From: Flavobacteriaceae bacterium
GTDB taxonomy: Bacteria > Bacteroidota > Bacteroidia > Flavobacteriales > Flavobacteriaceae
DNA length: 36,009 bases
Direction: 5' to 3'
Assembly: GCA_002862645.1 (NCBI GenBank)
Contig: PKDQ01000006.1
Span: 1 to 36,009, forward strand
The notes below the pieces were generated by a model. The model ran no database searches. It worked only from the letters and a program-made list of their open reading frames with translations, and was not told the DNA's origin. Positions 1-36,009 of this stretch are shown in pieces. The position numbers and the translations under genes are program-made. Each line of letters begins with the position of its first letter. Position 1 is the stretch's first letter.

Positions 1-232
1 CTAACATTTCCGTAGAATCTATGTTCATTGAGGCTATGGCTTCTAAATCTCTTGTATTATGTGCGTCAATATAAGCATCTACTAAGGCAAGGTTTGCAGG
101 ATCGCCATCGTATGCATTTACTCGTTCGCCAACAGCATTTAGATAACCTGGTGCTGCAGCAAGTTCAGTTGTTGTGTTTTGGCATGAGGTGGTTGCTATG
201 CATGCCAGCATAATAATTACTATATTTTTCAT
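1..232 (-). CDS. SnoaL/NTF2-like lipoprotein, partial (3' end outside window)
   Basis: Reading the minus strand from the ATG at 230-232 gives an open frame that runs off the left edge, so only about 77 N-terminal residues are visible. It begins with a lysine, a short hydrophobic stretch and a Cys in the context ATTSC at residue 17, which looks like a lipoprotein signal peptide. The mature part contains a segment like YIDAHNTRDLEAIASM, which resembles the first helix of SnoaL-like (NTF2-fold) proteins, where a stretch like 'YxxAxNxxDLEAI' is common. That assignment is inferred from a short segment only. A terminator-like hairpin separates it from the HMA gene upstream, so it is probably its own transcription unit. 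No enzymatic role can be given. Confidence 0.6.
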   Translation of the reverse strand, partial: MKNIVIIMLACIATTSCQNTTTELAAAPGYLNAVGERVNAYDGDPANLALVDAYIDAHNTRDLEAIASMNIDSTEML

Positions 233-261
233 GAATGTTTAAATTTTAATTTCTATAAAGA

Positions 262-293
262 AAGTAAAAAAACCAAAACGCTCCTGCAGCGTT
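262..293 (-). terminator. Rho-independent terminator after the HMA gene
   Basis: On the minus strand AACGCT and AGCGTT form a 6-bp stem around a 5-base loop, followed by TTGGTTTTTTT. It lies just downstream of the HMA-domain gene stop and before the next minus-strand gene, the expected place for a terminator of the metal cassette. Confidence 0.6.
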
Positions 294-346
294 CATAATT
301 TAACAATACATGAATAAAATTAAGATTAAACAGGCATGCTATATAA

Positions 347-682
347 CTAACCTCCGTGCGCGGAAACCGATTTATACATACAACAAGCGGGCAAAGCATT
401 GTAAGCTTCTTCACTGGCATCGATGCTATCAGCCTCATGTCCAACCGCTGCTATATTTTTAGCTACGCTTTTAGTGCTGGTTTTCTTAGCATTATAGATG
501 AGTGTTAGCTGTTGGGTTTCAGCTGTCCAATTGGCATACTTCACTCCTTTCGTACCCACAGCCGCTTTTTCAATACGTTTCTTACACATACCACAATTAC
601 CGCGTACATCTATACTTTCTTTTTGTGTTTGAGCTACTGTAGTAGTAGCAAAAAACAACATGATTACTAATTTAATTTTCAT
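347..682 (-). CDS. Secreted heavy-metal-associated (HMA) domain protein
   Basis: The protein has 111 residues with an N-terminal signal peptide (hydrophobic residues 4-18, cleavage likely after VAQ). Residues 24-85 look like an HMA domain: the metal-binding loop is GNCGMCKK (Cys30, Cys33), a variant of the usual GMTCxxC, followed by an amphipathic helix and the late AVGHEAD segment. A second Cys pair, ACCMY, lies at 100-101 near the C-terminus and could add metal ligands. HMA domains bind Cu(I), Zn(II) or Hg(II); here the protein would act in the periplasm. The gene starts 9 bases after the TonB receptor stop, so the two are almost certainly one operon, and the product may receive or buffer metal imported by the receptor. 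The metal cannot be told from sequence. Confidence 0.85.
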   Translation of the reverse strand: MKIKLVIMLFFATTTVAQTQKESIDVRGNCGMCKKRIEKAAVGTKGVKYANWTAETQQLTLIYNAKKTSTKSVAKNIAAVGHEADSIDASEEAYNALPACCMYKSVSAHGG

Positions 683-691
683 ACCACTAAT

Positions 692-2920
692 TTAAAGATT
701 AAAACGAAATCCAGCATAAAGCATCCTACCAAAGACAGGGGCATATAGCTGACTGCTATCAAAAGCTGCGCCAAATGGATCGTCAGAAGACAAAACAGCA
801 TCTGTTTGTTTGATGTCAAGTAGGTTTTCAGCACCCGCATATACAGAGAGCTGATTTGAGAATTGACGCGTTAATTGCATGCTTAGCAGAGAAAATCCTG
901 CCGCGAAATCTGAGGGAGTAGTAAAAGATGCTACTCGTCGTTGTCTGCCAACACGGTGAAGTGTTGCATCAGCACGCCATTGCTTACCATCCTCTAAAAC
1001 AGATCCATATCCCACAAAAGCAAACCAACGATTCTCAGCTTGCAACGGAACCCGTTTAAGCCCAGATCTATAATCCGTTTTGATGTCAAACGTTTTGTAG
1101 GCAAAACGGAGATCTATACGGTCATTTAAAGAGGTGTTAACGTTGAGCTGCATACTTTGGGCATGGCTTTTGCCATCAAGGTTATAAAAAGAAATCGCAC
1201 CCGGCGTTTCCCAATCTACCACTACCCTGTTGGTGAACTGTGTTCGATAGACATCCAAAATAAAATCAAAAGGTCTATTCATAAGCGTAGCTTTCTGAAT
1301 CCAACTCAGTCCAAAATTCCAAGCGCGCTCTGGAAGCAAGCCATACATGGGTTCAGTTGGCTGTGCTAAGAATAATTTCCGTTGACTGCCCAAAAACTTT
1401 TGATTTTCAGCAAATATGCTAGCTATACGTCTTCCCTCACCTGCTGACAGACGTAAAATAGATTTGTTGTCAAAGAAAGCATGGCGCAAGTGAACACGAG
1501 GCGTAACAAAAGTGCCCATTACATTGTGATGGTCAACTCTTGCTCCAATAATCGCATTGAACCCTTCTATGCCATCGTAATTGTATTCAAAGAAAGCGCC
1601 CAAATTAGTTTCGTTTCTTTTGATATGTGTGGTTAAAATGGTTTCGTCATAAACATCTACCATATATTGCAATCCTGCCTTAAATTTATGAAGTGTATTC
1701 CCTAAAATAGACTGATACACTATATGATGAAAATAACTGGTATAGCTAACGTTATAGTTTTTATTGCCAAAATAAGCTGATTGCTTGTAGCGGCTAATAG
1801 CCGATTGAAAACCAATACTCCTGTACGGGATTTCAGGGTTTACATAGCCTGTTTTAAGGTTAAACTCCCATTTATCGGTATCAAGCTCACCACCCCAATA
1901 CTGGCTTTTAAATTTATGTAATCCTGGCGCATAGGAAAGTTGACCTATTTGCTTCGTATCGGATAAAGCCTTAAAACTGGCAAAACCAACCCAACCCTTT
2001 TCAGCATCAATATATTGCAAACGACTCAGCACATTGAGCTGCTCCGAAAGTGGCGCATCCAAAAAGCCGTCGTTATTATTATCTGTAAGCTGCGAGCGTT
2101 TATTGGCATGAACAAAAAGCGAAGTTGCCCATTTAGAAGACAAGTCGTATTTGCCTTGTAGGTTAAATTCTGTTCTACCATTTGCAGAACGAAAGCCATT
2201 AATAAATAAGGGTGGAGCCGTCAAAGGCTTAATAAGTTCAGCGTTAATCTGACCTGATATACTCTCATAGCCACTACTTACCGCACCCGCTCCTTTTGTA
2301 ATTTGAATGCTCTCTACCCAAGTACCGGGCGTAAAGCTTAGTCCAAAAGTTTGGTTGCTACCTCTCAAGTTTGGAATGTTCTCTTGTGTAAATAAAATAT
2401 ATGGACTTGTAAGACCCAACATTTGAATTTGTTTGGTTCCCGTCAAGGCGTCGGCATAATTAACATCAATAGAAGGATTGGTCTCAAAACTCTCTGAAAG
2501 GTTGCAACAGGCTGCTTTGAGCAATTCGGCACTTCCAATGGTGCTTACGTTTCGAGGAGTGAAAACAGCACGTTGCAGTGCTTTTCTGCGTTGCAAAACC
2601 GTTACCTCATTTAGAGAAGCGGCATCGTCTGGAATTAAAATTACTTCTATGGGCTTGTTAAAACCTGAGGTTAATTTAATTGTTTTAAAGCCCAAATAGG
2701 AAACCACTAAAACTGTGTTTTCTGGATTGTGGACTAAAGTAAAGTAGCCATCGTCGTTACTAACGGTACCAGAAGTTGAGTTCTCCCAATACACACTAGC
2801 TCCAGCTAATGGGGATTGAATGTTGTTTTCTTGTTTATAAATATAACCTGAAACCTGATGCTGCGCATGGGCTGCACCTAAAAGACATAAATAAATGGGT
2901 AATAAATAAGATTTAAACAT
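692..2920 (-). CDS. TonB-dependent outer-membrane receptor, metal cassette
   Basis: The protein has 742 residues and a signal peptide ending in AHAQ. Residues about 22-110 form a carboxypeptidase-D regulatory-like beta-sandwich (SGYIYKQ... DDGYFTL ... VVSYLGFKT), typical of Bacteroidota receptors. A plug domain follows at about 120-230, with the conserved string KQIQMLG and an ITKGAGAV motif. The rest is a 22-strand-type barrel rich in alternating aromatics, ending RFNL. The plug carries an unusual Cys pair (AACCNLSESFE). The length fits non-SusC receptors, and no SusD partner is present. Because it sits between a secreted HMA protein and a Cys/His-rich small protein, metal ion or metallophore uptake is the likely role, energised by TonB-ExbBD. 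The substrate is inferred from context only. Confidence 0.88.
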   Translation of the reverse strand: MFKSYLLPIYLCLLGAAHAQHQVSGYIYKQENNIQSPLAGASVYWENSTSGTVSNDDGYFTLVHNPENTVLVVSYLGFKTIKLTSGFNKPIEVILIPDDAASLNEVTVLQRRKALQRAVFTPRNVSTIGSAELLKAACCNLSESFETNPSIDVNYADALTGTKQIQMLGLTSPYILFTQENIPNLRGSNQTFGLSFTPGTWVESIQITKGAGAVSSGYESISGQINAELIKPLTAPPLFINGFRSANGRTEFNLQGKYDLSSKWATSLFVHANKRSQLTDNNNDGFLDAPLSEQLNVLSRLQYIDAEKGWVGFASFKALSDTKQIGQLSYAPGLHKFKSQYWGGELDTDKWEFNLKTGYVNPEIPYRSIGFQSAISRYKQSAYFGNKNYNVSYTSYFHHIVYQSILGNTLHKFKAGLQYMVDVYDETILTTHIKRNETNLGAFFEYNYDGIEGFNAIIGARVDHHNVMGTFVTPRVHLRHAFFDNKSILRLSAGEGRRIASIFAENQKFLGSQRKLFLAQPTEPMYGLLPERAWNFGLSWIQKATLMNRPFDFILDVYRTQFTNRVVVDWETPGAISFYNLDGKSHAQSMQLNVNTSLNDRIDLRFAYKTFDIKTDYRSGLKRVPLQAENRWFAFVGYGSVLEDGKQWRADATLHRVGRQRRVASFTTPSDFAAGFSLLSMQLTRQFSNQLSVYAGAENLLDIKQTDAVLSSDDPFGAAFDSSQLYAPVFGRMLYAGFRFNL

Positions 2921-2968
2921 AATAAATAATTTAATGAGACAAACAGTTCAAAAGAATTGCTTGTGACA

Positions 2969-3355
2969 TCAAATCAAATATTGCGCATAAAATATATGTA
3001 AGTCTCCCTTAGAGCGCTTAGGTGGTGGCCGAGTGATATGTGATTGAAGACGATCTTTTACAATAACAGCTGTTGCCGTTGCATCACACATAACAACAAA
3101 GTATGTGGGCAACATAACTGCTATACTGTTGTCGTTTAAAACCGTATCGTTTAGTTGCATGTCAAATGAAGACAATTCACAACAAACGCCACTGACCACG
3201 TGTCCTGGATGCTCTTTTTTCGTACAACAAGCAGAAATATCCTTATTTACAGAAGCTTCAACAAATTGGTTGTGGCAAAAATGCAGGATAAAGCTACTTT
3301 CTGTAGATAGAAACAGGGTGAATAAAGCCAGTAAAAGGGCAATGCGACCTTTCAT
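2969..3355 (-). CDS. HYC_CC_PP-type small Cys-rich protein
   Basis: This 128-residue protein has an N-terminal hydrophobic segment (residues 5-17), then HFCHNQ at 25-30, a CC pair at 43-44, a second CC at 58-59, a further Cys in VVMC and a PPP near the C-terminus. This order (H-aromatic-C, CC, PP) matches the small uncharacterised Bacteroidota family that NCBI names HYC_CC_PP, recalled from family knowledge and not searched. It is probably exported or membrane-anchored, and the His/Cys pattern suggests metal binding. It lies 48 bases upstream of the TonB receptor start on the same strand, so co-expression with the receptor and the HMA protein is likely. No biochemical function is established for the family as far as I know. 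Confidence 0.75.
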   Translation of the reverse strand: MKGRIALLLALFTLFLSTESSFILHFCHNQFVEASVNKDISACCTKKEHPGHVVSGVCCELSSFDMQLNDTVLNDNSIAVMLPTYFVVMCDATATAVIVKDRLQSHITRPPPKRSKGDLHIFYAQYLI

Positions 3356-3368
3356 AAACAGTTGTTCA

Positions 3369-3782
3369 TTAGGACAAAGTTAAGGATTTTATCGTTTGGC
3401 CATTGAGTATATCAAGTGTTCGGTCCCGAACCTGTTCAAACACCGCTTTGATTTCACAAGACTCCTCTTCACATTCATCACATTTACGATAATAATTGAG
3501 CGAAACGCAGGGCAACATGGCTATAGGCCCGTCTATGATTCGCATTACTTCCGTCAGGCTAATATCCTCGGCAGCTCGAAGCAATCTAAAGCCTCCGTCC
3601 TTGCCCCGTTTGCTCTCCAAAATGCAGTTGTTCCGTAATTCTCGTAAAATTATTTCCAAAAATTTACGTGGTATTTGCTGCTCATGTGCAATATCCGATG
3701 TCATGACTGGCTTGTCATCTTGCTCATTATTAGCGATATGCACCAAAGCCCGAATCGCATATTTACACTTATTTGAAATCAT
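3369..3782 (-). CDS. Rrf2-family transcriptional regulator with Cys cluster
   Basis: The protein has 137 residues, normal for the Rrf2 family (IscR, CymR, NsrR, RsrR). The N-terminal winged helix spans about 1-80, with the typical opening NKCKYAIRAL, the recognition-helix region IPRKFLEIILRELR and the wing KRGKDGGFRL. After the dimerisation helix come four cysteines, C92, C101, C104 and C109, close to the place where IscR-type members hold an Fe-S cluster, so cluster or thiol sensing is possible. It is divergent from the DUF2061-cysHDN operon with only 82 bases between the two starts. That points to control of sulfur assimilation, and perhaps also of the metal cassette 13 bases downstream. 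The start is the ATG just after a TAACTTTG element. Confidence 0.9.
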   Translation of the reverse strand: MISNKCKYAIRALVHIANNEQDDKPVMTSDIAHEQQIPRKFLEIILRELRNNCILESKRGKDGGFRLLRAAEDISLTEVMRIIDGPIAMLPCVSLNYYRKCDECEEESCEIKAVFEQVRDRTLDILNGQTIKSLTLS

Positions 3783-3786
3783 AATT

Positions 3787-3794
3787 CAAAGTTA
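3787..3794 (-). promoter_or_regulatory. -7 promoter element of the Rrf2 gene
   Basis: On the minus strand TAACTTTG is an exact match to the Bacteroidota -7 consensus TAnnTTTG. The ATG follows only 4 bases later, so the transcript would have almost no leader. No TTG was found at the usual -33 distance, which suggests a regulated or weak promoter. Confidence 0.45.
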
Positions 3795-3815
3795 AAAAAA
3801 TAAATAATATATATC

Positions 3816-3830
3816 CTATCTATTTAGTAG
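3816..3830. promoter_or_regulatory. Candidate operator between Rrf2 gene and cys operon
   Basis: CTATCTATTTAGTAG has palindromic CTA/TAG ends and an inner CTATTTAG palindrome. It sits between the two divergent -7 elements, where either promoter would have its upstream half. A dimeric Rrf2 protein bound here could control both directions. This is inference from position and symmetry; no binding consensus for this regulator is known to me. Confidence 0.3.
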
Positions 3831-3837
3831 TATTTAT

Positions 3838-3845
3838 TATATTTG
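3838..3845 (+). promoter_or_regulatory. -7 promoter element of the DUF2061-cysHDN operon
   Basis: TATATTTG matches TAnnTTTG exactly and lies 19 bases before the DUF2061 ATG, leaving room for a short leader containing AAGGA before the start. A TTG at the -33 position is not visible; the candidate operator occupies that area. Confidence 0.5.
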
Positions 3846-3864
3846 TCAACCAATCTTAAGGAAC

Positions 3865-4119
3865 ATGTTAGTAGAACAACTATTTATATCGGAAAAAAAG
3901 AGAACTGTATCTAAATCCAAAGAAGGATGGTCTAGATCATTACTCAAGTCTATGAGCTGGCGTATAATTGGCACACTAGACACCATTATTATTAGTTATG
4001 TCATCACAGGAGAGATTTCTTTTGCGCTTTCTATTGGCGGAATTGAATTAGTGACAAAAATGATGCTCTATGTAGCCCATGAGCGCCTGTGGAACAAGGT
4101 AAACTGGGGGAAAAAGTGA
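3865..4119 (+). CDS. DUF2061 small membrane protein
   Basis: This 84-residue protein shows the DUF2061 pattern: basic N-terminus, then SLLKSMSWRIIGTLDTIIISYVITG with a first hydrophobic segment at about 37-51, a second at about 54-74 (FALSIGGIELVTKMMLYVAHERLW), and a basic tail. It should sit in the inner membrane with two short hydrophobic helices. AAGGA lies a few bases before the ATG. Its stop codon overlaps the GTG start of cysH (GTGA), so it is the first gene of the sulfate-assimilation operon. DUF2061 genes often accompany cysteine-biosynthesis genes, but I know of no defined activity. A role in sulfate or sulfite transport or in assembly is only a guess. Confidence 0.85.
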   Translation: MLVEQLFISEKKRTVSKSKEGWSRSLLKSMSWRIIGTLDTIIISYVITGEISFALSIGGIELVTKMMLYVAHERLWNKVNWGKK

Positions 4120-4826
4120 GCACACAAAAAGTAAAAGTGCTTAACAAGCTTCTAGAAGCAACAACAAGCCTAGAAGAACTATTTACTTTCCTAATTGAAC
4201 AACAATTGGGACAACTTGTATTTTCCACTTCTCTAGGTCAAGAAGACCAAGTATTGACACATCACATTGGAACAAATGCATTACCCATATCAGTTTTTAC
4301 ACTAGACACCGGGCGGTTGTTTCAAGAAACCTACGATGTACTTGCATCAACCCAACAAAAATTTAAACTTCCCATTAAAGTTTATACTCCAAATCACGAA
4401 GCCGTTTCGGAACTGGTCACCATAAAAGGGCCTAATAGCTTTTACGAATCGATTGAAAACCGAAAAGAATGTTGTGCTGTTCGTAAAATAGAACCGCTAA
4501 AACGAGCTTTGAAAGGAAATACTGTCTGGATAACCGGGCTAAGACAAGAACAATCTCAAAACAGAGCTGACTTAGCATTTTTTGAATATGATGAAGCGTT
4601 TAACATCATCAAATTCAACCCCTTACTGTACTGGACATTAGAAGATATTACAACATATTTAAACCATAATAAGGTTCCGCAAAACAGCCTTCATGAAAAA
4701 GGCTTTGTCAGCATTGGATGTGCACCTTGCACTAGGGCCATAGCACCTGGTGAAGACATACGCGCAGGAAGATGGTGGTGGGAATCCAGCAAAAAAGAAT
4801 GTGGACTGCATATAACGAAATCATGA
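4116..4826 (+). CDS. cysH: Assimilatory APS reductase (thioredoxin-dependent)
   Basis: This cytosolic enzyme reduces adenylyl sulfate to sulfite and AMP. The 236-residue protein has the CysH fold with FSTSLGQEDQV near the start and TGLRQEQS in the middle. It carries the cysteine set of the 4Fe-4S APS-reducing class: CC at 119-120 (ECCAVRKIEPL) and CxxC at 202/205 (GCAPCTRAI). The catalytic Cys is at 229 in KECGLH. This predicts APS rather than PAPS as substrate, consistent with the absence of a CysC kinase domain next door. I chose the GTG at 4116 because it overlaps the DUF2061 stop (GTGA) and follows a G-rich stretch; another GTG 27 bases upstream is possible. The end overlaps cysD (ATGA). 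Confidence 0.93.
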   Translation: MSTQKVKVLNKLLEATTSLEELFTFLIEQQLGQLVFSTSLGQEDQVLTHHIGTNALPISVFTLDTGRLFQETYDVLASTQQKFKLPIKVYTPNHEAVSELVTIKGPNSFYESIENRKECCAVRKIEPLKRALKGNTVWITGLRQEQSQNRADLAFFEYDEAFNIIKFNPLLYWTLEDITTYLNHNKVPQNSLHEKGFVSIGCAPCTRAIAPGEDIRAGRWWWESSKKECGLHITKS

Positions 4827-5713
4827 CTATACTAAAACAATTAGAAGAAGAATCCATTTATATAATTAGAGAAGTAGCCGGGCAATTTAACAATCCCTGT
4901 TTGCTGTTCTCTGGGGGAAAAGATTCCATCACCTTATTACACTTGGCCCAAAAGGCATTTGCTCCAGCCAGCATTCCATTTCCATTGGTGCACATTGACA
5001 CAGGGCATAATTTTCCAGAAACCATTGCACTTCGCGATAAGCTAGTAGCAAAACACGGGCTTCGGTTAATTGTTGGAAGCGTTCAGAACGATATTGACGC
5101 AGGAAACGTAGTTGAGGAAAAAGGAAGACACGCCAGCAGGAACAGTTTGCAAACTACTACCCTACTCAACACCATTGAAGAAAATAAATTTGATGCCTGT
5201 ATGGGTGGCGCACGCCGTGACGAAGAAAAAGCACGTGCTAAGGAACGTGTTTTTTCTGTTCGAGATGACTTTGGTCAGTGGAATGAAAAACTACAAAGGC
5301 CAGAACTTTTTGACATGCTAAACGGTTTGATACACAACGGAGAGAACGTAAGAGTTTTTCCTATTAGCAACTGGACAGAATTAGACGTTTGGTACTACAT
5401 ACGCCAAGAAAACTTAGAGATCCCCTCTATCTATTATGCACACAAACGAGAAATATTCAAACGCGATAATCAATGGATGCCCGTATCGGACTATGTAAAA
5501 GTGGCGGAAAAGGATGAACGCAAACACACCTCAGTGCGTTTTCGGACTGTTGGTGACATGAGTTGTACGGCAGCTGTTTTATCAGAAGCAACTGAATTAG
5601 ATAATATTATAGCTGAAATTGGAGGATCCAATTTCTCAGAACGAGGAGCACGTATGGACGATAAACGTTCAGAAGGTGCTATGGAAGAACGAAAAAAAGT
5701 AGGGTATTTTTAA
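4823..5713 (+). CDS. cysD: Sulfate adenylyltransferase subunit 2
   Basis: This is the catalytic ATP-sulfurylase subunit, which makes APS from ATP and sulfate together with the GTPase CysN. From the ATG at 4823 it has 296 residues, close to the roughly 300 of E. coli CysD. The PP-loop SGGKDS is at 30-35, followed by HIDTGHNFPET, GGARRDEEKARAKER, FPISNWTELDVWYYI and the closing GAMEERKKVGYF, all conserved in CysD. The reading frame is open upstream to 4772, but the ATG at 4823 overlaps the cysH stop as ATGA and gives the normal N-terminus, so translational coupling is likely. It is followed by cysN after a single base. No sign of damage. Confidence 0.95.
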   Translation: MTILKQLEEESIYIIREVAGQFNNPCLLFSGGKDSITLLHLAQKAFAPASIPFPLVHIDTGHNFPETIALRDKLVAKHGLRLIVGSVQNDIDAGNVVEEKGRHASRNSLQTTTLLNTIEENKFDACMGGARRDEEKARAKERVFSVRDDFGQWNEKLQRPELFDMLNGLIHNGENVRVFPISNWTELDVWYYIRQENLEIPSIYYAHKREIFKRDNQWMPVSDYVKVAEKDERKHTSVRFRTVGDMSCTAAVLSEATELDNIIAEIGGSNFSERGARMDDKRSEGAMEERKKVGYF

Positions 5714-5714
5714 G

Positions 5715-6962
5715 ATGGAGTTAATCAAAATAGCAACGGCAGGAAGTGTTGACGATGGCAAAAGCACCTTGATTGGAAGGTTATTGTACGAAACAGGTGC
5801 ATTAAAGTCTGATCAGGTTCAACATATTGAAGATAAGAGCGCAGCGCGTGGGTTTGAATATTTAGACCTATCCCTAGCGACCGATGGACTACTCACAGAA
5901 CGTGAACAAGGAATTACCATTGATGTGTCACACATTTTTTTCTCCACACCCAAAAGACGGTTTATCATCGCCGACTCCCCTGGACATGTGGAATATACTC
6001 GAAACATGGTAACGGGTAGCTCTACAGCACAAGCGAGCATCATTTTAATTGACGCGCGAAAAGGTATGATTGAACAAACCAAACGACACTTTTTTATTAC
6101 CCAACTTCTTGGGATTAAGCATATCATTTTTGCTATAAACAAGATGGATTTGGTTGATTACAAGCAAAAGGTTTATGAAGAAATTAAGGCAACCCTAAGC
6201 GACCTAGTTGACAAACACGGAAATAAGGATGTAAGTTATCATTATATCCCACTCTCGGCACTTTACAATGATAATGTTGTGAACCATTCAAAAAAGCTAG
6301 CGTGGTATGAAGGAGCAGCCTTACTTGACTTGATGGATGCAATTCCATTAGAAAACAACAAAGCGAATGATGGTGTATTCCAAATTCAATATGTCATTCG
6401 CCCAAAACAAGAAGCCTTTCACGATTATCGCGGTTTTGCAGGAAATGTCCGCACAGGGGGCTTTAGCGTTGGAGATGCTATCAGCATCCATCCATCAGGA
6501 AGAAAAACCCTTATCAAAAAAATTGAAAAATACGGTATTGCTGTTGATCGTGTGTCAGCCGGTGAAAATGCAACATTGCTTTTGATGGATGAAATAGACG
6601 CCTCTAGAGGAGATAGTATTCTAAATAAGCGTGCCAATATCAATAAAGGTAAAAGCATTAGCGCAACCTTCTGTTGGATGCAAGACAACCCCTTAACGCC
6701 CGGGAACAAATATTGGCTCCAACAAGGGGTTCAGCGCAGCTTGGTAAAAGTGCAAAGTGTTCGCTCCAAAATTGACTTGGAAGCTTTGGAACAAAGCCAA
6801 ACCAATCAATTGGGGCTTAACGATATTGGAATAGCTGCGTTGGCTTTGGCACAACCCCTTTTCACTAAGCCATATAAAGAAAATCCTTCTCTAGGATCAT
6901 TTATACTCATAGATACTCAAACCTTTAACACCGCTGGTGTTGGATTTATCGAAACAACATGA
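5715..6962 (+). CDS. cysN: Sulfate adenylyltransferase subunit 1 (GTPase)
   Basis: This EF-Tu-like GTPase drives APS synthesis by CysD. The 415-residue protein shows the G1 loop GSVDDGKST at 10-18, the switch region GITIDVSHIFF at 66-76, G3 DSPGH at 87-91 and G4 NKMD at 142-145. Translation-factor beta-barrel domains follow at about 210-410. The length fits a CysN without a fused CysC APS kinase, consistent with an APS-using CysH. It begins one base after cysD. Its stop overlaps the start of a sulfite reductase remnant (ATGA at 6959-6962), which shows that the operon once continued in the same tightly coupled way. Confidence 0.95.
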   Translation: MELIKIATAGSVDDGKSTLIGRLLYETGALKSDQVQHIEDKSAARGFEYLDLSLATDGLLTEREQGITIDVSHIFFSTPKRRFIIADSPGHVEYTRNMVTGSSTAQASIILIDARKGMIEQTKRHFFITQLLGIKHIIFAINKMDLVDYKQKVYEEIKATLSDLVDKHGNKDVSYHYIPLSALYNDNVVNHSKKLAWYEGAALLDLMDAIPLENNKANDGVFQIQYVIRPKQEAFHDYRGFAGNVRTGGFSVGDAISIHPSGRKTLIKKIEKYGIAVDRVSAGENATLLLMDEIDASRGDSILNKRANINKGKSISATFCWMQDNPLTPGNKYWLQQGVQRSLVKVQSVRSKIDLEALEQSQTNQLGLNDIGIAALALAQPLFTKPYKENPSLGSFILIDTQTFNTAGVGFIETT

Positions 6963-7039
6963 AAAGTTTTAGGAACGAAGTTGAATATTCAGTATTTGAA
7001 CATGACATACTGGAGCTTGAACGTAAAGTTTTTGGGTAA
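6959..7039 (+). pseudogene. Remnant of ferredoxin-type sulfite/nitrite reductase (N-terminus)
   Basis: An ATG overlapping the cysN stop opens a 26-codon frame beginning MKSFRNEVEY and continuing DILELERKV before a TAA. This strongly resembles the opening of Bacteroidota sulfite/nitrite reductases (a pattern like M-x-SFRTEIE...VxKDIIxLERKI, recalled from the family). The remaining roughly 670 codons, with the siroheme and 4Fe-4S cysteines, are absent, and the next recognisable sequence belongs to a different gene. I read this as a deletion that removed nearly all of the gene. The tiny frame could still be translated by coupling, but cannot be an enzyme. Confidence 0.75.
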
Positions 7040-7080
7040 CTACAGCTTATACATGCGATGGAAAACCCTCTGAAAACATA

Positions 7081-7336
7081 CGCCATGCAGCTGAATCATC
7101 AGCTAAGGTTGTTATTCTAATAGGCATAACACACTTAGAGAAGATCATGAATATTTTTAGCAAACACAAACGGCACTAACTGTTCCGTAGGCATTGTTCA
7201 AAACGGAACACTAAAGAACTAAAAATGGGTAACTAGAAAGCTAGAAAACATTACTGATATTTTAAAGAAAGAATGCATACGTAATCCAGCCACGGTATTT
7301 GTTGGCCCAGCATTTGTAGACAGAACCTCAATGTAG
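7081..7336 (+). pseudogene. Remnant of uroporphyrinogen-III C-methyltransferase (C-terminus)
   Basis: In one frame the sequence reads RHAAESSAKVVILIGITHLE and on to NIFSKHK. After a frameshift near 7170 it reads CSVGIVQNGTLKN, hits a stop, and goes on with LENITDILKKE, NPATVFVGPAFVDR and a final TAG. This is the C-terminal third of the SUMT/CobA family (HAAxSxATVVILMGMxxL ... PVAIIQNGT ... NPAIIVIGEVV). The N-terminal part is missing. The enzyme would methylate uroporphyrinogen III to precorrin-2, the first step to siroheme, the cofactor of sulfite reductase. Frameshift, internal stop and truncation make it non-functional. Its 3' end lies just before the siroheme synthase remnant, as in intact operons of related bacteria. 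Confidence 0.8.
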
Positions 7337-7362
7337 AACAACCACCAAGCTTTTGCATTGGC

Positions 7363-7734
7363 ATGAACATCCTCTACCCGATTTTTTTAAAAACAAAAAG
7401 ATTGTAATCGCCACAACAAATAACCCAAAAGTGAATGATCGCGGGAATAAACTTTGTCGAAAAAAGCACATTTTAGTCAATTTGGCAGACAAACCGGCAA
7501 GCTGGGATTTCTATTTGGGGGAGGAAACCTTATAATTACCATTTCCACAAACGGAAAATCACCTACTTTAGCAAAACGTTTATGACAGTGGTTAGAAGCA
7601 TTTTTGTCATAAGAAACCGTTGCATTGTTCGATATGATTTACGTCTATCGAAACAAGTTAAAAGGAGATTTTTGTGCAAAAAGTTTTAGCAATGAATAAA
7701 ATTAACAGAAAAACTAATCGAGCTAGATGATTAA
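7363..7734 (+). pseudogene. Remnant of precorrin-2 dehydrogenase/sirohydrochlorin ferrochelatase
   Basis: Pieces of a siroheme synthase of the CysG-N/Met8 type are spread over changing frames. They run: MNILYPIFLKTK (start), a jump, then NKKIVIATTNNPKVN, RKKHILVNLADKPAS, DFYLGEET, a shift to ITISTNGKSPTLAKRL and a stop, QWLEAFLS and a stop, VYRNKLKGDF, and LTEKLIELDD with TAA at 7732-7734. In the family the NAD-binding Rossmann loop lies between the first two pieces and is deleted here. The last codons overlap the ATG of the FNR gene, preserving the old operon junction. The pieces are still easy to read, so decay looks fairly recent. The longest open stretch, at 7353-7535, should not be annotated as a gene. 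Confidence 0.85.
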
Positions 7735-8761
7735 AACAGACATTATTATTATTGGTGCGGGACCCGTTGGGCTATTTGCGGTGTTTGAAGCAGGTTTAAT
7801 GAAGTTACGCTGTCATTTAATCGATGCCATTCCACAACCTGGTGGGCAATTATCCGAAATTTATCCAAAAAAACCCATTTACGATATACCTGGATATCCT
7901 AGCCTATTAGCAGGAGAATTGGTTGATAAGCTCATTGAGCAAGCTGCGCCATTCAAGCCTGGCTTTACACTTGGCGAACGTGCCGATAATATTGAAAAAC
8001 AAGATGATGGCTCCTTTACAGTAACCACAACCAAAGGTACACAACATCATGCACCCGTGGTAATGATAGCTGGCGGCTTGGGAAGTTTTGAACCGAGAAA
8101 ACCCCTAATCAGCAATATTGGAGACTTTGAAGAAAAAGGCGTCCGATACATTGTTAAGGATCCCGATAAGTTTGAAGGAAAAGATATGGTCATTTCTGGC
8201 GGTGGTGATTCTGCCCTTGATTGGGCCATCTACTTTGCAGAAAAAGGAAGTTTTGTACACCTTGTTCACAGAAGCGACCGCTATAGAGCGCACAAAGACT
8301 CCGTGTCAAGAGCACAAGAGCTGGCTGCTGTTGGCAAAATGAAACTTCACACTTTTGCAGAAGTTAAAGAACTAAATGGAGATGACAATTTAACAGCTGT
8401 AGTCATTCATACTAAAGAAGCTAATACCACTGTTAATACTGAACTATGGTTTCCCCTATTTGGTTTGTCGCCAAAACTTGGACCCATAGGCGACTGGGGA
8501 CTTGACATTGATAAAAACGCCATAGTCGTTGATACTTTTGATTATCAGACCAATCGTCCAGGCGTATTTGCCATTGGGGATGTAAACACCTACCCGGGTA
8601 AATTAAAACTCATTTTATGTGGCTTTCACGAAGCCACGCTTGCCGTACAAACGGCATACAAAATCATCAATCCTGACAAGAAATTTACCCTCAAATACAC
8701 CACTGTGCAAGGGGTGCAAGGATTCGAAGACGAACAACCAAAACAGACCATAACATCTTGA
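7727..8761 (+). CDS. Ferredoxin-NADP reductase, TrxB-like (YumC) type
   Basis: This is a 344-residue FAD/NAD(P)H flavoprotein of the thioredoxin-reductase-like fold that lacks the CxxC disulfide; this class (Bacillus YumC, Chlorobium FNR) passes electrons between NADPH and ferredoxin. Visible motifs are the FAD loop IIGAGPVGLF near 8-17, PGGQL near 40, the second nucleotide loop ISGGGDSALDWA near 153-164 and the FAD-binding GDVNTYPGKLKLI near the C-terminus, where YumC-type enzymes extend and stack an aromatic residue on the flavin. Its start lies inside the dead siroheme gene, and its stop overlaps the ferredoxin start (TTGA). In the ancestral operon it probably supplied electrons for sulfite reduction. 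Here it is intact, so it presumably serves other ferredoxin-dependent steps. Confidence 0.9.
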   Translation: MIKTDIIIIGAGPVGLFAVFEAGLMKLRCHLIDAIPQPGGQLSEIYPKKPIYDIPGYPSLLAGELVDKLIEQAAPFKPGFTLGERADNIEKQDDGSFTVTTTKGTQHHAPVVMIAGGLGSFEPRKPLISNIGDFEEKGVRYIVKDPDKFEGKDMVISGGGDSALDWAIYFAEKGSFVHLVHRSDRYRAHKDSVSRAQELAAVGKMKLHTFAEVKELNGDDNLTAVVIHTKEANTTVNTELWFPLFGLSPKLGPIGDWGLDIDKNAIVVDTFDYQTNRPGVFAIGDVNTYPGKLKLILCGFHEATLAVQTAYKIINPDKKFTLKYTTVQGVQGFEDEQPKQTITS

Positions 8762-9084
8762 GTCTAGATATTAACATTACAGTTATTGACCGTGAGGGTA
8801 CGGAACATGAGTTTGCTGTTCCAACAGATATGAATCTTAACCTTATGGAGGTTTGCAAAGGATATGACCTTCCAGTAGCCGGGATATGTGGGGGTATGGC
8901 CATGTGTGCTTCCTGTCAAGTTTACATACTTACAGAAGAACATTTTGGCGAACGAAACGCCGATGAACAGGCCATGCTAGATGAAGCTTATCACGTTGAA
9001 GAAAACTCACGATTGGGCTGTCAAATCCCCATAACTGCCCAGCTAAATGGGTTGAAAGTTAAAATCGCTCCCGAGGAGCAATAA
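8758..9084 (+). CDS. 2Fe-2S ferredoxin, adrenodoxin type
   Basis: This 108-residue electron carrier has four cluster cysteines at 44, 50, 53 and 88 (C-x5-C-x2-C-x34-C), the adrenodoxin/ISC-ferredoxin spacing, in GICGGMAMCASC and LGCQIPI. The start is a TTG that overlaps the FNR stop as TTGA. The next in-frame Met is residue 25 and would remove the first two beta strands (INITVIDREG), so TTG is the better choice. It is almost certainly the partner of the reductase encoded just upstream. The last 26 bases run into the end of the DUF3089 gene on the other strand. Confidence 0.92.
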   Translation: MSLDINITVIDREGTEHEFAVPTDMNLNLMEVCKGYDLPVAGICGGMAMCASCQVYILTEEHFGERNADEQAMLDEAYHVEENSRLGCQIPITAQLNGLKVKIAPEEQ

Positions 9085-10084
9085 GCTTTTTGCGCTCATA
9101 GGCTTCAATACGTTCCAGGGCATTTTGCCGAATATCTTCCCAGAATAAAGTGACATCAAAGCGATGGTAGTCCTTAACAAAAGACATCCAAAATCGCTTG
9201 GGTACTTTGGGTAAACTCACCCACAACATGCCGTTTATTTTTTCAACTTCCAAGCTCTTTTTATAAATTATGTTGTCGTAATACAACAATCCCTTATGAT
9301 CAGAAATAAGACTCTTTTTACTAGCGTCCCAAGTCACAGGGTTTGTGGTAACGGCATTGTTATACCATGCATAATATGTAGGGTATTTTCCTTTTTTGTA
9401 GCTGTTCCAGCTGACATAACCCCCAATTTGGTCAGAAGAAACAAGTGGTTTTAACTCCTTAAAATCGTCTTCCAGAATACGAGTGCCAATCAAATAGGCA
9501 GCTACCAACTGCTGTTGGAGCTCTTGTCCATCAAAATATTCTTGCAGTAATTTCTTTAAGTGCAATGCTCCTTGGCTATGTCCGGCTAAAATAATGGGAC
9601 GCCCGTTATTTTCATACGCCATATAGTGGTCAAATGCGGCTTTTACATCAGCATAAGCTAAGGCTATGGCTGCATTACCCCCTTGATTTCTGTAAGGTTC
9701 AAAAAAAGCACGGTAGTGGTTCTGACGATAAAAAGGCACAAATAAACGCCCCGCGTCAGCCCAGGCTGATGCTTGATAAGGCAATATCCATTTTAGGACG
9801 TCTGCATTTACTTTAGCATCATCAATAGCTGCATTCCAATTTATATCTTTCTTATCTGTTAAAAGAGTTGGATAGACATAAAAAACATCTGCGGAGGCAG
9901 CATCAAAAGCTGCGCCTATTTCATTTCCTTCGGATGAAATGCCGGCATATACCGCCCAAAGTTTTGAAGCTGCATAATCAATCTCGTGCGTACTCGGTAA
10001 AAAAGAAGCCGTCTGGTAACTAAGCTTACAAGCACCTAACAAAAAGGATATGCAGAGAATAATTAAGAATGACTGTACTCTCAT
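9059..10084 (-). CDS. DUF3089 alpha/beta-hydrolase-like lipoprotein
   Basis: The 341-residue protein has a lipoprotein signal peptide with lipobox LGAC (Cys19), so it should be anchored in a membrane facing the periplasm. The body matches DUF3089: ADVFYVYPT near 65-73, ADAGRLFVPFYRQ near 109-121, the nucleophile elbow GHSQG at 168-172 (Ser170), then AAYLIGTRI and a late GYVSWNSY. These proteins have the alpha/beta-hydrolase fold and are probably esterases, but no substrate is known. The stop lies within the 3' end of the ferredoxin gene, a 26-base convergent overlap. It is divergent from the SGNH lipoprotein gene. Confidence 0.85.
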   Translation of the reverse strand: MRVQSFLIILCISFLLGACKLSYQTASFLPSTHEIDYAASKLWAVYAGISSEGNEIGAAFDAASADVFYVYPTLLTDKKDINWNAAIDDAKVNADVLKWILPYQASAWADAGRLFVPFYRQNHYRAFFEPYRNQGGNAAIALAYADVKAAFDHYMAYENNGRPIILAGHSQGALHLKKLLQEYFDGQELQQQLVAAYLIGTRILEDDFKELKPLVSSDQIGGYVSWNSYKKGKYPTYYAWYNNAVTTNPVTWDASKKSLISDHKGLLYYDNIIYKKSLEVEKINGMLWVSLPKVPKRFWMSFVKDYHRFDVTLFWEDIRQNALERIEAYERKKLIAPRERF

Positions 10085-10187
10085 TTAAACAATTTTCAAA
10101 TATTTACATTTATACACATCAAAAATACATTAAAGCTATGGTGAAAGTTTGTTTATATTTAAAAATTAAATCCAAACATCTTACAAC

Positions 10188-10937
10188 ATGAAAATAACTA
10201 TTTCAAAATTTCTGGTCCTATTTTTTGTTTTATTCGCACTATCATCTTGTACAAGTGATGATGAAAAAGATATTTCAGAGGAATGCAGCCCTATTGAAAA
10301 GGGAACCAAAATTATGCCTTTAGGAGCATCTCGAGTGCAAGGCTTTTCAGGTCTTTTTGAAAGCTATCGCTACGAATTGTGGAAAGACTTAATCGATGGA
10401 GGCTTTGAATTTGATTTCGTTGGTAATAATGAAGACTTGTGGGAATATTCGACCTACAAGAATTATTGCTTCGACAATGAACACGAAGGACGTGGCGGTT
10501 GGACTGCAGCGCAAATAAATGATAATATCGAAAATTGGTTGACTGCAGTTGGAGATGTGGATATTGTGCTCTTTAGTTCACCAGGCGGAAATGATGCATT
10601 AAGTGGTGCCGATTTTGATGGTATCGTGGCGAATGTTAACATCATTATAGACAAAATACAAGCCAATAATTCAAATATCACCATCATTATTGAACAGCTC
10701 GCGCCTGGAAAAACATCGTTTATGACAGAAGAGTATACAGTACTTTTTGCTCAAATGAAGACGGTCATTAAACAAATTTCAAGTAGTAAAACAACCGCAA
10801 CATCTGAAGTAGTTGTTGTGGATATGGCCACTGGATTTACAGACGGTATGTTGGCAGATGACATACATTATAACCAAGCAGGGGCAGCATTTATTGCAGA
10901 ACGCTATTACAACACGCTAGTTCCATTTTTAGATTAA
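10188..10937 (+). CDS. SGNH/GDSL-hydrolase lipoprotein
   Basis: This 249-residue protein has a lipobox LSSC (Cys21) and an acidic linker (TSDDEKD). The SGNH blocks are in order: block I MPLGASRVQG with Ser48 (GAS in place of GDS), block II Gly in GRGGW at 101-105, block III SPGGND at 131-136 with Asn135, and block V DDIHYNQAG with Asp224 and His227. The catalytic residues are all there, so this is probably an active periplasmic or surface carbohydrate esterase or lipase-like enzyme. The block I wording resembles carbohydrate-esterase members. It lies 33 bases before the SOD gene on the same strand and may be co-transcribed with it, though nothing links their functions. Confidence 0.88.
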   Translation: MKITISKFLVLFFVLFALSSCTSDDEKDISEECSPIEKGTKIMPLGASRVQGFSGLFESYRYELWKDLIDGGFEFDFVGNNEDLWEYSTYKNYCFDNEHEGRGGWTAAQINDNIENWLTAVGDVDIVLFSSPGGNDALSGADFDGIVANVNIIIDKIQANNSNITIIIEQLAPGKTSFMTEEYTVLFAQMKTVIKQISSSKTTATSEVVVVDMATGFTDGMLADDIHYNQAGAAFIAERYYNTLVPFLD

Positions 10938-10970
10938 GTTTTGTATTAAAAATTTGTATATTTTGGTATT

Positions 10971-11477
10971 ATGAAAAATTACGCAGTCCTTTTTATTTTT
11001 TTAATCACGATAACTTCTTGTAAACACAGCCAACTCGAAGTAGGCTTAGATGCAAAAAGCGGCTCTAATGCAGCGGGCTTTGCCCTATTAAGCGAACAAG
11101 ATGGAGTGGTCAAGCTAAGTGCAACCATCCGTGGGCTATCAGCAGGAATGCATGCCATACATCTTCACGAAAAGGCCGATTGTTCTTCTGATGATGGCAA
11201 ATCAACAGGTGGTCATTGGAACCCAACATTTGCTCCACATGGAGCTTGGGGCGATGAAAAAGGCTATCATAAAGGGGATATAGGAAACTTTGAGGTTGGT
11301 CAAAATGGCATCGGAAGGGTTTATTTTGAGACTAACGAATGGTGTATTGGCTGTGATGATAACACAAAAAATGTTTTAGGAAAAGCCATTATAGTACATC
11401 AAGGTGCTGATGATTATACGTCACAGCCTTCAGGCGCTGCAGGCGCACGCATTAGTTGTGCTGGAATCGTGGAATGA
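10971..11477 (+). CDS. sodC: Cu/Zn superoxide dismutase lipoprotein
   Basis: This 168-residue protein has a lipobox ITSC (Cys17). All metal ligands can be seen: H64 and H66 in IHLHEKADC, H82 in GGHWNP, H90 in APHGAW, H100 and D103 in YHKGDIGNF, and H143 in IIVHQGADD. The structural disulfide pair is C71 and C163, and the active-site Arg sits in GARISC. It should remove superoxide outside the cytoplasm. An extra pair, CIGC at 125-128, is not part of the canonical fold. The stop is directly beside the stop of the convergent acyltransferase gene. Confidence 0.93.
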   Translation: MKNYAVLFIFLITITSCKHSQLEVGLDAKSGSNAAGFALLSEQDGVVKLSATIRGLSAGMHAIHLHEKADCSSDDGKSTGGHWNPTFAPHGAWGDEKGYHKGDIGNFEVGQNGIGRVYFETNEWCIGCDDNTKNVLGKAIIVHQGADDYTSQPSGAAGARISCAGIVE

Positions 11478-12203
11478 TTATTTTTTTGGCACTTGCCCAA
11501 TAGCTTCAGAAATCTGCATGATCAGTTCGTCTGTTGATTTTTCAAAATCAAATTTCATGGGTGGCTTTATGTGCATAGTCTGCTTGATCCCCTTTTTCTT
11601 AATAAAGATTCCCTTTTTATCAAACGATCGACGAAAACCATCAATTTGTATGGGTACAACTGTCGGATTGTAGGTTTTAATAATATGAAGTGTTCCCTTG
11701 CGCACAGGAGCAAATGGTTTAGTAGTTCCCTGTGGAAAAGTAATTACCCAACCGTCATCTAAAGCTTTGCCAATATTTGAAATATCGCTCATCTTTACCT
11801 GTCGGTTGATGGACTTGCCCTTTTCACGCCATGTGCGTTCTATGGAAATAGAGCCGGTGTAAGCCAAAATACGAGGTAAAAAACCAGCCTTCATGGTTTC
11901 TTTAGCGGCGATATAATACACATTTAACTTTGGCCGCCATATATAACTCAAATAATTTAAATTGTCATCACGACCTGCAAGACTGGAAAAAAACACATGG
12001 AACATAGCGGTAACATCGGCAAAATACGTTTGATGATTTGATATGAAAAGCACATTTTTTTCTGGAAGATCGCGGATAATTTCTGATCCCCTTATGCTTA
12101 AATTATTAAATTTGTTAAAGCGACGACGCGTAAAAAAACCCAATAGGCGAATGAGCCAAAGCTTAATAAAAAGAAAATGTCCGAAAGGATTGCGTTTAAA
12201 CAC
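11478..12203 (-). CDS. 1-acyl-glycerol-3-phosphate acyltransferase-like (PlsC family)
   Basis: This 241-residue membrane-associated acyltransferase of the LPLAT family has an N-terminal basic/hydrophobic segment. Block I is SNHQTYFADV, where His57 and Asp63 are five residues apart rather than the usual four (HX4D). Block III is FPQGTT in place of FPEGTR, and VVPIQIDGFRRSF gives the late VPV-type block. It probably transfers an acyl chain to lysophosphatidate or another lysolipid or aminolipid. The altered motifs look like a Bacteroidota subgroup rather than damage, since the frame is intact. The start is a GTG, with no better ATG upstream. It is convergent with sodC. Confidence 0.82.
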   Translation of the reverse strand: MFKRNPFGHFLFIKLWLIRLLGFFTRRRFNKFNNLSIRGSEIIRDLPEKNVLFISNHQTYFADVTAMFHVFFSSLAGRDDNLNYLSYIWRPKLNVYYIAAKETMKAGFLPRILAYTGSISIERTWREKGKSINRQVKMSDISNIGKALDDGWVITFPQGTTKPFAPVRKGTLHIIKTYNPTVVPIQIDGFRRSFDKKGIFIKKKGIKQTMHIKPPMKFDFEKSTDELIMQISEAIGQVPKK

Positions 12204-12256
12204 GAATTAGATTTGTTAAGCAAAAGTACAAAAGCAGTAGCTAATAAAAATACCTC

Positions 12257-12285
12257 TTGACAAGAAAGGAAAAATGGTAACTTTG
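12257..12285 (+). promoter_or_regulatory. Promoter of the PPIase-oxyR unit (TTG-N18-TAACTTTG)
   Basis: TTG at 12257-12259, an 18-base spacer and TAACTTTG at 12278-12285 match the Bacteroidota housekeeping promoter on both elements. The PPIase ATG lies at 12292, only 6 bases beyond the -7 box, so the message would be leaderless or nearly so. Confidence 0.6.
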
Positions 12286-12291
12286 CAATGT

Positions 12292-12999
12292 ATGAAAAGT
12301 AATTTTCTTTTGCTATTTATCGTGATTTTCTCAAGTCCGCTGTTGTCTTGCAATACTACAACTACGCCCAAGCAACATAAAAAAATGGATACAGCTATAT
12401 CTGAAACAATGATATTAAAAGAGGTATTACCGAGAAAAAAAAGTGACCTGCCCCTGAGTGATGAAACAGCAATTCCCTTTTTAAAGACATTTGGAAAAAA
12501 AAACCCTGAAAACAAAGTGCGGATAGAAACCCCACTGGGTAGTTTTGATGTTTTACTTTTCAAAAACACACCCTATCACAGAGCAAATTTTATTTTTTTG
12601 ACAAAACAACGCTATTTTGACAACACCTTTTTTCACAGGGTTGTTACAGATTTTATTATTCAAGGAGGGAATTCTGACAACGCAGATACTGGACAAAAAA
12701 GGCGGAAAATTGGAAAATACTTGTTACCCCCCGATATACGTAAGGGCTACAAGCACCACCGGGGTGTGATATCTATGCCAAGCAGCGAAATTGAAAACCC
12801 CCACAAACTGGCATCACCCTATGAGTTTTTTATTGTACATCAATCTCCAGGTGCTTATCATTTGGATGAGAGCTATACTGTTTTTGGAAAGGTTGTACGC
12901 GGCATGGAAGTCGTTGATGCTATAAATGCACTACCAACAGACAAGCGAGAGTGGCCGCTAACTAATATGCGTTTGCATGTAACCGTTTTAACTGAGTGA
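12292..12999 (+). CDS. Cyclophilin-type peptidyl-prolyl isomerase lipoprotein
   Basis: The protein has 235 residues from the ATG at 12292. I chose this start because it begins the signal peptide, with lipobox LLSC; the frame is open 18 bases further upstream but runs through the promoter. The cyclophilin domain spans about 80-232: ETPLGSFDVLLFKNTPYH, the core FFHRVVTDFIIQGG, then GVISM, FFIVHQ, YTVFGKVV and GMEVVDAI. It should catalyse prolyl cis-trans isomerisation of periplasmic or outer-membrane proteins. The region between Cys20 and the domain is a charged linker. OxyR starts one base after its stop, so the two are probably one transcript. Confidence 0.9.
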   Translation: MKSNFLLLFIVIFSSPLLSCNTTTTPKQHKKMDTAISETMILKEVLPRKKSDLPLSDETAIPFLKTFGKKNPENKVRIETPLGSFDVLLFKNTPYHRANFIFLTKQRYFDNTFFHRVVTDFIIQGGNSDNADTGQKRRKIGKYLLPPDIRKGYKHHRGVISMPSSEIENPHKLASPYEFFIVHQSPGAYHLDESYTVFGKVVRGMEVVDAINALPTDKREWPLTNMRLHVTVLTE

Positions 13000-13000
13000 T

Positions 13001-13930
13001 ATGACCATAACCCAACTTAAGTACTGTATTGCAGTAGCAGAACATCGAAATTTTACTACTGCTGCGCAACACGTCCATGTAACCCAGCCAACTTTGAGTA
13101 TGCAAATTCAAAAATTAGAACTAGAGCTAGACCTTAAAATCTTTGATCGTACCCAAAAACCCATAGGGCTTACAGTAGTCGGTAAAAAAATCATTCAACA
13201 GGCGCATCTTATCGTAGCTGAATCAGATAGGATTCAAGATGTCATTCAACAAGAAAAAGGTCTAATAGGCGGTAGTTTTAAACTTGGCATTATACCCACG
13301 GTAATGTCCTCCCTACTACCTTTATTTTTACAAACGGTCTTAAAAGCTTATCCAAAACTTGTCTTAGAAATTGAAGAAATGCCTACGAAACAAATTATTG
13401 AGCATTTAGAAAAGGGCACTCTTGATGCGGGCATTGCAGCTACTCCATTGGATTATGAGCACATATTGGAAAAGCCCCTATATTATGAGCCCTTTATGGT
13501 TTACGTTCCGAAGCATTCGAAATTGAATATAGAAAAAAATATTACTCCTGATATGTTAAAAACCGAACAGGTCTTACTCTTACAAGATGGGCATTGTTTT
13601 CGAAATTCAGCACTTAACATTTGTAAGATAAAACACGAAATACCCCTTACCTTCGAAATAAAAAGCGGCAGTTTTGAAACGCTAGTGCAATTAGCAGAAG
13701 AAGGTTTGGGTATAACCTTATTGCCGTATTTGTACGCTCGAAAGCTAAACGAGCTTAAGCAAGGAAATCTAAAATCATTTGAAGCACCCGAACCAGCAAG
13801 GGAAGTTAGCATGGTCTACCACCAAAGAAAGCTAAAACTCCATATTATTGAAGCCTTACATGATAAAATAAGAGCGATTATTAGGGGGGCTATAGTTTAC
13901 GAGGACATTAAAATCATCAGTCCAAATTAA
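13001..13930 (+). CDS. oxyR: Hydrogen-peroxide-sensing regulator OxyR
   Basis: This is a 309-residue LysR-type regulator. The N-terminal winged helix reads MTITQLKYCIAVAEHRNFTTAA with the recognition helix TQPTLSMQIQKLE. A linker helix follows, then the periplasmic-binding-protein-like sensor domain. The redox cysteines are at 199 and 208 in GHCFRNSALNICK, the same residue numbers and eight-residue spacing as in E. coli OxyR, and GITLLPYL is conserved late. The frame is intact. Disulfide formation by peroxide would activate antioxidant genes; sodC and trxB nearby are candidates but not proven targets. It follows the PPIase gene by one base. Its end overlaps a small gene on the other strand. 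Confidence 0.93.
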   Translation: MTITQLKYCIAVAEHRNFTTAAQHVHVTQPTLSMQIQKLELELDLKIFDRTQKPIGLTVVGKKIIQQAHLIVAESDRIQDVIQQEKGLIGGSFKLGIIPTVMSSLLPLFLQTVLKAYPKLVLEIEEMPTKQIIEHLEKGTLDAGIAATPLDYEHILEKPLYYEPFMVYVPKHSKLNIEKNITPDMLKTEQVLLLQDGHCFRNSALNICKIKHEIPLTFEIKSGSFETLVQLAEEGLGITLLPYLYARKLNELKQGNLKSFEAPEPAREVSMVYHQRKLKLHIIEALHDKIRAIIRGAIVYEDIKIISPN

Positions 13931-14093
13931 GATACGACTTTTTAAGTTTTGATACCCATTGTGTAAGTCTTCCATAATCGTACGTATCAAGCTGGCATTT
14001 GGCTTTTTTTAGTTCTTTATAAAAGATGCTAGGGTATTCGTAAACATTCACCATAATCTTTTTAAAATACGATATTGTTGGTTTTGGAAACAT
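13917..14093 (-). CDS. Small hypothetical protein, 58 codons
   Basis: On the minus strand an ATG at 14091-14093 opens a 58-codon frame with content like SYFKKIMVNVYEYPSIFYKE, then LKKAKCQLDTYDYGRL and TQWVSKLKKS, ending at TGA at 13917-13919. The product is basic and predicted helical, with no signal peptide or membrane segment. The composition (Lys, Tyr, Leu, amphipathic spacing) looks like a real protein and fills an otherwise empty gap between oxyR and the DUF4442 gene. It resembles small helical proteins of flavobacteria with a 'FxKELxKA ... L..W' pattern, from memory only. The last 14 bases overlap the oxyR end, tail to tail. Confidence 0.5.
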   Translation of the reverse strand: MFPKPTISYFKKIMVNVYEYPSIFYKELKKAKCQLDTYDYGRLTQWVSKLKKSYLNLD

Positions 14094-14150
14094 GATTAAT
14101 GTTTTACAATAAATACGAAAATAGAGAGCAATAAAAGTGTTGTAGAAATG

Positions 14151-14606
14151 TTAATTTTTAAATTTTATAGTCCACAAAAAAGAAAAGGAAGACACCTCAT
14201 CCCCTACTTCGTCAAGACCTTTGGCATGAAGCCAAATTTGTTGGGGCACATGGGTTTCTTTGGCGGCATCAATAGCAACTAAAACAGCTTCGCCCTGTGG
14301 GCAAGTAAAATTTATACGTCCGACGGCTTTTTTTGAAAACGTAGCCTTGTTTTCGATAACTAACATGGAGGCTTTTTTGTTGGTTTGGTGTAAGGCATGC
14401 ATAATTAGGGCACCCGTACTTAATTCAGCACCCATCCCCTGAACTGCCCAAAACATCGAACGAAAAGGGTTTTTATTCAAAAAATTCAAGCGCACACGGA
14501 CAGTACATTGTTTTTCGTCTATACTTATTACGCGTACACCAGTAAAATATGCGGATGGTAGCTTAAAGAGCGTGAAAAAATTGATAGATGAAGCTGTTAT
14601 GCGCAT
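14151..14606 (-). CDS. DUF4442 hotdog-fold (thioesterase-like) protein
   Basis: This 151-residue protein matches DUF4442, a hotdog-fold family related to acyl-CoA thioesterases: KLPSAYFTGVRV near the start, then NKNPFRSMFWAVQGMGAELSTGAL, where the central helix lies, and later strands in ENKATFSKKAVGRINFTCPQG. It is cytosolic with no signal peptide. The family has no firmly known substrate; it may cleave or bind acyl thioesters. The ATG lies 3 bases after the trxB stop, so it is probably co-transcribed with thioredoxin reductase. Confidence 0.85.
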   Translation of the reverse strand: MRITASSINFFTLFKLPSAYFTGVRVISIDEKQCTVRVRLNFLNKNPFRSMFWAVQGMGAELSTGALIMHALHQTNKKASMLVIENKATFSKKAVGRINFTCPQGEAVLVAIDAAKETHVPQQIWLHAKGLDEVGDEVSSFSFLWTIKFKN

Positions 14607-14609
14607 GAT

Positions 14610-15566
14610 CTATGCGGGAGTTTCGATAGTGGCCAAATAGCGTTCAGCATCTAAAGCAGCCATACACCCTGTTCCAGCAGCAGTTACGGCCTGACGGTAT
14701 TCTTTGTCTTGAACGTCTCCAGAAGCAAACACGCCAGGCATATTGGTTTTGGTGGATTTTCCGTCTGTAAGTAAATAGCCTGCGTCATCCATGTCAAGCA
14801 GACCTTTAAAGATATCTGTATTGGGCTTGTGGCCTATGGCTATAAAAAGTCCTGTTATGCTAATCTCTTCTTTTTCACCTGTCTGGTTATTTACCATTCG
14901 AAGCCCTTCAACTACCATATCCCCTAACACTTCGTCAATTTCGGTATCATAGCGCAAATCAATATTTGGTGTGGAAGTAACACGGTGTTGCATGGCTTTA
15001 GAAGCTCTCATGTGATCTTTACGGACCAACATGGTTACCTTATTACAAATGTTAGCCAAGTATGTTGCTTCTTCTGCTGCGGTATCTCCCCCACCTACAA
15101 TAGCCACATCCTGCCCTTTATAAAAGAACCCATCGCAAACTGCACAGGCCGAAACACCTCCACCTCGCAAACGTTGTTCACTCGGCAAACCTAAATATTT
15201 GGCAGTAGCTCCAGTAGAGATTATAACGGTTTCAGCAAATACTTGTTTGTTGTCATCAATAGTAACGCGATGCAATCCACCGACTTCTCTAGAAAATTCT
15301 ACTGCAGTGGCCATGCCAATACGCACGTCAGTACCAAAGCGTTCCGCTTGCTGTTGAAGCTGCACCATCATGGTTGGGCCATCAACTCCATCTGGATATC
15401 CAGGGAAATTATCAACTTCTGTGGTGGTCGTAAGTTGTCCTCCAGGCTCCAAACCTGTATAAACAACCGGTTTTAAATCTGCTCGGGCAGCATAAATAGC
15501 GGCCGTATAACCAGCAGGTCCAGATCCAATAATAAGCGCTTTGATATGTTCAAGTGCATCACTCAT
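14610..15566 (-). CDS. trxB: Thioredoxin reductase
   Basis: This cytosolic NADPH-dependent flavoenzyme reduces thioredoxin, which in turn feeds APS reductase and peroxiredoxins. The 318-residue protein has the FAD loop IIGSGPAGYTAA at 12-23, PGGQLTTTTEVDNFPG at 41-56, the redox-active CAVC at 141-144 followed by DGFFY, the NADPH loop VGGGDTAAEEA at 157-167 and a C-terminal FAD motif ASGDVQDKEYRQAVTAAG. Length and all motifs are canonical. It is the first gene of a two-gene unit with DUF4442. A TAATTTTG promoter element lies 18 bases upstream of its ATG. Confidence 0.96.
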   Translation of the reverse strand: MSDALEHIKALIIGSGPAGYTAAIYAARADLKPVVYTGLEPGGQLTTTTEVDNFPGYPDGVDGPTMMVQLQQQAERFGTDVRIGMATAVEFSREVGGLHRVTIDDNKQVFAETVIISTGATAKYLGLPSEQRLRGGGVSACAVCDGFFYKGQDVAIVGGGDTAAEEATYLANICNKVTMLVRKDHMRASKAMQHRVTSTPNIDLRYDTEIDEVLGDMVVEGLRMVNNQTGEKEEISITGLFIAIGHKPNTDIFKGLLDMDDAGYLLTDGKSTKTNMPGVFASGDVQDKEYRQAVTAAGTGCMAALDAERYLATIETPA

Positions 15567-15583
15567 GGCTAATATTTTAAATT

Positions 15584-15591
15584 CAAAATTA
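15584..15591 (-). promoter_or_regulatory. -7 promoter element of trxB
   Basis: Read on the minus strand, TAATTTTG matches TAnnTTTG and lies 17 bases before the trxB ATG. A TTG at the normal -33 distance is not seen. Confidence 0.4.
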
Positions 15592-15671
15592 CTGGTTTAA
15601 GATGATAGGTTGGGTATATTACTATCAAAAGTTATTATCAATCTATTATCTAAAATGATAAGAAAATATGT

Positions 15672-15701
15672 TTGGCAACCTTACGATATATTCTATATTT
15701 G
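15672..15701 (+). promoter_or_regulatory. Promoter of the tRNA-Pro genes (TTG-N19-TATATTTG)
   Basis: TTG at 15672-15674, a 19-base spacer and TATATTTG at 15694-15701 are exact matches to both Bacteroidota promoter elements. Transcription would begin a few bases before the first tRNA at 15714. Confidence 0.7.
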
Positions 15702-15713
15702 CAATCCGTTTAA

Positions 15714-15788
15714 CGGGGTGTAGCGTAGCCCGGTCATCGCGCCTGCTTTGGGAGCAGGAGGTCGCAGGTTCGAATCCTGCCACCCCGA
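15714..15788 (+). tRNA. tRNA-Pro (anticodon TGG)
   Basis: The acceptor stem CGGGGTG/CACCCCG pairs fully, with the C1-G72 pair typical of proline tRNA. The anticodon stem CCTGC/GCAGG holds the loop TTTGGGA, anticodon TGG. The T arm is GCAGG-TTCGAAT-CCTGC. The discriminator is A, and CCA is not encoded. A good promoter lies just upstream. Confidence 0.96.
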
Positions 15789-15796
15789 CAAAAATA

Positions 15797-15834
15797 AATT
15801 GGGATTTATGTGTTAAAATCAATGCGTCCCAATT
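15797..15834 (+). repeat. Inverted repeat between the two tRNA-Pro genes
   Basis: AATTGGGA at 15797-15804 and TCCCAATT at 15827-15834 are perfect 8-base inverted copies around a 22-base loop, filling most of the tRNA spacer. There is no T-run after it, so it is not a standard terminator. It could guide processing of a joint tRNA precursor, or be chance. Confidence 0.5.
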
Positions 15835-15852
15835 ATGTTACCGATTATCATT

Positions 15853-15930
<78 letters not shown>

Positions 15931-16121
15931 TTTCTAAAATACCTTCTAATAAAATATCGTATTGGGCTTACAGCTCGTGATGTGTACTTTCCCCTTGGCA
16001 TATCGAGATTAGATTAACGCAACAACAGCCTACAAAAAGCGTAAGCATTAATTCTAAGTAGCTATCCGTCAATTGCGGCGTTATTTTCAATACTTTTAAC
16101 CTGTAAGCTTTACTACACCAA

Positions 16122-17354
16122 ATGATCAATAAAAATTACGATGTACTTATTGTAGGCGGAGGTGCTGCTGGTTTTTTTTCAGCAATCAATACTGCCCAAA
16201 AAAACCCAGAATTAATCATTGGTATTTTAGAGCGCGGAACCAACGTGTTGTCTAAAGTAAGGATATCTGGTGGTGGACGTTGTAACCTGACCCATGCCGA
16301 ATTTAATCCAAAGCCACTATCATCAAATTACCCAAGAGGACAGAAAGAATTATTAGGTCCTTTTCACGCCTTCATGACAGGTGATACTATGCAATGGTTT
16401 GAGGATCGAGGTGTTCGCTTAAAAATTGAAGCAGATGGGCGCGTATTTCCAGAATCTAATTCCGCTCAGACTATTATTGATTGCTTTACATCAGAAACTG
16501 ATAAATATAATATTGATGTATTGCTTAATCATTCTGTTCAAGACATAATTGCCTCTAATAAAAGATGGGAACTGGCAACTACCAAGGGAACTTTTATGGC
16601 CGAAAAAATACTCATTGCAACAGGAAGTAGCCCAAAAATATGGACACTACTAGAGGAATTGGGGCATCAGGTTGTAACTGGTGTACCCTCGTTGTTTACG
16701 TTTTCCATTTCAGATCCTCGTTTAAAATCAATCCCAGGAGTTGTGGCTAAACACGTCGAACTGGCCGTCAACGACAGCACATTAAATTCATCTGGCCCGT
16801 TGCTAATTACGCATTCTGGTATAAGCGCCCCTTCTGTTCTCAAATTATCAGCCTACGGAGCTATTGAACTAGCAAAACGAAACTATAATTTTGATTTGAC
16901 CATTAATTTTATTGCACAAGATTTCACAACTTGTTTGCGAGAATTAGAGGACCAAAAAAATGAAAGCCCAAAAAAATTAGTCCGTAAATCTGCATTGTTT
17001 GGCTTGCCAAAACGCTTGTGGGAACAGCTAGTCATTGGAGCTGATTTTCCAACCGACATCAAATGGGCAGAAACGAATCAAAAGCAACTTCAAAAACTTG
17101 CCGCACAGCTAACTTCTGCAGTATTTAAGGTAACGGGGAAAAGCACCTTTAAAGAAGAGTTTGTCACAGCTGGAGGTGTAGCACTCAAAGAAATTAACTT
17201 CAAAACCTTTGAGAGTAAGATTCATAAAAATTTATTTTTCGCAGGTGAAGTCCTCAATATTGATGCTGTCACAGGCGGCTTTAATTTTCAAAATGCTTGG
17301 ACAGGGGCATTTATTGCAGCACAAAAAATGGGCGTACATCCCAATGCGATTTAG
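16122..17354 (+). CDS. BaiN/HI0933-family FAD-binding oxidoreductase
   Basis: This is a 410-residue flavoprotein. The N-terminal Rossmann loop is IVGGGAAGFFSA at 10-21. The family signature VRISGGGRCNLTH comes soon after (about residues 46-58), then GRVFPESNSAQTI near 108-120, and the closing FAD motif FFAGEVLNIDAVTGGFNFQNAW. The insert domain lies about 190-345. Family members are annotated as BaiN, aminoacetone oxidase-like or 'HI0933-like'; the reaction in most bacteria is unknown. It stands alone between the tRNAs and the uridine kinase. The length is normal and the frame intact. Confidence 0.88.
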   Translation: MINKNYDVLIVGGGAAGFFSAINTAQKNPELIIGILERGTNVLSKVRISGGGRCNLTHAEFNPKPLSSNYPRGQKELLGPFHAFMTGDTMQWFEDRGVRLKIEADGRVFPESNSAQTIIDCFTSETDKYNIDVLLNHSVQDIIASNKRWELATTKGTFMAEKILIATGSSPKIWTLLEELGHQVVTGVPSLFTFSISDPRLKSIPGVVAKHVELAVNDSTLNSSGPLLITHSGISAPSVLKLSAYGAIELAKRNYNFDLTINFIAQDFTTCLRELEDQKNESPKKLVRKSALFGLPKRLWEQLVIGADFPTDIKWAETNQKQLQKLAAQLTSAVFKVTGKSTFKEEFVTAGGVALKEINFKTFESKIHKNLFFAGEVLNIDAVTGGFNFQNAWTGAFIAAQKMGVHPNAI

Positions 17355-17456
17355 AATATCATAGGGTTTTTATCGTTTATGTTTCTGTTAACATTTAACA
17401 ATTTAAAGAAGCAAACGATCAACAATGGAAGCTTATCTTTACAAAAATATCGATAA

Positions 17457-18059
17457 GTGATAATTGGAATTAGTGGCGGTACAGGTGCAGGCAAAACTAC
17501 CCTTGTCAATTATGCAGCAAACCTGCTGGGTAAAAACGATACACTTATTCTCTCTCAAGATCGGTACTATAAACACTTGCCAGCATTGTCATTTGAAGAA
17601 CGTTGTCTAATCAACTTCGATCATCCTGATGCACTTGATTTGGATTTACTCGCGGCCCATGTTATGCAACTTCAAAAGGGTAACTCAATAAAAAGCCCTG
17701 TATATTCGTTTGAACAACACTTACGTATGAATGACATTGAAGTTTTTCACCCAAAAAAATATATTTTAATTGAAGGGATTTTGGTGTTTGCTCATGTCCC
17801 ACTTCATGAATTATTTGACTATAAAGTGTATATTGATGCTGATATTGACAAACGTATTGAAAGACGTGTAAAGCGTGACGTAAGTACGAGAGGCAGAACA
17901 AAAGAGGAGGTGTTAGCTCGTTTTGAAAACACGCTGCACACCATGCACAATCAGTTTATAGCGCCCCATCTAAGCGCATCAGATATGGTTATAAAAAACA
18001 ACGATTTGAATTTTGCAAAAGATCAAATGCATCTGTGGATTGAAACGGTTATCAAATGA
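17457..18059 (+). CDS. udk: Uridine kinase
   Basis: This enzyme phosphorylates uridine and cytidine for pyrimidine salvage. The 200-residue protein has the P-loop GISGGTGAGKTT near 4-15, SQDRYYKH near 34-41, NFDHPDALD near 54-62, ILIEGILVF near 104-112 and RVKRDVSTRGR near 138-148. The start is a GTG: an in-frame TAA stands directly before it, so no earlier start is possible. The GTG overlaps the stop of an 11-codon frame (17425-17460) as GTGA, which could couple its translation. The stop overlaps the next gene's ATG. It is slightly shorter than E. coli Udk (213) but has every motif. Confidence 0.92.
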   Translation: MIIGISGGTGAGKTTLVNYAANLLGKNDTLILSQDRYYKHLPALSFEERCLINFDHPDALDLDLLAAHVMQLQKGNSIKSPVYSFEQHLRMNDIEVFHPKKYILIEGILVFAHVPLHELFDYKVYIDADIDKRIERRVKRDVSTRGRTKEEVLARFENTLHTMHNQFIAPHLSASDMVIKNNDLNFAKDQMHLWIETVIK

Positions 18060-18367
18060 AAAAGCTTTTTAAAAACCCATGGTTTAAGTTAGCTACAAAC
18101 CTGTATGCCTTAATTGGGGTATTCTTTGTTGTTTGGATGGTTTTTCTAGATTCCAATTCGCTGCTCATCTACTTTAGTCTTGAGCGTAAATTATCGGAAT
18201 TAGAAAGACAAAATAGCACCTTAGAAGAAAGTATCGCTGTAGACAGAAAAACACTCTTGCTATTGAGCGACTCCATAGAAATGGAACGATATGCAAGGGA
18301 ACGCTATTTGATGAAAAGAAAGAATGAGGATGTGTATCTCATTGAGTATGCAGATACCATTAATTAA
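18056..18367 (+). CDS. FtsB/DivIC-type septum formation initiator
   Basis: This 103-residue protein has a short basic cytoplasmic start, one membrane helix at about 17-38 (YALIGVFFVVWMVFL) and then a periplasmic coiled coil at about 47-80 (LERKLSELERQNSTLEESI). It ends in the family's MERYARERYLMKRKNEDVYLI segment. This is the FtsB/DivIC architecture: a bitopic division protein that bridges FtsQ/DivIB and FtsL. The ATG overlaps the udk stop as ATGA, an arrangement I believe is common in flavobacteria. Confidence 0.9.
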   Translation: MKKLFKNPWFKLATNLYALIGVFFVVWMVFLDSNSLLIYFSLERKLSELERQNSTLEESIAVDRKTLLLLSDSIEMERYARERYLMKRKNEDVYLIEYADTIN

Positions 18368-18393
18368 TTAATTGATTAAATAAATTAAATAAG

Positions 18394-19272
18394 ATGAAAC
18401 ACGCAAAACAAATGTTACGGGACGATGCATTAGCTGGAAAGGTTATCGTCGTAACTGGCGGCGGAAGTGGGCTGGGCAAGTCAATGACCCGTTATTTTCT
18501 AAAACTTGGTGCTAAAGTTGCCATAACTTCTCGTAATATCGAAAAACTGGAAACTACCACACAGGAATTAATGCAAGCTACTGGGGGGGATTGTTATGCC
18601 GTGGCTTGTGATGTTCGCAACATTGAAGAAGTTGAGTCCATGCACCGGCAAGTATTAGAAAAATATGGTCCCGTAGACGTATTGGTCAATAATGCAGCAG
18701 GCAACTTTATAGCCCCTACCGAGCGATTGTCTTCAAATGCCTTTGACACCATTCTAGATATTGTGCTAAAGGGAACAAAAAACTGTACGCTAACTTTTGG
18801 TAAGCATTGGATAAAAACCAAGCAACAAAATACCAACGTACTTAATATCGTAACCACCTATGCATTTACAGGATCGGGCTATGTAGTTCCTTCTGCTTGT
18901 GCCAAAGCAGGAGTTTTAGCCATGACACGTTCATTGGCTGTTGAATGGGCTAAATACGGTATGCGTTTTAATGCTGTTGCCCCCGGACCCTTCCCGACCA
19001 AAGGCGCATGGGATCGCTTATTGCCTGCGCCAATTAAGAAGAAATTTGATCCAAAAAAACGCATTCCAATTGGACGAGTCGGTGAACACCAAGAGTTGGC
19101 CAATCTAGTTGCCTACATGGTGTCTGATTTTGGTGCCTACCTCAACGGTGAAGTAATCACCTTAGACGGAGGCGAATGGCTCAAAGGTGCGGGGCAGTTT
19201 AACAATTTGGAACAGGTTAAAAAAACCATGTGGGACTTATTAGAGCTTGCCATTAGGAAGAAAAATAGTTAA
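18394..19272 (+). CDS. SDR oxidoreductase, 2,4-dienoyl-CoA reductase type
   Basis: This 292-residue short-chain dehydrogenase has the NADP loop TGGGSGLGKSM near 21-31 and NNAAGNF near 98-104. At the active site, where most SDRs have YxxxK, it reads PSACAKAGV, so Tyr is replaced by Ser. This, with TYAFTGSG just before and NAVAPGPFPTKGAW after, matches mitochondrial/peroxisomal 2,4-dienoyl-CoA reductases, whose catalytic Tyr lies elsewhere. It probably helps degrade unsaturated fatty acids. The missing Tyr is therefore a family trait, not a defect. It begins 26 bases after the FtsB-like gene, and a short spacer with an inverted repeat separates it from parA. Confidence 0.88.
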   Translation: MKHAKQMLRDDALAGKVIVVTGGGSGLGKSMTRYFLKLGAKVAITSRNIEKLETTTQELMQATGGDCYAVACDVRNIEEVESMHRQVLEKYGPVDVLVNNAAGNFIAPTERLSSNAFDTILDIVLKGTKNCTLTFGKHWIKTKQQNTNVLNIVTTYAFTGSGYVVPSACAKAGVLAMTRSLAVEWAKYGMRFNAVAPGPFPTKGAWDRLLPAPIKKKFDPKKRIPIGRVGEHQELANLVAYMVSDFGAYLNGEVITLDGGEWLKGAGQFNNLEQVKKTMWDLLELAIRKKNS

Positions 19273-19288
19273 CATAAATTTGGTACAA

Positions 19289-19307
19289 ACTACTGCATTT
19301 TAGTAGT
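19289..19307. promoter_or_regulatory. Inverted repeat in the parA upstream region
   Basis: ACTACT and AGTAGT are inverted around a 7-base centre, 24 bases before the parA ATG. A TTG at 19280-19282 and a near -7 box TATTTTTA at 19307-19314 flank or touch it, so it may be an operator over the parA promoter. The right half is part of a 13-base string also present before the cys operon. Confidence 0.35.
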
Positions 19308-19330
19308 ATTTTTACACTTCATTAGTTGAG

Positions 19331-20095
19331 ATGGGAAACATTATTGCCATAGCGAATCAGAAAGGAGGGGTTGGAAAAACAACTACTTCTGTGAATCTTG
19401 CGGCTTCACTTGGCGTACTTGAAAAAAAGGTACTCCTTGTTGATGCTGATCCACAAGCAAATGCTACTTCTGGACTAGGTATTGAAGTGGATGCTGTTGA
19501 AAAAGGATCTTATCAAGTATTAGAGCATACCGTCACTGCTAAAGAAGCTATTGTAGCTACAAACTCACCAAATCTGGACCTAATACCAGCACATATTGAC
19601 CTAGTTGCAATCGAAATTGAATTGGTTGATAAAACCAATCGGGAAATGATGCTTCGCAAGGCATTGGAACCAATTAAGGATTATTACGATTATATTTTTA
19701 TTGACTGTGCACCTTCGCTTGGGCTCATTACATTAAATGCACTTACGGCTGCTAATTCGGTTATCATTCCCATTCAATGCGAATACTTTGCTTTAGAGGG
19801 CCTAGGCAAATTGTTGAATACCATTAAAAGCATACAGAAAATCCACAATGCAGATCTTGGTATTGAGGGCATGCTGCTGACCATGTACGACTCAAGGCTA
19901 CGTTTATCGAACCAAGTGGTGGATGAAGTAAAAAAACATTTTGGAAATATGGTGTTTAGCACCATTATCCAAAGAAATGTAAAGCTCGGGGAAGCACCCA
20001 GCTTTGGAGAAACAATTATTGATTACGATGCCACCAGCAAAGGGGCTTCCAGCTATTTGAAGCTAGCGCAAGAACTAATCAACAAAAAAAAGTAA
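19331..20095 (+). CDS. parA: Chromosome-partition ATPase ParA (Soj)
   Basis: This 254-residue deviant-Walker ATPase has the Walker A KGGVGKTT at 11-18 with the signature Lys11, VDADPQANATSGLG near 37-50, and Walker B IFIDCAPSLGLI. The PIQCEYFALEGL segment and the C-terminal GEAPSFGETIIDYD are typical of chromosomal Soj/ParA. It binds DNA non-specifically and moves ParB-parS complexes. It starts the operon parA-parB-DUF5683-dapB-lepB-wbqC, with junctions of 0-11 bases. No parS-like 16-mer was seen in the window. Confidence 0.95.
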   Translation: MGNIIAIANQKGGVGKTTTSVNLAASLGVLEKKVLLVDADPQANATSGLGIEVDAVEKGSYQVLEHTVTAKEAIVATNSPNLDLIPAHIDLVAIEIELVDKTNREMMLRKALEPIKDYYDYIFIDCAPSLGLITLNALTAANSVIIPIQCEYFALEGLGKLLNTIKSIQKIHNADLGIEGMLLTMYDSRLRLSNQVVDEVKKHFGNMVFSTIIQRNVKLGEAPSFGETIIDYDATSKGASSYLKLAQELINKKK

Positions 20096-20096
20096 T

Positions 20097-20945
20097 ATGG
20101 CAAAAGCAAAAAAACGGCAAGCCATGGGACGTGGGCTATCAGCGCTACTCCCAACAGATGAAAATCTTGTTCAAGGCAGTATAGAAGGAAAGGTTATTGA
20201 ACTCCCTCTTTATCAAATCGAAACCAATCCTTTTCAACCCCGAACGCAATTCAACCCGGATACTTTAGCACAACTGGCTTCGTCTATCTCTGAGCTTGGC
20301 GTTATTCAACCCATAACGGTGCGAAAACTAAATGATATCCGCTATCAATTGGTTTCTGGGGAGCGACGCTTCAGGGCTTCTCAGTCCATTAATCTAAAAT
20401 CCATCCCCGCTTTTGTTCGCGTCGCAAACGATCAAGAGTCGTTAGAGATGGCATTGGTTGAAAACATCCAAAGAGATGATTTAGATCCTATTGAAATCGC
20501 ATTGAGCTATGAAAGGCTTATCAATGAAATTAAGCTTACACAAGAGCAAATGAGCAAACGTGTCGGAAAAAAGAGATCAACCGTTACCAATTACTTGCGT
20601 TTGTTGCATCTAGACCCCATCATCCAGTCAGGCATCAGGGATGGTTTTATAAGTATGGGGCACGGACGTGCATTACTCAGCGTAGCAGACAAGCAAGAAC
20701 AATTAAAGTTGTATAAAAAAATTGTCGCTAACGGAATGTCTGTAAGAGCAATAGAACAAGCGGTAAAACCAAAAAAAACCAAAACCCCCTCGACCCAAAA
20801 TTATACAGTAAAACACCTAGATGCATTTAAAACCTTTTTTGATGCTCCTGTACAAACTACTGTTGACAAGAACGGTGCAGGGAAAATCATTATTTCATTC
20901 GCTTCTGAAAAGGAATTTGAAAACATTCGTAAAAAAATAAACTAG
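20097..20945 (+). CDS. parB: Chromosome-partition CTPase ParB (Spo0J)
   Basis: This 282-residue DNA-binding partner of ParA has a basic N-terminal peptide with MGRGLSALLP, which stimulates ParA. The CTP-binding core at about 40-125 contains NPFQPR and the arginine patch SGERRFRASQ. A helix-turn-helix follows at about 145-190 (QMSKRVGKKRSTVTNYLRLL), then a C-terminal dimerisation segment. It should load at parS and slide as a CTP clamp. It begins one base after parA and its stop overlaps the next GTG start by one base. Confidence 0.95.
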   Translation: MAKAKKRQAMGRGLSALLPTDENLVQGSIEGKVIELPLYQIETNPFQPRTQFNPDTLAQLASSISELGVIQPITVRKLNDIRYQLVSGERRFRASQSINLKSIPAFVRVANDQESLEMALVENIQRDDLDPIEIALSYERLINEIKLTQEQMSKRVGKKRSTVTNYLRLLHLDPIIQSGIRDGFISMGHGRALLSVADKQEQLKLYKKIVANGMSVRAIEQAVKPKKTKTPSTQNYTVKHLDAFKTFFDAPVQTTVDKNGAGKIIISFASEKEFENIRKKIN

Positions 20946-21490
20946 TGAAGCGTTTAGCACTTTTCCTTCTTTTATCATGCTGTGGTTGTTTCGTATTTGG
21001 ACAACAAATTATAGCGGACGATATACGAAAATTAGAAAATGAAGACCCCCTAAGACCTGCAAAAGCAGCGTTTTACTCAGCAGTACTTCCTGGTCTGGGG
21101 CAAGCATACAACAAACGCTATTGGAAAATTCCCCTTGTTTATGGAGCTATTGGAGCTTCAATCTACACATACAATCAAAATCATAAAAACTATTTGCGCT
21201 ATCGAAACGCCTACAAAAGAAGAATTGCTGGATATAACGATGATGAATTTCAAAGCCTTATCGCAAGTACAGACCGCTTGGTAGACGGTCAAGACTTTTA
21301 TAAGCGTAACAGAGATCGTTCCATGATTTTTATCTTGGGCTTTTATTTTCTTAATATCTTGGACGCCAATATTGATGCCCACTTAAAACAATACAATGTA
21401 AACAGCGATTTAACGGTAAAACCCTATTTTGATGTTGCGCCTGTTGGTGCACAACCGGTAGCGGGAATGCGCGTCGCATTAACTTTTTAA
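20945..21490 (+). CDS. DUF5683 membrane/exported protein
   Basis: This 181-residue protein starts at a GTG sharing one base with the parB stop. It has a signal peptide (LALFLLLSCCGCFVFGQ), then the DUF5683 core PAKAAFYSAVLPGLGQAYNKRYWKIPLVYGAIGASIYTY near 37-75, a charged helix RYRNAYKRR, and a membrane-like stretch FILGFYFLNILDANIDAHL near 128-146. The family is found in Bacteroidota between parB and dapB and has no known function. The location suggests an envelope role expressed with cell-cycle genes. The C-terminus looks like a beta-strand-rich exported tail. Confidence 0.85.
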   Translation: MKRLALFLLLSCCGCFVFGQQIIADDIRKLENEDPLRPAKAAFYSAVLPGLGQAYNKRYWKIPLVYGAIGASIYTYNQNHKNYLRYRNAYKRRIAGYNDDEFQSLIASTDRLVDGQDFYKRNRDRSMIFILGFYFLNILDANIDAHLKQYNVNSDLTVKPYFDVAPVGAQPVAGMRVALTF

Positions 21491-21491
21491 T

Positions 21492-22196
21492 ATGAAAATA
21501 GCCCTTTTAGGATACGGAAGAATGGGTAAGGCCATTGAAAGCATCGCAAAGTCAAGAGGCCATGAAATCGTTGCCATCATAGACAAGGATAATCCTAAAG
21601 ACTCCTTAAATGGTGCTGAATTAGCCATAAACTTTAGTGTTCCATCCGCTGCAGTAGCTAATATTACACATGCCTTAAACGAAGGTATAGGAGTGGTTTG
21701 CGGCACAACAGGCTGGCTTGATAGCCGTGCGGATATCGAATCAATGTGTGCTTTAAAAAAAGGAGCCTTTTTGTATGCTTCAAACTTCAGTTTAGGAGTA
21801 AATATATTTTTTGCTATAAATGAAAAGCTCGCACAAATAATGGGGCAACACAAAGAATACAATGCGAGCCTAACAGAAATTCATCATACCCAAAAGCTAG
21901 ATGCACCTAGTGGCACAGCCATCACGCTTGCAGAAGGTGTTTTACCATACATTGATAAAAATACGTGGGCATTGGAAGAAGATGCAAAAGAAAAGGATCT
22001 ACCCATACGGGCAGAGCGCTTGCCAGACGTTCCAGGCACGCATACCGTAGATTATAACTCACCAACAGATAAAATCAGTTTTGAGCATGTCGCACACAAT
22101 CGCAATGGTTTTGCCTTGGGAGCCGTTGTTGCTGCCGAGTGGATTAATGGTAAAAGCGGTATTTTTACAATGAAAGATGTGTTAAACATAACCTAA
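21492..22196 (+). CDS. dapB: 4-hydroxy-tetrahydrodipicolinate reductase
   Basis: This NAD(P)H enzyme of lysine and meso-diaminopimelate synthesis is needed for peptidoglycan. The 234-residue protein has the N-terminal loop LLGYGRMGKAI, NFSVPSA near 52-58, GTTGW near 77-81 and ASNFSLGVN near 97-105. The catalytic signature EIHHTQKLDAPSGTA lies near 130-144, and HNRNGFALGAV near the end. It is shorter than the E. coli enzyme (273), but this length is usual in Bacteroidota. It begins one base after DUF5683, and lepB follows after 11 bases. Confidence 0.95.
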   Translation: MKIALLGYGRMGKAIESIAKSRGHEIVAIIDKDNPKDSLNGAELAINFSVPSAAVANITHALNEGIGVVCGTTGWLDSRADIESMCALKKGAFLYASNFSLGVNIFFAINEKLAQIMGQHKEYNASLTEIHHTQKLDAPSGTAITLAEGVLPYIDKNTWALEEDAKEKDLPIRAERLPDVPGTHTVDYNSPTDKISFEHVAHNRNGFALGAVVAAEWINGKSGIFTMKDVLNIT

Positions 22197-22207
22197 ACCT
22201 CCAAATT

Positions 22208-23905
22208 ATGACTCTATCACAATGGGCACTGTTTGTGTTACTCTGTCAAGCTCTCATGTTTGTCAAACTGTGGAAATTATACAAAAAAGCGGGCTATGCA
22301 CCCTATTTATCAGCTATTCCCTTCTATAATTCCGTTATTCTACTTCGAATCATTGGACGGCCCTCTTGGTGGGTAGTCCTGTTGTATTTTCCTATTGTGA
22401 ATCTGTTAATGCTCCCTGTAGTCTGGGTAGAAACGGCAAGGAAGTTTGGTAAAGACTCGCTAATAGACTCTTTCTTGGCTTGGGCAACCCTAGGACTATA
22501 CGGCTTTTATATAAACTACGCCAGCGACGTACACTATAACTTAGGGCAATCGATTGCGCCGAAAACAAAATTTGGTCAATTTATTGGTTCAACAGTATAT
22601 GCGGTGGTAGTTGCTACTGTTGTGCATGCTTATTTTATGCAACCTTATATCATTCCGACAGGTTCATTAGAAAAATCATTATTGGTGGGAGATTTTCTAT
22701 TGGTTAGTAAATTCCATTATGGCGCCCGAGCACCACAGACGGTGGTCTCGTTTCCTATGGTTCACGATACCATTCCATTGGTCAAAACAAGATCCTATTT
22801 AAAAAAACCACAACTCCCATATTTAAGACTTCCAGGGCTGCAGCAAATAAAACGAAACGACATTGTCGTATTTAGTTGGCCTGCAGATACCGTAAGGCAA
22901 TTTTTTAAGAAAGAAGCAGGTGTTGTAAAGCCTATTGACAAAAAATCCAATTATGTGAAACGTTGTGTCGCCATTCCCGGAGATACACTCAGCATAATAG
23001 ATGGCATCATACACATTAATGGAGCGGAATCTTATATGCCGGACCGAGCTAAGCCCATTTTCGGCTACAGGGCTTACAACGCAAAGGGAATCTCTGCCAG
23101 AAGGCTCATCAATGCAGGTTATGACGACCTTACACGAAAGTTCTTAATCACAAACATTACCCAGCTCATACTTGATGCGTTAAGACCCCATTTATTGATG
23201 ATCGCCAATGCAGATCCGAATAATTATCAGGTGCTTACTGGAGCTAGAGGTTTACCTCTTAACATTGTTCAGCAATACCGTGTTCAGGCCAAGGAGTTGT
23301 TGGAAACCCAGAAAAGCCTATTTCTAACACTAAAAGAAGCAGAGGAGTTGCCAAATCAGTTGAAGTTAGACAGCCTAAAACGAAACATCAATAGCAGACG
23401 AACCTACAACGATACTTATTTTCCAAATAATGTACGCTATAACTGGAACGAGGATCAATTTGGACCTCTTGTCATGCCTGAGAAAGGAGTTACCGTAAGC
23501 TTAAACCCAAAAAATATAGCGCTCTATAAAAAGATTATTTCAGATTATGAATTTAATGATTTAGAGATTAATGGTGATGCCATAATGATTAATGGATCGC
23601 CCGCAGACAGCTATACCTTTAAGCAAGGGTATTACTGGATGATGGGTGACAACCGTCACCGTTCTGAAGACAGTCGCTTTTGGGGGTTTGTACCAGAAGA
23701 TCACATTGTTGGAAAACCAGTCTTTATATGGATGAGTATTGATGGTTTTATGGATGGATTTCGCAATTGGAACATACGTTGGGATAGGGTCTTTACTACC
23801 GTTGGTGGGTCAGGAAAACCCGTATCTTATCGTTGGTATTTTGTGGCCTTTGTAGCTTTTTGGCAAGGGGTTGTGTGGTATAGAAGACGTTCTAAAAAAG
23901 CATAA
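22208..23905 (+). CDS. lepB: Signal peptidase I, long Bacteroidota type
   Basis: This inner-membrane enzyme cleaves signal peptides of exported proteins. The 565-residue protein has hydrophobic segments at about 4-20, 54-72 and 88-104 and a further one at 130-145 before the active site. The catalytic Ser is Ser153 in PTGSLEKSL and the general-base Lys is Lys251 in YVKRCVAIPGD. The box GDNRHRSEDSRFWG follows near residues 478-491, and a hydrophobic segment lies near the C-terminus. A large insertion (roughly 265-450) separates the catalytic halves; this is a feature of Bacteroidota SPase I and not a fusion. It overlaps nothing; wbqC starts immediately after its stop. Confidence 0.93.
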   Translation: MTLSQWALFVLLCQALMFVKLWKLYKKAGYAPYLSAIPFYNSVILLRIIGRPSWWVVLLYFPIVNLLMLPVVWVETARKFGKDSLIDSFLAWATLGLYGFYINYASDVHYNLGQSIAPKTKFGQFIGSTVYAVVVATVVHAYFMQPYIIPTGSLEKSLLVGDFLLVSKFHYGARAPQTVVSFPMVHDTIPLVKTRSYLKKPQLPYLRLPGLQQIKRNDIVVFSWPADTVRQFFKKEAGVVKPIDKKSNYVKRCVAIPGDTLSIIDGIIHINGAESYMPDRAKPIFGYRAYNAKGISARRLINAGYDDLTRKFLITNITQLILDALRPHLLMIANADPNNYQVLTGARGLPLNIVQQYRVQAKELLETQKSLFLTLKEAEELPNQLKLDSLKRNINSRRTYNDTYFPNNVRYNWNEDQFGPLVMPEKGVTVSLNPKNIALYKKIISDYEFNDLEINGDAIMINGSPADSYTFKQGYYWMMGDNRHRSEDSRFWGFVPEDHIVGKPVFIWMSIDGFMDGFRNWNIRWDRVFTTVGGSGKPVSYRWYFVAFVAFWQGVVWYRRRSKKA

Positions 23906-24520
23906 ATGAGTACAGTTGTTGCGCCCTTAGCGTATACGGGTTCTATTGGCTTGTGGACGCTTATGACAACTGCACAAACGCTTATCATAGAGCAATACGA
24001 CTTTTATCAAAAACAAACTCTTCGAAACAGAACGTACATACACGGAGCAAACGGAAAATTATTGCTGTCAATCCCTGTTAAGCATCTTGGAAAAATAGGA
24101 CATCAATACTACCATAACGTTGCAATAGAAAATAGTTTTGCTTGGCAAAAACAACATTGGAAATCCATACAATCAGCCTATCGTTCTTCTCCCTATTTTG
24201 AATTTTACGAAGATGATTTAGCTGTTTTTTACAATACTTCATTTTCATCATTGTACGCCTTTAACAAGGCTTATTTTGAGCTACTACTAAAGCTGATGGG
24301 CTGGAAGCCTAGGCTAGTGTATACCCAAAGCTATGAAGCAAGTATTGCTGCTACAGACATTAGAGCTCAAATAGAACAGAAGAACAACACTGCTGATTTA
24401 GGACTCAAATACTCTCAAGTATTTGAAGAGAAAAATGGATTTATTCGGAATTTATCCATAGTAGACATGTTGTTTAATGAAGGGCCAAATACCTTGACAT
24501 TGTTAAAAGGGCGTGTTTAG
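23906..24520 (+). CDS. WbqC-like family protein
   Basis: This 204-residue protein matches the WbqC family: AYTGSIGLWTLMTTAQTLIIEQYDFYQKQTLRNRTYIHGANG at the start, LSIPVKH near 55-61, WQKQHWKSIQSAYRSSPYFEFY near 80-101, and SIVDMLFNEGP near the end. The family was named from O-antigen clusters but is also found as a last gene of this operon in flavobacteria; its reaction is unproven. There is no signal peptide. The start follows the lepB stop with no gap, so coupling is likely. A dead VOC gene follows. Confidence 0.85.
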   Translation: MSTVVAPLAYTGSIGLWTLMTTAQTLIIEQYDFYQKQTLRNRTYIHGANGKLLLSIPVKHLGKIGHQYYHNVAIENSFAWQKQHWKSIQSAYRSSPYFEFYEDDLAVFYNTSFSSLYAFNKAYFELLLKLMGWKPRLVYTQSYEASIAATDIRAQIEQKNNTADLGLKYSQVFEEKNGFIRNLSIVDMLFNEGPNTLTLLKGRV

Positions 24521-24556
24521 TTAAAAAAGCTACATTTAATACTTAAACCCCAAATA

Positions 24557-24864
24557 ATGAAAGATCCCAAGATAATAGGTATTGGTGGTGTTTTTTTAAA
24601 AGCAAAATACATTCACTGGAATATTTTTCCCAATGACACAACATACTTCAAACCATATAAAAAAACTTTATGATAAATTACCGTGTTCAATAAATTGAAG
24701 CCTTGTAAAAAAACTAAATAGTATTGGCGTCCATCATTAATAAAATAAGCACTTATTATTACAGCAAGTTTGTGCTTATTCTCGATCCTTAAAGAAATAT
24801 AATAGAGCTGTGGGAACCAAAAAAAGATTTTATCGACACCCTACATGTGCTCACAAATAAATAA
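24557..24864 (+). pseudogene. Broken VOC (glyoxalase/bleomycin-resistance fold) gene
   Basis: The pieces in order are: MKDPKIIGIGGVFLKA (typical VOC start), then after an internal deletion IHWNIFPNDTTYFKPYKKT, then in another frame MINYRVQ, a stop, IEAL, a stop, then KKLNSIGV, and finally SKFVLILDP, a stop, and IIELWEP with TAA at 24862-24864. In an intact VOC protein of flavobacteria these correspond to beta strand 1, the 'NPFPxDTxYF' segment, 'MINYRV.N...LV..L...GV' and the closing 'ILDPEGNKIELWEP'. At least two frame changes, several stops and a deletion of the middle make it non-functional. It ends 3 bases before the rnpB 3' end on the other strand. Confidence 0.78.
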
Positions 24865-24867
24865 AAA

Positions 24868-25153
24868 GCAGGCCATAAGCCGGATTCTGTCGTGCCTTAT
24901 CATTAATCTAGGCGATACATTACTGCAACGCTCAATCCGCCTACCCTCCAACTTGGACGCGCTATCCTAAACGTTGGTTTACATGGCGTTTCACCGCATA
25001 GAGTTTACCTGGTTTCACTACAGCCGAACTGTACTTGCTTTCTGTTGCACTGGTCCTACTCTGATAAATCAAAGCGACGGGCGTTACCCGCTATACTGCG
25101 CTATGGTGTCCGGACTTTCCTCTCCGCCAAGGCGGAGCGATAAGAAGGCCTGC
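24868..25153 (-). ncRNA. rnpB: RNase P RNA
   Basis: On the minus strand the 5' part holds GAGGAAAGTCCGGACACC, the universal 5' half of P4, and the 3' end holds GACAGAATCCGGCTTATGG, the matching 3' part. The ends GCAGGCC and GGCCTGC pair as P1, which sets the borders at about 24868 and 25153, and a T-run follows the 3' end. At about 286 bases it is a short bacterial A-type RNA. It is the catalytic part of RNase P, which trims tRNA 5' leaders. The exact ends may differ by a few bases. Confidence 0.93.
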
Positions 25154-25231
25154 GGGACAAAAATACACTATTCCCCCATTTGTGTCTAATTTATCATAGG
25201 ACAAAAAGGTGAGTTTGTTTATCTTTACCTC

Positions 25232-27013
25232 ATGGGTGAATTTATAGTATCGGCTTTAAAATACAGACCACAAACATTTACAGACGTAGTTGGTCAACAA
25301 GCCATCACAAAAACCTTGCAAAATGCCATTGATTTAGGCAAAATTGCTAAAGCGATGCTTTTCTGTGGACCTAGAGGGGTAGGCAAAACCACTTGTGCAC
25401 GTATTTTTGCTAAAAAAATAAACAGTCTTGGTGCTGATATTGACCCAAATGAAGATTTTGCTTTCAATATATTTGAACTTGATGCGGCATCAAATAATTC
25501 TGTTGACGATATAAGAAATCTTATTGAGCAAGTACGTATTCCACCCCAAAAAGGAAGTTATAAAGTATATATCATTGATGAAGTGCATATGCTAAGTACG
25601 GCTGCCTTTAATGCCTTTCTAAAGACTTTAGAGGAACCGCCACAACATGCCATTTTCATACTTGCCACTACAGAAAAACAAAAAATCATTCCAACGATAC
25701 TGTCGAGATGTCAAATCTTTGATTTTAAACGTATCAGCCCAAAAGACGCCCAAGACTATTTGAAAGTGATTGCAGATCGTGAAGGGGTAGATGCAGAAGA
25801 TAAAGCCTTACACCTCATTGCCCAGAAGGCAGACGGCGCCATGCGAGACGCACTCTCCATATTTGACAGGATGATCAGTTACGCTGGTGAAAAACTTACA
25901 GCCAAACATGTTTCACTAAACTTAAATATTTTGGACTATAATAGCTATTTGGACATTACCGAATTGCTACATAATGGCGATTTACACAACAGCATCTTAC
26001 GATTCAATCAGTTGTTAGCGCTAGGCTTTGATGGCTATCATTTCATTAACGGCTTATCAAAACACTTCCGAGATTTGATGATGTGTCAAAATGAAGGTAC
26101 AACACAATTATTGGAAGTAGATACCGAAACAGAAGCTGCCTTTATGGCCCAAGCAAAACAAGTCTCCAAAACCTTTTTGCTAGATGCCCTTGATTTAACC
26201 AATAAATACGCACTTCAATACAAAAACAGCCTTCACCCACACTTACAAGTGGAGTTGTGCTTGATGCAAGTAGCCTCGCTAAACGAAGGCGAAAAAAAAA
26301 ACAGTAAACCCTACATAAAGCCCTTTATTGGTGTTGTTGCTCCAAAAACAACAGTACAAAAACAGGAAGAAGCATCTTCAATATCAGCAGAAAATTCAGC
26401 AGAAGCCGATTTAACCCCTGCACCCGAAGCCATTATTCAGCCCAACGAAACAGTAGAAAATCCTGCAGAAAAAGCCGGTGAGAAAAACCAACAGACAGAA
26501 ATACCCACTGACACTCCTGAAAAAGAGGAAACCATACAGTTAGACTTGTCTTCACAAGGCGTCTCAGGCTTGTCACTATCAAGTCTAAAAGTTCAAAAAG
26601 AGCACAAAAATAAGGTCGTTTCTGCTACAGAGGACAAAGAAGTACGTGACAACGAAGTAAATCAAGAAAGTATTGAGGAGCACTGGAAAAAGTTCACAGA
26701 AGTTATTACAGTTAATGGAGAAAGGAATATGGTAGCGCTATTACAGCTTGACCTTCCTAGACTTAAGAACAAAGTTGAAATTCACTACGCAGTCCCAAAC
26801 CACACCAACAGTGTTGAACTTGAAAAAAACAGCAATGAATTGATGGGGTATTTACGACACCAGCTTTCGAATGATGCCCTTACATTAAAGATACATTTGG
26901 ATGTGAAAGAAGAAAAGAAATTTGTTTACACCAACGAAGATAAATACCATGCCCTCGCTGAAAAAAACCCGGCATTAAAACTGTTTAAAAAAAAATTCAA
27001 CTTGGAATATTGA
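25232..27013 (+). CDS. dnaX: DNA polymerase III subunits tau/gamma
   Basis: This clamp-loader ATPase of the replisome has 593 residues. Domain I reads LKYRPQTFTDVVGQ near 9-22, Walker A GPRGVGKTT near 46-54, DELDAASNN-like ELDAASNNSVDDIRNLI near 83-100, Walker B VYIIDEVHML and sensor LATTEKQKIIPTILSRC. The zinc-finger cysteines of E. coli DnaX are missing, as is usual in this phylum. Domain III ends near residue 350 (LQVELCLMQVASL). After an acidic, low-complexity linker (about 375-460) comes a C-terminal domain (about 475-593). A run of ten A at 26292-26301 lies exactly between the two halves and may allow a short gamma form. It is convergent with ppx. Confidence 0.95.
   Translation: MGEFIVSALKYRPQTFTDVVGQQAITKTLQNAIDLGKIAKAMLFCGPRGVGKTTCARIFAKKINSLGADIDPNEDFAFNIFELDAASNNSVDDIRNLIEQVRIPPQKGSYKVYIIDEVHMLSTAAFNAFLKTLEEPPQHAIFILATTEKQKIIPTILSRCQIFDFKRISPKDAQDYLKVIADREGVDAEDKALHLIAQKADGAMRDALSIFDRMISYAGEKLTAKHVSLNLNILDYNSYLDITELLHNGDLHNSILRFNQLLALGFDGYHFINGLSKHFRDLMMCQNEGTTQLLEVDTETEAAFMAQAKQVSKTFLLDALDLTNKYALQYKNSLHPHLQVELCLMQVASLNEGEKKNSKPYIKPFIGVVAPKTTVQKQEEASSISAENSAEADLTPAPEAIIQPNETVENPAEKAGEKNQQTEIPTDTPEKEETIQLDLSSQGVSGLSLSSLKVQKEHKNKVVSATEDKEVRDNEVNQESIEEHWKKFTEVITVNGERNMVALLQLDLPRLKNKVEIHYAVPNHTNSVELEKNSNELMGYLRHQLSNDALTLKIHLDVKEEKKFVYTNEDKYHALAEKNPALKLFKKKFNLEY
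26292..26307 (+). promoter_or_regulatory. Candidate slippage/frameshift site in dnaX
   Basis: Ten consecutive A (26292-26301) encode part of GEKKN. A -1 ribosomal slip, or one extra A in the mRNA, gives E-K-K-K-Q and then TAA at 26305-26307, a product of about 358 residues comprising domains I-III. Loss of one A also meets a stop within eight codons. A weak 7-bp hairpin (TGTTGTT/AACAACA) lies at 26332-26353, rather far for a ribosomal stimulator. Confidence 0.5.
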
Positions 27014-27031
27014 TCCAAGAGATGGACATCA

Positions 27032-27919
27032 CTAGTGTAGCTCTTTATACAGAAGCTTAATCATACCGTCTGCCAAACCAACTTTGGGAACATAAATTTT
27101 ATTGGCACCCGATTGCTTCATGGCCAAAAGGTAGATGTGAACTGCAGGTACGATAACGTCTGCACGATCTTGATTTAACCACAGATCTACAATTAACTCT
27201 TGATACGTAAGTTTTTTTAAGTATTCAAAGTATTCTGAAAGTAAAATATAGGAAAGAGGCTTTCCTATCTTCACGCCAGAAAGCTTAAATACCTTGTTAA
27301 TGGTACCACCCGAACCCACAACAGAGAGGCGTTCGAGTTTACGTGTGTGTTTTTCAATCCATTTTTGATAGGATGCCATTTCTTTGTCCGCTACCATTTT
27401 ATTAAGCAATCGAACTGTTCCTATTTTAAAAGACTTTGAGGCAATGGTTTTACCACGATCAATTACCGTAAGTTCAGTACTTCCGCCACCAACATCAACA
27501 AGGAGATAGGATTTATGAGGTTTCATGACATCGTATAAATCCGTCATGGCAATGATTTCTGCTTCTCGTTTTCCATCGATGATATCAATGGCTACTTCAT
27601 TTTCTTTTAAAATACGCTCAATCAGTTCCGATCCATTTTTAGCTTCCCGTAGCGCAGAAGTGGCGCAAGCCATATAATGAGAAACGCCGTGAACCCCCAT
27701 TAACTTCTTGAAAGAAAGCATGGCATCAATCATACGCTGCTGATTCGGCATTCCTATAGAGCCATGTGTAAAGGTATCCTGACCCAGTCGTATGGGAACA
27801 CGAACCATAGTATTCTTGGTGAAAAGGGTTGGTTTATTCTTACGCTCTATAACATTACTGACCAACAAACGCACAGCGTTTGAGCCTATATCAATAGCAG
27901 CATATTTAGAGATTCTCAA
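27032..27919 (-). CDS. ppx: Ppx/GppA phosphatase (exopolyphosphatase-like)
   Basis: This 295-residue enzyme of the ASKHA sugar-kinase/Hsp70 fold degrades polyphosphate or pppGpp. The phosphate-1 loop is AAIDIGSNAVRLLV near 7-20, the second phosphate loop is DVGGGSTELTVID near 143-155, and VVGSGGTINKVFKL lies near 206-219. It has the short, N-terminal-domain-only architecture, without the extra HD-like domains of E. coli Ppx (513 residues). It starts at a TTG that overlaps the ppk1 stop as TTGA, strongly suggesting coupled translation with the polyphosphate kinase. Exopolyphosphatase fits the context better than a GppA role. Confidence 0.9.
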   Translation of the reverse strand: MRISKYAAIDIGSNAVRLLVSNVIERKNKPTLFTKNTMVRVPIRLGQDTFTHGSIGMPNQQRMIDAMLSFKKLMGVHGVSHYMACATSALREAKNGSELIERILKENEVAIDIIDGKREAEIIAMTDLYDVMKPHKSYLLVDVGGGSTELTVIDRGKTIASKSFKIGTVRLLNKMVADKEMASYQKWIEKHTRKLERLSVVGSGGTINKVFKLSGVKIGKPLSYILLSEYFEYLKKLTYQELIVDLWLNQDRADVIVPAVHIYLLAMKQSGANKIYVPKVGLADGMIKLLYKELH

Positions 27920-29961
27920 GAGGATTTTAATTTATTCTGATAATATGAATAGGTGGCCTCTTGTGAGCGGAGTGTTGCAGCGCCATTATTGCGGTAAACA
28001 GGTTTAGCAGAGTCATTCACCCAACGTGCCTTTACATTGTCATTCCAACTCAACTCAAAAGTATCTACAAGTTCTTGCTGTATATCTTTATCATAAATTG
28101 GGCAGGTCACCTCGACACGATTATCTAGGTTACGAGTCATCCAATCGGCTGATGAAATGAATATTTCTCTATCACCACTGTTTTCAAAAATAACCATTCG
28201 TGGATGCTCTAAATAACGATCTACTACGCTGATGACTTCAATATTATCACTAATACCAGGCACTCCAGGAACCAAGCAACAAATTCCACGAACAATCATC
28301 CGTATTTGTACACCCGCCTGACTGGCTTCGTAAAGGGCAGCAACCATTTCGTAATTGGTGATGTTGTTTATTTTAATGCGTATAAGTGCATTCTTCCCTG
28401 CTTGTGCCAATGCCATTTCATGTACAATACGTTCTTTAAATCCGGTTGACGTAGAAAATGGAGAAATCAGCAGGTGTTTGTGGACGGGAATTTTATAGCT
28501 TTTTTCTAAAAAGGTAAACACCTTCTTGACTTCTTTTAAAATTTGCTGATTGGCAGTAAAAAGCGTGTAATCGGTGTACAGTCGTGCTGTTGACTCGTTA
28601 AAATTACCAGTACTTATAAACCCATAGCGCATGAGCTTATCCCCTTCTTGGCGTTGGACCAAACAAGTTTTGGAGTGCACTTTAAGGCTTGGTATTCCAA
28701 AAATAAGATGTACGCCTTCATTTTTAAGTATTTCTGCATAACGAATATTAGCCGCCTCATCAAAACGTGCCTGTAACTCAATTTGTACTGTCACCTGTTT
28801 GCCGTTTCGTGCGGCTTGAATAAGTGCATTTGCTATATGAGATTCACTTGACAACCGATAAATCGTAATGGAAATACTCTTTACTTTTGGATCTAATGAA
28901 GCTTCTCTTAAAAAGCCTACAACATAAGCAAAGCTGTGGTAAGGAGCGAACTGTAGAAAGTCGCGTTGGCTTATTTGAGATAAAATACTTTTTCCTAAAG
29001 AAAAGCCCGCAATAGGTAGTGGTGGCTTTTTGTCGTAGAGTAAATCATTGCGCCCTAAACTAGGAAACCTGATATAGTCCCTTCTGTTGTGGTAGCGCCC
29101 TCCGGGGATTATACTGTCTCGAGAGCCAATTTGAAATTTTTCCAATAAAATCTCAAGCGTATCGTCATCAATATTTTTATCATAAACAAACCGAACAGGA
29201 TCGCCCTCTACTCTATCTCGGACACTTGAAGCTACTTTTTCAACATAACTTTTATTGATATCATCGTCAAAATCAAGCTCGGCATCTCGAGTAAATTTTA
29301 CCATATGCGCCTTAATTTTAGTGGGCGAAAGTATTTGGAAAATGTACTGCATTTGATGACGGATAAGATCGTCTAATAACATCACAAACTGTTTTCCATC
29401 ACGGGAAGGCAGGACTACTATACGTTCAAGGTCTGTTGGCATTTGAATCAATGCAAACTGTGATTCACCATCTTGTTGCTCAATACGGACAGCTAAAAAA
29501 GCGTTGTTTCCCCTATTGCTAGGTAACAAGCTGTTATCGTTAATGAGTATAGTAAGCAGATTTGGACTTGCTTTTTTAGTAAAAAATGCATGAACAAATT
29601 CACTTTGCTCTTCATCCAGAGCGGTTTCATCCAAAATAAAGATGTTCTCGTCGGCCAAAGCAGCAGTTAGTTGCTGTATAGTTTTAAAGCTTTCATCTTG
29701 AAGTGCAATGGTCTTTTGGGTAATCTCTTGTAGCAACGCCTCTGCATTGGTAGTTTCGGACGATTTAGAAGCAGCCTCCACCTGTGCAATACGTTTTACA
29801 GTAGCATAACGCACCTTAAAAAATTCATCTAAATTATTTGAAAAAATTCCAATAAAACGAACACGCTCAATCAAAGGCACGCTTTCGTCTTGAGCTTCTT
29901 GCAAAACACGGCGGTTAAAGTCTAACCAGCTCAATTCACGATTTACAAATGGAAGTGTCAC
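27916..29961 (-). CDS. ppk1: Polyphosphate kinase 1
   Basis: This enzyme makes polyphosphate from ATP, reversibly. The 681-residue protein has the four-domain PPK1 layout. The N domain begins FVNRELSWLDFNRRVL, followed by a head domain and two phospholipase-D-like C domains. The autophosphorylated His is His429 in LKVHSKTCLVQR and the second His is His586 in DRYLEHPRM; GFISTGNFNE and SADWMTRNLDNRVE are also typical. The start is a GTG overlapping the sixA stop (GTGA), with no earlier ATG. It is flanked by sixA and ppx in a fully overlapping trio. Confidence 0.95.
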   Translation of the reverse strand: MTLPFVNRELSWLDFNRRVLQEAQDESVPLIERVRFIGIFSNNLDEFFKVRYATVKRIAQVEAASKSSETTNAEALLQEITQKTIALQDESFKTIQQLTAALADENIFILDETALDEEQSEFVHAFFTKKASPNLLTILINDNSLLPSNRGNNAFLAVRIEQQDGESQFALIQMPTDLERIVVLPSRDGKQFVMLLDDLIRHQMQYIFQILSPTKIKAHMVKFTRDAELDFDDDINKSYVEKVASSVRDRVEGDPVRFVYDKNIDDDTLEILLEKFQIGSRDSIIPGGRYHNRRDYIRFPSLGRNDLLYDKKPPLPIAGFSLGKSILSQISQRDFLQFAPYHSFAYVVGFLREASLDPKVKSISITIYRLSSESHIANALIQAARNGKQVTVQIELQARFDEAANIRYAEILKNEGVHLIFGIPSLKVHSKTCLVQRQEGDKLMRYGFISTGNFNESTARLYTDYTLFTANQQILKEVKKVFTFLEKSYKIPVHKHLLISPFSTSTGFKERIVHEMALAQAGKNALIRIKINNITNYEMVAALYEASQAGVQIRMIVRGICCLVPGVPGISDNIEVISVVDRYLEHPRMVIFENSGDREIFISSADWMTRNLDNRVEVTCPIYDKDIQQELVDTFELSWNDNVKARWVNDSAKPVYRNNGAATLRSQEATYSYYQNKLKSS

Positions 29962-30446
29962 GGCTTGGCTATGGTTTTTGGAAAAAAATATTCAGCATTT
30001 GCTTTGATAATCTCTGACCACAAAGATACATCAAAGCGAAAAAGGACAGCACCAGCCGTTGGAATGTTATCACCAGTAAAATCCGCTAAAGAATACGACA
30101 AAGAAGTGCAGGTATTATTATGGCCAAAAGTCATGACCGTATCCATAGTATCATCAAGACATCGGACAAACTCCAATACATCTTCACCAGAAAAATCATA
30201 GAGAGATTCGCTAAAAGATATTTTATGCATTGGTAAATTCATTTCGCGAGATACAATCAGTGCAGTATGGGCAGCGCGTATAGCAGGACTTGAAAAAACG
30301 GCGTCAATAGTACATTTTTGATCTTCCAAAAAGGCACCCATGTTGTGGGCATCATCAATCCCCCGTTGGTTAAGGGGACGGTCTTTATCAGAAACATTTA
30401 GTTCCCAAGAAGACTTTCCATGACGTATCATAATCCATGTTTTCAT
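29958..30446 (-). CDS. sixA: SixA-like histidine phosphatase
   Basis: This 162-residue protein of the branch-2 histidine phosphatase superfamily has the catalytic RHGKSSWE at 8-15 (His9), the basic pocket LNQRGIDDA, SSPAIRAAHTA near 52-62 and the second His in FGHNNTCT near 107-114. In E. coli SixA removes phosphate from phosphohistidine of signalling or PTS proteins. Here the stop overlaps the ppk1 GTG start, so a role linked to polyphosphate metabolism is attractive, for example acting on phosphohistidine of PPK1 or on its regulators, but this is inference. It follows pdxH by 30 bases. Confidence 0.87.
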   Translation of the reverse strand: MKTWIMIRHGKSSWELNVSDKDRPLNQRGIDDAHNMGAFLEDQKCTIDAVFSSPAIRAAHTALIVSREMNLPMHKISFSESLYDFSGEDVLEFVRCLDDTMDTVMTFGHNNTCTSLSYSLADFTGDNIPTAGAVLFRFDVSLWSEIIKANAEYFFPKTIAKP

Positions 30447-30476
30447 CTTTAAATAGTTGTGGGGCGTTAATATTAA

Positions 30477-31121
30477 CTAGGGAGCTTTACGCTGTTTCGA
30501 CCAAGTATCATCTTGCTTTAAGTAAACAATACGGTCGTGTAATCGATTGGGCCTACCCTGCCAAAACTCCATCTCAAAAGGAGCAACTACAATACCGCCC
30601 CAGTGTGAAGGACGTGGAATATCTTTGCCTGTAAACTGTTCCCTCAATGCTGCTTGACGTGCTTCTAAAACTTCTCTAGAAGCTATAATATCGCTTTGAG
30701 GGGATACATGAGCCCCAAGTTGGCTTCCTGTTGGTCGGGAAGCAAAATAAGCGTCTGACACATCTGGTGCTACTATCGAAGCTATTCCTGAAATAATGAC
30801 TTGTCGTTCTAAATTAGGCCAAAAAAAAGATAAGCTTACTTTGGGATTGGCAAAGAGCGCCCTACATTTATCACTGTTGTAATTTGTATAAAAAACAAAA
30901 CCTTCCGCAGTTAACTCTTTCAACAACACAATACGAGCCTTGATTTTTCCAGTATCATCAATAGAACTTAGGGTCATGGCGTTTACTTCCGCAACGCCTC
31001 CAGCTTGTGTTACCTCATCAAACCATTGATTGAACAGAACAGTTGGCGAATTAGGAAGTTGTGCTTCGTCAAGTACGTTTGCCTCATAGTTTTTACGAAG
31101 ATGCCCAAAGTCTCTTTCCAT
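30477..31121 (-). CDS. pdxH: Pyridoxamine 5'-phosphate oxidase
   Basis: This FMN enzyme oxidises pyridoxine or pyridoxamine phosphate to PLP. From the ATG at 31121 the product has 214 residues and starts ERDFGHLRKNYE, the usual N-terminus; the frame is open five codons further upstream. Motifs are NAMTLSSIDDTGKIKARIVLLK near 46-67, GFVFYTNYNSDKCRAL, the PLP/FMN-binding FASRPTGSQLGAHVSPQS near 125-142, and EFWQGRPNRLHDRI near 188-201. The C-terminus KQRKAP is a slightly altered version of the family's RLAP ending. It lies 22 bases after rnz. Confidence 0.94.
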   Translation of the reverse strand: MERDFGHLRKNYEANVLDEAQLPNSPTVLFNQWFDEVTQAGGVAEVNAMTLSSIDDTGKIKARIVLLKELTAEGFVFYTNYNSDKCRALFANPKVSLSFFWPNLERQVIISGIASIVAPDVSDAYFASRPTGSQLGAHVSPQSDIIASREVLEARQAALREQFTGKDIPRPSHWGGIVVAPFEMEFWQGRPNRLHDRIVYLKQDDTWSKQRKAP

Positions 31122-31143
31122 TTTATAAATGTACAAAAATACG

Positions 31144-32046
31144 TTAGGAAATCACAGCACCATCTGCCGCTAAAATCACATTTGGAAACACAGCTTTTGC
31201 CTCATCAACAAACAGTGCTAAGTCTTTATATCTTGAGGAATAATGACCTAAAATTAAGCGGCCCACTTCGGCTTTTTTGGCAATCTCAGCTGCCTGTTGA
31301 GCAGTGCTATGCTTGGTTTGTGCTGCCAGGGCGTTATGCTGATTTAAAAAAGTGGCCTCATGATACAACCAGTCTGCTTTGTGAATGATGTCAATTATAG
31401 GAGGGTGGTAAGCCGTGTCACTGCAATATGCATACTTCATAACAGGATGAGGAGCAAACGTGACTTTTTTATTTTCGACCAAAGTACCATCGTTGCTTTC
31501 CACATCTTTTCCTTGCTGCAACAAGCGGTAGTGACTTTTTTCAATACCTGCTGCTTGGGCTGCGTCTGCATCAATTCTTCGAAGTCCAATTTTTTCTTCA
31601 AACAAAAAACCGTTAGTATAAACTCGGTGCTTTAATGGGATCGTGCGTACCAAAACACAATCGTCTTCAAAAATACATTCAGATTGGCTAGAGGACAATT
31701 CGTGAAAATGAAGGGGGTAATTCATATTTGATTTGGATAATTTCAGCAACAAAAGCAGGGCTTCCTTAATGCCCTTCGGGCCATAAATATGAAGTGGTGC
31801 CTCGCGACCCAATAAACGAAAAGAGGATACAAGACCTGGAAGACCATAAAAATGATCTCCATGTAAGTGAGAAATAAAGATATGCTTGATATGAATAAAA
31901 GAAACCTTAGCCTTTCGCAATTGTACTTGGGTTCCCTCGCCACAGTCAATAAGAAAGCGATGTCCCTTGATTTCTAATAACTGGGATGTAGAATTTTTAT
32001 TCTCGTGAGGGGTAGCCGAATGGCAGCCCAATATTGTTAGCTTCAT
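31144..32046 (-). CDS. rnz: Ribonuclease Z
   Basis: This zinc-dependent metallo-beta-lactamase-fold endonuclease matures tRNA 3' ends. The tRNAs in this window lack encoded CCA, which fits the need for RNase Z. The 300-residue protein has the metal motif HLHGDH at 60-65, CSDTAYH near 220-226, the HEATF segment and the late LILGHYSSRY. The ATG at 32044-32046 overlaps the preceding stop (TGATG); a TTG directly before it is less likely. Length and motifs are canonical for the short form. Confidence 0.94.
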   Translation of the reverse strand: MKLTILGCHSATPHENKNSTSQLLEIKGHRFLIDCGEGTQVQLRKAKVSFIHIKHIFISHLHGDHFYGLPGLVSSFRLLGREAPLHIYGPKGIKEALLLLLKLSKSNMNYPLHFHELSSSQSECIFEDDCVLVRTIPLKHRVYTNGFLFEEKIGLRRIDADAAQAAGIEKSHYRLLQQGKDVESNDGTLVENKKVTFAPHPVMKYAYCSDTAYHPPIIDIIHKADWLYHEATFLNQHNALAAQTKHSTAQQAAEIAKKAEVGRLILGHYSSRYKDLALFVDEAKAVFPNVILAADGAVIS

Positions 32047-32387
32047 CAATATCCTAAATCGCGTTCAATCTCCTCCATCTCAATAATATCAAATGCCTCT
32101 TGCAGTGTTGGTGCTGTAACGATATCACCGGGGAGTTTACTCACAGACATCGTTCCAACAACAACAACAAATGATTTTAACACTTGTTCTTTGTTATTCG
32201 TATCGAGTTCGGAAAATTCTAAAACGTGTTTTGGCTCCAATGATTTGATCGCAGATAGATCTATAACAATATTCTGCTGATAGATGTTTTTGTAGTGTCC
32301 TTTGACAAGGTTTCTAAAATCTATACATGTTGGATCTGAACTATCCCAAGAAAAAACAGTGGTATTATCGTGTTGATTAACTTGCAT
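32046..32387 (-). CDS. STAS-like small cytosolic protein
   Basis: This 113-residue protein has no signal peptide or membrane segment. Its alternating strands and helices (IVIDLSAIKSLEPKHVLEFSEL, then SFVVVVGT, then APTLQEAFDIIEMEE) resemble a STAS or anti-sigma-antagonist domain, but the usual phosphorylated Ser motif is not clear. It sits between pyrB and rnz with a 2-base gap and a one-base overlap. As I recall, similar genes beside rnz are sometimes labelled 'ribonuclease Z' by transfer from the neighbour; nothing here supports nuclease activity. A regulatory or scaffold role is only a guess. Confidence 0.75.
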   Translation of the reverse strand: MQVNQHDNTTVFSWDSSDPTCIDFRNLVKGHYKNIYQQNIVIDLSAIKSLEPKHVLEFSELDTNNKEQVLKSFVVVVGTMSVSKLPGDIVTAPTLQEAFDIIEMEEIERDLGY

Positions 32388-32389
32388 GA

Positions 32390-33313
32390 TTAATTCTTTG
32401 CAGCAAGTAAATATAATACAGCCATTCGAATTGCCACACCATTTTCTACTTGATCCAAAATAATGGCTTGGTTAGAATCAACAACTGCACTTGACAGTTC
32501 GACTCCCCTGTTGATTGGTCCTGGGTGCATAATGACAATTTCTTTGTCCAATGCATCTAGCATGGGTTTAGTAATCCCATAAAAAGCCGCATATTCTCGG
32601 TTGGAGGGGAAATAGCTTGCAGACATGCGCTCAAATTGGACTCTTAAAACATTTGCTACATCACACCACTTCAGAGCTTTATTGACATCGGTTTCTACGC
32701 TGATGCCCAAACTAGTAATATGCTTAGGTATTAATGTTTTTGGACCGCACACACAAACCTCAGCACCTAATTTTAGCAAAGCGAAAATATTGGACAAGGC
32801 TACTCTTGAATGAAGAATATCGCCTATAATAACTACTTTTTTTCCTGCAACATCGCCAAGACGTTCATTTATGGAAAAAGTGTCGAGTAAGGCCTGTGTA
32901 GGATGTTCATGTGCACCATCGCCAGCGTTGATAATGGTTGCGTCAACGTGTTGTGCCAGAAAGCTGGCAGCCCCTGGGCTGGAGTGACGCATCACCACGA
33001 TGTCCACTTTCATAGATAAAATATTATTTACGGTGTCTATTAAAGTCTCACCTTTCTTCAAAGATGACATGGAAGAGGCAAAGTTTATTACATCAGCTGA
33101 TAATCTTTTCTGCGCCAGTTCGAATGAGAGCTTGGTGCGTGTACTGTTTTCAAAGAAAAGATTGGCTATGGTTATGTCGCGTAATGAAGGAACCTTTTTA
33201 ATTGGGCGATTGATTACTTCTTTAAATTGGGTAGCGGTATCAAAAATAAGCTGGATATCTGCTTCTGTGAGATATTTGATGCCCAATAAATGCTTTACGC
33301 TTAATTCGCTCAT
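32390..33313 (-). CDS. pyrB: Aspartate carbamoyltransferase catalytic chain
   Basis: This enzyme condenses carbamoyl phosphate and aspartate in de novo pyrimidine synthesis. The 307-residue protein has the carbamoyl-phosphate motif FFENSTRTKLSFELA near 53-67 (STRT at 57-60), MRHSSPGAA near 107-115, GDGAHEHPTQALLD near 131-144, and IMHPGPINRG near 264-273. No pyrI regulatory chain is near, consistent with an unregulated trimer controlled at the level of transcription. It starts one base after pyrR. Confidence 0.95.
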   Translation of the reverse strand: MSELSVKHLLGIKYLTEADIQLIFDTATQFKEVINRPIKKVPSLRDITIANLFFENSTRTKLSFELAQKRLSADVINFASSMSSLKKGETLIDTVNNILSMKVDIVVMRHSSPGAASFLAQHVDATIINAGDGAHEHPTQALLDTFSINERLGDVAGKKVVIIGDILHSRVALSNIFALLKLGAEVCVCGPKTLIPKHITSLGISVETDVNKALKWCDVANVLRVQFERMSASYFPSNREYAAFYGITKPMLDALDKEIVIMHPGPINRGVELSSAVVDSNQAIILDQVENGVAIRMAVLYLLAAKN

Positions 33314-33314
33314 A

Positions 33315-33854
33315 CTATTTGTTTACCAGATAAACTGCGTCTTCATTATCTTCTTCTTGCCAACAAACCACAACACGCTCATTTTGAATCGCATCAACTT
33401 GCCGACCACAAAAATCAGGTTGTATAGGCAGATGTCTTGAAAATCTACGATCGATTAGGGTTAGAAGTTGAACTTCCTCTGGACGTCCATAAGAGTCAAT
33501 AGCGGTCAAGGCAGCACGAATGCTTCGACCTGTGTATAAAACGTCATCTATTAAAACAATGCGCTTGTTTTCAACACCAACTTCCATATCGTTAACATTA
33601 GCATTTAACAACTTATGATTTCTCCTAAAGTCGTCTCTGAAAAAAGTAATGTCAAGCTGACTGAGCTTTAAATCAGCAGCCTTATAATGATGTTGTAAAA
33701 TATGCAGTAGGCGTTCTGCCAATCGAACCCCACGTGGCTGTAGGCCGACAATGATGGTTTTAGAGAAGTCTCCGTGGGTTTCTTTAAGTTGACAAGCTAA
33801 ACGAAAAAGGATGATGCGCAGGTCTTCGGCACTAAGTAGTAGCTTTTGGCTCAT
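33315..33854 (-). CDS. pyrR: PyrR bifunctional regulator/uracil phosphoribosyltransferase
   Basis: This 179-residue PRT-fold protein has the PRPP loop VLIDDVLYTGRSIRAA at 100-115, GLQPRGVRLAERL near 37-49 and DITFFRDDFRR near 68-78, all as in PyrR. In Gram-positive bacteria PyrR binds pyr mRNA when UMP is high; it also has weak UPRT activity. In this operon it may control pyrB and the genes after it. I saw no clear antiterminator or binding loop in the short leader. It is the first gene of the unit pyrR to ppx, with small gaps or overlaps throughout. Confidence 0.92.
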   Translation of the reverse strand: MSQKLLLSAEDLRIILFRLACQLKETHGDFSKTIIVGLQPRGVRLAERLLHILQHHYKAADLKLSQLDITFFRDDFRRNHKLLNANVNDMEVGVENKRIVLIDDVLYTGRSIRAALTAIDSYGRPEEVQLLTLIDRRFSRHLPIQPDFCGRQVDAIQNERVVVCWQEEDNEDAVYLVNK

Positions 33855-34262
33855 CCAAAATATTTTTACAAAAATAGAAAAATTTGATGGTTTTTAAGCC
33901 TTTATCAATTTTTCATAAAAAATGACTAATTTTATGATACCCAAATCTTACAATTACATTTAACAATGCTCTTTGCTATTTTGCTGGAAGTTTCTTCCAA
34001 CTCATTTCCTTAACCATCATTATTCAAGACTGTATTGGCTCTATTGCTGTGTATTATATTGCACGGAATCCCTGATTTTTGGGATATGCTCTAATTGCTC
34101 TTATATGTTGCAGTTTTAACCATATATCTTGGTTCAATATTGGAGCAAATATAAGTGAAAAAAGTATTTTATATTTTCATATTTGGGTTGATAATCAACA
34201 TACTGCATTTAACAATTCAATTAGCAGATTGATTTTTGCTACTTTAGTGAAAATTAATCGTC
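33855..34262. other. Gene-less 408-base stretch, possible decayed membrane-protein frame
   Basis: No intact gene is visible. On the plus strand one frame from about 33946 reads hydrophobic protein-like text (FAGSFFQLISLTIII, GSIAVYYIARNP), stops at TGA 34073-34075 and continues in the same frame (FLGYALIALICCSFN) into the next gene. It may be a relic of a membrane protein, but AT-rich non-coding DNA often reads this way. The left part should hold the pyrR promoter and the right part that of the peptidase gene. Confidence 0.25.
33869..33876 (-). promoter_or_regulatory. -7 promoter element of the pyrR operon
   Basis: On the minus strand TATTTTTG fits TAnnTTTG and lies 14 bases before the pyrR ATG. 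A TTG at the right -33 distance was not found, so the call rests on one element. Confidence 0.4.
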
Positions 34263-35249
34263 ATGATACTTCGTCCTTTATCCCTATTATTTTTATTTCT
34301 AATTTTCTTGAGTTGTACCAACCCAATTCCTGAAACACCCAAAGCTGTACTTGTCATTCACGGTGGAGCAGGTTGGATTTCCAAAAAAAGCGTTTCTGAT
34401 AGTATGGAACAGGCGTATATCAAAACACTTGGTGAGGCATTAATCAAAGGAAGGGCGCTTATTAAAAATGGAGGAAGCAGCCTAGATGCCGTACAGCTTA
34501 CTATTGAGCACCTTGAAGACTCACCCCTATTCAATGCAGGAAAAGGCTCGGTATTTACCTATAATGAAACCAATGAAATGGATAGCGCCATCATGGATGG
34601 TGCCACTGGAGGCGCGGGTGCAGCTAGTGGAATAACTACAATAAAAAACCCGATTCAAGTTGCACGTGCAGTACTAGACCATTCCGTTCATGTGTTTTTG
34701 AGTGGCCCGGGTGCAGAAGAATTTGCAATAGAGCAAGGGCTTAAGCAAGTTGATCCGTCTTACTTTTTCACCCAAAAAAACTATGATAGACTTAAAGAAG
34801 TTAAGGTTTCCATGACCATGCCCAATCAAGAAAAATTAGGCACAGTAGGTGCTGTAGCACTGGATGCAAATGGGAATTTAGCTGCAGGAACATCAACAGG
34901 CGGCATGACCAATAAGCGCTATGGTCGCATTGGTGACGTACCCGTTATTGGAGCTGGTACCTATGCAGAAAATGGCGTTTGTGGCATTTCAGTTACGGGG
35001 CATGGAGAATTTTTTATTCGAAATGTAGTGGCACACGACATAGCCGCGCGTATAAAATACGCAGACCACACTATCGATAAAGCAGCAACAGAAGTAATTA
35101 CTGAGCTGAAAGAAAAAGGAGGTGCAGGAGGTGTTATTGGGCTAGATAGCCAAGGCTATGTAGTCATGCCTTTTAACACACCCGGAATGTTTAGGGGTTA
35201 TATTTCGCTGGATGGCAGTCCTGTTGTAGCCATCTATGCCGAAGACTAA
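34263..35249 (+). CDS. Isoaspartyl peptidase/L-asparaginase lipoprotein
   Basis: This 328-residue N-terminal-nucleophile hydrolase (plant-type asparaginase family) has a lipobox FLSC (Cys18), so it is exported and membrane-anchored. Motifs are VIHGGAGW near 31-38, NAGKGSVF near 91-98, and MDGATGGAGAASGI near 111-124. The autoprocessing site is before Thr194 in LGTVGAVALD, with TSTGGMTNKRYGRIGDVPVIGAGTYA following. Self-cleavage would give an alpha chain and a beta chain with Thr194 as nucleophile. It probably frees aspartate from isoaspartyl dipeptides. Its stop overlaps the convergent stop of the next gene. Confidence 0.92.
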   Translation: MILRPLSLLFLFLIFLSCTNPIPETPKAVLVIHGGAGWISKKSVSDSMEQAYIKTLGEALIKGRALIKNGGSSLDAVQLTIEHLEDSPLFNAGKGSVFTYNETNEMDSAIMDGATGGAGAASGITTIKNPIQVARAVLDHSVHVFLSGPGAEEFAIEQGLKQVDPSYFFTQKNYDRLKEVKVSMTMPNQEKLGTVGAVALDANGNLAAGTSTGGMTNKRYGRIGDVPVIGAGTYAENGVCGISVTGHGEFFIRNVVAHDIAARIKYADHTIDKAATEVITELKEKGGAGGVIGLDSQGYVVMPFNTPGMFRGYISLDGSPVVAIYAED

Positions 35250-36009
35250 GCGTCTACAGTAGCTGCAAGGTTTTCCGACAAGCGCTTATACACACCAGAA
35301 GTTAGCTTTTCACGAATCGAAGAAAAGGCCTCCAGTGTTTCAATTACATCTTCAAGTGTGTGTGAAGACGTTGGAATAAGGCGTAATAAAATTAATCCTT
35401 TGGGGATCACGGGGTAAACCACGATAGAACAAAATATACCATAATTCTCACGAAGGTCTCTTACCAATTCCATCGCTTCTAAAACACTACCTTTTAGATA
35501 GACAGGCGTAACACAACTTTGTGTGGTGCCAATGTCAAATCCGCGTTCTTTTAAACCTGACTGAAGCGAATTCACGTTTTCCCAAAGCTTGGCTTTTAAC
35601 TCAGGCATGGTACGCAACATCTCTAATCTTTTCAATGCACCTTTAACCAATACCATTTGCAATGACTTGGCAAATACTTGTGAACGCATATTGTATTTCA
35701 TGAAGTCCATGATTTCCTTGTCACCAGCGATAAAAGCGCCTGTGCTTGCCATAGACTTAGCAAATGTGGCAAAGTAAACATCAATATCGTCCATAACGCC
35801 TTGCTCCTCTCCTGCCCCAGCACCCGTTGCCCCTAGGGTCCCGAAGCCATGGGCATCATCAACCAAAAAACGAAATCTGTACTTTTCTTTGAGGGCAGCA
35901 ATTTCACGTAAACGTCCTTGTTCGCCACGCATACCAAATACACCTTCAGAAATAACCAAAATACCACCACCAGTTTCATTGGCTACACGTGTGGCACGTT
36001 GTAGATTTT
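35246..36009 (-). CDS. Serine palmitoyltransferase-like PLP enzyme, partial (5' end outside window)
   Basis: This alpha-oxoamine synthase is cut by the right edge, with about 253 C-terminal residues present. The visible part begins NLQRATRVANETGGGILVIS and includes EGVFGMRGE, the PLP-binding VDDAHGFGTLGATGAG and the Schiff-base Lys in ATFAKSMAS. These fit the Bacteroidota serine palmitoyltransferase group, which starts sphingolipid synthesis; relatives make the sulfonolipid precursor 3-ketocapnine from cysteate, and glycine C-acetyltransferase is a third option. The frame continues beyond the edge; a start near 35959 would be internal. The stop codon shares bases with the convergent peptidase stop. 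Confidence 0.85.
   Translation of the reverse strand, partial: NLQRATRVANETGGGILVISEGVFGMRGEQGRLREIAALKEKYRFRFLVDDAHGFGTLGATGAGAGEEQGVMDDIDVYFATFAKSMASTGAFIAGDKEIMDFMKYNMRSQVFAKSLQMVLVKGALKRLEMLRTMPELKAKLWENVNSLQSGLKERGFDIGTTQSCVTPVYLKGSVLEAMELVRDLRENYGIFCSIVVYPVIPKGLILLRLIPTSSHTLEDVIETLEAFSSIREKLTSGVYKRLSENLAATVDA

Follow-up and report, generated by a model that had tools for sequence, protein, structure and literature searches.

The genome of a small-genome Flavobacteriaceae bacterium (G000) carries a sulfate-assimilation operon in which the genes for reducing sulfite to sulfide are present as relics, whereas cysH, cysD and cysN (together CysHDN), which take sulfate to sulfite, are intact and under purifying selection. 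Our best explanation, to which we assign a probability of roughly 0.5, is that sulfate is reduced only to sulfite and that this sulfite is used for the synthesis of sulfonolipids, which are sulfur-containing lipids of the membrane. More tentatively, at a little under even odds, we propose that upper sulfate assimilation can be a stand-alone sulfite supply for sulfonolipids, kept by selection once sulfite reductase and siroheme genes have gone. This would have happened several times in small-genome Flavobacteriaceae, and would be the established condition in roughly half of the APS-reductase genomes in a second family (f5).

Relics in an otherwise intact operon

The window analysed here, meaning the whole stretch of 36,009 nucleotides, belongs to the draft assembly of G000 (35 contigs, 80.5% complete), which is one of 17 genomes in the comparison group. 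The intact reference operon is that of the sister genome G012 (locus L062). We abbreviate siroheme sulfite reductase as SiR and the siroheme synthase gene as sirC. The relevant features are as follows.

3865..4119, + strand: gene for a DUF2061 membrane protein, opening the operon (PF09834, 77 bits)
4089..4826, + strand: cysH, APS reductase, intact (TIGR02055, 246.9 bits, cut-off 235.3)
4772..5713, + strand: cysD, intact (TIGR02039, 399.6 bits, cut-off 396.6; homology from 4823)
5715..6962, + strand: cysN, intact (TIGR02034, 463.5 bits, cut-off 336.1)
6959..7034, + strand: SiR relic, codons 1-25 of 690 (against G012: tblastn E 3e-5; 75 bp at 88% by blastn)
7025..7357, + strand: cobA (uroporphyrinogen-III methyltransferase) relic, codons 142-251 of 253, interrupted by a frame change (tblastn against G012, E 3e-38)
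7333..7731, + strand: sirC relic, codons 1-24 and 82-201 of 201, spread over several frames with ~165 bp missing inside (tblastn, blastn and alignment to G012)
7727..8761, + strand: FNR-like flavoprotein reductase, intact (97% to G012)
8758..9084, + strand: 2Fe-2S ferredoxin-like protein, intact (95% to G012; fdx_isc match weak, below cut-off)
35246..36009, - strand: cysteate fatty acyltransferase (CFAT/SulA), truncated where the contig ends (97% to the protein of G002)

CysH, CysD and CysN each score above the curated family cut-off, and the sulfate-to-sulfite genes are therefore present. CysH falls below the cut-off of the PAPS reductase model TIGR02057 (150.8 versus 254.2 bits). The cysH reading frame, which opens at 4089, overlaps the DUF2061 gene, and translation may in fact begin a few codons downstream; a DUF2061 gene also precedes cysH in those relatives whose contigs are long enough to show it. 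The FNR-like protein passes no NCBIfam cut-off, its best match being a thioredoxin-reductase model, and the label ‘FNR’ is carried over from the first-pass annotation.

According to that annotation, dead SiR, CobA and siroheme-synthase genes follow one another in operon order, flanked by intact cysN on one side and an intact FNR-like gene on the other; comparison with the G012 operon bears this out. The region around 6950-7740 resembles all three families, as evident by tblastn searches of the intact G012 proteins against positions 6960-7730. These recovered SiR residues 2-25 at 75% identity (E 3e-5), CobA residues 142-189 at 83% and 192-251 at 72% (E 3e-38, the frame changing between the two), and SirC residues 1-24 (E 6e-8) and 82-127 plus 126-182 (E 2e-32), with SirC residues 191-201 matched at 7699-7731. 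At the DNA level, the intact 3.39-kb stretch of G012 aligns by blastn as three collinear pieces at 88%, 87% and 85% identity (best E 5e-131), and chance similarity is thus ruled out as the source of the relics. Relative to G012, deletions have removed ~2.4 kb between SiR codon 26 and CobA codon 141 and, as had been described for the siroheme synthase, a further internal piece of sirC. The three forward frames of 6959-7731 contain 19, 17 and 15 stops. Homology in conserved order with broken frames, combined with a loss of codon-position constraint, identifies the relics as unitary pseudogenes. Two earlier estimates require adjustment: the SiR remnant exists but covers ~25 codons rather than ~23, and the CobA remnant, which is indeed C-terminal with a frame change, amounts to 43% of the protein instead of a third.

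The ATGA at 6959 and the end of the siroheme synthase inside the FNR start, both previously read as surviving overlaps, are present here and in G012. The operon of this sister genome (DUF2061-cysH-cysD-cysN-SiR-cobA-sirC-FNR-Fd) is intact and shares its gene order, overlaps and flanks with the window, differing in that the window carries relics of SiR, cobA and sirC. Therefore, the sulfite-to-sulfide step has been lost at this locus while the steps from sulfate to sulfite have been kept. The intact SiR homologue belongs to the NIR/SIR family (PF01077 and PF03460, two stretches each, with a HEPN tail). It passes no NCBIfam equivalog cut-off and its top-scoring models are NirA-like, and we call it a sulfite rather than a nitrite reductase on the basis of operon context.

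Decay, selection and recurrent loss

On the G000 branch, 53 of 501 first and second codon positions of the relic have changed, along with 20 of 249 third positions. The corresponding figure for four-fold sites of the intact neighbours is 44 of 490. The relic has therefore evolved neutrally along most, if not the whole, of the branch that separates G000 from its split with G012, and the earlier impression of recent decay does not hold. This spread of changes across all codon positions also speaks against the idea that the operon is intact and was misassembled or misread, as might otherwise be suspected of a fragmented draft in 35 contigs. Other assemblies show different deletions at the same place, among them AG-349-I20, which we take from its name to be a single-cell genome. 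On these two grounds we reject the error explanation, whose probability is negligible.

A more substantial alternative is that streamlining is in progress, with the whole operon being lost piecemeal and CysHDN in G000 not yet reached by decay. For CysHDN on this branch, omega is 0.123 (95% about 0.08-0.18) and neutrality is rejected (2dlnL 75), although the value is about twice the background (2dlnL 7.7), as streamlining would lead one to expect. The 2841 bp of cysHDN are free of frameshifts and stops, although the rate seen in the relic would predict 15 small indels over that length; in the relic alignment a script flagged nine indel events, of which the five at alignment ends were discarded on visual inspection, leaving four. 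CysHDN is thus under purifying selection and is not merely awaiting decay, even though the adjoining relic was evolving neutrally during most, if not the whole, of that period. The raised omega of G013 was not used because its FNR gene shows the same rise (0.373). Recent re-import of CysHDN from a relative is not supported, given that it is identical to G012 at 0.79-0.88 of third positions, comparable to the 0.80 of the FNR gene. Separately, the TonB receptor gene upstream has been exchanged with the G014 lineage.

A neighbouring clade offers evidence on both sides. At its SiR-bearing control locus L122, omega is lower than at the others (0.018 versus 0.061, 2dlnL 18.7), which favours streamlining, but the SiR-less loci L123 and L126 keep CysDN at omega 0.046 and 0.072 against a background of 0.054-0.055.

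The SiR-cobA-sirC module has been lost in six of the 17 group genomes (G000, G002, G006, G010, G013 and G016), and locus trees resolve five separate losses. G002 and G013 were counted as one because the G013 deletion could be an extension of that in G002. Three of the five losses (G000, the G002/G013 clade and G016) spare CysHDN, and their breakpoints differ. G010 retains only cysH, and G006 has none of cysHDN, as expected if the operon is eroding piece by piece; the best matches to CysN anywhere in these two genomes (E 8e-23 for G006 and 3e-23 for G010) are at elongation-factor level. Two further candidates, L124 and L125, were rejected as losses: each contig starts within sirC, and both genomes carry SiR on a separate contig. 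At L131, SiR is cut by the contig end. Neither the recurrence of loss nor the selection on the kept half had been recognized by the first-pass annotation. Considering the selection on CysHDN and the SiR-less loci of the neighbouring clade, we judge ongoing streamlining to be unlikely, though deserving of serious attention.

Sulfite reductases and sulfonolipid genes beyond the locus

Another alternative is that some enzyme unrelated to SiR, or missing from the assembly, continues to turn sulfite into sulfide; the pathway would then be complete and the old reductase simply replaced. The selection on CysHDN, the CysK-like protein retained in G000 and the incompleteness of this genome are all consistent with replacement. 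However, a search for another sulfite reductase in the rest of the 80.5%-complete genome, as suggested earlier, found no PF01077 match, so that the sulfite reductase needed for complete assimilatory sulfate reduction is probably absent there. PF01077 likewise gave no match in G006, G010, G013 and G016, while in G002 it matched just a fragment. At the locus, all six SiR-less group genomes have lost CobA and siroheme synthase, and G000 encodes a single PF00590 protein, presumably RsmI. From the completeness figures, the chance that a second SiR copy was missed in all of G000, G002, G013 and G016 is ~0.001 if the gaps are independent. Thus, replacement seems decidedly improbable.

Genes for sulfonolipid synthesis are present across the group. 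CapA (cysteate synthase) occurs in 16 of 17 genomes and CFAT, the sulfonolipid acyltransferase, in 17 of 17, with capA adjoining the CFAT gene in 16 relatives. CapA scores above its curated cut-off in the three genus members scored (G002, G006 and G010). CFAT of G002 yields 690 bits to PDB 28eh ‘cysteate-C-fatty acyltransferase’, 573 to 7u7h and 236 to serine palmitoyltransferase. The SulA-specific lysine (defined in PMC9304779), located 30 residues past the PLP lysine, is found in the CFAT fragment of the window and in the 16 other genomes. CapA was not found in G000, where the contig ends inside CFAT and the genome is 80.5% complete; its presence there would be expected from the relatives.

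Several observations weigh against a sulfonolipid role. G006 and G010 keep CapA and CFAT despite the loss of CysDN, the omega of CysHDN is raised in G000, and CapA is unseen in G000 itself. Co-occurrence of CapA also failed as a discriminating test, and is weak evidence because CapA-type matches are near-universal among the f1 and f5 genomes surveyed and are kept where CysDN is gone.

A survey across families (coded f1, f5, f7 and so on) counted APS-reductase matches as strong unless weaker than 1e-50, with G000 excluded from the cross-table. In f5, which we take to be Weeksellaceae, 47 of 84 genomes with strong APS reductase are without SiR, which favours the sulfonolipid explanation. On the other side, of the 118 f5 genomes that encode a CapA-like protein, 36 are without a strong APS reductase, and none of the 118 matches reaches the curated CapA cut-off. 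The APS model does not pick up every CysH, as evident by a hand count in which 45 of 95 SiR-bearing f1 genomes gave no match. Two SiR-less APS-reductase genomes, G107 and G037, lack CapA. We dropped 49 of 288 CapA matches (f7, f9, f10, f11 and f14; E 1e-141 to 1e-153), taken as CysK-like, and 25 of 173 APS-reductase matches weaker than the threshold (E 1e-35 to 1e-47). Three of these 25 have SiR, four are in f1 and 18 are in f7, f8, f14 and f16; if true reductases, the 18 would be SiR-less cases without an accepted CapA and would count against the sulfonolipid link.

Seven SiR-less f5 loci were opened, and a gene directly follows cysN in each. All five such genes scanned with Pfam are of the TauE (sulfite exporter) family. 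Like the window, these CysH-CysD-CysN-TauE loci combine APS reductase and CysDN with the absence of sulfite reductase from the genome; unlike it, they carry a TauE-type gene after cysN. No relics were matched in the opened loci except a siroheme-synthase-like domain fused to TauE. These loci count in favour of the sulfonolipid explanation, and the TauE genes also fit retention of CysHDN for some other use of sulfite or APS, such as sulfite export, another sulfonate or exchange with partner cells. G107, which has a cysHDN-TauE locus without a CapA match, favours such a use. However, no TauE gene was seen in the operon of the window, and CapA is the one sulfite consumer with evidence in the group, making other uses slightly more doubtful even than a replacement enzyme.

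A proposed sulfite supply for sulfonolipids

Under the sulfonolipid explanation, the ancestral operon would have taken sulfate to sulfide by means of CysDN, CysH and SiR, with CobA and siroheme synthase, the FNR-like protein and the ferredoxin. Deletions in the G000 lineage then took out SiR and the siroheme genes, after which reduced sulfur presumably came from organic sources by uptake. CysDN and CysH would have been kept by purifying selection since sulfite itself was needed. CapA, as the putative sink receiving the sulfite flux, would combine sulfite with a serine derivative to give cysteate, and CFAT would join cysteate to a fatty acid to start sulfonolipid (capnine) synthesis.

Streamlined marine bacteria such as SAR11 have lost assimilatory sulfate reduction and need reduced organic sulfur. 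The same reliance is expected here, but there the pathway was lost, whereas here its upper half is selected. The capnine/sulfonolipid pathway of Bacteroidota (CapA, CFAT/SulA) has been described (PMC9304779, PMC11211663); the window has a CFAT with the SulA lysine, and its relatives have CapA beside it. In Flavobacterium johnsoniae UW101 the CFAT gene is Fjoh_2419 (PMC9304779). The origin of the sulfite is not stated in the portions of those papers considered here, and the link to SiR-less sulfate reduction is proposed in the present study. For methanotrophic archaea, the portion of PMC6286981 considered suggests that APS/PAPS reductase-type genes serve a sulfonate (coenzyme M), with sulfur at the +4 oxidation state; that case concerns archaea and a different sulfonate, and sulfite reductases are present. 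Among the best-ranked literature matches, no paper ties SiR-less sulfate assimilation to sulfonolipids.

Pathway tools would score an operon of this type as broken sulfate assimilation. Deletions across the group form a natural series that separates one half of a textbook pathway from the other. If the proposal is true, it would explain the occurrence of APS reductase without sulfite reductase in many genomes, and the ‘incomplete’ sulfate assimilation of such genomes would be complete for its purpose. From gene content one could then predict, for uncultured bacteria, a dependence on reduced organic sulfur as well as a sulfonate lipid fed by sulfate.

Relics of the sulfite reductase module

The window is contig 18 of the draft genome G000 (1.41 Mb in 35 contigs, 80.5% complete). 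Its relatives with names are metagenome-assembled Flavobacteriaceae or Bacteroidetes, for example UBA1115 and UBA7446, and names like TMED81 suggest that they are marine. Genes of the operon follow the order DUF2061, cysH, cysD, cysN, relics, an FNR-like gene and ferredoxin. At the same place, 3′ of cysN, the sister genome G012 (locus L062) carries an intact module encoding a 690-residue NIR/SIR-family reductase (SiR), a 253-residue uroporphyrinogen-III methyltransferase (CobA) and a 201-residue siroheme synthase. Matching the relics to these proteins confirms that the pseudogene module proposed in the first-pass annotation is real, and both of the overlapping gene ends it had supposed are present in intact G012.

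Relics within window positions 6959-7731, from comparison with the G012 proteins
SiR: codons 1-25 kept
CobA: codons 142-251 kept
Siroheme synthase: codons 1-24 and 82-201 kept, in changing frames

The intact reductase has two stretches each of PF01077 and PF03460 by Pfam, plus a HEPN tail, but falls under all NCBIfam equivalog cut-offs, with its best scores to NirA-like models. We call it a sulfite reductase because of its place between cysN and the siroheme genes rather than by a family test. The C-terminal HEPN domain of the group's intact enzyme (L062 7729-9798) spans residues 577-642. A search for another sulfite reductase in G000, at 80.5% completeness, gave no PF01077 match, and the one PF00590 protein is presumably the rRNA methyltransferase RsmI, not CobA. 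Across the group of 17 genomes, 12 have PF01077 matches, that of G002 being a mere fragment below cut-off. Elsewhere, the window carries RNA genes.

24864-25153 (-): RNase P RNA, class A
15714-15927 (+): two consecutive tRNA-Pro genes

The readable remnants had been taken as a sign of recent decay, a view that the substitution counts contradict. With G014 as outgroup and changes assigned to branches, the G000 branch shows 53 changes in the relic among 501 sites at codon positions one and two, and 20 among 249 at position three (5 and 11 for G012; 7 and 49 for G014). In the intact cysH, cysD, cysN and FNR genes, 44 of 490 four-fold sites changed along that branch. Because these rates are similar, the relic has been neutral for most or all of the G000 branch, roughly at least ~60% of it by Poisson limits, and the loss is older than supposed.

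Repeated loss across the group

The reductase is lost at the locus in 6 of the 17 genomes. CysHDN (APS reductase CysH, CysD and CysN) is kept in G000, G002, G013 and G016; G010 retains cysH, G006 retains none of the three, and genome-wide searches of both found no CysN elsewhere. The remaining joints link SiR 1-182 to siroheme synthase 135-201 in a single open frame (G002), SiR 1-31 to 142-201 (G013), SiR 1-67 to 101-201 (G016) and SiR 32-98 to 129-201 (G010). The G002 fusion (L064 9579-10283) forms a 235-codon open frame from the SiR start.

In the trees, G000 pairs with intact G012 for both cysHDN and FNR-ferredoxin (100 in both), G016 with intact G011 (96-100, four trees) and G002 with G013 (100, two trees), and G010 clusters with intact G001, G003 and G007 (82-99, three trees). 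In the FNR tree the G000-G012 pair excludes G006, which is nevertheless the sister of G000 in an rpoB tree built without G012, G013 and G005, and an upstream tree (TonB receptor, Rrf2) groups G000 with G014. This conflict over G000 and G006 indicates recombination. Counted on the locus trees, losses number five, or four should G000 and G006 share one; the G000 pseudogene module is one of about five, and CysHDN was spared in three (G000, G002/G013 and G016). The TonB-dependent receptor gene (window 692-2920) has third-position identity of 97% to G014 and 65% to G012, whereas cysHDN and FNR are nearer to G012, so that a recombined tract lies upstream of the operon.

PF01077 is absent from 10 of the 19 genomes searched in neighbouring clades; one of the ten (L131) has a reductase cut by the contig end. 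TMED81 (L123) kept cysHDN, and AG-349-I20 (L126) kept cysN, with a portion of cysD on its contig.

The last ~55-60 siroheme synthase codons before FNR escape deletion in all six SiR-less group genomes and may hold an FNR promoter or start signal.

Window 7560-7731: spared siroheme synthase end; same place in L064, L065, L070, L187 and L188

The G006 FNR gene (L187 8111-9142) stops 11 codons short of the usual end. In another Flavobacteriaceae assembly (L155 6576-8630), SiR is split across several frames beside intact cysHDN, reflecting either loss under way or sequencing errors.

Selection on the retained genes

First and second positions of cysHDN changed at only 43 of 1894 on the G000 branch. 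Under our own codon model (seven genomes, fixed tree), CysHDN omega on this branch is 0.123 versus 0.066 elsewhere (2dlnL 7.7), and a value of 1 is rejected (2dlnL 75; 95% interval ~0.08 to 0.18). FNR plus ferredoxin show no rise there (0.060 versus 0.046; 2dlnL 0.5). The 2841 bp of G000 cysHDN analysed contain no frameshifts or stops, where the relic rate of 4 small indels per 750 bp predicts 15 (P ~3e-7, or ~4e-4 once rate uncertainty is allowed for). Purifying selection on CysHDN therefore outlasted the onset of neutral decay in the relic, and sulfite production was maintained in G000 after SiR loss, alongside some relaxation.

CysHDN omega at the other SiR-less tips is 0.157 (G002), 0.198 (G013) and 0.089 (G016), versus 0.048 and 0.047 at controls G012 and G014; a third control, G011, has a short branch and gives 0.249, a value for which neutrality is not rejectable. 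Pooling the four SiR-less tips yields 0.138 versus 0.051 (2dlnL 41), a rise that is non-specific because FNR plus ferredoxin rise too (0.121 versus 0.029; 2dlnL 38; G013 alone 0.373). In the neighbouring clade, CysDN omega is 0.046 for L123 and 0.072 for L126 (background 0.054-0.055), both long branches along which the SiR losses carry no dates, and is lower, 0.018, in SiR-bearing L122 (2dlnL 18.7).

Sulfite as a probable end point

CysH scores above the APS reductase cut-off and below the PAPS one, and the predicted product of the kept half is therefore sulfite. In the cysteate synthase (CapA) reaction of the sulfonolipid (capnine) pathway, sulfite is the nucleophile. The window closes, ~26 kb from the operon, with a truncated gene of cysteate fatty acyltransferase (CFAT/SulA) type; CapA was not found in G000, whose contig ends within CFAT. 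The complete G002 CFAT scores 690 bits to PDB 28eh (named cysteate-C-fatty acyltransferase) and 573 bits to PDB 7u7h, which we take to be Alistipes SulA, versus 236 to serine palmitoyltransferase. A lysine follows the PLP lysine by 30 residues in all 17 CFATs; the SulA report places PLP on Lys251 and a SulA-specific lysine at Lys281 (PMC9304779).

In 16 of 17 genomes a CapA-type gene adjoins CFAT, 83-100% identical to the G002 copy; its open frame spans 349-367 residues without an internal stop. The apparent break at the first codons in nine of the 16 alignments arises because the query begins before the start of those genes. All three that were scored exceed the NCBIfam cysteate synthase cut-off of 600 (G002 625.6, G006 622.6, G010 629.8).

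We then sampled 393 genomes spread evenly over the order, each at least 90% complete. PF01077 matched in 147 at E 1e-26, and APS reductase gave 173 rows at E 1e-30; the cross-table takes only APS-reductase matches with E below 1e-50.

SiR and CapA in genomes with strong APS-reductase matches, by family
f1: SiR in 50 of 51 (exception G419)
f5: 84 genomes, 37 with SiR and 47 without; CapA-like protein in 46 of the 47
f16 (presumably Blattabacterium; 0.3-0.6 Mb genomes): SiR in 10 of 10, CapA in none
f3: SiR in 1 of 1
f2: one genome, without SiR and without CapA

G419 has CapA, and cysH in its opened loci has no cysD or cysN match beside it. All 118 CapA matches in f5 fall under the curated cut-off, which 120 genomes exceed. 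Chryseobacterium gleum presumably belongs to f5. PMC11211663 names a cysteate synthase characterised in C. gleum and has sulfobacin B synthesis start from L-phosphoserine.

In all seven SiR-less f5 loci opened, cysH-cysD-cysN is followed directly by a same-strand gene, which encodes TauE in the five scanned with Pfam (all but L272 and L275); the one SiR-bearing f5 locus opened continues with CysK-like and CobA genes and then the reductase. Given this pattern, ending the pathway at sulfite looks like a stable state in f5, not only a stage of decay. Three of the five TauE proteins have at their N-terminus a PF13241 NAD-binding domain of the kind found in siroheme synthase.

TauE with siroheme-synthase-like NAD-binding domain, beside cysHDN
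L270 2436-3743
L271 8821-10350
L277 3175-4476

We infer that the retained half feeds sulfonolipid synthesis from three points: sulfite is what the retained genes produce, they are under selection, and a known consumer of sulfite occurs as well. We rate this link at slightly below even odds. CapA is too widespread for its occurrence with CysHDN to prove much. Against the link, G006 and G010 lack CysD and CysN yet have CapA and CFAT; CapA exceeds the cut-off in four neighbouring genomes whose locus is without cysHDN (L120, L130, L132 and L134); 36 of the 118 f5 genomes with a CapA-like protein lack a strong APS reductase; G107 and G037 have strong APS reductase and neither SiR nor CapA; and 18 weaker SiR-less CysH matches fall in families without accepted CapA.

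A literature search, which did not reach key capnine papers, found no account of a sulfate pathway selectively held at sulfite. The interest of this locus lies in the selected upper half of the pathway rather than in the relic: small genomes commonly lose genes, and a sulfate pathway that selection holds at sulfite would be a variant of this.
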